From the NCBI GenBank assembly GCA_018340375.1, contig JAFFJZ010000013.1, forward strand, positions 3,946,501 through 4,010,500: 64,000 nt of DNA. Direction: 5' to 3'. This document shows, piece by piece, positions 1 to 64,000 of this stretch (its first letter is position 1; each line of letters opens with the position of its first letter). The notes under the pieces were generated by a model. That model did not search any database and was not told the origin of the DNA. It saw only the letters and a list, made by a program, of their open reading frames with translations. The DNA is from Gonatopus flavifemur. Its lineage: Eukaryota > Arthropoda > Insecta > Hymenoptera > Dryinidae. Position numbers and translations under genes: made by a program.

Positions 1-402
1 TCAAGAGACCCTAGAAGCATGAGAGCTCAAAAGCTGCTATGATGGATAAACCTAGTGTGGGAAATGTTGAGAGTGTGAAGGAATACTAGATGGGGGTTGT
101 GAAGGATCCACACCCCAACTGAGCGGAACGAGGACCATCCGCAACGTGAATAGACTCAGCGAAGCAGTCTAGACACATAGCGGATCCAATCACTGTGGTG
201 GAGGGAGGATCGAATTGATCTATCATTATTATTTTCCCAAATGAACATCTATTCACATCGCGGATATCCCTCGCCTCGCTCAGTTGGGGTGTAAACCCTT
301 CACAACCCCCGTTCAGTATTCCTTCACACCTTCCACGTTTCTTCCACTGGGTTCATCCACTATAGTATCTTTCAAGCTTCCATGCTTTTAGGGTCTCTTG
401 AT
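1..402. repeat. Inverted repeat (foldback) at left edge
   Basis: Bases 1-154 are an imperfect reverse complement of about 248-401. Both arms carry the CCAACTGAGCGG / CTCAGTTGGGGTG segment, and the outer ends read TCAAGAGACC and GGTCTCTTGA. The same sequence occurs again in direct orientation at about 4790-4960. It looks like a terminal part of the Penelope-flanking repeat present in both orientations; the left arm may continue beyond the window. Confidence 0.7.
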
Positions 403-1860
403 GTGAGACTCGTGTTCATACCACAGATGGTTTTCATGGTTTATCACCTCTGAGTGGAATTCTTTCAATCTGCTTCTTTGGTTACTGAGTTCAGAATTGG
501 GTTTATCACCGCGATGTGGAATTCCCACATTTCACTTCCCATTTGAGATCAGAGGGGTCCGAAAGAACCCCACCGTTCGTTGACGCCGTTTTCTTGAGGA
601 TTACCCACAAAAATCTGGTTTTCATCCATTCATTGATCTTGACAGTCCATTCCTATGAAATGCTAATCAATCCCATTGAAACCCATTCAAACCCATAGAA
701 ACTCATAGAACACCATGAAAACAATCAAAAGCTTGTTGTTATTCATTCCATCATCGTTACGGTTAATTTTTCATTCAATCCTATAAAAACTCATTCAAAT
801 CCATAGAAATTCATAAAACAACATAAAAGACAAAAATAACACTGTTTTTTTTGTTATAATCCACCTCATTAATTTCGGAGTCAATTGCCCATTAAACCCC
901 ATCAAAACCCATTAAACCCATAGAGCACTGGAAACACAACCATTTATATATTTCTCTGCAGTGATCTGAATCTTTGTCTTCCATAACGCTGAAATGATAA
1001 AAAATGGTCGCGGTCTCAATGAAACTGAAAATTTCTTTAAAAAATTTTTTACGATCCAATATGATTTCCCGATCTTTAATTCCCTTTCTCCCAAAATCAT
1101 CACAACTACGATCTCTTTCAAAAAATGCTAGGCTCCATACAATGCCACACATAAATAACAAACTTTTTTCCCACACCTGCACGGAGAGTTAATGTTTTCT
1201 GACCTATTTTTAGGGAAGAAAGTACTGAGTTCCAAGCGAATGTGTCACAGCGGGAGGAAAATACAAACTGTCTTTTCGTTCTGAAATATGCATATGAATA
1301 TTTTATATGCAATTAAACAGATGATTTTCACTTTCCTTGCAGTTGTGGGAAAAAATAGTATGTTCACCTCGGGGAGAAGTGGGAAATTTCCACTCGTGTG
1401 ATGGTCTCCCTCGCCTTTGGCTCGGGAAGCCAAACTTCACACTCGTCGAAAATTCCCCACTTTCCCCCCTTGATGAACAATATACTATTCCAGATAATGG
1501 AATTTTGAAATATTGAAACTTCCTTCGTGGAAGAATGGAATTGTATAGTTCATAAGAGAAGAAAATTGTATTTTTCAGAGAAGATTTGTATTTTTCCAAA
1601 GAAAATCTGGCTCTCAATTCGCTAGTCTGTAAGAATTCCTTTACATTGTATTACAGAATTGTGATTATCTTGAAAAGGGGTTGAAACAACCCGAAACGTC
1701 GGCTCAAGAATTTAATAAATAAGCTCGACCACTTATTCGGCAAATTGGAGTACCTCTCTAATTTCTGATTCCTGATCCGAGTACGACCCAAACCGATTCG
1801 ATTTTTCACCCTCTCCATACATGATGGGTCCGGACGACGAACATTTCTCATTACTGTGAT
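245..1860 (+). repeat. Upstream long direct repeat of Penelope element
   Basis: This segment closely matches 4790-6600 in the same orientation. Shared blocks include the tract starting CTCAGTTGGGGTGT, the stretch around GATGTGGAATT (515 and 5085), many CCATAGAAA/CCATTGAAA-rich lines, and the TTGTGATTA...CCGAAACGTCGGCTC module (1660-1710 and 6005-6060). Direct copies on both sides of a Penelope coding region fit the pseudo-LTR arrangement known for Penelope-like elements; that identification is inferred. No gene is supported here, since the short ORFs fall in repeat. Confidence 0.6.
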
Positions 1861-1978
1861 ACGTAAGGGACGCCTATGGACATCGGTGCTACAGGATTGT
1901 TTCCACTTACATTAGACTCTCAAGAAAATATAATAAATTCCTAAATCACTCATGATTTTTACAAAACTGCAATAAAAA

Positions 1979-4404
1979 GTGGGAGTCATTCCAAACTTTA
2001 TCTCAAATACCTTCGTGAATCATGAAAATATTGTACATACACTTCATTTTAAAAACGTTATCTCGAATCGAAACAAAGGCGAACAGTCTGAATTACCACT
2101 TATTCCAATCATAGATGAATCCGCTGAAAAATTTCTTATAAACAATAAGATAATTGACTAACAATTCATGTTATATACGCTCATGATTGACCATGGATTT
2201 TGCATTCCCTATTCTACTTCCGCAGTTACACAGAGACGCCCTCGCGTCGTTCCCTTCTCACCGTGAAAGACTGAGAAGGATATCTAACGTTCTTGTAACT
2301 AAACAACGGGGAATTAATACTCTCCTCTCCACCACCGACATTGAAAATCCGAGAAATGGGAGAATCGTTAACCTCTCTCCGATTCAAATACCAACAAACG
2401 TGGAGTCTTCCTTGTCTTATAGCAACAAATCCAATATGACTCATAATCAACATAAAAACATGCCACTCATCGATATCTTCGAAGAATTTGAATGTAAAAA
2501 ACGTCAATTCCTTCCAGTGACGTTGACGTGATTCGTAACGGACTCATCGAAGTCGTCCGCGATTTCACTTCACGTCCAGTCAAGTTGGATGGAATTGATA
2601 AAAGAATTGACATAGATTTCAAATTGTCAACAAATTTTCTGAAGGAAAACGACGATATTAAACGTATTGAAAGCGAATGAGGGAACTATAAATGTTATCA
2701 TGGACAAGTCTGAATATATGGAAAAAATGTATTTGCTGTTAGACGACGAAGCCACATATGAACCGATAGATGAGGGCCCTTCACACAAATTAGAAGAAAC
2801 TAGAATCAATCTGTTGAAAGAACGGGAAACTTTGGGATCCATCGACCAACAACAATACGTTATGCCAAGTTCCACCAACGGGGACATCTCAAGAGCATAC
2901 GGGTTACCTAAAATACACAAACCCGAAAATCCATTGAGGATTATCATTTCTCATGTAAATGGGCCCCTCAGGGGCATCGAGCTCTACATTTTTAACGTTT
3001 CGAAGAAATCTCTCCTACATCCCGAATTTTGCGATGAAAAACAGTTTTGAACTCGTTAAAAAACTGAGAGGAATTCGTTGTCAACCAAGAATGAAACTAT
3101 ACTCTTTCGACGTTGTGTCACTCCCCAACAACATCCCTACCCATCTGGCTGTTCAATATATCAAAGATTACTGGGACCGTATATCGCCCAACACCTCGTT
3201 TAGCAAAGATGCATTCGTCGAGGCTGTGAGAACGATTTTCCATAACCTTTATTTTCGCTTCGATGGGAAGTTTTTCATGCAAACCTTTGGGACACCCATG
3301 GGTGGCATAATTTCTCCCATCATCGCGAATATGGTTATGAACAGGCTGGAGAAGGAATGTCTCAAAACTTCAATAACCGTGTCATCCTATATGGGAGATA
3401 TGTCGATGATATCTTAATCATCGTTGAACACGAGACCGATATACACGAGATTATTGACACCTCTAATGATTCCAATATCAGATTGAAATTCACGATGAAA
3501 GAAGAGTTTGGAGGCTCCTTAGACTCCTTAGACATTACCATCTCTAAGAACGACGACAACACCCTGTCAACGAATTGGTTTAGAAAACCCTTTCTTCCGG
3601 ACAGGATTTCAAGCTCCAACTCTTCTCATCCTATAAAACAAAAAATCGGTATTGTGTACAACTTGGTCGATACAGCGATCTGCTCTCCGACGCACGACAT
3701 CACGACGAAAACATCTTCACGATCAAGAAGGATCTCGAGAGTAATGACTACCCCGCGGAATTCATAACGTTTCACATCAATAAGAGACTAAAAAAGTTTA
3801 AACACCTCTACGGCATCTCTGGCTCGGTACTCCCGACCTTTTTCCCGGAAACAACAACATCTGTTCCCACTCTCGACGAGCAGGTAGCCGGTCCTTCACG
3901 GGCTCTTGGTACTTATATGAAAAAACCATATTTTATCATCCCTTATATTGAACAGCTAGATGGTAGGTTAAGAAAGATTCTGAATCCGTTCTCCACAGTC
4001 GGCGATGGAAATTTAACCAGTCTTTCTTGTCCAATAAGACCCCCAAAAGACAAGACAACAACCAATGAGCGTATCAACATCGTGTGTAAAATCCACTGCG
4101 TCGACTGTCCGGCGACTCACGTTGGACAAACGAAACAACATTCAAAAGACAGAATGCACCAACATTATAGGAATATGTTTCACCCCAAGGATAGATTCTC
4201 GGTTATCACGAAGCATACCTTTGGAAAAAGGCATTCCTTCGATTTGAACGGCTTGAAAATTTTGGATGTGGAGCCAAACTAACGTAAGAGCCTCTCTTCA
4301 GACATGTTTTGCATAAAAGCCACGAATAACACCTTGAATGCTCAACGCGACTGTATCAATTTGCGTAACGCATACGACCACTTTGTCGATAGAGTCACAT
4401 ATTA
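1979..4404 (+). pseudogene. Penelope-like retroelement: reverse transcriptase plus GIY-YIG endonuclease, broken
   Basis: Fragments in several plus-strand frames line up in the order of a Penelope protein. An N-terminal region lies at about 2187-2531. RT begins at 2667-3050 with YGLPKIHKPENPLRI, continues at 2959-3417 with FGTPMGGIISPIIANMV, and continues at 3357-3767 with the catalytic YVDDIL motif. A GIY-YIG-type endonuclease follows at 3917-4282 with CVDCPATHVGQTKQHSKDRM. The last frame stays open past a TAA at 4280-4282 for about 40 more codons, to a TAA at 4402-4404. At least three frame changes and internal stops make it inactive. Penelope proteins copy RNA at nicked genomic DNA; the order RT then GIY-YIG is diagnostic. 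Confidence 0.88.
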
Positions 4405-4789
4405 ATCTAATTCATGCGATATTACAATTCTTGTTAAGAATTTATTTTTCCTAAAAGAATGCTCCCTCATCACTTATCATTTTCCTCCCTGCTACACGAT
4501 TCTCCGTGCCGGTGCTTAGAGATGGATACCACGTGATTTGATTCTCCCCTTCCCAGCACCATCTCGGGAGCTCGGTACGACTGACGAGTCATTCAATCGT
4601 TGTTCAACTATTAAAGACTGATCTCATACTCGGATGATTGTTCTTTCTGAATATTCTGAATATTTTCATGTATTCGTCTTCCAGTTCGTGTCTCCGTTGC
4701 TATGTGATCCATGTCTATTTATTGATTCATTCATTTATTCATTCATTGATTCATTTATTCAAATTATTCGCGGTTTCGTTATTCACCGC
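4405..4789. other. 3' flank of Penelope coding region; no gene
   Basis: No coding signal. It holds a short ATTCATTCATTTATTC simple repeat at about 4720-4765 and a CTGACGAGTC string near 4579, which resembles part of a hammerhead core but has no matching GAAA arm nearby. The downstream direct repeat begins at about 4790. Confidence 0.4.
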
Positions 4790-6600
4790 TTCGCTGAGTC
4801 TATTCACGTCACGGATGGTCCTCGCTCCGCTCAGTTGGGGTGTAGTCCTTCACAACCCCCGTTCAGTATCCCTTTACACCTTCAACGTTTCTTACACTAG
4901 GTTCATCCACTATTGTAGCTTACAAGCTCCATTGCTTCTGGGGTCTCTTGATGTGAGACTTGTGTTCATACCACAAGAATGGTTTGATAGGGTGTTTTAA
5001 GGTTTTTATGGTTTATCACCTCTAAGTGGAATTCTTCCAATCTGCTTCTTCGGTGAATGAGTTGAGGATTGGGTTTATCACCGCGATGTGGAATTTTCAC
5101 ATTTCGAGTCTAATTTAAGATCAGAGAGGTCCGGAAAAACCCAACCGTTCGTTGACGCCGTTTTCTTGAGGATTATCCACAAAAATCTGGTTTTCATTCA
5201 TTTAATGATCTTGACAGTCAATCTCTATGGAATCCTATCAAATTCCATTGAAACCATTCAAAACCCATGGAAACTCATAACACACCATGAAAACCTCAAA
5301 AAGCATGTTGTTATTCATTTATCCATCGTTACGGTTAATTTCTCATTGAATCCTGTAAAAACCCATCGAAACCCATAGAAATTCATAAAACAACATGGAA
5401 CACAAAAATAACACTGTATTTTTGTATCATCGACCTAATTAATTTCGAAGTCAATTTCCCAATCAAAACCCATTGATACCCATAGAAAACCCAGAAAACA
5501 CCACAAAACTCCATAGATGTTGCTTCAATGCACTCAATGTAGTGGAAAGTCTATTTCACATTGAATCCCATTCGAACCCATTGAAACCCATACAGCACTG
5601 GAAACACAACCATTAATATATTTCTCTGCAGTACTCTTAATCTTTGTCTTTGATAACCCCGGAATGATAAAAAATGGTCACGGTCTCAATGAAACTGACA
5701 ATTTCCTCACAAAATTTTTCACGATCTGTTACGGGTTTTCGATCTCTAATTCACTTTCTTCCACAATCATTACAACTACGATTTCTTATGAAAAATGCAG
5801 GGCTTCACGCGATGCCGCACATGAATAACAAACCGCTTTAGATAATGAAATCTTGGAATATTGGAACTTCCTTCATCAAAGAATTAAATCGTATAGTTCA
5901 TAAGAGAAGAAAATTATATTTTTGAGAGAAAATTTGCATTGTTTCACAGAAAATTTGGCTCTAAATTCGCTAGTCTGTGAGAATTTCTTCACATTGTATT
6001 ACAGAATTGTGATCACCTTCGAAAGGGGTTGAAAAAACCCGAAACGTTGGCTCAAGAGTTTAATGAAAAGGCTCGACCAGTTAATCGGCAAATTGGACAA
6101 CCTACGATTTTTCGATCTCCAATTCAATTTTTCCCACAATCATCACAACTACGATTCCTCATGAAAAATGCTAGGCTTCACACAATGCCGCACATGAATG
6201 ACAAACCTTTTGAGATGATGGAATCTTAAAATATTGAAACTTCCTTCATCCAAGAATGAAATGAAATAGTTCACAAGGGGAAAGAATTGTATTTATCAGA
6301 GAAAATTTGTATATTATTTACAGAAAATTTGGATTTTTTCTGGGAAAATTTGGCTCCAAGTTGGCTCGTCTGTAAGAATTTCTTTACATTCTATTACAGA
6401 ATTGTAATAACCTTCGGAAGAGGTTGGAACAACCCGAAACGTCGGCTCGAGAATTTGATGAACAGGCATAACCACTCACTCGGCAAATTGGATCACCTCT
6501 CTAATTCCTGATTCCTGATCCGAGTACGACCGAAACCGATTTGATTTCTTACCCTCTTCATACGTGATGGGTCCGGACGACGAACATCTCTCATTACTGC
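4790..6600 (+). repeat. Downstream long direct repeat of Penelope element
   Basis: Direct copy of 245-1860. It diverges by many substitutions, and the module around 5830-6250 (TTCATAAGAGAAGAAAAT, then the GAAAGGGGTTG stem-loop) is duplicated again at about 6190-6450. No ORF resembles a known protein. Confidence 0.6.
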
Positions 6601-7000
6601 GAATCGTGCTGACCTTCAAAAGGGGTTGGAACAACCCGAAACGCCGGCTCAAGGATTTCATGAGAAGGCTCGACCACTCACTCGGCAAATCGGACTGTCT
6701 CTCCAATCTCTGGTTCCTGGCCCGAGTACGACCAGAAGCGATTTGATTCCTCAGCCTCTCCATACGTGATAGGACCAGACACGTTTCCATTACAGCGGAT
6801 TGTGATCACTTTGAAGAGGGGTTGAAACAACCCGGAACGTCGGGTCAAGGATGTATCAAAAAGGGTCGACCACACATTCGGCAAATCGGACTACCTCTGT
6901 AATTTCTGATTCCTGATTCGAGTACGACCCGAACCGATTTGGTTTCCTACCCCCTCCATACGTGATGGGTCTGGACGACGTCGACAACGAAAAGACAAAT
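6000..7000 (+). repeat. Degenerate tandem ~190-bp repeats with conserved stem-loop
   Basis: Units at about 6015, 6410, 6610 and 6805 share GGGGTTGAAACAACCCGAAA followed by CGTCGGCTCAAG, then a run ending CGGCAAAT, then CTGATTCCTGATCCGAGTACGACC and CATACGTGATGGGTCCGGACGA. Single or paired copies occur at 1660-1850 and 26030-26390. The GGGTTG-AAA-CAACCC core can form a 6-bp stem with a 3-nt loop, followed by GAAAC. Short ORFs in both strands of this block are repeat translations. Confidence 0.75.
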
Positions 7001-7099
7001 CAACGAAATCAGTGTTTGAAGAGAGAGAGTGTGACGTATCTCTCTTTTGAACCAACTTTTCGTTGATTTGGTTTTTCGTTGATTTGGCCCCCATCCGCG

Positions 7100-8340
7100 T
7101 GAACTTCGTATGACTTTCGAAAGTATACTCTGCTTTTTCATCGATTTTCTCCTTATTTAAGGAGCGATGAATTTTATTTCATGGGAGTGGGGAATCGTGC
7201 CACCGGTCTACTGCTAATTTTGGCCAACGTGCCTTGGTTGCTATGCTCGTGCTGAATTTGATTGGTGGGAGAAGGATTGATAGACTGAGAAGAGGATAGA
7301 AGGAAAGGTGCATTGCACTTCGGACTCAGCTCGATGCAGTCTCAGCAGTTTTGCAAATATTCGTGTTATGTTTCCGCGTTGTGAAATTCGTGTATGAATA
7401 TTGAAGTATCAATTTGTCAGTATAGATCATATTGATCCGATTGATTCCTGGAAAATGAACTGAATAACTTCGTGTCAGGTGTGGAATGGGAAGATACGAA
7501 AGTGAAAGAGAATTTGGTCTTGAACTTCACCCCATGTGTGCGTGCTTTCATCTACGCTTCGCATATATAGGGAAATAATTTTTGTATTCCTGAATGTAAC
7601 GAGTTTATCTCAAACGCGCTCTCAAATTACAATGATTTCCAATTCCATACAAGTTTCGATTGATTCTCTCTTTGAGAGCGTGGTTGGAAGGAAGTAATTC
7701 GCAATTGTTCATTCGTCAACCTTTGACTGGAACGTAATTCTGCTAAGGTTGGATAATTTCACGCAAGACAGTTTCTTTGGACTTCGGAATGTTGAACTCA
7801 TTTCGATATTTCTTGGATGCATTATTTGTATACAAGAATCATATACCGTTATTATGAATCTGATGAATAAACATCTATTCACACGAATATTCCATAACAG
7901 AAATGGATGGAAATCTTATTATCAATATAAACAATGTGTTGACTTTTCTACTTTGAACATTCAAATCTTCCAAACATTGAAAGATTGAAAATCATACTTC
8001 TTTTTCAATAAAATGTTGGAAGATTACATGACTTGGTTAATTACTGAGTGAAGAAAAGTGTTCCTATCTAACAAAAGAAGCCTCTCAATTCCTTTCCTAT
8101 CATGGGGTGTAATTTCGATTTTCTGAATGTATCTAGGAGTATTTGATCAATTTTGAAGGATGGATTAGGAAAGCTTATTCTGTTCTATGGGTATTTCGTA
8201 TAGAAACAAAAAAAAAATTGAGAGGTGAGAAATGTGAGTTTCTGGTGAGTGCATCACACCTCCTTCCCCAAGGTCAAGCATGGGGAACGGAACGTTTCCA
8301 CATGGTTGGTCTAGGATAAAAAGAATGTCATCATTACCAT
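7100..8340. other. No gene recognised
   Basis: AT-rich DNA without a convincing coding region. A 79-codon plus-strand ORF at 7749-7988 has no recognisable motif. A short A-run lies near 8209-8216. The interval may hold the 3' untranslated end of the minus-strand LINE that follows. Confidence 0.4.
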
Positions 8341-9279
8341 GAAGTGATCAGTCTTTCGATTGGTTTGATGGAACCCTCCACCCCTGTCTATTATCCGCCA
8401 AACGTTTGATTTCTACATATCTCCTACATCCCTTGTCTTGTACGATTTGCTTCATATAACTTGCTCTAGGTCTACCTTTACCAGTTTTACCATTCATTTT
8501 CCCTTCCAATATTGTTTTCAATAAACTCTCATGCCGTAATGTGTGTCCTATAAGATTGCTTCTTCTTTTCACGATGTGTTTCGTATGATTTCTTTCTTCA
8601 TTTATCTGCTCGAGTACTTCTTCATTTTCGACTTTGTCCATCCATTTTATTCTGAGCATCCTTCTATAACGCCACATTTCAAAAGCTCCAAGTCTTCGTT
8701 GATCAGTTTTCCCCATTGTCCAAGTTTCGCAACCATATAATGCTGTGCTCCAAACGTAACTTCTCAAGAATTTCTCCTTTACTTCCAAGCTTATATTTTT
8801 TGAGCCGGATGAGTGTTCCTTCCGGTCAAAAGCCTGTTTCCCTTGTGCTATCCTTGCTCTTATATCTCTTTCGCTCTTGCCGTTTTCTGTAATTATGCTT
8901 CCTTGATATTTGAATTCTTTCACCTGTTCAATTGTCTCGGTATCTATTTTGATTCTCGTTCTTCCAGCTGTTTTCGCCGCTGTATACATCATGAATTTTG
9001 TTTTGTCTTCATTTATATTCATGCAATAGTCTTCCAATAATATTGTCCTCGTATTGTTGAGAATATTTCCTGACTCAGTACTACTCGTGGCAAGTATAGC
9101 TATGTCATCCGCGAATCTCAGCATACTTATATTTTCTCCCTGGATCTGTAATTTCGATTGAATTTCCTCCTTCACTTCGTTCATTGCTTCTTCTATACAT
9201 GGATTGGAAATCAGTGCCGATAATGAGCATCCTCGTCTCACCCCTCTTTTTATCCGTGCTTCCCCTTCCTGACCCTCTA

Positions 9280-10570
9280 CAGGTTGGTTGAAGAGTTCCT
9301 GCGCTCACCAAGAGATAGCACTGCTAGCTCAAAGATTTTTTTTTCTCGAGTTGGTATATCTGTCCTGAGAACACATGCAAAGTTACAAGTCATTCTGTCG
9401 ATTCATTCTTTGTCTACAAGCCATTTGAAGTTGACGTGTCATTGATTTTTCTCAATATGGAAAAAATTTAATATCGTGCAGTCATTGGATTCTTTGTTTT
9501 GAAGGGTTTAAAAGCAAAGGAAATTCATGAACAATTGTTAGAAGTGTATGAGGAGTCCTCACCTTCAAAACGCACCGTTGAATTCTGGGCTGGTGAATTT
9601 AAACGTCGTCGTACTGGCCTTGAAGACGATCCACGCGAAGGACGACCAAAAACTGCAACCACAGCAGAAATCATTGAGCATGTACATAATATGGTTGGTG
9701 AAGATCCAAGTTTGACTAAGCGTGAAATTGCTAATGCCATAAGCATCTCAGAGGAATGAGTACTCCACATTCTACATGAAGAATTACGTATGAAAAAACA
9801 GTTTGGAAGGTTAGTGCCGCACACGTTAACAATTCAACAAAAACTGGATCGAAAACAAATTTCTCAGCGTAATTTGGAGCGTTTTAAGCAGCATAAAACC
9901 GACTTCTTGCGTCGTTTTATAACTATGGATGAGACTTGGATCTACCACCATGATCCTAAATTGAAACAAGAACGTTTAGAGTGGACTGAAGCTGGTTGTT
10001 CAGCTCCAAAGCAGGTGAAGTCACAACGATCAGCAAAGAAGGTTATGGCATCAGTTTCTCGGGATGCGAGAGGAATTTTGTCCATTGATTACCTTCAGAA
10101 AGGTGAAACAATCAACTTCGATTATTACTGCAGCCTTTTGGATCAGCTGCATGAAGAAATTCGTGAGAAAAGACTTGGTTCAAAGAAGAAAAAAATCATT
10201 TTCCATCAAGATAATGCACCTGCTCACAAAAGTGTTTTGACGATGGCTAAATTCGAAGGACTCAAGTACGAATTGCTTGAACATCCACCGTATTCGCCAG
10301 ATTTGGCTCCTAGTGACTACTATCTCTTCAGAAATCTCAAACAATTCCTTCGTGGAAAGCATTTTTCGTCGAATGGAGAGGGCATAGCAGCCGTAGACGG
10401 TTATTTTGCAGAGCTTCCGGAAAACCATTATAAGGATGGGATGAAATTATTGGAAGATCATTGGAACAAGTGTATTGAGCTTCTAGGAGATTATATTGGA
10501 TGAAAAAATATATTTCGTAACAAAAACAGTATTCTTTCATTTCGAGTGCAGAAACTTTTCAACCAACCTG
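9280..10570 (+). mobile_element. mariner DNA transposon, complete ends
   Basis: A 1291-bp element bounded by inverted CAGGTTGGTTGAA ends and flanked by TA at 9278-9279 and 10571-10572, the target duplication expected for Tc1/mariner. Size, ends and transposase all fit a full-length mariner. It interrupts the minus-strand LINE RT, so it inserted after that LINE. The transposase has two in-frame stops, so this copy is non-autonomous although its ends look intact. Confidence 0.95.
9457..10503 (+). pseudogene. mariner transposase (DD34D) with two stop codons
   Basis: The frame from ATG 9457 to the stop at 10501-10503 is 348 codons, the usual mariner length, with premature TAA at codon 5 (9469-9471) and TGA at 9757-9759. 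The N-terminal third holds helix-turn-helix DNA-binding segments (KGLKAKEIHEQL; TKREIANAISISEE). The catalytic triad is visible: D158 in TMDETW, D252 in FHQDNAPAHKS and D287 in SPDLAPSDYY, with 34 residues between the last two. The WVPHEL-type linker appears as RLVPHTL. The enzyme would cut and paste the element at TA sites. Apart from the two stops there is no frameshift. Confidence 0.93.
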
Positions 10571-11268
10571 TATGTATATTATTGCACTTTGATTCTTATA
10601 TAATTCGTATATTATTCTCCTATCTATTTAATTCATTTCAACCTTCTTCAGGATCGCAAACATCTCCTCCCAGTCCACATTATCGAAAGCCTTTTGTATA
10701 TCTACAAAACCAATGTACACAGATTTCTACAGCGCTATCCTTTTCTCTATTACTGTCCTAAGTGCTAAAATTGCTTCTCGCGTTCCCCTATTCTTTCTGA
10801 AACCAAACTGATCTTCTGACAATCTACTCTCTATTTTATTTTCCATCCTCCTGTATATGATTTTGGTCAGTATTTTAGAAGCATGTGAAGTTAAACTGAT
10901 TGTCCTGTAGTTCTCGCATTTATCGGCCCCTGGTTTTTTCGGGATAGCGACAATTTTATTCTTTTGAAAATCTTCCGGTATTTCTCCTTTTTAGTACATA
11001 TCTCTAATCGATTCAAAGAGTGCGTCACGAGTTCCTCCACTGGAGGCTTATCATAAGGTCCGCACTTATGCCATCTATGCCTGGCGCTTTATTTTTTTCC
11101 AATTCTTTCAAAGCCTTGTCGGATTCTGATCTCAATAACGAATCTCCCAATTCTCCCACATCTACATCCTCCTCCTCCTCTGGAAGAATGTACCGGGCAG
11201 AAACTTACTCTCATTTATGTTTAGTCTATGAACGAAGTGATGAATTGAAAATGCTATTGATGTCATAA

Positions 11269-13335
11269 TTAGAGGGAATCTCTTACATTCAGAGAATTCA
11301 AAGACTGTGTTTCCAGAGATTTGTTTTGTTCTATAAGCCTATTGGAAGACGTGAGGTGTTGGTGTAGTGAATTTTTCATATTGTGGTGTTTCTTAAATTC
11401 ATCAGGAGCTCGTGTTTGAGTTGTTAGTGCTGGTGAAGATGGTGGTGGCAATGCTGGTCTAGTCGGTGCGGAATGTATTTCTACGGCGACGTGATCTTCA
11501 GTGTGGGGGTAGTAAGTTCTAGGTCGACTGGAGCGCTTTGATCTCGGTGATCAATACGTGCTATTGGAAGGACAGGTGTTTTCAAATTTCCTGTATATCA
11601 CCACAATGATTGCTATTGTTGATATGATTCCTATGAATGACGGTATTCCCATGAATGTTTTGTGTGAGACAAGTTCATTCCTCCGTCGGGGTTGTATCTC
11701 TTCCGCTTCTTTTTCGATTTCATCCAGAGATCTTGCATCTTCACTGTTGTTGCAATCGTTGGTAATTGGTGATTCTTTTGTTTTCATGGATTTCGCGGCT
11801 TCTATGTGAGGGGAAGTGATGTGTGGTATTAGGTTCGAGAGATTCAGAGCTGCTTCTGGTTGGAATTGGATCAGTTTCGAGACGTTGAAACGGAGTGGAG
11901 TCATAGCTGTTGATTTTGTTGCAGCAGAGCATCCTGGGTCCAATTGGAAAATTCCTGTTCCTTGAATTTGAATTTTTCCCATTTGGTCATTTGGGCAATG
12001 TATATCTATCACTTCTATTCTGGGAATTGAAAATAGCCAGCCATGTCCTGATTTGAGCTGTGTCCAATAACTGTCTTGTGTTGGTGATATTTTTATTTTG
12101 CATTCTGCGGGTAGTTGCTGTGGTGTTTCCAGTAATAGTTTCACTTCACAAGTTGGTCTTTGGGATATTGATCGAAGAATTTTTGTCTGATGACAGATGT
12201 ATACTTCGTTCTTTTGACGGCAACTATGGAAGTCGTTTTCGGTGAACAAAATGAAGAACATTTGATTCTCATCAATCGCTTGTATCTCTGCCTGTGATTG
12301 TATAATAGCTGATATAAGGTGATGACTGAAATTTTGGATTGTCGGAAGTTTGTATGGTTACAAAATTTCGTAGGCTATTTTGTCTAGTAGGGGAGCAGTC
12401 AGTACGAATACTGTGCGGCCCCTGACGTGTGCGGTTTCAAGTGTGATTTGGCCCTTGGTGTCCCTTGATTGAAGTTCTTGAGGTGATAACGGGAATTCGA
12501 GGTAAGAATTTTGCATCGTTTTTTGAGCTGCTTGGATGAGTTGATCTGGTGTTAGTAGCATAGGGTGAAGTATATCGTTCTTTGCGAAGGTGATGATGTC
12601 TATCATATGGCTGAAAGAGTAGTGATATTGGTCGATCAAGTGTCCTTGTTCGGTTATCCACTGTTGAAGGTTTGTTTTGTATATTTCTATCCTACTTTTA
12701 CTGTGGTATTGGGTGAGTTCTGATCCCAGCTGTTCCGATGATTGTGATGGATCGTGAATTTTTTGTAATTGGTTTCCGAAAGATTCATGAATGCCGTGTT
12801 ATTGAGATTTCATTATGTGTGTTTGATTTGCTAGCAATCCTGCAACGTTTGATTGACCCGTATATAATCTATCTATTTCTTTGTTGTCTTTTTCTGCTCC
12901 GTCTTCACTTGATGTGCCGAATAGTATGTGTTGGATTGATCCTACGAATGCAAATGGTGTCTTTCGTTTTGTTTTGATTTTGTCTGTTGAAATTAATTCA
13001 TTCAGAATGGATTCTAATTTGAATGATGCGTTCAATTTTCGATGTGGTTGTGCACTAACGGTTGTCAGGGAACAGTCATCAATAGTGTATGTTTTGCAGA
13101 TGTTTTGTGCTCCCTGTATGTGATGGTTGAGGTCAGGGGTGAGTTTGAGTAGTTCCGAGATATCCAAGGATGTTATCAAATTCCATTCTGTATGGTATAA
13201 TTTCGAATGAGATCGTCATTCGAGAAAGATTCCAGTTCCTTGTGGTAAGTTCGTGATTTGGAAATTTTTCTGTCCGTAAAGTTCATTTATAACTGATAAT
13301 AAGAGGAATATCTCTCACGTAGAGTGGTGTCTCAT
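11269..13335 (-). pseudogene. Errantivirus-type env (baculovirus F-like glycoprotein), five in-frame stops
   Basis: One minus-strand frame from ATG 13333-13335 to the stop at 11269 (689 codons) is interrupted by stops at 13315-13317, 13216-13218, 12799-12801, 12358-12360 and 11551-11553, with no frameshift. Features in order: a hydrophobic leader (FLLLSV) near the start; a basic KTKR cluster followed by FAFVGSIQHILFGT, typical of F-type cleavage and fusion regions; a heptad-rich middle; a cysteine-bearing ectodomain; and a transmembrane segment (IGIISTIAIIVVIY) just before the 11551 stop. After that stop the frame stays open about 93 codons as a polar tail. No pol or LTR is recognisable alongside. 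It is an old, inactive endogenous copy. Confidence 0.8.
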
Positions 13336-14331
13336 GATATCCGTTGTGTGGTGGCACTGTTCTGAATCCTGTAATCAAGAAGAAATTGGTGGTTGGGATT
13401 CATGAATGGGATTTTGAGAATAGGTATGTAGTTGAGGTTCCTCTAATGTTTGGGGAGAATAGGAATATTTGCGCATTGGAATGGATCTTGGGAGTGGGTA
13501 GGCATGTTTGCTGTATGTCTTTCCTTTTGTTAGAATTTTTTTTGTGGGGGCTCCTTTTTTTTGTCCTTCCATTTCTCTCATCCTCCTTTCTTTGTCCCTG
13601 CCCCTCTTCTGATTGTTCTTGTGTTGTCTTTTTTTTGGGGAGCTTGACAGTGTGGTTTTTTCTTTTTTTCTCTTGTTTGAAAAAAAAATACCCCATCTTT
13701 TTGTACGCTCTCTTTCTTCAGAATAGTTTTTTTTTCGTTCGTAAGTATGTTTTTTTTTGTATACTTGTGTATATATCGGTGGTTTTGTACACTGTCAAAA
13801 TTTTCTGATGAACATTTTTGGTAGTAATGGCAACAATGATGATTTTATGCGTGTAATTCGGTTTTTTGATAGTGTAGTGGGAGGTGAGATTCTCATATTA
13901 TTGAGAGGAAAAAAATTTTGGATTTGAAATTTCAGGAGGTTTGACAGTGTAGGGTATGTAGGATTGAGTGGTGGTTTCTTCTGTACTCCAGTTTCTTCTG
14001 TACTTCTTTCCGCCAAGCTTTCCCGGTGTCCTGGGAGGGTCCTTGGTGATATGGTGTTGATGAACAATGCGGAAGTTCGATGCAGAATTTCATAAAAATA
14101 GAGAAAGAGAGTGAGAGGGAAAGGGGGAAAGAAAACGGTGAATTTGTTTTACAAAAAGTACGGTTTTACTGAAATTGGTTTGAAAAAAAAATTATGTTTG
14201 AATTTATATATTAATAAAGGAACATTTCCCATTCATTTCCTTGTGCTAGTCCTTCCACGGTGTTCCGTCCCATTTCCCGGGGGTTGCTGGTACTGTTGTT
14301 TGTAAGTGAGAAAAAGAGGTGTTGATCGTGG
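13336..14331. other. No gene recognised; T-rich tracts
   Basis: Plus-strand T-rich DNA (about 13535-13760 has several T8-T9 runs) with ORFs of skewed composition (phenylalanine and leucine on plus, lysine on minus). This is the position where the pol end of the env-bearing element would be expected, but no integrase or RT motif was found. Confidence 0.4.
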
Positions 14332-14787
14332 GTACTCATTAGGGTGGAGTGGAAAACAAAAAAGTCTCTGAATCGAATCGTAATAGTGCGGAAAAGTTGC
14401 TACCCTGCGAGACGAACTCAGGAAAAAAAAAATTTTGAAATCGGATAAGATCTTCAACTCGCGCATTTCGTTTGAAGTTTTTGAATTTCATCGAAAATTC
14501 AAGGATATTTCAAAATATTCGAGTTCGCTCGATTATTGTCCGATCAAGCTGATTTTTGGTTTGTGGTATTATATTGAGGTTTTTATTGGAGAAAAATATA
14601 CCCCCTCCCCTCCTTGATAAAGCTTGAAGTGAATCAGAAAGTCCATTTTTCCCTCAAATCGCCCTAAATAACTCTGTCGACACCGTCCCGTCATATCGCA
14701 ATAATTCCCACTGTATAGAATAATATCATTACTTCAATTATATCCCCCTTCCAAATAACGGCAAAGGGGGTAGAAAGGAGGGGAGGG

Positions 14788-14954
14788 CAGGGGCGGATCC
14801 AGAGACCTGTCTTGGGGGGGGGCGAAAAGTACTTGTTTGAACTTCAAAAAAAATAAAGATCGTAGGAAGACGAAAACTCCCCATTGCCGGAACATATTTG
14901 GTTGGCTTGGGAGGGTTAATTGCCCCTACCGCCCCCCCTTTGAATTCGCGCCTG
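14788..14954. mobile_element. Short hAT-type MITE inside the outer element
   Basis: The 167-bp unit starts CAGGGGCGGATCCAGAG and ends TTTGAATTCGCGCCTG, which are imperfect inverted ends. Flanking 8-mers GGGGAGGG (14780-14787) and GGGAAGGG (14955-14962) match at 7 of 8 positions, as an aged 8-bp duplication would. No coding capacity. Confidence 0.6.
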
Positions 14955-15093
14955 GGGAAGGGGTTATATCCATGTTTTATTACAGTATGCAATATATGCA
15001 GCTCTTCGCCCGTCACACTTGTCACGACTCAGAACTCACCACGAGTTCCACCCACGCCCTACCCAACCAACCAACCAAATGTGGGCATGGACT

Positions 15094-16047
15094 CTATTTG
15101 AAGTCAGATTTTGTTTCGAATTGTGGCATTTCTGCTTGAGAGTTAAGAGTTGCTCGAATGTAGCCATCTCTCCTGTCGTGTCCATATACTTCTTCACTGG
15201 CTCTTGTTACCAGTTTTACACACCGTTCTACTGCCTGAGTGTGACAAGGGACTTTTTTCAGGTCTATTTCTAGTGTTGGTTTCTGTTTCTCCTCAATTAG
15301 CATCGAAATTTGCTGTGCGGAAAGAGAAGACAAGAATGGAGGACAGGTAAGTGTAACCTTAGACCAATTGATGATGTCAAAGTACTCTTGCGCTTCAAAA
15401 TTAAATTCAGGTACTTTAAAAGTCCTTACAAAAGCTTTTTTTGTCACGGGTTTTCCTTTTGTTTCGAGGACTCGCCTCAGACCTAGTTCTCTAATGCGCT
15501 CATCGTTATCCATTACCATAGACAGCAGAACATTTTCTGGATGGGCGAAGAAGCCGTTTGTCTGAATGACTTTATGTACAATATTCCTTACTTTAGGAGG
15601 TAACTTTCGACATCTTTTGATACAATCAAAAATGTGTTTTGGTGCTTCGAGAATAGAAGATTTTGTCTTAATTCGGAACCACAGTGGTGCGTATATGTGT
15701 AATATGTATGTCACTATAAGCTGCAGGCTTCCTGACGGGTTTGCAGTGGAAATATATAGCCTAAGAATTCTGTTAGCTGTGGTCAACCAACGAGCATGTG
15801 CTATTGGTCCCGGGTCACGGTTGGCTGGATCTGTTGAACAGGATCCTGAATCCATGCTGAGAGCAATCTCGTGTAAATATCTTTGATCTTCACTGAGGAT
15901 TTCGAAATCAATCTCTGGCAGAACGCAGCTGATCGGCTGAGAATCAACCACAGGCAACGACTCACATTCTGCAAGTTGTTTGCAGATAGCACCTGTGAAT
16001 GGATGAGGACCACTTGTTCCCCCATCAAGATCTTCGATGAGATGCCG
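15094..16047 (-). pseudogene. hAT-like transposase, C-terminal half (split)
   Basis: Continues the frame of 21710-23040 after the inner insertion, starting at RHLIEDLDGGTSG and ending at TAG 15094-15096, about 315 residues. The segment PIAHARWLTTANRILRLY resembles the RW motif region of hAT-type RNase H-fold transposases, and the rest is helical and uncharacterised. No stop or frameshift occurs. The ORF appears to extend to 16080 only because the inserted transposon end is read in frame (the residues before RHLIED). The final catalytic acidic residue cannot be assigned by eye. Confidence 0.7.
16043..16047. repeat. 5-bp target duplication, left copy (TGCCG)
   Basis: TGCCG lies immediately before the CACAGTG end at 16048, and the identical pentamer follows the other end at 21710-21714. 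A GC-rich 5-bp duplication is the hallmark of Transib and RAG transposition. Confidence 0.95.
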
Positions 16048-16082
16048 CACAGTGGGGCCAAATGCCAAAAAGCTGGACAAAA
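16048..16082 (+). repeat. Transib left terminal inverted repeat (RSS-like)
   Basis: Heptamer CACAGTG, then 22 bp, then ACAAAATTA, which matches the RSS nonamer ACAAAAACC at 6 of 9 positions. Probable transposase binding and cleavage site; the nonamer comparison is my inference. Confidence 0.85.
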
Positions 16083-16089
16083 TTATAAG

Positions 16090-17035
16090 GGGCTCTCAAA
16101 TTCGCTTGCGACTCCGTACTCGGGAAGTTTATGGGGTCACTGATGACGAATCCGTTGTCAGAATTTCAAAATTCGAAATGGCGGATCCAATATGGCGGAC
16201 GAAAATTGAAAGAAACCATCGGATTTCCTCCAAACTTGGTGATCAGGGGTTTTTGGGGTCGCTGATGACGAATCTGCTGTTTGAGTTCCAAAATTCAAAA
16301 TGGCGAATCCAATATGTCGGACGAAAATTTTAAAAATCATCGGATTTTCCTCAAATTGGGTACCCAACGGTTTTTGAGGTCGCTGATTACGGATCCGTTG
16401 TTCTCATTCCGAAATTCAAAATGACGGATCCAATATGGTGGACGAAAATTGGAAGTAATCATCGGATTTTTTTCAAATTTGGTGATCAGGGGTTTTCGGG
16501 GTCGCTGATTACGAATCCGCTGTCTGAGTTCCCAAATTCAGAATGGCGAATCCAATATGGCGGACGAAAATTGAAAAAATTATCGGATTCTTTTCAAATT
16601 GGGTACCCAGAGATTTTTGGGGTCGCTGATTACAAATCCGTTGTCTGCATTCCGAAATTCAAAATGGCGGATCCAATATGGTGGAATGGAATCGAGAAGA
16701 TCATCGGATTTCCTTCAAACTCGGCATCCAGGAGTTTTTGGGGTCACCAATTACGAATCCGTTGTCAAAATTTTGAAATTCAGAATGGCGGATCCAATAT
16801 GATGGACAAGAATTAAGAAAATTATCGCATTTCCTTCAAACTCGGTACTCAGGGGTTTCTGTGGTCGCTAATTACGAATCCACGGTCTGAGATTCAAAAT
16901 TCAAAATAACGGACCCAATATAGCGGACGAAGATTGTAAAAATCATCGGATTCCCTTCAAACTCGGTACCCAGGGGTTTTCGGGATCGCTGATCACGAAT
17001 TCGTTGTCAGAATTCCGAAATTCAGGATGGCAGAT
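16090..17035 (+). repeat. Left subterminal array of ~121-bp repeats
   Basis: At least seven degenerate tandem units with the core GGATCCAATATGGCGGACGA occur at about 16181, 16304, 16423, 16545, 16667, 16788 and 16909, each followed by CATCGGATTT...GGGGTCGCTGATTACGAATCCG. The same repeat is present in inverted orientation near the right end (20680-21130). The apparent ORFs here are repeat translations. Confidence 0.9.
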
Positions 17036-17281
17036 GCCAAAAATCAAAACTTCATTCATAACTTAATATTAAACAAGAACTAAACGGCCCATTTTGTTGT
17101 TCCTATTATGATCATTATTATTATTATTTCCAACATTGAATCATTATTAATATAATTATCGGATGATATTAACACACCAAATGTGTTAAATCGAAAGATA
17201 TATACATTCACAATATATACAATAATATAAAAAACTGGAATCGTAATGGTTTTTACTTTTGCCGCACTTTTTTCACTCAGA

Positions 17282-19782
17282 TCAGTCTTCTTCTTCACTC
17301 TCAGAGGAAGATAATGGGAAAGTTACGTTGTCTTTATCAAGTATATCCGGAGTTTTGATCAGGCTTAACACGTCTCTGGGGAGAAACTTTAGTTTTTTCT
17401 TGGGCAACTGTCTTTTACTCGATAACATTGGATCAGAACTCAAAAGGAACCATTTAAAAATGTCTTCATTCGTTTTTTCTCTACTGCATTTCCTGGAGTG
17501 ATGCTCTCGGTACCTTTGGAAATGAATGTTGTTAAGATATTTGAATATAATTATGTATTCATCGACACCGTTAAAGCTTTTGATCTCAACATGACAAGCA
17601 AAATCAAGGAAAAACAAAAAGCAGCTGCACTTTGGGGTCATCAGTATAAAGTTTCGAATAAATCCTCTAATTCATAAGTTTACTTGATTCTTAAAATTGT
17701 TCTCTAGTCTATGAATTTATGTTTCCAGAGGATGAACAATGTGGCTTATTAATAAAGAAAAGTATATGAATATTCATAATTCCCCGAATTCCTTACCAGA
17801 ACAAAACAATCTTCGCGAACATATATTCTCGTGGTTACCATAAATATATAGTTTGCCTAGTAGTCAAAAACGTATTGTGCAATGTATCAAACTGATTGCA
17901 GTACTTGAGAAGTCAAATTTTTCCCTTCAAAGTGTCGAGTCCACTGTGACAAATATAGACTATTATTAAGTGATATACATCATTTTCACCTTTTTAAATC
18001 TTTGTTACGAGCCTCTTGTGCTTCCTCAGTCAATTGGCCAATAGGTAGAAGAGCAGATGCAATGATTTCAGGTTCGTGGATCAAAAACTTGTGCATCGTA
18101 GGTGACATTGGGTACCACGGATATTTTGTCGCGTAGTAGCGTGCCGTGTCTAAAGCGTAACTCCGAAACTTTTCAACGTCTATTTCATGGCCACTTGAAA
18201 CGGTAGCTAATACTACATGAAGTCGTTGTATTAGGTTGACATCCACCCCTGTGATTCCGGCAGACACTTCGGGTTGTGCGAAAAATCGCCTAGCGGTATT
18301 CCCATCATTTGAGTTCCCAAACCCTGGCTTAGGAACATCGACAATGAGGCCACATTTTTCTTTCGAACTTTTCTGTACAACCTTTTTTCGTTCTTCCGCC
18401 AGAGCTTTATCTTGTTTTCGTGCTTGCCACTTCTGAATAGGTGGCTCATAAGACAAATGCAGGAGGCCCTCAAAAAATCGTATCCAGCCGTGTAGACAAG
18501 ACAAACCAAACTGGAGGTTTTCGGTTTTGACCGGCCTGGATACTATATCATCAATTTTGTTGAATTCCTTAGATGTGGCACCACATATATAGCACTTCTG
18601 GGTATAGGTTGTCTCATTTATGGCATTGCATACCTTCCCGTCCACCATAGAAAAAATCATCTCATGTTCCACTGAAACATAGTTTCCATCAGTTCTGAAA
18701 GAAGTAGCCCTCAGATTTTCTATTTCATTATCAACCCGTAGCTTCTCTGCAACCGAAACTCCAGTTGATTCTCTCACAAACTCTATTTTGATTGGCCCAC
18801 AAAATCTGGTTGATGATGGCCTTGGATTCTGCCAAATTATTTTTGAATTGCAGTGTAGGCGGAGAGGCACAAGCGAAGTAATGAACACAGCGGAATCACT
18901 AGCTTCCGAACTTTGATATGCTTGTTTGTATGAGGAGTGGCCAGAGCTCCCATCGAACCCCCATTTGGAAATAAGTACCAGGTTTTGTAACTCTTCATCA
19001 GATAAAGTTGACAAAACCGAATTCTGTAGCTTTAAAATACATGTAGCTGTGTGATCAAGAAGTGCTTGTAGTTGCACAACAGCGCGGGTTTCTGTTATTT
19101 GAATAAATTCCTTGTCAGGGAAACACATGCGTTTGGCCAGTTGAATTTTTTTATAAGGTGGAAATTTCTGCGGATCAGCTTCACGCAATAAGCAGTACTG
19201 ATGTTTTGAGGGCTCGGCATCTACTAGGAGAGCTAGAGCATCTTCATCATTCAACATCTTTGGCTCATTTCGCTTGAGAGTTTGATAACCTTTCATATAC
19301 ATTTTGGCAAGCTCAGGATCAGAAGATGTAACATCCTTTACAATTTTTGCGGCTCCGATCTGTCCAGACGCTCTCAAACACATTTGTGTGGCGTAAGACA
19401 GCTCTGAGATAGGAGTATTTACTCTGATATTCTCCGTTTTCCTACGTTTCGTTCTTTCTGAACATTCGTTGAATTCAACAAGAGGTCTTCCCACTTGCGT
19501 GTGAACATTTACAGAATGGGGATTCCTGAAAGTACAAAACACTACCTCTTGTTTTAACCATTGTTCATTATTTTTAAGAAATCGTCCTTCGGTCCTTTGA
19601 GAAGATTCCCATCTCTTCTTGTATACACATTTGAAAGTAGATAAAAGGTTAGAGATCTCTGTAGTTTTGTTATCCGGACAACACGTTATCTCGATGATTT
19701 TTCCTTGAAGGAAAGTGAACTCTTCATCCAACGTAGGTAGGGGACTGCTCCTCAAAATATTGTACATCTCTCTCCGAGTCAT
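17282..19782 (-). CDS. RAG1-core-like Transib transposase, two exons
   Basis: Exon 1 is 19782-17990 and exon 2 is 17513-17282. The intron has a GTGAAA donor and a CCAAAG acceptor and rejoins in frame for a 674-residue product (2025 nt with stop). Like RAG1 and Transib it should nick and hairpin DNA at CACAGTG ends. Visible matches to RAG1: D277 in WGFDGSSGHS (D600), D381 in FSMVDGKV (D708), E590 in QEARNKDLKR (E962, in NESGNKLFRRF), zinc ligands C397/C400 in CYIC (C727/C730), and H564/H569 in MHKFLIHEPEII (H937/H942, in FHKTLAHVPEII). GNTARRFF parallels RAG1 GNFARKLM. The C-terminus is acidic (SSSESEEED). There are no RING or N-terminal RAG1 domains. ATG 19782 is the first in-frame start after a stop; an upstream exon cannot be excluded. 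No disabling mutation was seen. Confidence 0.92.
17642..17985 (-). other. Intron of the Transib transposase (part of 17514-17989)
   Basis: This AT-rich DNA lies within the proposed 476-bp intron. The splice is supported because the RAG1-like alignment runs from NKDLKR in exon 1 into YREHHSRK in exon 2, parallel to RAG1 FRRFRKMNAR. An unspliced transcript would stop at 17986-17988, directly after the catalytic glutamate region. Confidence 0.7.
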
Positions 19783-20679
19783 AGATATTGAATCATTTTA
19801 GAAATCTACAAACGTTGTAGAATTCGATGAAATTCGCTACAGAAACCCCATGTGTTTCTAAAAATTTTCCTAATTTTCTTGGGTTGGATTCAACCCTCTT
19901 AAGCTAATTTTTTTTGCAGTCAACTGTTCAAATTAAACTACTAAGAAAATATAGGTTGTTGAAACACTCACCTATGGCAGCGGAATCCATCTCATTTGGA
20001 ATTGTATGTTAACATTGAATGATTTTAAAAAACGAAAAATATTCACCAAGCTCCAAACTTGCACGCGGAAAAAAGTTTACGGTAACGATCACTAGCAAGA
20101 GTAAGAATTCGGTGACAGCTATTGCACAATTGTGATAAGCACCATTTGAAATCAGACCGATTACAACCAACTATTTACGTTGCCATGGAAACGATAGGTC
20201 AACATAAAAACGATCACCAAATCGCGAGTCATGATTCAGTTCACGAAAAGAAAAGGGATATCAATACTTGAATAACATTTATAAACATTTAGGAAAATGA
20301 CGGGAGATTCACTTTAGGGAGAAGGAGCATCGCTGAAGAATGTTGGCAGTGAAGTTACCAAAAATTCGTAGTAATAATACTAAATGTTGGTAGTTTTATT
20401 GTCATTTCCCATAGTGAATTCATCAACTCATAGTAAATTCACTACGAATATTCTCCAGCAATACTGTTTTCCTCTCAATGGTCCATCATCTTCTCAAATA
20501 TCAATGATTCCTGGCCTTTGTGTACCCTAAGCCCGCGATGAGAAGAAAAACGAATGGTAATCAATCTCATACAGTTTTCCTCGTGCAGCAAATGTACACT
20601 GAAAATAAAACACATACTAACGTTGAGATAAAATTCAAAGCGAATCTACCGAATTCTGAGTTTTGTGTCCACCATATTA
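19783..20679. other. 5' region of Transib gene; no separate gene
   Basis: Probable promoter and 5' UTR side of the minus-strand transposase. A minus-strand ATG followed by a GTGAGT donor lies at about 19975-20000 (plus strand CACTCACCTATGGC), but no acceptor joins it in frame to 19782, so I do not annotate an exon. Nothing else is recognised. Confidence 0.4.
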
Positions 20680-21130
20680 GATACGCTATCTTTGATTCTT
20701 GGAATTCGACAACTGATTCGTAATCAATGACCCCACAAACCCTGGATACCGAGTTTGAAGGGGATCTGATGATTTTTTCAATTTTTTCATGCCATACTGG
20801 ATCCGCCATTCTGAATTCCGGAATTCAGACACCGGATTCGGAATCAGCGACCTTAAAAACCTCAGGGTACCGAGTTCGAAGGCGATCCGATGATTTTTTC
20901 AATTTTCATCCGCCATATCGGATCCGCCATTTTGAATTTTGAAATTCAAACAACGGATTCGTAACCAGCGACCTCAGAAACCTTTGGGTAACGAATTTGA
21001 AGAAAATCCGATGATTTCTTTCAATTTTCGTCCGCCATATTGGATCCGCCATTTCGAATTCCAAAAGACAACGGATTCATGATCAGCGACCCCACAAACT
21101 CCTGCATATCAAGTTTCAGACGGATCTAAG
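20680..21130 (-). repeat. Right subterminal array of ~121-bp repeats (inverted)
   Basis: About four units of the same repeat as 16090-17035 on the opposite strand, with CGCCATATTGGATCCGCCAT cores near 20800, 20920 and 21040 and ATTCGTAATCAGCGACC between them. Together the two arrays form long degenerate subterminal inverted repeats. Confidence 0.88.
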
Positions 21131-21674
21131 GACTCCTCATCACTCCGTCTAATTTTTTGTGATTTCCTGCACAAAAACATGGCGGAATTGCTTAGGGGCA
21201 GACATGGGCAGCCGTTTTTTTTTCCGATGTTTAGGTAAGAGTCCCATCTACCACCTCCGATAAGTGAAACGACGTAATTTTGCGTAATCCTCTACTATTC
21301 TTTCAAAAACCAAACACATTTTCTCATTTATAGATATAGAAATTACATCCAATCATTGCTCTGTCAGTATTCTCCACTCATCAAATTGATATTCTCTTAA
21401 TTCTTAGTGTATCCCACATAGTTTCAGTAATAGACTTCGATTTGAAAAAGTTAAATCGGTTCATTTTTCGAGACACAGCGTCTTTTTGAACATGCTCGTT
21501 ATCTTACTGTCTCTCAATCACGCGGATTATACTTCAAGGAGGGTATTTTGCAACTGGTACACAAGGGCAGGGGGAGGGGATCAGATCTTCTTATATCAGA
21601 ATTCCAATACTTGGGACATCACCTTACTTATCCCAAAGGTCAAATATCCCCAACTACAAACTTCATTTTTGGGG

Positions 21675-21709
21675 TTTTGGCCAGCTTTTTGGCATTTGGC
21701 CCCACTGTG
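21675..21709 (-). repeat. Transib right terminal inverted repeat (RSS-like)
   Basis: Read on the minus strand: heptamer CACAGTG, 22 bp identical to the left end, then CCAAAACCC, matching the RSS nonamer at 7 of 9 positions. Followed by the TSD TGCCG at 21710-21714. Confidence 0.85.
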
Positions 21710-23040
21710 TGCCGCAAAGGCAATTCGTTAAAGTGCATGAGGCAGATAACCCATTGTAAGGGTTTTTGTAATTTCATCTCAATATGTTTAATGGCTCCAT
21801 TTTTCCAGCCAGTATTTGTTGCTGTGCCATCGCAACCGATACCTGCAATACCAGGTGTCTCTATAGCATTGTCTTCGAAGTACCTCACAATGCTGAGGGC
21901 TGTATCCTTTCCGGTCTTTGAATCTGGTACTATATGGCAAACATATTTTGAGCCAGGTTCCTCAATAACAGAAATATGTTCTTCTTTTTTCTCTGTTTGG
22001 TAGCGTTTACCGTTTCTTTCTTTTAAGTACAGTGTGTTATCTGATCTGCCGTCAAAGTACAAACACTCAGGACCCCCTGCTTGTCGCTCAATAAGCTGCG
22101 CTTCAACTAAACTAGCTCTGCATTTCTCTTTCTCACGTCTAATCTTGCTTCGATCAATAATCATAGATGAATTTTCATTAGTGACTAATCCCACATCTTT
22201 CAGCACGCTTGAAGCTATGGCTGCTGCTGCTCTGTCAGAAACCCCATACCGATCACATATCCCCCCAGTTGCTGGCAATGACAAACGCATTTGTTTTTTT
22301 TCAGAAACAACAGACGTTGAGCGTGGGAACTGAAAGGTTGCATCGTGCTGTTCATTGTCATTTCCTTCAAAATGTTTATTTTCTGTTTCAGGAATAGTGC
22401 TAAAAGAAGACGGACCTGCAGCAATTTCTATAGAGGAGTGCTGCAGAAGATTACTACGTTCTCTCCTCTGCATTTGTTTTGTCAATCTTTTGGTTTCTGT
22501 CAAATCTTTGGCTCCAATTTTCCCCTTCCTCAAATACCTTTGTGCATACAGAAACTTGAGTTCTATTACAGGTATTTTTCTGTCTTTAGGGCACCTGCAT
22601 TGAATGACAACAGGATTGGAGCAAATGCATGCACTGAAAGATTCGTTGCAAATGCACTCAAATGTCATAGGGCATTTACATGTAGAAATATCGAATAAAG
22701 TTTCACATGACTCTTGGATAAAGTTCTTGTACTTTTCATGTGTTTTTTCCCTCTTGTAAGATTTTCTGAGAACATAATATTTGTCATGCAGGACTTTTAT
22801 TTTCTGTATTATTCTAGCATGAGAAACGGCAGGAATGGAAGCTTTGCAATACAATGCCTCCAATTGTGAGGCTACACTGCTAGCCACTAAAGGAAAGTTG
22901 ACTTTCTCCCCGGAGCACAGTCTATATCTTTCCTGGTGAAAAGCTCTCACGACATCCGCAGATGTTGGGAGGAAGGAAAGCGGCAATGGTCTTGGGGCCC
23001 CGAAGAAAGGACACGCCGTGTCTTTACGTGTCAGGGACAT
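21710..23040 (-). pseudogene. hAT-like transposase, N-terminal half (split)
   Basis: Starts at MSLTRKDTACPFFG (ATG 23040) and runs about 444 residues to MHFNELPLRH, where the inner Transib interrupts it; with 15094-16042 the full product would be about 759 residues in one frame. A cysteine-rich segment (CKCP...CICN...CICS...CRCP) may bind zinc. Candidate catalytic aspartates of an RNase H fold are D330 (LYFDGRSDNT) and D404 (GIGCDGTATNTG), followed by an ICLMHFNEL helix like the CxxH region of hAT enzymes. An in-frame ATG at 23118 would add 26 residues encoded by a tandem repeat, so 23040 is preferred. The superfamily is inferred from the 8-bp TSD and motif layout. Confidence 0.72.
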
Positions 23041-23048
23041 TGATAATC

Positions 23049-23350
23049 GATAATCAAGGATGTGTATGTGGAAATATATGCGATGCACACCAGCGCGTGT
23101 GGATTTTTCATAAGACACTCAGTCTGTAATAACGCTGTGACGATACAACAGATAATCAAGAATGTGTAGGTGGAAATATATGCGATGCACACAAGTACGT
23201 GTGGATTCTCTATAAGACACTCAGTCTGCAATAACGCTGCGACGATACAACCGATAATCAAGGATGTATATGTAGAAATACATGCGATGCACACAAGTGC
23301 GTGTGGATGTTCCATAAGACACTCAGTCTGCAATAACGCTGCGACGATAC
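23049..23350. repeat. Three tandem 102-bp repeats
   Basis: Units begin GATAATCAAG at about 23049, 23151 and 23253, and each contains ATGCGATGCACAC and AAGACACTCAGTCTG. The period is a multiple of three, so the minus strand reads as a 34-residue repeat. It lies directly upstream of the outer transposase start and may be its promoter-proximal region. Confidence 0.9.
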
Positions 23351-23872
23351 AACTCTACTGTGCTACTGGATAATTAGCAAAGACAAGTAAGGAATGCCAG
23401 CCATTGAGTTTATGCCCCATAAGCAATTTCAGTTCATATGATAATTGGAGCGATAAGGATATTCTATAATACATCGGAAATTGTTTCGATGTAACTGTAA
23501 GGCGTCGACACCTATTTAGGGTGATTTGAGAGGAAAACGTGCTTTATGACCCCGTGCAGGCTTTCTGTGTTACCCCCTCCCCGTGAAGGGAGGAGGGGGA
23601 TATGTTTTTTTTTCCATTAAAAATCTCAACATAATGCGACAAACCAAAAATGAGCTCGATCGGACAATGATTAAGCAACCTGGAATATTTTGAAATATCC
23701 TCGAATTTTCGATGAAATTCAAAAACTTTAAACGAAATGCGCGAGTTGAAGATCTCATCCGATTTCAAAATTTTTTTTTTTCCTGAGTTTGTCTCGAAGA
23801 GTAGCAACTTTTCCGCACTATTACGATTCGATTCAGAGACTTTTTTGTTTTTCACTCCACCCTAGTACTCAT

Positions 23873-24040
23873 ACATGCATACACACGCACACATGGATGC
23901 GTATTCAGGCGTACATCACCCATATATACATATACATATACATATGTATGTAAATACGCATATACATATATACGTATACACGTATACGTACACATATGTA
24001 CATAGTTGTACCCATGTATCACATATGCACGCGTACTGTA
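23873..24040. repeat. Alternating purine-pyrimidine microsatellite
   Basis: Long run of CATACACACGCACAC, CATATACATATACATATGTATG and TATACGTATACACGTATACG just outside the outer element's TSD. Sequence of this alternation can adopt Z-form DNA; no gene. Confidence 0.8.
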
Positions 24041-24180
24041 TAACATATCGGTCTGGGTGGTTTCAGATATCCTAGGGAGGGTTGGTTTGTGGAATTATTA
24101 TGATCTATAATCCAACCAATCCGAAGAGAGATGTGGTTCGTTCTGAAATTCAGGGAATTCAGAGGAAAACAGATTGCCAT

Positions 24181-25270
24181 TATATACAGGGTGTCCCATT
24201 TTAATCTTTAAATGCAAACATCTCAAAAAACGTGCATCTTAAACCAAAAGGGCCTCATACCGGAATTGTTATACAAAGAGGGGGCCACAAAACTACGATA
24301 TCGGTTCCATCATAGATGGCGTTATGATCGATTGAAATGGGGTCCACATCATTTTTTTGAACGGGAACCCCCACTTCTTATTGCATATCTTGATTTGACG
24401 CAAAAAACTGAGTAACTTTTGCTTGAAACGTTTTTAAAATTCCCGAAGATGGCGCCACAATCGATGAAAAATAAAGTTTTTGAAACAATATGCGGATATC
24501 TTGGGGAATGTATCCAAGACCCGAAATATCTAATTCGAATGTTGTTGTTATGTCCAAAACATTGTAAATGACTTCAATTCAATGTTTTGAAAACGATTTT
24601 CATTGTGTTTTGTGTTCGATTCCTCCTCTGAAATTATCATTGTTTTGGTTTGTTTGTTGAGCGTTGCTTCACACACAATGCAGTGGAACTTTTCCATCAA
24701 CCTGATTTCCCACCGTCTCCATCTTCAAGAAGTTAGGAAGAATGTTTCAAACGAAAATTCCTCATTTTTTCGCGTACAATCATGATATGCGATAAAAAGT
24801 GGGAGTTTTCATTTGAAGAATTAGAGTTGACCTCATTCTTACCGACCACAGCGCCATCCACTATGGAACTGATATTGCCATTGTGTCGTCCCCTCTTTTA
24901 ACAACAACATTCAAATGAGATATGTCGGGTCTTGGATACATTCCTCAAGATATCCGCATATTGTTTCATAGACTTTATTCTTCATCGATTGTGGCACCAT
25001 CTTCAGAAATTTGAGAGAAACGTTTCAAGCAAAAGGTTCTCAGTTTTTTGCGTAGAATCAAGATATGCAATAAAAAGTGGGGGTTCCCGTTTGCAGAAAT
25101 GATGTTAACCCCATTCTAATCGATCACAACGACATCTATGATGGAACTGATATCGTAGTTTTGTGCCCCCTTCTTTGTATAACAACTTAGGTATGAAGTA
25201 CTTTTGGTTTGAGATGCACGTTTTTTGAGATATTTGCAATTAAAGATTGAAATGGGACACCCTGTATATA
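24181..25270. mobile_element. Long foldback element, ~1.09 kb
   Basis: Ends TATATACAGGGTGTCCCA and TGGGACACCCTGTATATA are perfect inverts. The arms stay similar for several hundred bases inward (24187-24555 against about 24895-25264), including CCACAATCGATGAAAAATAAAG and GGATATCTTG in mirrored positions. A TA duplication is likely at the outer edge. No transposase inside. Confidence 0.85.
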
Positions 25271-25399
25271 TGTATGTGTCTTCCAGTCTCGAGCGGTACT
25301 CACAGGAGAGACACAACTATGAATGGATGGAGCTTGAATAGACGGCGATAACTCCATCGTTCGTGGTCCTCATACGTTGTCTCGTGTATATCATCTCCC

Positions 25400-25531
25400 A
25401 TGGTCTAGACACATAAGCTACGTAAACGTGAACGTAACGAACGGAAGGATGCGCAGATCTTGTATACAGTTCCTGCGCATCTTTACGTTTCATACGTTCA
25501 CATTCAAGTAGCTTGTGTGTCTAGACCATTA
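25400..25531. mobile_element. Short hairpin MITE
   Basis: TGGTCTAGACACATAAGCTAC at the left is mirrored by GTAGCTTGTGTGTCTAGACCA at the right, with inner GATGCGCAG / CTGCGCATC pairing around a short loop. About 130 bp, non-coding. Confidence 0.75.
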
Positions 25532-26029
25532 TGCGTGAAGGAAACGTAATTTCGATATTATTTCCACCATTGGAATATTACTTCAAGAACAATTGGATTG
25601 GCAATCGGTGTATGGTATATATACACCCGTGTATACCTATACACACTCACACGTAATCAATGCTACTTCGATGAATATAGAGGAGAGTCACTGTCTCATG
25701 TATGGTTGGTATTTTGTTCTGTGAAAGATCCTGTCCTTCGTTGGTCGCGTCACGTCGAGGATGAAGTTCGATGTTGCGAATGATTAGGGATGGAATAGAT
25801 GGCAATAGCTCGTGCGTGGAAGCCTATACTTCGATATTGTATTGAAGCAGGTAGGTATGCATGGTGTTTCCTCAGTTTATCGTGCATGTGCGCGTATACA
25901 TGCGTGCAATCGTATGGCATTGCCATGATTGACCGATGGACGGGATTTATGCGGCATTGTATGCTGTTTTACTTTCCTTCTCACTCCACTCATTCTCTTA
26001 TTCTCTTTCTTTGAAACGTTTTGGACGTG

Positions 26030-26390
26030 TTGGGTCTGGACGACGAACATTTCTCATTACTGCGAATTGTGATTACCTTGAGAAGGAGTTTGAACAACCC
26101 GGAACGCCGGCTCAAGAATCCGATCGAAAGGCTGGATCACTTACTCGGCAAATTGGACTACCTCTCTGATTTCTGATTCCCGATTGGAGTAGGACCCGAA
26201 CAGATTCGATTTTCCACCCTTTCAATACGTGATTGGTCCAGACGACGGACATCTTCCATCACTGCGAACTGTGATTACCTTGGAGTGGGGTTGAAACAAC
26301 CCGGGACGTTGGCTCAAGGATTCAACGAAAGGGCTCGACCGCTTACTCGGCGAATTGGACTACCTCTCTCGTTTCTGATTCCTGATCTGA
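26030..26390 (+). repeat. Two distant copies of the ~190-bp stem-loop repeat
   Basis: Units at about 26070 and 26275 carry TTGAACAACCCGGAACGCCGG and GGGTTGAAACAACCCGGGAC, followed by GGCTCAAG and CTCGGCAAATTGGACTACC as in 6000-7000. This shows the repeat is dispersed and not confined to the Penelope flank. Confidence 0.8.
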
Positions 26391-26405
26391 AGTTTTCTTT
26401 GTTCT

Positions 26406-26777
26406 TCACGGAGAAAAAGGAATTCGCTGTGGCAGCGAATTCTACTTTTGCTGGGTTCCTGTTGACAGAGCAGCAAATTTTTTGCTGTGACAGCAAACTA
26501 TTTGCTGTTCCAGCAATCTTGTTAGCTGTTACAGCGAATTTTTAGCTGTGGCAGCAAAAAATGTTCGCTATCCCAGCAGAATTTGTTTGCTATTCTGTAT
26601 ACAATACTGAAAATTTGCTGGCGGAGCAAACATTTTTTGCTGCCACAGCTAAAAAATTGCTGTCGTAGCTAACACAATTGCTGTTATAGCCAATTTTTAG
26701 CTAGGTCAGCAAAAAATTTTGCTATTCTATATATAATACCTCGATTTGCTGCGTCAGCAAATTTTTTCTCTCCGTGT
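26406..26777. repeat. Array of TTTGCTG/CAGCAAA palindromes between inverted ends
   Basis: More than ten degenerate units of the form TTTGCTGTNNCAGCAAA or AGCTGTTACAGC fill the interval. The outer borders CACGGAGAAAAA and TTTTTTCTCTCCGTG are inverted, suggesting one mobile unit. Similar AGCAAA-rich arrays occur at 48600-48870 and 51060-51300. Confidence 0.8.
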
Positions 26778-26920
26778 TTCCCTGTTCTTCCCATGGAAAA
26801 TCTCGGTATTTTTTGCACAATTTTCCCTATTTTTTCTATGGTTCTTCCCTATTCCCCCATGTTTTTCCCCTATTTTTCCATGCTTTTTCCCCGTTTTTCC
26901 ATGTCTGTAGAAACATCTAT
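26778..26920. repeat. Pyrimidine-rich TTTTTCCATG/CCCTATTTTT repeats
   Basis: Short degenerate repeats of TTCCCTATTTTT and CCATGTTTTTCCCC. No coding value. Confidence 0.6.
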
Positions 26921-27089
26921 ATATAATATAAATATATGGACATTGTATGCATTTTCATTTGCGAATACATATTTTACAACGCGTAGCGCTTCGCATTGTT
27001 ATTGGCTCTGTGAACATAAAAATGTCTCATTTGAGTGTTGAAAAAAATTTCAGAGAATTGTAATCAAACCAAGTAATGGGCTATTTTAT

Positions 27090-27204
27090 GGAGACTCCCG
27101 AAGTAGCTGACCTGATCATTTGGCCATGACCAGATCACTTCTGAACCAATCAAAGGTGATCTAGTCATGACCGGATGATCAGGTCAGCTCCTTCGGAAGG
27201 CTCC
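27090..27204. mobile_element. MITE with CCGAAGTAGCTGA ends, copy 1
   Basis: Begins GGAGACTCCCGAAGTAGCTGA and ends TCAGCTCCTTCGGAAGGCTCC, with internal inverted GATC-rich arms and a central AACCAATCA. A second copy lies at 37440-37546. Confidence 0.8.
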
Positions 27205-28770
27205 TATAAATGTTTATTGTTGATTTAAATGTGTATTGTGGAGGTTTAGGTGGGGAAAAATATGATTTTTTCTCTCAAATCAATTTTATGAGGTCGAAAT
27301 GACGATATCAAAGAGTGTTGTGTTTTATCGTAGAACAGGCCGTTCGCGGTGGCGAGGTAGTAGTTAACGCGTTCTTTCTCATATATCGAAGTGGATGAGT
27401 GGGACGTTTAATGGAAGATCGTGGTCAAACGCAAACGTATTTATCGTAGATAATGATAGATTCGTTCGAACATGTCTTACAGAACAAGTATTCACTCCCG
27501 AATGAGAAGAAAGTCGGTTTACGTTAGTATCAGGGTTAGGTGACTTTGAAACAGTACGCGGGCGTCAATTGATCCAATGAAATAAATCGACGTATCGATT
27601 AGTCGTTTTGTAATGAGCCAAGTATGAAAACTTATTCATCATTCATTTATTATTTGGAAGTTGTGCAACTCTAAAGTTAGTGTACCATAAAGATAGACTC
27701 TATTCCCTGGGTATTCCCGATCTAATCCGAATCGACTAGGAATCAGCATCAAACAGATTTATAAAAATATCCATAAATTATCACGTCAGTCACTCAGGTA
27801 ATCTTATTATTATTGAGTTCTGACTGATTTATGAACAGCTGATGTTCAAAAAACGCTTTTTCAAATTTATTTACCCATAAAAAACAAATTTCTTATTTCA
27901 AATAATTGTACAATACTATTTCGCACTTTAATAATCAAGATTTAAGTCATCAATATCAAAAACCATAGTCACAATATGCAACGCTTTCGTATCTCGGAAA
28001 CTCGGCTTTTACAACATATTGTTTATTTAACATTGTTTAATAACATTATTTTGCACTTCAATCATCAAAATTGATATCAGTGCTCTAAACAATCATGTAA
28101 ACGATATGCAATGCCTTTATATTACAAAAAACCTTTTTTCATAACAAATGGTTAGATTAATACTGGTTAATAACATAACTTTGTATTTTATTGTCAAATA
28201 TATCGCGATTATTGAAATGAAGAAATTCAACAATGAGATTCCATGATATCAATCATACTTACAATATTATATAATCTTTTCGCGTACATTCAAAATTACC
28301 ACTTCAATGGAGATTCAAGTGATGTGTAATATATATATATATATCAAAAGCAGCTGACTTCATAGGTCTGAAACACCCGATGCTGAATTGAAGACTTTTG
28401 AAATCGTCATTGATGAAGATATATTTGAGTTTTATAAAAATAACTCAAAAAGACTCTCAGCCAGGATTCTTTTTGGAAACTATAGTTAGGCATTACGTAT
28501 GTTAAATAAAGTTCAAATAGTGAGGGTATAAATACACTCAATTTATGATTTCAGAAGTCGTTGGCCGAAATTAGAACTATATAATAGCACGGTTGCTGAG
28601 GGCTGCCGGGTTGCCAGGCTGAGGGTAACATGCCGTAGCGCTCCCACTCTACTTGATGTCTCTGATCTCGTTTCAATAATACTTGTAAAAAAATCTTTAA
28701 TAATGCTTTTATGATAAATAAAGATTATATTTGCAGTGGCGCCTCGGATAGTAACAAATAAGCTGACGGG
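27205..28770. other. No gene recognised
   Basis: AT-rich DNA without a usable ORF. It includes an (AT)n run near 28330-28342 and GTGGCGCCTCGGATAG at about 28737, shortly after an AATAAAG and TTTGCA, which could be an LTR end plus primer-binding site but has no partner LTR in the window. Confidence 0.4.
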
Positions 28771-29079
28771 TTCGGGTCAGTCCACGCCAATCAATATATA
28801 GCCAGTCATAAGCACAGTGTGATCGCCATGGTCTACAACACGGAGAGAGGAATAACTCATAGCACACAAGAAATCATTGGAAATATGTTCATATCGGTGA
28901 AAGCATGGAGAATTACGGTCATCAATATTGATACATGAATACAGATTGCGATAATTGCTATTCCTCATATTTTTACCAATATTGTGTGCTATGTGTTCAC
29001 TCCTGCGTCTGTGTGTTGTTCCAAGGTCTGATTCAATATGTTATTTCATATGCTCAGATGTGCCGAAAGAAGTGTGCTA

Positions 29080-30846
29080 CTATCGTCTCTTTCGGACACT
29101 GGCCTGTAACTTCGATGAACTTCGGTCGCTCGAGTAACCTGCATACTTTACCAATATATGCTGGACGCAGATTTCTTTTTCTGTTCCCTTTTCTGTACCT
29201 CTCACTATGAACGCACTGTTACATTTATCGGAATTAGTCAGCTCTTGATACTTCAATTTGAATGCAGTTTTTTGTATAATTCGTTTCGCTATTTGATCAT
29301 ATAAGCCTTTCGGACCTGTCACTTGCTGTTTGAGATAAAAAATTGCACTCTCAAATGCGAAGGTGGATGTTGCCCAAAGAGGGCCGCACATGCGGACGCA
29401 CTGAACTAAATGAAGCAATATGTGAACATTAAAATTCATCTTCTCCACTCCATACAGCATTTCAAATTGTCCAACGAATCTCATAATGTCAGTTTCACAT
29501 TGAATTAATTGCTCTTCCGTAATTGACTCGGTTAAAAGTGTAAATACACTCTGCACCAAAAGTTCCATATGCTTTATGACGTTGATATTTGTATTAGAAT
29601 CTATTCGACTGTTTTCATCAGGAAGAACATGTGTCAAACATGGCAAGCAATAAAATAAAAGCCACGATCTCCATTCAGAAGCTTTCCATCGAGCTCTGTC
29701 CGAAAAATCTCTTGGTAATCTATGTATTTTGTGTGTTGGTGTTATCTTAGTTAAAATAGTGTTGATTAAATTTTTTTGTGATACACTGAGGTGCCAATTG
29801 GGATTTGGATCTGTCCATATGTTCCACAAAAGTTTGGTAACTCCTAGTAGTATGCCATGCATGTAGTCAAAACTAAATCCAAAAATCATGTTAAAACAGC
29901 ATAGTTGGAGTAACGTGGAAGGCCCTTTTACCCCATTGGCCCACAATCCTGTTTTGTTTGAGGCTTCAACATCTTGCATATGGGTTTCATGTGTCCTCAA
30001 AAGATCATTCTCCTCTTTCAAGAAAGGGTAACGTACAGAACCAGCTTTTGAAATTCCCTTCGCATAGCACCAGCTACATCCCGTAAATCCATTGAATTTG
30101 ACACGATTTTGTATCAGTGGTCGAGCAGCAGAATCCACTGAGCAGCACAAAGGTAATATGGTGAGATTTACTATCTGATCATTCTGATCTGAGCAGTTCA
30201 CGCCTTGTTTTTTGAGCTCTTCGCGCTGTATTGTGAGGCCTCGCATAAATAATTGCATCGATTCAGGTGACGGTTCATTTGGTCCTATACTCAATCCAGC
30301 TAACAAAGGATACTTGAACCTCAAATGTGGTGGCAGTTCGTTCAGGATGATTTGTATTGGTCAAAAGCTGGTTTTTGGACTATGAAATATTGACGCTCCA
30401 TCTGTGTTGAAATTGAATGTTATTATGTGAGATGCGTCAGCGTGATCTTTTAGAACGTGTTTGTAGAGAATACCATCGTACGCGTCACGTATCGTACGAC
30501 TTCCGTCATCCATCTTCTGTTTTATGTTTGTAATATTTGCTCACAGTGCAAACTTTAAGTCCTTATTGTTTAGTAATATTTTTAATTGATACTCCAAACT
30601 CACAAATAAAAAATAATTTGTTGGAGTCGATGTTAACGAATACTCTTTGTCACATTCTTCACAAACCTTTGAGGCATTTAGGAATGAAAGTTTTGATGTA
30701 ATCAATAATAAACTCTTACAACATTTGGTACAAAAGAAATTGTACTTCAGAGCGTTATCTGGTAGATTAAACAACTGAGATGAAATATATTTGCTTGTAT
30801 TGAGGTTTTCGGAGTGAGGTCCAGCAAATGTTTTTATCAAATTCAA
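29080..30846 (-). pseudogene. CACTA (EnSpm) transposase, Tnp2-like, two stops
   Basis: One minus-strand frame from about 30846 down to 29080, interrupted by stops at 30541-30543 and 30361-30363. Family features: paired cysteines near the N-terminus (CTKC, CEEC), the acidic motif FNTDGASIF, the knuckle GCSWCYAKG, FDYMHGILLGVTKLLWNIW, the arginine/tryptophan segment LPRDFSDRARWKASEWRSWLLFY, and NVHILLHLVQCVRMCGPLWATSTFAFES, which resembles the C-terminal Tnp2-associated domain. Tnp2-type enzymes cut CACTA elements by a DDE mechanism. The 5' end abuts the large palindrome at 30848. No CACTA termini were identified, so this is a remnant. Confidence 0.85.
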
Positions 30847-30847
30847 T

Positions 30848-32727
30848 AATTGAGGAGCTGGATGGAATAACTCGCCGAGCGCTCGAACCGCGTCACAAGT
30901 TTGATGCGAGAGATCCCGTCGTAGGTCGGAAAAAAAGTCGGAATTTTGGAAATGTAAAAATACTAAGTGGTAGAGCTTGAAAAATCAATCCAAGTTACTC
31001 TTTACGATTTGTTTCTATGATTGACGATTTTCGAGAAAAAAATCACAAACCATCAATTTTTTCACACCAAAAATGATTATTTTTCAACATTCAACTCGCT
31101 CTAACTCGGTCATTTTTCAATGAGTCGAAATGAATCTTGCGAATTTCGATTCGTAAGACTTCCTCGAAGATGCAAATGTAGGTCAAGTGCGTAAAAATTG
31201 ATAAAAAATCAATACATTTTTAATACGAAGTAAAAATCACGGTTTTCATGCTTTGTATCAAAAAAGTGGTGGGGGAAGTGAGAAGTACAAAAAACTTCTA
31301 GCGAGAAAGTTGTTCGCTGGTGTTTGAACTAACTTTGTGGGAAATTTCAGATCGATTCGACTAATAGTTCGCAAAATACAGCCATTTATTCATTAGCGCG
31401 CAGCAAAAATTTTTCATAGTTTGGCGTCGTTTATAGGATGAATATCCGCGTCCGCGGCGAACGTGGTATTCGCTCGATTTCTGGACGTAGGTTTGTTTTT
31501 TGGGTCGGAGGAAACGAATATTGGATTATTCCTGTGAATAAAATTCATGATCGATGCCTTGTGACAAATAATTCAATTGTTCAAAAGGTCTTTACAAATC
31601 AACTGATTTACTTCAAACTGAACGAGCAGAAGCAACTGGACTGAGCAAAGAAAACATGAATGATGTCAAATCGTTGATGCAATATTTGAGTAGTGAAGGA
31701 AAAACAAAGTATCAAGATTTTTTTGAAGCTGTAATAAAGATGAAAAGGAGAACAAATTACAGATAAACCTAAAAGCAAAAAGTGTGTAAATCCGTAGCAG
31801 TAAACGAGAAAAAAAATAAACAAATGTACATGTGGAAAATAGATTGTGTGAATGAATAAATATATTCGAATAAAAAACAACAATGAAAAATGTTCCGCAC
31901 CAAACTTATTTCTCGCAAGACAAGAAACTTTTTTCGTCCGAATAGCTTTCCCTCAATACCAATAGTTGATTTGTAAAGACCTTTTGAACAATTAAATTAT
32001 TCGTAATAAGGCATCGATCATGAATTTCATCCATAGGGATAATCCAGTATTCGTTTTCTCCGACTCAAAAAACAAACCTACGATCAGAAATCGAGCGAAT
32101 ACCACGTTTGCCGCGGATCCGAATATTCATCTTATAAACGACGCCAAACTATGAAAAATTTTTGCTGCGCGCTAATGAATAAATGGCTGTATTTTGCGAA
32201 CTATTAGTCGAATCGATCTGAAATTTCTCACAAAGTTAGTTCAAACACTAGCGAACAACTTTCTCGCTGAAAGTTTTTTCTACCTCGTACTTCCCCCACC
32301 ACTTTTTTTATACAAACCATGGAAAACGTGATTTTTACTTCGTATTGAAAATTTATTAGGTTTTATCAATTTTTACGCGCTTGACCTACATTTGCATCTT
32401 CGGGGAAGTCTCACGAATCGAAATTCGCAAGATTCATTCCGATTCATTGAAAAATGACCGAGTTGGAGCGAGTTGAATGTTGAAAAATAATCATTTTTGG
32501 TGTGAAAAAATTGATGGTTTGTGATTTTTTTCTCGAAAATCGTCAATCATAGAAAAAAATCGTAGAGAGTAACTTGGATTGATTTTTCAAGCTCTACCAC
32601 TTAGTATTTTTACATTTCCAAAATTCCGACGTTTTTTCCGACCCACGACGGGACTTCTTGCATCAAACTTGTGACGCGGTTCGAGCGCTCGGCGAGTGAT
32701 TCGATCCAGCTCCTCAATTATTCCGAG
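30848..32727. mobile_element. Giant foldback/palindrome, ~760-bp arms
   Basis: The left arm (30848-31606) and right arm (about 31966-32727) are near-complementary throughout. Outer ends AATAATTGAGGAGCTGGAT and ATCCAGCTCCTCAATTATT are exact inverts; inner ends contain GTTCAAAAGGTCTTTACAAA and its reverse complement. A ~360-bp unique spacer separates them. Arms differ by scattered substitutions, so it is not an assembly mirror. It lies against the CACTA transposase start, suggesting insertion there. ORFs in the arms (31438-31644 plus and 32587-32799 minus) have no recognisable motif. Confidence 0.85.
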
Positions 32728-32885
32728 TATTATTCCGTTCGAGTTGAGCGTATTGAACCTGATATAAGCATAACTCCAAATAGAACGAATTGCCAACATC
32801 GATGTGAATTTGACATGATTTCGACATCAAAAAATCATCGAAATTTCGAACTCAATTGATTCCACATCGAGTCAATCAAGCTCAA

Positions 32886-33088
32886 GGGGATACTAGCGGC
32901 GTGGCAGCAGCCAAATCTCATATGACAAGCTACGGGCAAACGTTTCAGTTCAATCAAAATATCGCTCTGTACAGCACTTCTCTGATTCAAGTAGAAGTGC
33001 TGTACAGAGCGATATTTTGATCAAATTGAAGCGTTTGTCTGTAGTTTGTTATAAACGACTTGGCTGCTACTACGCCGCTAGTATCCCC
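32886..33088. mobile_element. GGGGATACTAGCG-end MITE (203 bp)
   Basis: A nearly perfect hairpin: GGGGATACTAGCGGCGTGG at left, CGCCGCTAGTATCCCC at right, with CTGTACAGCACTTCT pairing to AGAAGTGCTGTACAG in the middle. Relatives lie at 51870-52033 and 52472-52635. Confidence 0.85.
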
Positions 33089-33104
33089 TCATGGGCATAC
33101 CAGC

Positions 33105-33425
33105 GTACCATCTGGGTTCACCTGATCCGGTACCATCCGATTTTGTCTACAAGATTTCTCTGAACTGAATTCATGAAAGAATTTGAAATGTTAAGGCAAT
33201 GATTTTTGATACCATACAAATTGCAGTATATCACCCGAATTTTGAATTTCGAAAAAAAATCTCTCTCCCATCGATTGAGGAAAAAATTGTTTTTTCGAAA
33301 TTTAAAATTGGCGCGATATACTGCAATTTGTATGGTATCAAAGCTTATTCCCTTAGAATTTCCGATCTTTTCATAAATTCAGTTCGAAGAATTCTTGCAG
33401 ACCAAATGTTTCCTCGGATGATATG
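33105..33425. repeat. Hairpin repeat related to 52169-52467 and 59706-60350
   Basis: Palindromic unit with ATACCATACAAATTGCAGTATAT mirrored by ATATACTGCAATTTGTATGGTAT and TGAATTCATGAAAG mirrored by CTTTTCATAAATTCAG. Non-coding; ends degenerate. Confidence 0.7.
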
Positions 33426-34029
33426 CTGGTGGTATTCTCTTGAGATTTCGATGTGTTCTGCTTGGAAATTACGCTTAGGGTGAAGAAAATATCCTCGATC
33501 TAAGCATTTTACGAGTAGTTCACTGCAACAAAACATCTGAACTATTTTCACAAAAGCGCATGGTTATTCAGATATCCGCTGATGAAAATAGGCTTGCTCT
33601 GGGAAAAAACAAGCGTTCCTGGTCGCTAAATCATTCTTCATCAGTTTTCCATCTCTCTTCAAATAAACCGTCAGATGAAGATAGATAACCTGAAAAGAGT
33701 TGATCGGCGACCATGCACGCTCCACGCAAGTTGTGATTTTCTCCAGGGTAAGGGCAAGTTGATCCTATGGGATCATATATGCGCATACAATAATTCGCTA
33801 CGAGAGTGTTCATATTAGGAATCAAGTATACCTAAGACATAAGGGCATTTTATGATTGAATCAAGCATATTTCATATTCACATGGAGTGTAATCATGCTC
33901 ACATCAAGTGTAATTATGTTTATATCAAGTATAATACAATTGAATCGGAAGAAACACTTGGAATAATTATAATCGGGTTCAGAACTACACCCAGGAAACG
34001 CTACGCTTGGAGTAAACAAGTGATTCTTA

Positions 34030-34400
34030 CTATATATAGTATAGCTCCAAATATCTCTACAGTTGTTTCGAGTATTATTCTGTTTGATACATGTGTGATA
34101 TGCTTATCATAAGGATGATTACACTTATTGTAAGAATAATTACACTTGATTCAAACATGAGAATTCTGCAATGTAAGCATAAGATTCTGTTTGATACATG
34201 TGCGATATACTTATTATAAGGATAATTACACTCATTATAAGAATAATTACACTTGATTTCCAAGATAAAAAATAGTTGGTTCAAACATACATTATGCCCA
34301 GATTGAAGAATTCTCATGCTTGAATTCTTACAATAAGTGTAATTATCGTTATAATAAGCATATTACACATGTAACGAACAGAATCATGCTCGAATAACTG
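34030..34400. repeat. ATAATTACACTT repeats
   Basis: Several degenerate copies of AAGGATGATTACACTTATTGTAAGAATAATTACACTTGAT, and their reverse complement, around TTCTGTTTGATACATGTG. Non-coding. Confidence 0.6.
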
Positions 34401-34429
34401 TAGTGATATTTGAAGCTATCATATATGCG

Positions 34430-34765
34430 GCATATATGACCAAACAGGCCACATATATGATTTCACAGATTCATATATGACCCATGTAAAATCCATATAT
34501 GGGCCATATATGGCCATATACATCCCATATTTGGCATTGTTCAGCTTATATATGGATCATTTTCGGTCCTTATATGAATCGAACGGCCCTACATGAATTT
34601 TATATGGTGATATATGAGTTTTATAAGGTCATATATGGCCCATATATGAATCATGTAGGGGTCATACATGATTTATATGTTATCATATATGATTTCTACA
34701 AAGTCCATAAATGGATCAAATACGGTTTATATATGGAGCATATATGAATCATTTTTACTAGGGAA
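34430..34765. repeat. CATATATGG-type minisatellite
   Basis: Dense degenerate repeats of CATATATGGCCCATATATGA and TATATGGATCATT, nearly self-complementary throughout. The apparent 82-codon ORF at 34499-34747 translates the repeat. Confidence 0.75.
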
Positions 34766-34768
34766 GAA

Positions 34769-35053
34769 TCACTTGTTTACTTCAAGCATGACGTTTTCTG
34801 GGTGTTGATGAATAATGTTGAATGCAAAAGTATGAGTCACAGCACTTTCGAGGTATTTAGGTTCTCCAAGAAATTCGGAATGGTAACGTATAAAATACTG
34901 GGCTTCAAATGAAGTTTTGCCAAGAACACAGTAAAGAGGAATATTCAATTCATATTCTTCATGATTGAATTCGAGTTCCCACACTGCACAAACACATATC
35001 GATTCCGAAAGATTCCGATAGAGTTTCTGTCCGTTTCTAACCGCAATTTTCAT
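34769..35053 (-). CDS. Unidentified 94-codon ORF, possible gene fragment
   Basis: I do not recognise this protein. Its composition is balanced (tryptophan, cysteine and charged residues) rather than repeat-like, for example VCAVWELEFNHEEYELNIPLYCV and RYHSEFLGEPKYLESAVTHTFAFN. It begins at ATG 35053 and ends next to the CATATATGG array. On the same strand, a short reading TFDAEAPMKWAIKSGFEHT at about 35230-35300 has ankyrin-repeat flavour. Either could be an exon of a host gene or of a captured fragment. Confidence 0.3.
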   Translation of the reverse strand: MKIAVRNGQKLYRNLSESICVCAVWELEFNHEEYELNIPLYCVLGKTSFEAQYFIRYHSEFLGEPKYLESAVTHTFAFNIIHQHPENVMLEVNK

Positions 35054-35330
35054 CAGGGATATCTGTTACATTTATGGGAAGGAAAAGTTTCAGATTCGTA
35101 CGAGATAATCTCTTAGATGTCATAAACATATGTATTCAATATTTGGCACATGCGTTTGAGAGATTCATATCCTCTAATGTTGTTTTGTTGTGAAAGTTCT
35201 GCTATAGATTTTTATCAATTTCTTGTATGTTCGAACCCACTCTTAATGGCCCATTTCATGGGAGCTTCAGCATCAAACGTCAACATTAAAAGAAAAGAGA
35301 ACCTGTCGAATCACTCTTTCCTTCCAATGT

Positions 35331-35414
35331 CAGGGTGGCGAGTATTCAGATCCATGGAAATTCCCTGACTTTTCCCTGACTTTTCCCGGTGACTAAAAAA
35401 AATTCCCTGACTTA
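35331..35414 (+). repeat. hAT-type end CAGGGTGGCGAG, left
   Basis: Begins CAGGGTGGCGAGT and carries repeated TTCCCTGACTTTT, both typical of insect hAT termini. An inverted counterpart lies at about 53980-54079. No matching 8-bp duplication was found at the pair. Confidence 0.55.
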
Positions 35415-35704
35415 AGGTGCCATTACATGGAAAGAGCGATGAGCGACGAAAGATGAGCGACGAGCGACGAACGATGAACCATGAACAATGAGCGACGAGC
35501 GACGAACGATAAGCGACGAGCGGTACAACGCAGAACGAAGTGCGCATGTTTTTGTATGTACGAAATTCCACTCCAACGACGGTGCGCAGATGTCAAAATC
35601 AATTGCTCTCATAACCAAACTTCATTTAACCGTCAAGTTGATTAGTGCAGAGTTTATATGTCGTTACCTTTTGGAAATTGAAAGATAATATTGATAAATA
35701 AATT

Positions 35705-38700
35705 ATGGCAACCGCATCGAAATGTTTTTCGTGTAACAAAATAGTACAGAAAAATGAAATTCCGCAACATGAATGCCTGAAAGAACATCATTCGTTCATA
35801 ATTAGTGATATTACAGGATATATTCATCCACAAAGAGGTATAATAATATTTTCGTAGTATTTACAACATCTGTTTGTTATTTTTGCAATTATAATGTTTG
35901 ATTTTTTGTTGCTTAGAAAATGGTGATATTCTGGTCAAAGTTCGGCACGGAGAGAAAACAGTTATGATGTACATGTCAAAAAATCTTGGTACTTCTGGGT
36001 GTAAAAAACCGAACCTTTTGAAAATTGGAGATACATGTGACAGTACGATCTCAAATAATCCAGGATTTTCAGAAAAAGTCGTGCATGTGCCATATCATGA
36101 TGCAGAACAATCGCTATCTTCATCCTATCAGTCTCATTCTGAAGCAACAGATCCGGATACAGTTCCAAAGAACAAAAAAGCCAAAAAACAAACCAGGTCC
36201 AGATATTCGCAACAGGAAATCGCAAATTTGGAACTTTTAATCAATGAAGTACAAAAATTTAGATGTCTTTATGACATTACGTTACCTTCTAAACTTCGAG
36301 GACCAAAAAATACAGGTCCTGCGTGGGCCAAAATTGCCTCTACTTTACAAAGTAATTCTCGATTATTGTATTTTAACGATTATTGTACCTGTAATAGTTG
36401 AGAATTTGGTTCTAGTTTTAATTTTGTCCATGTTCAAATGTTGAAATATTTCTTTTCTTGAGTAGTACCAAACTGGACAATTGAAGTAGATAAAAGTAAA
36501 TGGAAAAATCTCAGGGATACATTCCGAAGGATAATGAATGCTTCGCAACTTCCAAGTGGAGCTGAAACACCCTCGACGGAAGACTTGGAAGAAGTAAATA
36601 ATTGGCCATTCTTGAATCATTTAATGTTTTCACGCACAATTGAAGAACAACCAATGTAAGTATCTCTTCATCAGAAACTTCCAAAACAAACTGAGTATAA
36701 CACAAATTATCCAAAGACAGATCCAGTTACGTTTCAAAGTTCATGAAGCTTCATTTTCAGATTTGAAAATACAATGTTTTTAAATGAAAGTAACAAATCC
36801 CACAATGGTACCCGCATAGCACAACAATTCACAAAGAGTTTACAATTAATTCACCCAAGACTATAAGAATTCAAAATGAAGATTGAATGATGTATTGAAC
36901 ATTTTTTTAAATTTTTTTTGTGTTTTTTTTTGTGAGGGTGCATATTGTTTCCAGATGATACCAGCAAACCATTTGGGTTATGATAGTAGTAATTAGTTCA
37001 TTAAGAAGTTTTTGGTTTATAATAGAATCAATGAGTTTATAATGAAGTATCGTTGAAGTCAATATACCATAAATATTTTTTGGAATATCCTTGTGAATTC
37101 ATTTTGAATTCAAAGAACTGACAATAACCACGTGTTCCCTGTCATAGCAGATACTGTTGTACTATTTGGGTTGGTATTTTATAAAATATCTTACAATGAG
37201 ATTGATAATTTATTTTCGAGGATATCTACTAACGAAACTACTTACTTTATGTTTTACAGTTTGAAGATGAAGCTTTATGTACACTTTGTATTATACTTTG
37301 CCCGTTTGGGACACTTTGAATCTGTTTACTTGAATGCAAGAACCAATTATCATTGATTAAAAATTCCAATCAAATGAATTGAAATCATCGCATCAGAAAT
37401 AGTAGTTACAGATCCGAAACTATCACCTGTACTCACACAGGAGCCTTCCGAAGTAGCTGATCTAAGTGATGCGGATAACTTCTCAACCAATCAGAAAGCT
37501 AGAAAAGTGATCCAGATCACATGAATCAGCTACTTCGGAAAGCTCCCATGACACACCGCCTTGCTGAAGAAATTCTATAGAAAACTACAGGTTACTACAG
37601 AAAAATCTATACTTTACTATAGAATATGAATAGTTTCCAATGAGCGTTATGAATCGGTAATCCACTAATAACGTATAGTTTTCAATCGGTAAATCAATGT
37701 GAATCTGTAGTTTTCGATGGTTTGTGTGGTTGTGAATAAGAATATAACTTTTCGATAGCAACAGTGCTTAAGGGCCATGGAGCTCTGAAAGATCGAGCAA
37801 AATTTTGCTACTTACTTTTTCTAAAACTAAGCGACAAATAAAAATGTTTAATATGCAATGATGGAGCATATTGCCCAGATTAGACTTTGAATATAAATTG
37901 AAAGTCAAAAGGAATATCTAAACATAAAAGAAAACAAGTTATGAAAATTATTGACATTTGTAGGTTATTATGTTTATAATTCTTTGCATAATTTTCAGGA
38001 ATATTTTCCAGATTCAATCAAATATTCAAAATCTAATCTTGGCGCTGTGTTTCATTACTGCACATTAAAAATCTTTATTTACTGCTTAGTTTTTGAGAAA
38101 GTACGTAGCAAAATTTTGACCATTTTTCTGGAGCTCCATGGACCTTAATAGTTCTCAATGGTATGGTTTTTTTCAATAGTTTTCTATAGTGGATTTTCAC
38201 ACTATTACGAACTATTGTTATGATATAGTTTCTTACTCATTCAACACTTTACGTACGATACAAAACTATGAATCCATATTGACTTACCGATTGAAAAGTA
38301 TAGATGAATAGTGAATTACCGATTCAAAACGCTCATTGAAAACCATTGCTTTTTTCAATAGTTGTCTATGAAAAATTTTCTGCAGGGCGGTACATGTATG
38401 GGAACATTTAATACGTACATGTCTTCACATGTATGTACTGTTACATCCATGTGAGTCACGTCTGTGTTTGAGATTTGTTACCCCTGATCAGAAATGAATT
38501 ACTTTCATGTGTTATTTCAATTCAATTTCAGTGAAGAACACTCAAATTTAAAAGGTAACCTCGAAAATACTTTTGAGAACATAAATTCACAAATCAACAT
38601 TGAACCACGAATCAGCATTGAACGGAGTTTCGAGAACGCCGGAAAAAACAGTATAAGCCAAAAAGCATGCAAGCAGATTCCTGTGCTACAAGACAAAATG

Positions 38701-38963
38701 AATTTTAACAGCACGAAAAGTAGAAATAAAAGGCAGAACGATGACGCTGAAATGAACGATGCCATTGGAAAATTAGTTAAAGCTGTAGAATCAACACCGC
38801 CAACACCCCAGATTATTTTCCCTGAAATCCCAAAGCCTGATGCGATTGACGGTTATTTTACATACATTAAGCCAAAAATATTGAAGTTGTCGAACAAAAA
38901 AAGGATAAATTGTTGGCAGATTTCTTACTTGCTATAGATGAACTGGATAGTGATGAAAATTAG
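35705..38963 (+). CDS. Harbinger accessory DNA-binding protein (MADF/Myb-like), four exons
   Basis: Proposed exons are 35705-35837, 35917-36351, 36466-36655 and 38532-about 38963, all with GT-AG borders (GTATAA, GTAATT and GTAAGT donors) and consistent phase. Exon 1 encodes a small cysteine motif (CFSCNKIV...HEC). Exons 2-3 encode a MADF-type domain: LELLINEVQKFRCLYD, then AWAKIASTL, then KWKNLRDTFRRIMN. Exon 4 is polar and ends either at 38937 or, after an apparent one-base deletion near 38880, at 38963 with the more plausible tail KKDKLLADFLLAIDELDSDEN. In Harbinger elements such a protein helps import the transposase and bind the ends. Exon 4 is the least certain. Confidence 0.7.
37440..37546. 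mobile_element. MITE with CCGAAGTAGCTGA ends, copy 2 (in Harbinger intron)
   Basis: GGAGCCTTCCGAAGTAGCTGA at left is mirrored by TCAGCTACTTCGGAAAGCTCC at right, with the same AACCAATCA core as 27090-27204. It lies between exons 3 and 4 of the MADF gene. Confidence 0.8.
37555..38391. mobile_element. Foldback MITE (ACCGCC ends) containing a TTAA-flanked MITE
   Basis: Outer ends ACCGCCTTGCTGAAGAAATT and AATTTTCTGCAGGGCGGT are inverted, and both halves carry CTATAGAAAACTA-like and CGATTGAAAACTAT-like units. Nested inside, TTAAGGGCCATGGAGCTC (37768) pairs with GAGCTCCATGGACCTTAA (38131-38148), a second element with TTAA borders; a relative begins at about 61848. Confidence 0.75.
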
Positions 38964-38969
38964 ATGATT

Positions 38970-41150
38970 ATTATATGTATAAGCGATGTGATTGGGAAAG
39001 TGCGCATACAAATGTTATATGCTGGTTTTTTTGTACACTTGTTCTTGTTTGATACAACTTTCCTAGAGTTTAAAATACAAAATTCTTTTTTCCTTTCTAT
39101 CTTACTATTTATGAAATTGAAACTTTTTGTGTTGAAGTGTAACAGTATTTGCTTTGCCATCGAAGTGCAATATATTTTAAGCAATTCTGTTGAATTAATA
39201 TAATTCTTGAAGAGTTTCAAGAAGACTTCGATCCGTCAGACATCAAATTTTTCGAATAAGTCTCATAGAATGTTAAGGAAACTAGTAAATGTCCAACAAA
39301 TCGAATTCTTTTTAAAATTCTTCAAGAACTCTTTGCATTCTAAAACAGTTATTTGTAATTCTTGTATGCTACCTAAAGTTTAATTATATTTATAGTGTCT
39401 GTGATCTTGCGAAAGCTGTACTTGATGAAGTACAAAATATTTCTAAGTAATATTTCAAAGTATTAAATCTGTATCCTCATGATTTATCGTACCTGATTAA
39501 TTAATATCAGATATATGTTGTGTCAAGTGGATATTGTATTATTCCTTTTATTATGTGCATTATTCAAAGGAAAGTTGAAGGTTACTTCAAGTCTAAATCT
39601 TAAAAGGTCTATAAGTTGAGTTATTTATCCACGATTTCTGTTGTAAGGATATGATTTCCATGTAAAAACGTTTCCATAAAAATGTTAATTACGTTTTATT
39701 TCTTATAATTTTGGTTTGGATGTACAAGTACTTTAATGAAAAAAGAACATATTTTACTAAGTAAAATTTAAATAATAGTTTCTTAAATAGATTTCCAGTT
39801 CTTACAGTTTAAATATGAAAAAAGAACATCAAAGCTTATGGAATTGTAGATAACGGTTATTTGGGATTGTCAGCATTGGCGATTATATGAAACTGTACCC
39901 TATAAGATTTCTCATTTCAATAATTATTATATTTCATAAAATATGATCAGATCATTTATGAACAGTTCCGAAATAATATAATTTTTCTTGACATTTCCAT
40001 GATCGTTTGATTCTGCAAAACATGTCTTAATTGATCCCCCTACTGTAAATTAACCATTCCAATAAACAGGAGTGCAAGCGTTTCAAAAGACCGGTAACGG
40101 CCCTTCCGCAGCAACGCAGGACCATCAGCGGCCCATCGGAATGCCACCCTGGTTGAAAGAACCCATTGATTCTGACCAATTCTCATTGAATTACAATTAA
40201 ATGTTGACAATGTTTCAACCAAATCTCACCAGTGATTTTTCAATGATATTTGGTCAGAACTTTCATGTGAATCTCGTTGAATCTGGCCGAATCTCACTAA
40301 ATTATCTCACCCATCTAGTCATCTTACTTGTTCAATCAAACTTGAACAATCTTTTGACCAAATCCCATTGAATTTCATTTTTCAGATTCAATGGATTCTT
40401 TTAAAGGGTTATATGGGTTTCAGAACCAAAAAAATTAGGCTCATTTTCTGGATTTTTTTTTACATATACGAAATGCAAGTTGTTGCTTGAAATTTAGAGT
40501 ACATTTAGAGTAACCTCTGAACAATATTCCGCCAAATTTGCAAAATACAATTCTGAGAATTGACCTAGTTATAACCATTTTTTGGAGAAATTTTGGAAAG
40601 AAACTTTTGTCAAGATTTCTCGAAATCTACTCAACCGATCTTGATGAAATTTTACACAGGTCTTCGAGATACAATTCACAAGGACTTGGACGAAGGATTT
40701 ATTTCTTTTTTTTTTCAATTGCAGCTATTTTGTTCGTTTAAAAATGTAGTGCAAATTTAACCGAAATTTTCATTTTCTTGTAAAAACGTCTATCAAAAAT
40801 CCAATTTTTACTTGTTCTTTTTTTTCTTCGTCCAAGTTCTAGTTTATGGTCTCAAGTAAAACACGGATTTTTGTTTTTTCATTTTGGATGATCCTATCAT
40901 GAGTTCTGTTGTCAACGCAAATGCACGTTTTTTCCGGAAGGTCATCGGAAATGACATCGCAATGTCGATGTTTCAAGTCTTTTTCTACGAAAATTTCAGA
41001 AATCCTTCGTCAAGTGTGTATCTTTGAGACAGTGAACAGTTTGAATGAAATATTTTGTTTTACATGGAAAAAGAATTGTCAAAAATAGGCCGTTTCCTCA
41101 CCGAGGAAACCCATGCAACCCCTTAACCAGGGCAGTGATCATTGTTTACA
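38970..41150. other. Non-coding spacer between the two Harbinger genes
   Basis: AT-rich DNA with no supported ORF. It contains a repetitive stretch at about 40150-40400 (CTCATTGAATTNC, TTGAATCT and AATCTCAC units). Confidence 0.5.
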
Positions 41151-41156
41151 GAGATT

Positions 41157-44100
41157 TCAATTACTGTCCATTCTGTCAGCAATTGCAGTAGCTTGCCAAG
41201 GAATCTCTCCTTCTTCATCAAAATAGCGACAAAATTCGTCCCTGACATATTTTGCTACCTTGGTACTATTCTTGTTATCCAGGAAATGTCCTCTCAATCC
41301 TAGACGCACAGCTGATTCGTTCATGAATGCTCTCCATTGTCCAGGGTAAAAATTCCCTTGCGTATCTTCACGATCTACCATTGTCTTTTCTATGTAATGT
41401 TCCCTTTCCGAATGGTAACTACCAAGCCAGTTATGGAGGCATACAATTGCTTTCACAATATCACGCGCTACCTCAACCTTGCACTCTATCGGTTTCCGAA
41501 GAATTCGCCACTGACTTACAATTATACCGAAAGCGTTTTCAATTACTCGACGAGAACGTGATAATCTGTAATTGAAAATTTCTTTTTCTCTCGACAATCC
41601 CTGTCTCCCTGGATACGGACGCATCATGTATGAAGACAATGGGAACGTCTCATCGCCTACAAACACATACGGGAGACTAGGACCATCCTCGTATAATGGT
41701 TCCGGTGGGGGAAGATTCATAAATCCTGTTTCTAAATGACGTCCTATTGATCCTTGTCGAAAAATTCCTGCATCTCCTCGTCTACCACATGCTCCGATGT
41801 CAACGCATCGAAACAAATATTTAGCATCACAAACTGCCATCAAAACGATGCTGTGGTACCCTTTATAATTGTAATACTGGGAACCTGCATGAGGAGGGCA
41901 CTGAAACACAGTTATGATACCATTTTAAAACGAATAAAATGCCCTGTTTTGCATACATGATAATAGTTTTTGTAAACAAAGCATTGAATGATGAATTGAT
42001 GATTTTCTATCAAGACGTACTTTCGAAAAGTTATTTACATTCCACTTCAGACATTTTTTCCACCTCAATTACGAAATTTTTCAAATTTATCCATCAACTT
42101 ACAGATCTTGATCACAGGATTTCATGATAATTGATTATTCATCATTCTCTTCAATGATGATATTGCCAAGAAAACATTGATTGGAAACAATTCGACTTTC
42201 TGATAATAAATTGTAACTCGATCTTAAAAATTTTGCAAAATTAGCTCCTCATTAAAAAACACATTACTGAACATGGTTACTTCTAAAAAATCATAATTTT
42301 TCGCCAAACATTAAAGTTTTTACAATTTACTGGGAAAAAATGGATCCGTTGTGATCAATCAATGCAAATTACAAAAGTGATCAATATAAATGTAAAGTAA
42401 AAGGTGAAAATTTTCGAGTCCGCCAAATATATATTAATATATTTTATGTCAATTTTTTAAAGCAAACAAAGCTTTCGTAATAACACAATGAACTTGCAGT
42501 TCTCCGAGATACGTAAAAGACATTACTTCTGTATATAAAACATATATCACAAAAGATATCTCTTGTACGTGCCCAAGCGACATCTTTCAGATATCTAAGA
42601 ATATTGGTCAAAATAAAGCGTACAACAACCCAAGTAGCACCCGAACGTTGTATACATACTATGAACGTGCATAGTACGTATACAACATTTTTTTGCTACT
42701 AGGGAATGCTCTAAAAGCATGCAGATCGTGGAAAATGGGACAGATTCGCACTGTTTGCCCGCTTTTCGCACATCCTTGCACGCTTTACTTTTACCAGCGA
42801 CATGTCTTGTCGCTTCATCAAGTAGATGTCTAAAACTTTTCAAATTTAGTTATGACATAGATTAGATATCTATGAATGATTTGGTATTTTATGAATGATG
42901 AAAAGATATCTTTCGGAATTCGAAGACATCTTTTACATATCTGATGGATATTGTTCCATTTTTGGGGATAAAAAATACAAGCACAGAAATTATTTTCTAA
43001 ATTTTTCAATTAACCCGCATCCGTCCCTCGTATCAATTTGATACATTTTCCAATTTTGTTCGGATCTATATCAACGAATCTATTCATCCAATTATGAAAC
43101 TCTTGATATGTTATAAGAAATAAGTCGAAGATTGAAATCTCATGGTATGCAGAGGTTTGCGTTGTGTGCATCAGTTTATACAGAAAGAAAGAAATTTAGT
43201 GGACAAAATGAGGGACGGATGCGAGTTAAATCAACTTTGGCGTTGAGAAGACTATGCTTGTGAAAAAGAAATCTTCAAAATGATTCCTTCTCATTAAAAT
43301 AAAATTTTTCCAATCAGAAATGTGCAGATTTTGAATTAGCTGTTTGAGAATTCAATTATTCTAAATAAGTTTGAATCACTTTTAATCAGAGATTTGCACC
43401 ATCAATCGTTTTGAATGATTTCTTTTTTACAGAGATTAAATCATTAGTATTCTATATGATATTCTTAAAACATCATAAAGACGTTTATAGTCGAGATCAA
43501 AGATCACTTAGCATCACGAACATGATTTTGAGAGTATTTTATAAGAAATATTTGAACATATTTACTGAATTCCTTACATCGATTTCAATATGTCTTCCAT
43601 CGATGGCTCCACAACAATGAGGAAAGTTCCATGTATTTTCAAAATCTGAAGCTATTCTTCTCCATATACTTTCCGTGCAAGGCGCTAAAACCAGGGGTTG
43701 CAGAACTTCCCAAATGACATTGCAGGTTTCTTTAATGATACATGAAACTGTAGGTTGTGCGATTAGGTAATGATACATCATCGATGACTGACAATCACCA
43801 GTTGCAAGAAACCTAGACGATTTTTTCAATTTATATTATGAAACTCATAAATCTATGATTAAAGGAATACTCCTGTTTTATTTATATGAAATCTTTAATG
43901 CATTGAATACACAAAGATTTTGTAATGTCATTATATATTATATGATGTGTAAAAATGTAACACTAACCTCAGTGTTAATGCCAAACGTTCTCCAGCTGGT
44001 ATTGATGCTCTAACAGCATGTTGTTTGGTTATTCGAGGACCAACAATTTGTAGCAGTTCTTCAAACTGAGTCACTGACATTCTCATGTAATTCTGAAAGC

Positions 44101-44338
44101 GATTGTCATCAAACATGAGTTCCGGTACAATAGCATTGTAGAAGCCGTGTACAGGACGTAGTTTTAAAAGCCTTGAAACCCAGATCCTTCTTTTGCGTTC
44201 CTCACGTTTACGGGATGCAACCATAATCAATCCGACTGCTGCAGATAAAATGTTCCTTCGCCAACGTTGTTGTGCTTCATTTGCATTTGCATTTTGTTGT
44301 AAAATTAATTGCATATACTTCTTTTCCATTTCATTCAT
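41157..44338 (-). CDS. PIF-Harbinger transposase (HARBI1-like), three exons, apparently intact
   Basis: Exons are 44338-43968, 43812-43578 and 41900-41157, with donors GTTAGT and GTAAGG and acceptors TCTAG and TTTCAG. They sum to 1350 nt, a 449-residue protein with no stop. Exon 1 ends with ERLALTLR and exon 2 opens FLATGDCQ, the family signature joined across the splice. Catalytic residues of the DDE_Tnp_4 fold: D in GAIDGRHIEI (end of exon 2), D in FRCVDIGACGRRGDAGIF, and E in RRVIENAFGI; YYNYKGYHSIVLMAVCDA is also diagnostic. The start MNEMEKK follows AT-rich sequence; further upstream in-frame ATGs look non-coding. Intron 2 is about 1.7 kb. It acts with the divergent MADF protein of the same element. 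Confidence 0.9.
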
Positions 44339-44865
44339 ATAAAAACAGATAAATCTAAAAGAAAAGTTCATCACTATTGAGTGAAACACATCACATGCGA
44401 AATAAAGTGACATAAATAACAAAAGAGCAAAATCTTACTTCAATAAAAAACTTTTATCCAAAATTGTTGATATTATTGATATAAACAAAAATACTCAAAC
44501 TGTTTTTGATAATCCTCTTACTGAGATTGAAAAGATATAAATGATGAGCCTTTTATTAACATTTCTTTTTATACCATGTTTCAGCCAGGATTCAATCAAA
44601 AATTTTGTAAGGAATCCCTGTAACACATAATAAACACTGACCAAGACGCCATTTTCAGGTTACACCACTTGTCGTTTGGCGCTCGTCGCTCGTCGCTCGT
44701 CGCTCGTCGCTCGTCGTTCGTCGCTCGTCGTTCGTCGCTCATCGTTCATCGTTCGTCGCTCGTCGCTCATCGCTCTCTCCATGTAATGGCACCTTGAGAA
44801 CACATGATGGAGTTTTCTCAAAACAATTGACATTGAACATCTCGTCACCCACTGGATTCTATCTT

Positions 44866-46752
44866 TTAATCGCAAAGAATGTACAAAAGTAATTTATCAG
44901 AAGAGTAACAGAGTAAGAGTAATGTTTTTTGTAACACAATATTGCTATTGCTTACAGGTATTTGGCCAATACACAGCAATTTATAAAACCACTCAGCACC
45001 CAATATGGCATCAATCTCAGCTGGTTTATGAAACTCTGAATCGGCTAACCTAATATTGATTGGCATATTCAATTGATTCCTATTGGGCAAACGTTGAGAT
45101 GGTAGAGGTTCGGTGATTTTCTGTAAGATCAAAAAATTTATTCTAGCTGAGAATTCATTGTTCTCTGATTTTATAGTTGCGTTTACTGAATAATTAACTT
45201 GGGAAACTAGCTGATGTATGCCACAAATGGTAATATCACTTCTCTGAGTACTCAAGCCTAATTTCTCCACGAGACTCATTGAAATAAAATTTGATTGCGA
45301 ACCGGAATCTAGTAATATTCTACAGGGATGAGAATTTCCCAAACAATCTAAAATATTAACAACTGCAGTTGATAATATGACACTGATCGATTTTTGTGAC
45401 GTACTACTTGTCAGATTGACTTGTGGTTTACTGAAACAAGGGTTTGTTGTTGAAGCAGTGCCCTGAGGAACATTTTGAGGATCGATTTGGGAATCATTTT
45501 GTACATTTGTTCTGGTCTCAACAGACACGGATCTGTGCAACAAACAGTGATGTTTCCCATTGCATTTTTCACAATGAGAGGAAGTACAATCATTGATCAT
45601 ATGATTCGACTTCAAACAATCAAAGCAGAGTCCCGCTCTTTTAACAATATTAATTCGATCTTCGTAATTTGCTGTCAATAATTTTTCGCAAGATTGCGTA
45701 AAATGAGCTTGTTTGCAAATATGACAAAATGGTTTTGTTCGGGCAACATAATTGGTTGAAAATTGATTAGATTTTTGCATTGTGTTACGTGAAGTGGTCG
45801 CTCGATTGTGATTATTATGATTGACCGACTCATCTGATTTAGTCTCTAATATTTTTTGCCGATGATGCAAAAATTCTAATAATAAATCCATATTTGCATC
45901 CTCTGCATCGTGTAACTTTTCTCTCCACAGCATTTGAGTTTGGTTATCAAGTTTTGATACCACTGCATAGATAGGGAATGACTGTAAGAATGGTTGATTC
46001 AATGCTTGTAAAGCACGATAATGTCTAGTAGCTGTGTCTAATATATCACCGATTGAAGCAGCAGTGGCCTTTGGAACGGCTTTTAAATCGAATAATCCTT
46101 TTATACGTTTTTGAATTATAGCCATAGGGTCATCGTAATACTTCTTCAAAATTGACCAGGCTATGACGTAGTTAGCATCTGTATTATCTAGGGACTCAAT
46201 TTTTTCAAGCGCCTTTCCGGAAAGACATGACCGTAAATAAATCAATTTCTGTGAATCTCTGAGTTTAGGATTTGCATGTATTGCAGATTCAAAGGAATTG
46301 GCAAACCCAGGCCATGCTTCGTAAGAGCCACAAAAATTCGGTAGCTCCATCTTCGGAAGTTTGACTGAAATATCATTGTTTGAATTTGCATCTGCTTGAA
46401 CAGCTGCCATGTTATTACCAACATTATGATTTGCTAAAGCATGATCATTGGCAAGATTATTACGATCATCTTCATTTATCAAAGCCTGAGCTCTTGCAGA
46501 GCATTGAACATATTCTTCTTCGAATTCAATACGATTATCGTACTCATTCTGTACTTGATCATCTTCGACTAACTCTTCAATTTTCGTTTGAATTTCTTCG
46601 AAACGTTCTAGAACAACTGACAATAATATGACTCTAGTTCTTAATTGCAATATATCAGGTTGAGCGGCATAATCGTCTGAAAACTTCTTGAATTTAGTTA
46701 ATTTAGCTTTCACCGCTCCTCTTTCTCGATTCAATGATTTAAGTGTACTCAT
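44866..46752 (-). pseudogene. BEL/Pao retrotransposon gag-protease, 3'-truncated
   Basis: A 628-codon open frame starting at MSTLKSLNRERGAVKAKLTK. A coiled N-terminus is followed by the BEL gag domain from about residue 133 (LPKMELPNFCGSYEAWPGF...YLRSCLSGKALEKI). Three zinc-binding segments follow: CHICKQAHFTQSC, CFDCLKSNHMINDC (CX2CX4HX4C) and CEKCNGKHHCLLH. Then comes the aspartic protease with LLDSGSQSNFIS and GAEWFYKLL. Homology ends at NSNIVLQKT, where full-length Pao proteins run on into RT; the last ~20 residues come from unrelated DNA. RT, RNase H and integrase are missing, and the Harbinger end lies only 72 bp away. No LTR was identified. Confidence 0.9.
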
Positions 46753-47643
46753 TTTTATGTTAATTAAATAATCAAATTTGAATATTTACGTGATATGACA
46801 ATCGTTATTGGATGTCAAAATCTCAACCGGAATTGAAGGTCACATTGTATGATCAATAATCTGCACATTGATAGATGATCAACAATCAGCTAGAGTAGCG
46901 AATTATCAAATTCAATACTAGTTTTTGATTTAATACTAATTTACGAAGAATTATAATGATCACTTATAATTATAATCTAGTGTGACGTTTATATTCCAAT
47001 GTACAATTTTTCTAGTAACAGACATAAGACGAGTGACAAATTTTCGTAACACAACGCACTCACACTTGAAATGAGAACTGATCAAAATGTTGACAACTTA
47101 CAGAATGTTACTATTTGTTTTTCTAATCCCTTACGTTCGCACTTTGAATGCGCTCCTTTGTTGTGTTGTGACGCGATCTATGTTGTATGCCTCGGCGTAG
47201 CTTTCCTCGATTGGTTCTGTTCCCGTTGTTGTGGTGCGATTCACGTTGTCACTGTACGTCTTAATCGCTTGTTGTGATGTGATTCAATCGATGTCATGTG
47301 ATTCAAAATCGATCGAATCAATCGTTTTCGTTGCTGTGGCTCAATCCACATTTCCGCTGTATACATTAATAACTAGATGTAAAACGCCTCAAAATCGAAA
47401 TGAATCGATTTTCTCGTTTTCGTTGTCGTTATCGTGATTCAGTCCACGATCGCCTCACGTATCCTTCCACGTTGTATCGTGAACCAATAGATGTCGCAAG
47501 CGTCAAATGAAACGTATATTGTTTTCCAAGAAAAGTTTGGCTTCGTTAACGATATACACATATATATGTATATATATATGTGTCCACTGGAATATTTAAT
47601 CGTTGCAAAGATTTTCTTTGTAACATCGATGAACTTTATGTAC

Positions 47644-47674
<31 letters not shown>

Positions 47675-48590
47675 CAGGCTTTCACGGTTTCTGACGAACC
47701 AAACACTTCACGATTGAAAGACGTTTTTCGTTATAACTGCCAGTCGGCCATTACAGTCGTTGTTAAGATTTCGTTTCACATTCAAAATTCGATTTAACGT
47801 TATGAAAGTATTGTTTCTGGTATATCCGATTTGCTATGAAACGTAAACTTTGTTAAAGTTTGTCGCGACACGTTACACGACCGATTCTCTAATGTCCATT
47901 TCCGAACACTGATGTCGATAGACGCGCTGATACGGTACGAAGGACCATGTTGATGCTACGCGATACGAAATTCGATTTTAATCGAAATTCACGTACCAAC
48001 TCTTCATTGGAGTTATCTCAATGAAGTCTCCTTTATTTTACGTTAAGAAAATGGATTTGTATGAATGACTGAAACGATTTACGATTTTATAGAATAGATA
48101 TTTATTCAGTCTTTACAATGCGACTGTTCTCGTTAACCGTCATGCGACCAATGACGCTTTCTTCGTGTCAAACCCATGATGCCCTCTTCTTCGTGCTTCG
48201 AGAACCAATCAGAAAATTCGTTACAAAAAAATAAACATGGCTATCGCATTGACCGCTCAAATTGAAACAAGGCAGAAACAATTTTATTATAATCATAGTC
48301 TTAGATCCATACTCAACAACTTTCTCGCATCTTTGACACTTCATTTTCGCCAGGAATAAATATAAACTTGTATGAGCGTTGAAAAAGCACAACCGAAATG
48401 AGCAAAACGTGGAAAATAGACTCTGCGCGTCCGCTCTTGCTTGTTTTCGTGCTAATTTTCGTTTCAAGGCATAAGCACACAATCGCGTCAGCATGATACC
48501 ATGAGGCCATAAGCCATAAAGCATAAAAAGGCTCATGCTATCAATTTTAGTGGAAGCATAACACGTTATGCGCTATGTTTTTTTCTAAGA
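46753..48590. other. No gene recognised; possible BEL leader, poly-T tract
   Basis: May hold the 5' leader or LTR of the minus-strand BEL fragment, but no paired LTR exists in the window. Contains a T-run of about 25 bases at 47645-47670 and a TATATG microsatellite at 47558-47580. Confidence 0.4.
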
Positions 48591-48599
48591 GTGTCTGCA

Positions 48600-48890
48600 T
48601 TAGTTCTGATAACCTCACACATCACGCGAGGGGAGAAAAATTCTCGCTTTCTAGAAATCTGCTTTGTGAACGAGCAAAACGTTCGCTCCTACAGCAAAAA
48701 CACTCCTGTTTTGGCAAAACATTTGCTGATTCAGCAAATTTTCTAGCAGTCTGTATATCTATAATGTCGTATTGCTGGATCACCAAGTGTTTGCGGAAAC
48801 AGCAAGATTTACGCTGAAAAGTAAACTTTTTGCTAATTCAATGAAAAGATTTATCATATCAGCAAACCGAATTTTTGATATTCCTTTCTC
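48600..48890. repeat. AGCAAA/TTTGCT palindrome array, second locus
   Basis: Repeated AGCAAAACNTTTGCTGATTCAGCAAATTTT and related units, resembling 26406-26777. Non-coding. Confidence 0.65.
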
Positions 48891-48895
48891 TCAGA

Positions 48896-49024
48896 CAGCG
48901 TGGCCAACAAAATCCTACCAGATTCCGCTGATTGATCAATTCCTATGAAGACGAAAATAGGATAGGGTGGCTCTATAAGAATCAACCAATCGTCATCAGT
49001 CAGTAGGATTTTTTGGCAACGTTG
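48896..49024. mobile_element. 129-bp MITE with perfect 8-bp TSD
   Basis: Ends CAGCGTGGCCAACAAAATCC and GGATTTTTTGGCAACGTTG are imperfect inverts. The flanking octamer CTCTCAGA is duplicated exactly (48888-48895 and 49025-49032). Same length and end type as 55150-55278; a hAT-type MITE family. Confidence 0.88.
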
Positions 49025-49079
49025 CTCTCAGAGCATTCATGCGTTTATATGCTCAAGCCTTCAGTACGCTTTTCTCTCA

Positions 49080-50490
49080 CAGCACAAAAGTTTAAAAAGA
49101 ATTCTTGAGGTTTCAAATTGAATTTTTCAAGCCCAAATTGAGGTCTTCTGAGATTCAAAGGAACTCAGAGAAAATCAAAAAGGGAGATATTGAAGGCAAT
49201 TTTTGGTCCAAAGTTTCAAAGAAATCCAGAGGGATTGAGAGGAATTCAGACAAGTGAATGGAAAAAAATGGTGCGTGGGATTTCTCAGAGGGATTCAGAG
49301 GAATGCAGAGAAACTCAGAGAGAAATAAATTGACAAAATGCTCCAGTCTGATTTTAGAGACATTCAAGAAGTTTCAGAGAGATTCGGAAAGATTGACAGG
49401 AATCCAGAGACATTCAGGACAATTCAGTAACATTTAAAAAGGAGTGAATTGAGAAAAATTCCTAGTCAAAAGTTCCAGAGAATTCCAGAGGGTTTCAGAG
49501 ATATCCGAAGGAATTCAGAGACAGATGATGTGGTGAAAATTATGCGTTTGACTTTTTGTAGAGATTCAGAGGAATTCAGAAGAATTAAGAAAAAAATACA
49601 ATGAGGAAAATTTTTGGTTCACAATCCCTGGTCAAAGAATTTCTCTGAATCTCTCTGAAAAGTTTATGTTCCAGAAAACTTGAGCAGAACTCAGTGAAAT
49701 TCGGCGGGATTCAGAAAAATTGAGAGACGGATGGACGGGGAAAAATTGTGTGTTGAACTTCTCCGAGGATTCCGCAAACATTCAACAGATGTATGGGAAT
49801 TCATGGAATTTCGGGGGCTGAGGGATGTGGGAAGAATTACCGGTTGAGAATCTCAAGGGAATTCAGAGGATCCCACAGAAAATCAGATAAATTCAAAGAC
49901 AGATGGAGTAAGGAGAATTAGGCATGGAAGTTTTCAGGTGAACTCAGACAGATTCCGAAAGATTCAGAGAGGATTTCAGGAGAATTCAGGGAGACGTGAA
50001 TTTAAAGAATTTCTGGTTTGGTATCTCAGAGAAATCGGGAAGGTTCCACGAAACTTCAGATAAATTTCAAGCCAGGTGAATTGGAGAGAATTGTGCATTG
50101 AATTTTTCAGAGAGATACGAAGAGATTGAGAAGAATCTAGAAAAAATTCGAAGAAACCGAAAGTGGAACGAATTCCTGAGTCCAAAATCGCAGAGGAATT
50201 CAGAGACAGGAGAAAATGGCATGTTGAACTCCTCGAAGGGAATTGGAAGAATTCAGAGCAATTTGAAGGATTTCAAGGAAATTTAGAAAGAAGTCAACTG
50301 ATACAAATTTTTTGCCCCAAATTCCGGAGGAATTCAGGTACATGACAATTGGGAAGAACTGTACATTGAACTCACCAGGATTCAGGAACAAGTAAATATG
50401 GACTTCGGTCGCAATTTTCAGATGAATTCAGAAAATTTCACAAAGATTCAGAGAAAATCAGAAAACGCGGAATCGTGAAAAATTATGGTT
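49080..50490 (+). repeat. Purine-rich GAATTCAGAG repeat field
   Basis: About 1.4 kb of degenerate units built from GGAATTCAGAG, AGATTCAGAGA and GAGAAAATTGTGCATTGAA, with a higher-order period near 90-120 bp. One strand is strongly purine-biased. ORFs on both strands here translate the repeat and are not genes. Confidence 0.8.
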
Positions 50491-51059
50491 CGAACATTAT
50501 TGAAGGATTGGAAGAGCTTTAGAGAAACTTCTTTGATCTCGAGATCAAATATCCGTCTCTAAATTTCCCTGAACCTCCCTAAATTTCTGGAGATTTTGCT
50601 CATTCGTATCTCGAAGCTTTTTTTCCAATTTCTCTGAATTCTTCTGGGTAGCTATTTGAATCTTCTTTACATCTTTGCGAATCCCTCAAAATTGTATCCC
50701 CCAGATCTCGCAGCTATCTTCAGATTTGTCTCAATTTTTCTCTGAATTCTGAAGAATTTCTAAACATTTCTGGATTGGTCAAACCGAGTTCCCAAAGTTT
50801 CTCTTCTGGCGTTTTCGAATGTTTTGGGATATTTTTCAATCTTTCGAATTCCTCGGAATTTTATTCGTTTTTATAATTCAAATTGAGATTCAAATTATGA
50901 AAATATTCGATTAAAATATTGTCATTAGAATTTGAATTGTGCGTAATTCTACACTGTGATAAATGATTCATTTGAAATTGTAATGATACATAAGTCATTA
51001 TTTAACACCTTGAAATTCGTCAAAAAAGCATAAAGTTCCCATCTTTAAATATGACAAAT

Positions 51060-51300
51060 CATTCCGCTCAATTAGCAAAAAGCTTGCTATCTCAGCTGAA
51101 ATCTTGATCTTTGAGCAAGCGCTTGCAGTTCAAGGAATTGGACACTGTGAATGTGCAGACTGCTAAAAAATTCGCTGAATTAGCCAATATCTTACTAAAA
51201 AAGCCAAATTTTTTCTTTAATAGCAAATGTTCTGCTAATTCAGCAAAGCAGATTTTTTTTAATCGCTATTCCAGCAAGAATTTTTCTTCGTTTGTGTGTG
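51060..51300. repeat. AGCAAA/GCTGAATTAGC array, third locus
   Basis: Units such as TTAGCAAAAAGCTTGCTA, GCTAATTCAGCAAAG and AAATTCGCTGAATTAGCC resemble those at 26406 and 48600. The 75-codon ORF at 51111-51338 overlaps the array. Confidence 0.6.
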
Positions 51301-51869
51301 AAACTCCAAATGTGTTGGATTGGGAAGATAGGAAATAGTTCAATTATTGTTTATAATCAGTACCGAGATAGAAAAGCGTGCTATGCATTTTCATAACTGA
51401 TGATACTGCTGGAAAGAATCAAACCGCAATAATAGAAATAACATAAAGTGCTCAAAATAGCGTGCCGTCAACTTGAGATTATAAACATAACTTAACTTGT
51501 TAAAGGTGCATGTAATGGTGAGATCATGTATACATCACAGAACCATTCGGTTCACATACCATGTTCGCAGAAACATAGTGAAATGCGGAAACATCTGGGT
51601 ACCATCATGACAGCATTCATGTGTGAAATAGTTTTCAGAATTATTTCTCCATTATCAATACATTTTTGTTCCACGCAATGCTACCTTCATGTTGCCATTA
51701 ATATAGCAAAACATGGCTCATTTTTCTCACCGTGATATGGCTGAACATGGTGTCATAATCCTTCAATAATGGTGTCACGTTATTTGACGCGAAATGCAAC
51801 AATTATGTTGCCACGTTTTGCTGTAGTACAAAGCAAACACCACGATCAAACAAACAAACAAAGAAGCAC

Positions 51870-52635
51870 ACAAACTACGGGCGAACACTTCATAATAATT
51901 GAAATATCGCTCTGTACAGCACTTATACTTGAATCGGAGAATGGCTGTACACGGCGATATTTTGATCAAAATGAAGCGTTCGGTCGTAGTTTGTCATAAA
52001 CGATTCGGCTGCTGCCACGCCGCTAGTATCCCCTTAAATGGATACTAGCGTCGGTAACTCGCGTGATCGGTTAAAAAGAGACAGAATCATAAGATAGAAA
52101 GAGAGATCCAATACCAACGATAGTATCCCCTTAATAGAAACGTTTTAAGACAGCATCACAGTGGTTGAGGGGATACTAGCGTACCATCCGAGTAAAGATT
52201 TGGTGTGATAGATTCCTCCGAACTGAGCTTATGAAATTGTCTGAAATTTTCAGGAAATGATCTTGGATACCCTTTAAATTGCTGTACAGAGTCCGAATTG
52301 TAAATTTCGGGCAAAAAATTTTTTTTCTACATTCAAAATTTGGACTCTGTACAGCAATTGAAAAGGTATCAGAAATTATTCCCTGGAAATTTCAGACAAT
52401 TTCATGAGCTCAGTTCGGAGAAATCTGTCACACAGAATCTTTACTCGGATGTTACGCTAGTATCCCCTTAAGGTGTTACTAGCGGCGTGGCAGCAGCCAA
52501 ATCGTTCATGACAGACTACGAGCAAACGCTTCAATTTTAACATGATATCACTTGGTGCAGCACTTTCATTTAAATCAGAGAAGTGCTGTACCAAAATGTA
52601 AATGATTTGGCTGCTGCCACGCCGCTAGTATCCCC
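51870..52635. mobile_element. Chain of GGGGATACTAGCG MITEs joined by TTAA
   Basis: Consecutive units end in CTAGTATCCCC followed by TTAA at 52034, about 52135, 52468 and 52636. Interiors differ: a partial copy of the 32886 type to 52033; a short unit at about 52038-52134; a 299-bp hairpin at 52169-52467 (GGGGATACTAGCGTACCATC to GATGTTACGCTAGTATCCCC); and a 164-bp hairpin at 52472-52635. Shared ends with unlike interiors suggest mobilisation by one transposase at TTAA sites. Confidence 0.8.
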
Positions 52636-52779
52636 TTAAGAGGATAATAAATGAAGATATTAATCGAATAATCATCGTATTTTATTCCTACATTTCCTCT
52701 CGAGATTGGTGTTTTCAAATTTCAGGACCAGTAATCTACATAAAATAAATGAATTTCATGAATTTCTCCGTATATCAAC

Positions 52780-53420
52780 GCCATGGTATGTGCTAATAAT
52801 GAATCGATTATGGTTGCGCGGGATGTTTTCATGTAATGCATTCATAATACATGCATCATGGCAGCATGATTCGGCTCGTTTTCGATGCCACGGTATGTGT
52901 CAATGATGCATTAATCATGTTTGAGCGGAATGGTTTCCCGTAATGCATCCATAATACCATAAACCTGACACCATGAATGGCTCTTATTTCAGATGCCATA
53001 TCGTGCATCGATGATTCATCAATTTTTGTGGATCATAATGTTCGCTTACATTGTCACCAATAACAATGCTCAATACGGAAACACCTTGGTACCATCTTGC
53101 TAACATTTTTATCCATACCATGGCTCCAAGATGGTACCATTATGACTACATTTTTCTATCTGGGATAATCACTACCCAGATAGAAAAATGTCTCAATAAT
53201 GCCATCATAATTGTGACATTCACGCCAAGAAATGTTTTTATCATGGTACCAAGGTGTTCCCGCATAAAGCATTGTTCTTGGTAGCAAAACGAGGTGATGG
53301 TACCATAATAAAGACATAATGTTCACATTTTATGCATCATTGCAAGCTGAGCGAAGTTTATGACAGTATGTTAACGGCACATTATGTTACAAAATATTTA
53401 GGGCATGGTTTTCTATCTGG
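52780..53420. repeat. Degenerate ATGGTACCAT / TAATGCAT repeats
   Basis: Many near-palindromic units (CATGGTACCA, ATGGTACCATNATG, GTAATGCATTCATAATAC), and an internal inverted pair ACATTTTTCTATCTGGG / CCCAGATAGAAAAATGT at 53149-53200. Non-coding. Confidence 0.55.
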
Positions 53421-53692
53421 GTACACCTCATTGTAGAAATGAATAGAACTTTTCTATAATTTAATATTAACACAGTACCTATTGGGGATCATCAATTCAT
53501 TCATTACTATTCATCCTGAAACACTGTACAATAATTCCCTTCCGAAAATGCCAGGCACATCCGGATGAATCTGAACAATTCTTGGGACAAATGGCAGTTC
53601 CAAGTAGATTTTAACAGAAATTGCTCGGTATTTGTCTCAGGAACTGTTAGGATTCATCTGGATTTGCTTGGCATTTGCGGCAGGACTTTCTC

Positions 53693-53947
53693 TACACGCA
53701 GAGAAAATTATCTGAAATATTACTATACTTTACAGTGAAGTAGGGACAAAATCACATTGTGACGGTATGTATTATGTCTTTCTTAATAAAATTACTATAT
53801 TTTCTAGTAGGGAGTGGGAGAATTCTGTCATTAGTTGATAGAAAGTATAGTAATTTCAATGACAAAACATAATACATAACCTCACAATGTGATTTTGTCC
53901 CTACTATAAAGTGTAGTAATTTTTAAGGTACCTCTCCTCTGCGTGTA
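53693..53947. mobile_element. MITE with ACACGCAGAG ends
   Basis: Left TACACGCAGAGAAAA and right CTCCTCTGCGTGTA are inverted. Inside, GTAGGGACAAAATCACATTGTGA pairs with TCACAATGTGATTTTGTCCCTAC. About 255 bp. Confidence 0.8.
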
Positions 53948-53979
53948 TGTACAATGTTGGAAAGTGGGGAAATTTCGAT

Positions 53980-54079
53980 TTTCCCTGACTCACGTGAGAA
54001 TCCCCTGACTTTTCCATGCAATCTCAAATTCCCTGACAATTCCTGGTTTTCAAGGTTTTCCAGGTCACTCGCCACCCTG
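53980..54079 (-). repeat. hAT-type end CAGGGTGGCGAG, right
   Basis: The reverse complement begins CAGGGTGGCGAGTGACC and carries GTCAGGGAAT units. It is oriented opposite to 35331, and both outer flanks share GGGAGCTTCAGCATCAA as an inverted pair (35267 and 54092-54110). Confidence 0.55.
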
Positions 54080-54289
54080 AATGTTGACGCTTGATGCTGA
54101 AGCTCCCATAAAATACGCCGGTTAGTTCACTGCAAAAATTAATGTCTTATTCTGAGACATTTCTGTAGTAACTTTCAAAACGTTTTGTTTGGAATTCAAT
54201 GTGGCACAAAAGTACATCTTGTTATGTGAAACATACAGGAACGGAATGATTCATATTGCAAATAAAGGAATGCGTGACAAATATTTGCA

Positions 54290-54505
54290 AGGCATATAAT
54301 AGAGGTATTTTAGAAAGATTTTCAAGACATCTTTTAGATCATATCGATTGGACATCTAAAAGACTTCATTTACAGCTGGAAAAAGGTATCTTCTAGACCA
54401 TATCTATTAGATATCTAACATATGTCTTTTAGATGGATCTGAGGATATCTTTCGTCAGACATCTTTTAGATATCTAAAAGATTTTCATGCTTATTGGGTT
54501 ACACA
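54290..54505. repeat. AGATATCTAAAAGA repeats
   Basis: Short degenerate units (GACATCTTTTAGATATCTAAAAGA) end at CATGCTTATTGGGTT. Comparable AGATATC units and a CCCAAGTAGCA border occur at 42560-42960. Non-coding. Confidence 0.5.
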
Positions 54506-55149
54506 TTATGAAATATAATTTTTCAATTACCACAGTCAGCTGTTCGTTCATTCCATCTTCGATGCGTAGAATGGGACACGTTATGTTCGTAGTAATTAGG
54601 CTCCAAAAATTTTTTATAGCGTCTTCTTGAAGGTACATATCCTCCAATATTTGCCTTTTTTATTTCATCATCGTCCATTTTATCCAAAAATCACAAAATT
54701 CCTGGCATATGAAAAAGAAAGCGAGCACTAGATTTGATAGAATCATTGAGAAAAAACACAAGAGAACACTAACCTTTTATGGTATAAAATATCATTGAAT
54801 GCGCATGAAACGGTAGCACCAGGACATGTAACAAAACGCAACAATGTCACGTTACAAAATTTACGTTTGTGAATTTAACTCTAACTGTAGTTGAGAGTTA
54901 ACTCTCGGTTCAAAATGGTACTAGTAAGTTTACGTGACTCGTATGCACGAAGTGAAAACCAATATAGGAAAAGTGGAAATAAACGGCAGACCAAACTGGG
55001 GGTAATTCCAACCAATGTCGAATTGAGGAAGTGTGGGGTCCAAAAGAAATGTAAACAGTATCCAATGAGATAATTCATAACTTGATTCGGCAGGCGGAAA
55101 CGAGATCTCGTGGTATGTCGAATCCATGAATTTTGTTGTCACCTCCTAT

Positions 55150-55278
55150 CAGCGTTGGCAACTCCTGGATAGTACACGACGTTGATTGATCACTTTTCAT
55201 AGAATCTTGAATATGATTGGTTGCTCTATAAGAATTGACCAATCAACGTCGTGTACTATCCAAAAGTTGCCAACGCTG
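55150..55278. mobile_element. 129-bp MITE, CAGCGTTGGCAAC ends
   Basis: Nearly perfect hairpin from CAGCGTTGGCAACTCCTGG to AAAAGTTGCCAACGCTG; TAGTACACGACGTTGATTG pairs with CAATCAACGTCGTGTACTA. Flanks CCTCCTAT and CCTTCTAT match at 7 of 8 positions. Same family and length as 48896-49024. Confidence 0.9.
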
Positions 55279-55736
55279 CCTTCTATACATTTGGTTTCAC
55301 CCCCGTGTGTTGCGCAAGCAAATGCGTGATCGGACATGCGCAGTGAGATACGCGACACAAACAACGGGAAATCGACATTTGCCTGACGAAACACGTATCC
55401 TATTTCTTATTTTGGATTGTGCGGTGCATTTCTATTTTGTTTCAAACATTTTGTAATTAGGGAGCACGTTGGATATCAACGCATCGCAATATTCCTTGCG
55501 TTTTCAAGATTTCCAGAATGGTCAAGTACGCGTGTATCACTTATTTACAACCATGCTTGAAACATGAGAAGTTGTAAATTGTTGCGACAAAATCCATGAA
55601 GAATTTCAATAGCGTCATTGAAAAGAATAAGTAGTACAAAGGGAGCTGTGGAACTGGAATTTGTTTGGAGACAATCGAATTCACAGAAGGTGAGTAAAAT
55701 ACTCTCAGAATGATTTTACATCATGTATGTTATGTA

Positions 55737-55833
55737 CCCTAACAGCACACTTTGTCGCATTTCCGTGGTCTCCACGGAGATAGGTGGTATCTACGTGGAG
55801 ACCACGGAGATGCGAAGGAGTGTGCTGTTAGGG
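55737..55833. mobile_element. 97-bp TA-flanked MITE
   Basis: CCCTAACAGCACAC at the left and GTGTGCTGTTAGGG at the right are exact inverts flanked by TA on both sides. The centre holds GTGGTCTCCACGGAGAT and its inverted partner. Confidence 0.85.
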
Positions 55834-55939
55834 TAGATACCTAGAAATATTTATATTGCGTTACATTAAAATTTCATTGAATATATATATATGTACGCTG
55901 TTACAATTTTCCTAATGGTTTTCTGTATACAAAATTTTA

Positions 55940-56059
55940 GCACAGTTTTGAGTAGCTTTAATGGCATTCAGATTTCATTGATGTTGATGGTTTGTTCTTT
56001 CTTTGCTCATTTGAATTCGGCGTGGAAGACATTCAATGATCCCCCGCTGGTTTATGAGG
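55940..56059 (+). other. Possible isolated exon (weak)
   Basis: An open stretch bounded by an ATTTTAG acceptor and a GAG|GTATTA donor reads TVLSSFNGIQISLMLMVCS and then FFAHLNSAWKTFNDPPLVYE, with one hydrophobic segment. It could be part of a membrane protein. I see no connecting exons and do not recognise the sequence. Confidence 0.2.
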
Positions 56060-56992
56060 TATTAAAATGATTGATAAGGAATACATGTTTCCAAAGCTTA
56101 AATATAAAATTGAAAATCGTACGACGAAGTTATAACTTTCGTTGTAATTCGTGAGTTTTGTAAGGCACAATTTTGTTATTTCTATTTGAAAATGTGAATT
56201 ATTTGCCGGGTTAATTTAGAAACACAGAACCAGCCCAGACAGCAAAGTGTTATACGAATTCTCAACAACACGAAGCAATTGTTGTTGGGAAGTTGCTGGG
56301 AGGGTGCGTCGCCAGATGTGCAGCAAGTTCAGAAGTTGTTATGGTGCTGCGAAGATGTTTAGATACCTGAAGGTATGATACGTTAAATCAAACGATTTCT
56401 CAACAACAAAACATGAACTGATGTTGCAACAGCAAAGCAACAGTTGCAGTGCAACTTTCGCTGTGAGGGGGTATTTCCAAAAAGAGAATTTAGAGACACA
56501 GATCCTTTGTGCTTCCAGAAAGAGACTTATTTATAATAATACTCAATTTTTGATTCTCAGTGTATATAAATGTTTCTTTTGATGAAGATTGAAGGTCATT
56601 TACATGTGATATGTTCATTTTCGATTATTTGTTTCTATAATATGAATATGATAAACAGGATCAATGCTCTGCTGGAAACCGCAATGGTTTCGGGTTGGTT
56701 TTTCAATAGAATTACAATCTATCCCAATAGTTTCCAATACCAAATTTGATCGAAAAGATTAAAATTCGACCGAATTGAATCCAATCCTATCGCAGTTTCC
56801 AGCAAGGTAAGTGGATAATATTTCATCAGTTGGTGAATAATGCAAAAGCAACAATATTTTGTGGCGTAGATTTTATTGTATAATAAATCTATCCTATTCA
56901 TTCCGTTTCACGGTATTGTGGATTCAGTATATGAGAGAACTTGAGAAACAAAGATTAGAAAAAGAATGTCTTCCTCGTCACACTTCAAGTGT

Positions 56993-57734
56993 TCATTTGA
57001 AAAATGCAATTTCCCTTTTGTATATGTCTATTCTTGAAGATGGATAACGATCACATAATTCTTTCACAAGTTCCAAAGAATTTATCAATATTCTATTTTT
57101 GTCGCATTTATGATTGATATCTTTGATTCCGTGTTTGTTCGACAAAAAGGTTCCCATATGGAAACTAATAACAAGTATCAACATGACCATAATTTTTTTA
57201 TTACATTCCCAAATGCCGTATACATTTCCTTTGAAGCCTGTTTTGATAAAGTTCATGCTCAGCCTACTTTCACCTAGATAAACTGGTAACCCAAAGGTAA
57301 ATGAAACAACTTGAACAATATCAAAACGTGTGCGAATGGAAAATTGAAACATTTTTTAACGTTCTCTGGGCATGAATTTGTTTCAATTCTTGTTTAGTAC
57401 AGCTTTGACCACGTTCATGTGAACTTTCATTTCCACCAAGCAGACCAAACTTTGTAAGTGATACTTCATCCTCATATACCATTGTGGAAATATGAACGAA
57501 GGAAAATACAACTGAAAAATGAAGTCATGTTTATAAGAACCTAAGAATATTTATTATTTCTTCAGTAATGTTAAACGGTTCGGAAATATATGGTATTCTC
57601 CTCAACAACACTGAAATATTAGAAGACATTGATGAATTCCAAAAAGTAAATAGTAAAATTCCATGCTCGACTTTCGGAAATTTCATGTTTTCTTCCCAAC
57701 TTTTAATATGTATTATGAATTTTTTATTCTCCAT
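56993..57734 (-). other. Two unidentified minus-strand ORFs
   Basis: ORFs at 57352-56993 (119 codons; contains LPVYLGESRL and the hydrophobic stretch IMVMLILVISFHMGTF) and 57734-57531 (67 codons) lie in tandem on the same strand and have non-repetitive composition. They could be exons of one gene or chance ORFs in AT-rich DNA. I do not recognise either. Confidence 0.2.
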
Positions 57735-57978
57735 TAGTAAATATGTTTACTAAGACCCTATCAAATATTCTTAGATCCTTTTGGAAATCACTATAAGTTC
57801 GGCCACATTTTTCTCCGTGTATAAGTATATGCCAAGTTATGCCAAAAATGACCGCAAAACGTGTGTGTACTTGATGTTTCATGAATATTGTGCTACCCTT
57901 GTAATCATCAGTATTTGGATGTGAACATTTTCAATTGATACGTTTCTTCCGTATATCGGTCACGTTCTGTATCAAGAA

Positions 57979-58218
57979 TACACGGAGAACAAAGGTGTAC
58001 TAGAAAGTACCATACTTTATAGAGTTTGAGCGTTACTCTTGTCCACATCAAATTATTCACGTGGAAATATCTACAAAAGTGCCATACTTGTCCGGACTTT
58101 TCTGAAGAAGTATAGTACTTTTGTAGATATTTTCACATACATAATTTGATGTGGACAAGAGTAACGCTCGAACTCTATTAGGCATGGTACTTTTGAGTAC
58201 ACCTTTTTCCTCCGTGTA
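57979..58218. mobile_element. MITE with TACACGGAG ends
   Basis: TACACGGAGAACAAAGGTGTAC is mirrored by GTACACCTTTTTCCTCCGTGTA, and GAGCGTTACTCTTGTCCACA pairs with TGTGGACAAGAGTAACGCTC. About 240 bp. The CACGGAGAAA border resembles that of 26406-26777. Confidence 0.85.
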
Positions 58219-58839
58219 TGACGCAGACCTACTGAATAATCAGGGTTGAAAATTATTCAATTAACGTTAAATGAACAATCAAAATTTTTTCCAATCAATA
58301 AATCAATTAGGTTGATTGAGAATTATTCAATCATAACTAGAAAGAGAGGTCCTCCCGACTTTCATTGTTCTATCTGTTCACGGCGAGTCTTGCTCTGAAG
58401 ACGAGACCATCTTGCAACAGTGTTTCAATATAAAATTCTCACTGCAGTAGTATATGCTCTAAGGAAAGGAATTCCTAAAATTAATTATTATCACAACTAA
58501 GTGGTTGAATGTTTTAGCTACTCATATAGTTATTATGACGGATTGATCAGGTAACACACCTAACTAGTTAGTTGAAATAATAATTTTTCACAAGCGCATA
58601 TGGACCCATATCGATTAGTTGATTCAACTACTCGTTATTTCCGTGCAGTTTCGGATGAAGCTCATTGCTTGGAATCAAGAATAGTACATTGTGTACCAAG
58701 TACCTCATTGTTTGGAATCAAAAATAGTACATTGTGTAGTCGCGTGCACCAAAGACCCGTGAACTGTAGACCAGTACTGAAAACATCGCGCGAGGCATTG
58801 AAGGCTTTACTTCCACGGCGGACACAGTACTTTATGTAA

Positions 58840-59690
58840 CAAAGTACGATTCGCAAGTGTTTGACGTGCGAGGGTGAGTGAATTTCAACGTCTAGGATGT
58901 TAATGAACACATTTGTCTACAGTGTGGCATCTCCATCACTGATTTCCCCCCAGTCGCGGAAAACACCGTTTTTACGCCTTGAGGCGCGTATGAAAACACC
59001 TCAAAATCGTCCCTCATTAGAAAGAATATTTTTTTCAATGTTCTCTTGTTACATTCTTGAAGGAATCGTTTATTGATGCTGGCAATTCCAAATTGTTGAA
59101 GATAAGAATAATTTTTATTGTTTTCGTTTGAGTCTTGAATTCACCTCTAGTTGTCACTTTTCGTAAGGAGTTATTATGGAAGATTGGAGCGAGTGGAATG
59201 ATTAGTTAGAAACTACTTTGTTACAAAAACGTGTACCAGTTTGATGTGTTTCAAGCAATCATTGGTATATCGACTCGCTATGCTCGCGCGGTAAACTTCA
59301 CGTGCGTCGGGAATTTTCGTTTTCTCCTACTCGATGCACACTGTACTTTTATTGTCACAGTTCAAAACGAGGTGTCACAGCTAAGCTTCAGCTAATTCAA
59401 AGGAGGACACCAGGGTGACTGATCATTTCCGAAAAACTACTTTGTCATTTTTTTTTCGGAAGAAGTAAGGTACAGGGAAAAAGAAACTTTGCGGCTGTAT
59501 CAGACATACATTGGAGTGTATAAAAATACCGTTATCTGAATGAAAAAACAACAAAATGGCGGTAGCAGTAGCACGACTAGTTTTTGCCCGAGTATTCCCG
59601 CGGCACGCAGTATAACTATCGTATACTTGATCCTTGAACAAAAAGTAGAATATTTTCGTCATATATATCAGTTTCAGCAGAGGAGGACTT
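58840..59690. other. No gene recognised
   Basis: No ORF with recognisable features. The 131-codon minus ORF at 59423-59818 overlaps the hairpin repeats that follow and lacks motifs. Confidence 0.35.
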
Positions 59691-59705
59691 GAGTTTTTTT
59701 CGATT

Positions 59706-60350
59706 GATTGACTGGATCCCAGCTTACCATCCAAGTAAATATTTTTTCTGTAAGATTTCTCCGAACTGAATTTATGAAACGGTTTGAAATTTTCAGGGAA
59801 TGATCTTTGATACTCCATCTGTCGCGGTACAGAGCCCGAATTTCAAATTTTCGAAACAAATTCTCTTTTACCAACTGAGAAAAAAAGTTTCCCGAAATTT
59901 GAAATTCGGACTCTGTACCACCATAGATAGAGTATCAAAGATTATTTCCTGAAAATTTCAGACCGTTCTAAAAATTCAGTACGGAGAAATCTTACATGAA
60001 AAATGTTCACTCGGGTGGTAACTTGATATCTCCAGAAGGGGGCACCAGCGCACCATGCGAGTAAAGATTTTGTCTGCAAAATTTCTCTGAATCAAATTTA
60101 TGAAGCAGTCTGAGATTTTCAAAGAATAATATTTGATACTTCACGAATTACGGTACAGAGCCCGAATTGCAAATCGATCAAAAATTTTCTTCCTCAATCG
60201 GGAAAAGGAATTTTTTCTCCGAAATTCAAAATTCGGGTCCTGTATCGCAATTCATGAAGTATCAGAAATTATCCCCTGAAAATTTCAGACTGTTTCATGA
60301 ATTCAGTGCGGAGAAATCTTACTTGGATGGTATACGCTGTTATCTCCTTA
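59706..60350. repeat. Two adjacent hairpin repeats related to 52169-52467
   Basis: Units at about 59715-60035 and 60045-60350 each contain ATGATCTTTGATACT...GGTACAGAGCCCGAATT and its mirrored GGACTCTGTACC...AGTATCAAAGATT, with CCATCCAAGTAAA / TGAATTCAGTNCGGAGAAATCTTAC borders. Same family as 33105-33425. Confidence 0.75.
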
Positions 60351-60964
60351 ACAATAATCAAAAATACATCGGTTCTTATTCTGAAATTTTTTGTTAAAGA
60401 ATCGACATTTTTTCAAACTCTTCTCTAAATTCTTGTTTTTGGATTTTTCAAATTGAAAAAAAAAAATTTTTTTGGACTTCTCTGCTGAAGGTAACATATT
60501 CAATGAAAATATTTCATTTTTGAGTCTAGGATCGAGTATTCGACAGTTCTCCTGAATACCGCTCTGGTAAGAACCGGTTGTATTAGCTGCAGCCATTTTG
60601 TTTGTTTCTTCTCATGTAAACATTCTTTACATACTCCAGTGTATGTCTGATATAGCCCAAAAGTTGTTATATCTCTATACCTTTCTTCCTCCTATACAAA
60701 GAAGAAAAGAAACAAAGTGGGCATTCAAAAATGGTCAATCATCCTGGTGCCTTCCCTTAATTCTGATGAACCGTTTTCAATTGTTCTTTTCTAGGAAGGA
60801 TCTTCCCCCAGAATTGTTACCTTGCCTATAATCCAACAACTCATGCCTAAAAATGATCAACCTATATTGTTGAAAGTTATTCATTTTTTATCAAAGTCAC
60901 AAACTATATGTATAATCATACATTTAATTTACCATAATGGAGAAAATTCCAAAACAAATCAACA

Positions 60965-61513
60965 TTGAGTGATAATTCACTACATTTTGCTGTATGTTTT
61001 CAGAATCACTTGAAAAAGCGGAAGATCGAATGCGCGAAGAACGCCGTAAAATTCCTCCGAAACATTTACTTCAAGACGTGTCTGAAACCGAAACCGATGG
61101 ATCTAGTGAGCCGAAAAAGAACAAACTGGATGAAAATGGAATCCTCAAAAAGTCTGCTATCTGCTCTCGCTGACAATTCGAATGAAAAATCTGAAAGTCA
61201 GCTGAGGAGAAACAAACTGGATGAAAATAAAAACCTCAAAATGTCAGCAAGTTTGGAAAACAAGATATCTCCTCTCGTTGGAATTTCGAATGAAGAATCT
61301 GTAAGTGAACCGGAAAAGAACAAACTGAATGAAAATAAAAACTTCAAAAAATCAGCTATTTCAGAAAATAAGATGTCTGCTCTTGCTGACAATTCGAAAA
61401 AAGAATCTGTGAGTACAAAAAAAGCTTTCCACAGTATTATTGGTATTGTATTGAGTATTCAGTCAGTCATTAGTGAACATTTTTTGACAAAGTATCCTCA
61501 TCAAAGTTTGTGA
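60965..61513 (+). CDS. Unidentified ORF with ~38-residue internal repeats
   Basis: I do not recognise this protein. A TTTCAG acceptor at about 61003 precedes an open stretch (ESLEKAEDRMREERRK) in a different frame, leading to SETETDGSSEPKKNKLDEN. The annotated frame carries the following copies, NKLDENKNLKMSA...ALADNSNEKSES and NKLNENKNFKKSAISENKMSA. The repeats thus cross a frame change near 61130-61150, so the exon is either frameshifted or mobile-derived. The product is lysine-, asparagine- and serine-rich and probably disordered. Confidence 0.35.
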   Translation: MSDNSLHFAVCFQNHLKKRKIECAKNAVKFLRNIYFKTCLKPKPMDLVSRKRTNWMKMESSKSLLSALADNSNEKSESQLRRNKLDENKNLKMSASLENKISPLVGISNEESVSEPEKNKLNENKNFKKSAISENKMSALADNSKKESVSTKKAFHSIIGIVLSIQSVISEHFLTKYPHQSL

Positions 61514-61669
61514 TTTCACTCGAAAAAGTCCCATGAGATTCCAGTAATCAAGGGACAACTAGGAATTATTGTTGAAACTCTTATTCTGCGCCCTGTCAAA
61601 TTTTTAGTGAATTTTCCTCCAAACTATCGGAGAATTCACTCATTCTTAAGGGAAAACGAGCGGTAATTT

Positions 61670-62240
61670 GGACCTCTCTTTCTATTGTATAGGCGTGTCC
61701 TTTTCTAACCGACGGCGACGTGCCGCGATTGCAACGCTCGTATCCCCTTAAGATGATACGAGCGTTTCTTTGGACTTCTCTTTCTATCTTATAGGCGTGT
61801 TCTTCTCTAACCGATGTGCACTGATGTAACGCTCATATCTTAAAAGCCATGGAGTCTTCGGAGAAACGGATGAAGTTCCGCTATGTACTTTCTGAATAAC
61901 TAAGCAATAAATACGAATTTCAAATATGTGATGATAAAGTAAATTGGTGAACTTGGGCTTTGAATATCAAATTGGAACTGCAAATGATTCCTCAATATCA
62001 TGCAAATGATTACCATATATACATACTAACCTACAGGTGTGAATAATTTACATAACTTGTTTTCTCGCGTTTAGGAATCACTTTAGACTTTGAATTTATA
62101 TTCAAAGCATGATCCAAGCAATGCACTTCACTGCTGCATATTTGAAATTTGTGATCATTGCTTGGTTATTGAAAAACTATGTAGCAGAGTTTCATCCACC
62201 TTCTGATGATCCAAGGCCTTCAAGAGGATACGAGCGCATA
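61670..62240. repeat. TTAA-type MITE fragments (GGATACGAGCG / AAGCCATGGAG ends)
   Basis: CGCTCGTATCCCCTTAAGATGATACGAGCG at about 61735-61765 joins two units at a TTAA, as in 51870-52635. From 61848, AAAAGCCATGGAGTC starts a second hairpin whose right side ends near CCAAGGCCTTCAAGAGG (62210-62226), related to 37768-38148. Confidence 0.6.
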
Positions 62241-62299
62241 GGTGACTCGATTTGGTGGAAATTTTTTTCAGACAAAAATACTGTGAATTGAACGCATAA

Positions 62300-64000
62300 A
62301 AAGGTCTGAAATGTACAGGAATGAGCTTTCGAAGGTTCATCTAGGCCTGCACAGAGCCGGAATTTTTAATTTCGAGGAACAAAATTTTTTCCTCAGTCTG
62401 TAAAAAAAAATACTAAATCGAAAGCTCTTGAAAAGAAGATTTGAATGATGTATCGCAGACAACACTGGGGCGTTTTGGAGACATTCACAAAACGTACTCC
62501 GTTGCAAACGAAACGTTTCCGAGACGTTTAGTGAGGTTTTGAAAAGGTCGCATGTATGTTTTCGAAACGTGAAAATGCCTTGGATGGATTTATTCACATC
62601 CCCACAAAACGTTATGAGCACACCCTGTGGAAAAGAACCAATACAAACCGAAAGGCCAAATCCTATGGGAATCAATGAGATCTTATCGGTTTCTATGCGG
62701 TTTTTGTCACGGTACTTAAGGGTTTCCATAAGATTCTATGAGGAATTCGATGTTCTATTGGTTCCTATTGGTATGATTTGGAATTCCTGATAAGTACTGA
62801 TAGACACAAAATATCGTATCGGTTTCTATGTGGTTTTCGTCACGGTACCCATTGGAATTTATTAGAATCTATCGGATTTTTCCAACAGGGCATGTTGAAT
62901 TAGTCTTCGTGAATCATCAAATTGATTACATTCCTGCAGATATTTTTATGTGAAACAAATCCTAAATCAATTATATGCAAGTAAAATAATCTTTTGTGTA
63001 ATAAATTACATGTATAATCGTGTAAAGTGCTGAATTTGGTGAAAGATAATTCGACTATAGAACGCATTCTAATATCTTTGTTTTACTCTCTACAATACGT
63101 GTATTTTCATGGTTCTTAATGTTGTACGGTAAGAATGAGTTTATTTTCTGATGAACAATGTGGTTTTATCATCGTTGGATGGATTAATCATGTGTCAAAC
63201 TTTGAAAATGGATGATTTGTAGGTCAGCGGAGGTCAGCCACAAAATAAGGAGTTTTCATGAATCATATAAATGTTTCGAGAATGTAGGTTTTCAAAATGT
63301 TTTGAGAACGTAGTTGTTGGAATTAGAGGTCGCGAAACCAAGGAGAGGTTTCTAAAACGTTTTGGCAACTGACGGTGCTGTCTAAGATGCAAGTCGATTG
63401 CATGATGTTTTCCACTCTCACCTTTTTGCAAATGATCGTCTGTAGGTTACGGTAACCTTCAACTCCATCTGATTCTCTCCGATGTACATCTATACAGTTG
63501 ACCGCTAGCTTCTCACGCCCCTAGTGGACTCACTGTGAACTTACAGATGTGTGCTTCAATTTTGATACGTTTTTTGGAGCCAAAGATTCAGCAGACCTGT
63601 ACATATGACCGTGGTCCCACGATTTTCTGTGTCCACCCTTAGGAAAAGTTTCGAACAAATTCGCGGAGATGTTTTCACATTGTTCACCAAACTGAATAGC
63701 ATAATTGCCCACTGAAAGTAAAAAATTGTCACCTGCTCCATTAGTCTCACGAATTTGGATCGAATCATCGGATTGGACTCGGTCAATTCAATATTTCCTC
63801 GGTTTAAGACTTTTTTTCCCCTCAGTGTAAGGGGGTTCCATATGCGCATATGGATCCATCTTAGTAGCTCCAACTACTTATTTTTTTACGTGTATAAATT
63901 TGTGCATCTGAGGTACGATGATTCCATGCTGTTGAAGCACGGGATTTTCCATTCTATTTTCGTTAGAATTTATTCTCCTTGCATGAACATTTCATTCGTA
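62300..64000. other. No gene recognised
   Basis: AT-rich DNA with short ORFs lacking motifs. Scattered CCTATGGGAATC / TCTATGCGGTTTTTGTCACGGTAC repeats occur at about 62660-62870, and GAAACGTTTNCGAGACG units at 62470-62560. Confidence 0.4.

Follow-up and report, generated by a model that had tools for sequence, protein, structure and literature searches.

Transib enzymes are related to the enzyme that shuffles antibody genes, and the ends of Transib elements follow the consensus CACWRTG. The heptamer of the V(D)J signal is the same as CACAGTG, and heptamer-like ends as well as a RAG2 partner are known for ProtoRAG/BbRAGL and for vertebrate RAG1. In published work, Transib ends are described with symmetric spacers of 20-22 bp and, in a few cases, with 12/23 asymmetry (PMC8355894), Transib insertion is reported to favour CGNCG sites (PMC4735498; PMC5704228), and the Drosophila elements hopper and transib2 are reported to have target site duplications (TSDs) of 5 bp and the target motif CCANTGG (PMC3276498). 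Here, a locus of the wasp Gonatopus flavifemur was analyzed, lying in a window of 64,000 nucleotides (the whole stretch of DNA under study). The element found in this window is almost certainly a Transib DNA transposon of a high-copy family, whose two-exon transposase would join its terminal inverted repeats (TIRs) to CRNYG-type targets with a 5-bp stagger. It is a complete Transib, of a kind that is already known and with no new mechanism, and it is unusual in its number of coding copies.

Structure of the element, its transposase and the interrupted host frame

The positions of all features are listed in Table 1. Both termini match over exactly 29 bp, CACAGTGGGGCCAAATGCCAAAAAGCTGG, and both TIRs start with the CAC-heptamer CACAGTG; within 9 mismatches of this 29-mer, no further site was present in the window. 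An earlier note on this DNA had described the 29-bp inverted ends and the perfect TSD, and both were confirmed. Tandem arrays of a 121-bp unit, arranged in inverted orientation next to the two ends, are an additional feature that is absent from that note.

Table 1. Features of the Transib locus (positions in the window)
Feature	Positions	Strand	Remarks
Host frame, 3' part	15094-16047	-	
Left TSD copy	16043-16047	.	TGCCG, 5 bp; identical to 21710-21714
Transib element	16048-21709		5,662 bp, full-length
Left TIR	16048-16076	+	29 bp, heptamer CACAGTG first
Left subterminal tandem array	16127-17040	+	121-bp unit, ~7.5 copies (7 core units)
Transposase exon 2	17282-17513	-	with stop codon
Transposase intron	17514-17989	-	476 nt, GT-AG
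Transposase exon 1	17990-19782	-	encodes residues 1-597 and part of 598, among them D277, D381, E590, C397/C400, H564/H569
Right subterminal tandem array	20668-21099	-	121-bp unit inverted, ~3.6 copies (3 core units)
Right TIR	21681-21709	-	29 bp, same as left
Right TSD copy	21710-21714	.	TGCCG, 5 bp
Host frame, 5' part	21710-23118	-	stop-to-stop, opens at 23118, first Met inside

As had been proposed, the minus strand encodes a two-exon protein whose predicted spliced form comprises 674 amino acids from the ATG and is free of stops. The suggested junction (17990/17513) fits as well, as the joined frame continues into the residues found at this position in HzTransib and in the homolog profile; splicing in vivo would use this predicted junction. 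In the profile alignment, D381 and C397/C400 align with D708 and C727/C730 of RAG1, and H564/H569 and E590 with H937/H942 and E962. The counterpart of D600, D277, was paired only in the amphioxus RAG1-like protein, since the RAG1 alignments start after D277. The catalytic and zinc-binding counterparts of RAG1 that the earlier note had listed are thus all present, the D600 one via the amphioxus protein only. Across the 49-row alignment, D381, C397, C400, H564, H569 and E590 are invariant and D277 is kept in at least 90% of the rows. Alignment and predicted fold together place the triad D277, D381 and E590 as a DDE triad in an RNase H fold, as in RAG1.

The 603-aa stop-to-stop frame containing exon 1 matched the Transib transposase of Helicoverpa zea (HzTransib; PDB 6pqn, 6pqx) over residues 182-603 (E=4.4e-107). 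With a profile built from 49 proteins (the window transposase and 48 of the 120 listed homologs), strong Transib similarity was obtained, in line with the assignment to the Transib/RAG1 group made before: HzTransib scored 608 bits (1.4e-181), the amphioxus RAG1-like protein 45 bits (5.5e-11) and vertebrate RAG1 36 bits (2.6e-8). An AlphaFold2 model of exon 1 had a mean pLDDT of 89.7, and all 49 fold matches of this predicted structure in the PDB at E<=0.001 were HzTransib, RAG1 or BbRAGL. HzTransib shares the core, the fold as predicted here and the catalytic and zinc-binding residues with the wasp protein, to which it is ~42% identical in the best structural alignment. The Pfam RAG1 model reached 15.9 bits on the spliced protein, below its cut-off of 25, which we read as distance from RAG1 and not as a weak Transib assignment; on the four single frames (exon 1, exon 2 and both host halves) Pfam returned 0 families at E<=1.

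At E<=0.001, 859 homologs of the transposase were found, and among the 120 listed all named organisms were insects. The top-scoring one, the uncharacterized protein LOC115890777 of Sitophilus oryzae, is 56% identical over 100% of the query and also contains the C-terminal region past the splice junction, a likeness that is known from the protein alone. In a tree of 47 proteins, which contained no RAG protein, the window transposase fell within a group of 22 supported at 100/99. Named proteins of this set come from Sitophilus, two aphids, Rhagoletis and Amyelois, and the ant and bee proteins in the tree (Temnothorax, Osmia) were placed outside of this set. This placement fits horizontal movement between insect orders without proving it.

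Removal of the element together with one TSD copy restored a continuous minus-strand frame of 785 codons, from whose first Met a protein of 759 aa is read. For this rejoined host protein 350 homologs were found at E<=0.001, the best being 60% identical over the full length; those listed with names come from a beetle, moths, a butterfly, a thrips and a phylloxera. Elsewhere in the window, a mariner-like frame was observed at 9700-10600.

Copies, insertion sites and subterminal arrays of the family

The genome (636,049,841 bases) was scanned for the 29-bp end, and 1,037 matches with at most 3 mismatches were obtained (523 forward, 514 reverse). A coding 35-mer around the first catalytic aspartate gave 385 matches (196 + 189) at the same threshold, and the control patterns, that is the end and the 35-mer read backwards, gave 0. 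In a protein search in which 73 of 2,127 candidates were scored, all 73 matches spanned exon 1 from residue 1 to 596/597 and 56 of them were free of stops. Cytochrome oxidase I from a 30.8-kb contig of the assembly had its best match in Dryinus sp. (81% identity), followed by rows at about 77% or less, and the host is thus most likely a dryinid wasp. The published description of the wasp genome gives a DNA transposon share of 40.3%, with CACTA, hAT and Mutator as the main groups, and credits DNA transposons with the growth of the genome (PMC8314478); the word Transib is absent from the main text of this paper. We guess that the CAC at the start of their ends led to the classification of some Transib copies as CACTA.

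Among the first 100 of the 1,037 places, 33 pairs of facing ends at a distance of 5.3-7.6 kb were recognized by eye, the window copy included, and the other 32 were fetched. These copies were selected for perfect ends and lie on the contigs listed first, so the sample overstates end conservation and intactness; and since the search went by the ends, the TSD is the one feature that tests the copies independently. Three extra copies were picked by the exact coding 35-mer: L047 has both ends exact and matching TSDs, L048 has one exact end only and L046, which is cut by the contig end, has neither. The prediction that other copies would combine CACAGTG ends with 5-bp TSDs held for 25 of the 32 fetched copies, which have identical 5-bp flanks, and failed for 7, two of them with a single mismatched base and five with more than one. 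Such mismatches would fit misassembly or recombination among copies.

The 25 matched copies, the window copy and L047 provided 27 matched sites. All of them follow NRNYN, 19/27 follow CRNYG and 12/27 CGNCG; their TSDs are GC-rich (76%), and the window copy itself sits in TGCCG. In a BLAST comparison of 300-bp flanks from 34 copies in all (the 32, L047 and the window copy), shared sequence was found only between L025 and L026, neither of which has matching TSDs. As the flanks are otherwise unrelated, the 27 sites are read as independent insertions and record past movement of the family. The CGNCG preference reported for a moth Transib is found in the wasp family as well, in agreement with the Trichoplusia ni element that was inserted in a baculovirus (PMC4735498; PMC5704228). 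Drosophila hopper and transib2 share the superfamily and the 5-bp TSD, whereas their reported CCANTGG motif differs from the CRNYG/CGNCG of the wasp copies.

By analogy with studied relatives, the transposase produced from the two-exon gene would pair both 29-bp ends. As in HzTransib and RAG, the cut would then be placed at the 5' edge of CACAGTG, hairpins would probably form during cutting, and the ends would be joined to a target of CRNYG type. The joining would be staggered by 5 bp and leave a 5-bp duplication on both sides of each insertion. The 121-bp arrays probably serve as extra docking sites for the transposase or for host proteins, a putative role. Counting of their core units by Hamming distance in 33 copies gave 7 units for the left array in 21 copies, 6 in 5, 5 in 6 and 4 in 1, and for the right array 3 units in 30 copies and 2 in 3, so that the arrays differ mostly by whole units. 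Subterminal arrays in a Transib were not described in the titles and abstract openings of the papers listed in the Transib literature searches. Spread through viruses was considered and rejected, as an exact 26-base end pattern and a 21-base pattern of the repeat core each gave 0 matches in viral contigs.

Age of the family and state of the window copy

The earlier note had called this copy recent and possibly active. For the family, recency is well supported by the sequences: the mean distance to the majority sequence is 1.2% (range 0.5-1.9%; 32 copies, arrays excluded and L038 left out because a replaced segment is misaligned in it), start, stop, frame and GT-AG are all intact in 15 of 33 spliced frames, and the host frame around the window copy is open once the element is excised. 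For the window copy, activity is weakly suggested. It lies 1.84% from the majority, the fourth most diverged of the 32, its protein is 25 residues off the majority of the 33 copies, and it alters 10 of the 148 columns that show 90% or higher conservation among 48 homologs. The homologs themselves have a median of 4 altered columns and a maximum of 12. Four of these ten changes are family-wide and six are not (248, 329, 389, 446, 473 and 570). Of the coding changes private to the window copy, 13 are nonsynonymous and 2 synonymous.

These changes raise the question whether the copy is dead, with an open frame but an enzyme disabled by substitutions, in which case its movement would need the transposase of other copies; this is compatible with membership in the Transib family, and we give it an even chance. 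The distance from the family majority, the six conserved columns altered in this copy alone or in part of the family and the 13 to 2 ratio speak for it. Against this, no stop, frameshift or splice-site loss has occurred, and the catalytic and zinc-binding counterparts are retained. Moreover, 55 of the 77 differences from the majority are T>C/A>G, a class that is perhaps partly assembly error in repeats, and once T>C/A>G is excluded the divergence of the copy is average (0.53% vs 0.50%). Some of the changes of the window copy may be assembly errors.

In the 31 other copies (L038 again left out), pN/pS was 0.67 for private variants (251 nonsynonymous to 103 synonymous) and 0.45 for shared variants counted per copy (232 to 142), or 0.47 when these were counted as distinct (89 to 52). 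This contrast has the direction that constraint on active lineages and drift of dead copies would produce, with 0.67 still below 1. Together with the intact frame, it could also be taken as a sign that the transposase has been domesticated as a gene useful to the host; perfect ends, the TSD, the hundreds of copies and the insertion within another reading frame leave this reading next to no probability, and a mobile Transib family remains the preferred one.

Variants among the copies were mostly T>C/A>G, with 210 distinct shared T>C vs 44 C>T. At these sites, the T is preceded by T (84%) or C (12%) in most cases and is often followed by A (43%) or C (27%). The four-gamete condition failed for 21.6% of T>C site pairs vs 8.5% for other variants, values that are uncorrected for allele frequency; together with the strict context, these conflicts suggest that T>C sites are recurrent. 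Individual copies carry 9-62 T>C changes, in weak correlation with other changes (rho 0.34, p 0.056), and nine copies on contig 35 (0.88-3.97 Mb), a group formed once the data had been inspected, reach a median of 46 T>C vs 25. Nuclear mitochondrial copies provided a comparison, for which the background of the context is 0.21-0.24. Private T>C in context amounted to 38/86 in total in L042, L043 and L044 (12/33, 14/31 and 12/22, in this order) and to 95/218 in the more diverged L045, and the mitochondrial contig itself gave no excess of the context (7/30).

As the assembly was made from nanopore reads with long- and short-read polishing (PMC8314478), the T>C excess is most simply explained by miscalls that remain in repeats. 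The excess in L045 (~43 sites over background) falls within the 9-62 sites per Transib copy, and for this reason L045 does not tell error from genuine mutation. It appears improbable that a context-bound T>C process alters Transib copies in nuclear DNA, at a T after a pyrimidine and often before A or C; in that reading the process seems to recur at the same sites, may differ between chromosome regions and also acts on the nuclear mitochondrial copies. A real process of this kind would represent a mutator or DNA-editing activity that has not been described before and contributes to transposon inactivation in an insect.

Distance to RAG and V(D)J signals

A V(D)J-type signal consists of heptamer and nonamer with 12/23 spacing. 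Both consensus ends were scanned for the nonamer, with P values taken from shuffled ends and left uncorrected. At RSS-like spacings, the best match in the left end had 6 of 9 bases (P=0.15), and the best match in the right end had 7 of 9 at spacing 21-22 (P=0.03 before correction); a 7 of 9 match at spacing 10 is found in both ends. A signal of this type was rejected for the element, in which the heptamer is present and a significant nonamer is not. The match in the right end is compatible with the spacers described in PMC8355894 and is not evidence for them.

The heptamer, which is the one of the V(D)J signal, and the predicted fold, which is that of RAG1, might be taken to point away from an ordinary insect Transib, towards a RAG-like (RAGL/ProtoRAG) transposon or an element directly related to the ancestor of RAG. 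The remaining observations make this very improbable. HzTransib is far closer to the protein than BbRAGL or RAG1 (608 vs 45 and 36 bits), so that the transposase is closer to Transib than to RAG1/RAGL, and the tree, for which no RAG was included, puts it among 22 rows whose named ones are beetle, aphid, fly and moth. Other than the transposase exons, the single stop-to-stop frames (minimum 80 codons) that the element fully contains do not exceed 160 codons, and on the left a nonamer match of 7 of 9 is reached only at spacing 10. ProtoRAG/BbRAGL and RAG1 thus share fold and catalytic residues with the wasp Transib but are distant in sequence, and the RAG2 partner that is theirs was not seen among the single frames of the wasp element.

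The expectation that the locus would be informative for the origins of RAG was borne out to a modest degree. The transposase is a relative of RAG1, but a distant one (about 1e-8 for RAG1 vs 1e-181 for HzTransib), and its ends have no significant nonamer. The accepted account of RAG origins is unchanged by the wasp Transib. What the family offers is a naturally occurring series of RAG-like transposases that are siblings, together with their ends, within one genome, and this sibling set is useful for asking what Transib proliferation needs.

Sequence differences among the Transib copies

Five of the other genomic Transib copies (L013, L014, L021, L025 and L026) carry left and right flanking pentamers that differ at more than one base. 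All ten of these pentamers fit the target-site pattern NRNYN, and from their sequence the unequal pairs look as if they had arisen by recombination between two insertions, or by misassembly. In four further copies (L016, L028, L034 and L038), the element contains a stretch of approximately 0.8 to 2 kb that is foreign or has been replaced.

When the 32 other copies (L009-L040) were aligned with window positions 17041-21709, an excess of T>C/A>G differences was obtained at T residues preceded by a pyrimidine and followed by A or C; this excess was apparently stronger in part of contig 35. In the alignment, the changes apparently hit identical sites repeatedly, and the excess may reflect either errors in nanopore base calling or genuine mutation.

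Nuclear copies of mitochondrial DNA

Four long copies of mitochondrial DNA (L042-L045) were present in the nuclear genome. Three of them share 93-96% identity with L041, the mitochondrial contig, and TGA codons are the only stops in their COX1 frame; the fourth is 87% identical to L041.

The interrupted frame and neighboring repeats

The frame split by the window Transib belongs to a large uncharacterized arthropod protein family (350 homologs, E<=0.001), and a Pfam search (E<=1) returned no match for either half. It may be either a gene or another mobile element. Frames in four other stretches tentatively resemble proteins of known element types (see table), suggesting a repeat-rich region.

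Reading frames in the window
Feature	Position	Strand	Remark
Interrupted frame	15094-16047 + 21710-23118	-	split by Transib
Candidate mariner transposase	9760-10503	+	tentative resemblance
Candidate LINE reverse transcriptase	8348-9304	-	tentative resemblance
Candidate BEL/Pao gag	44866-46785	-	tentative resemblance
Candidate Harbinger-like proteins	41157-44434	-	tentative resemblance
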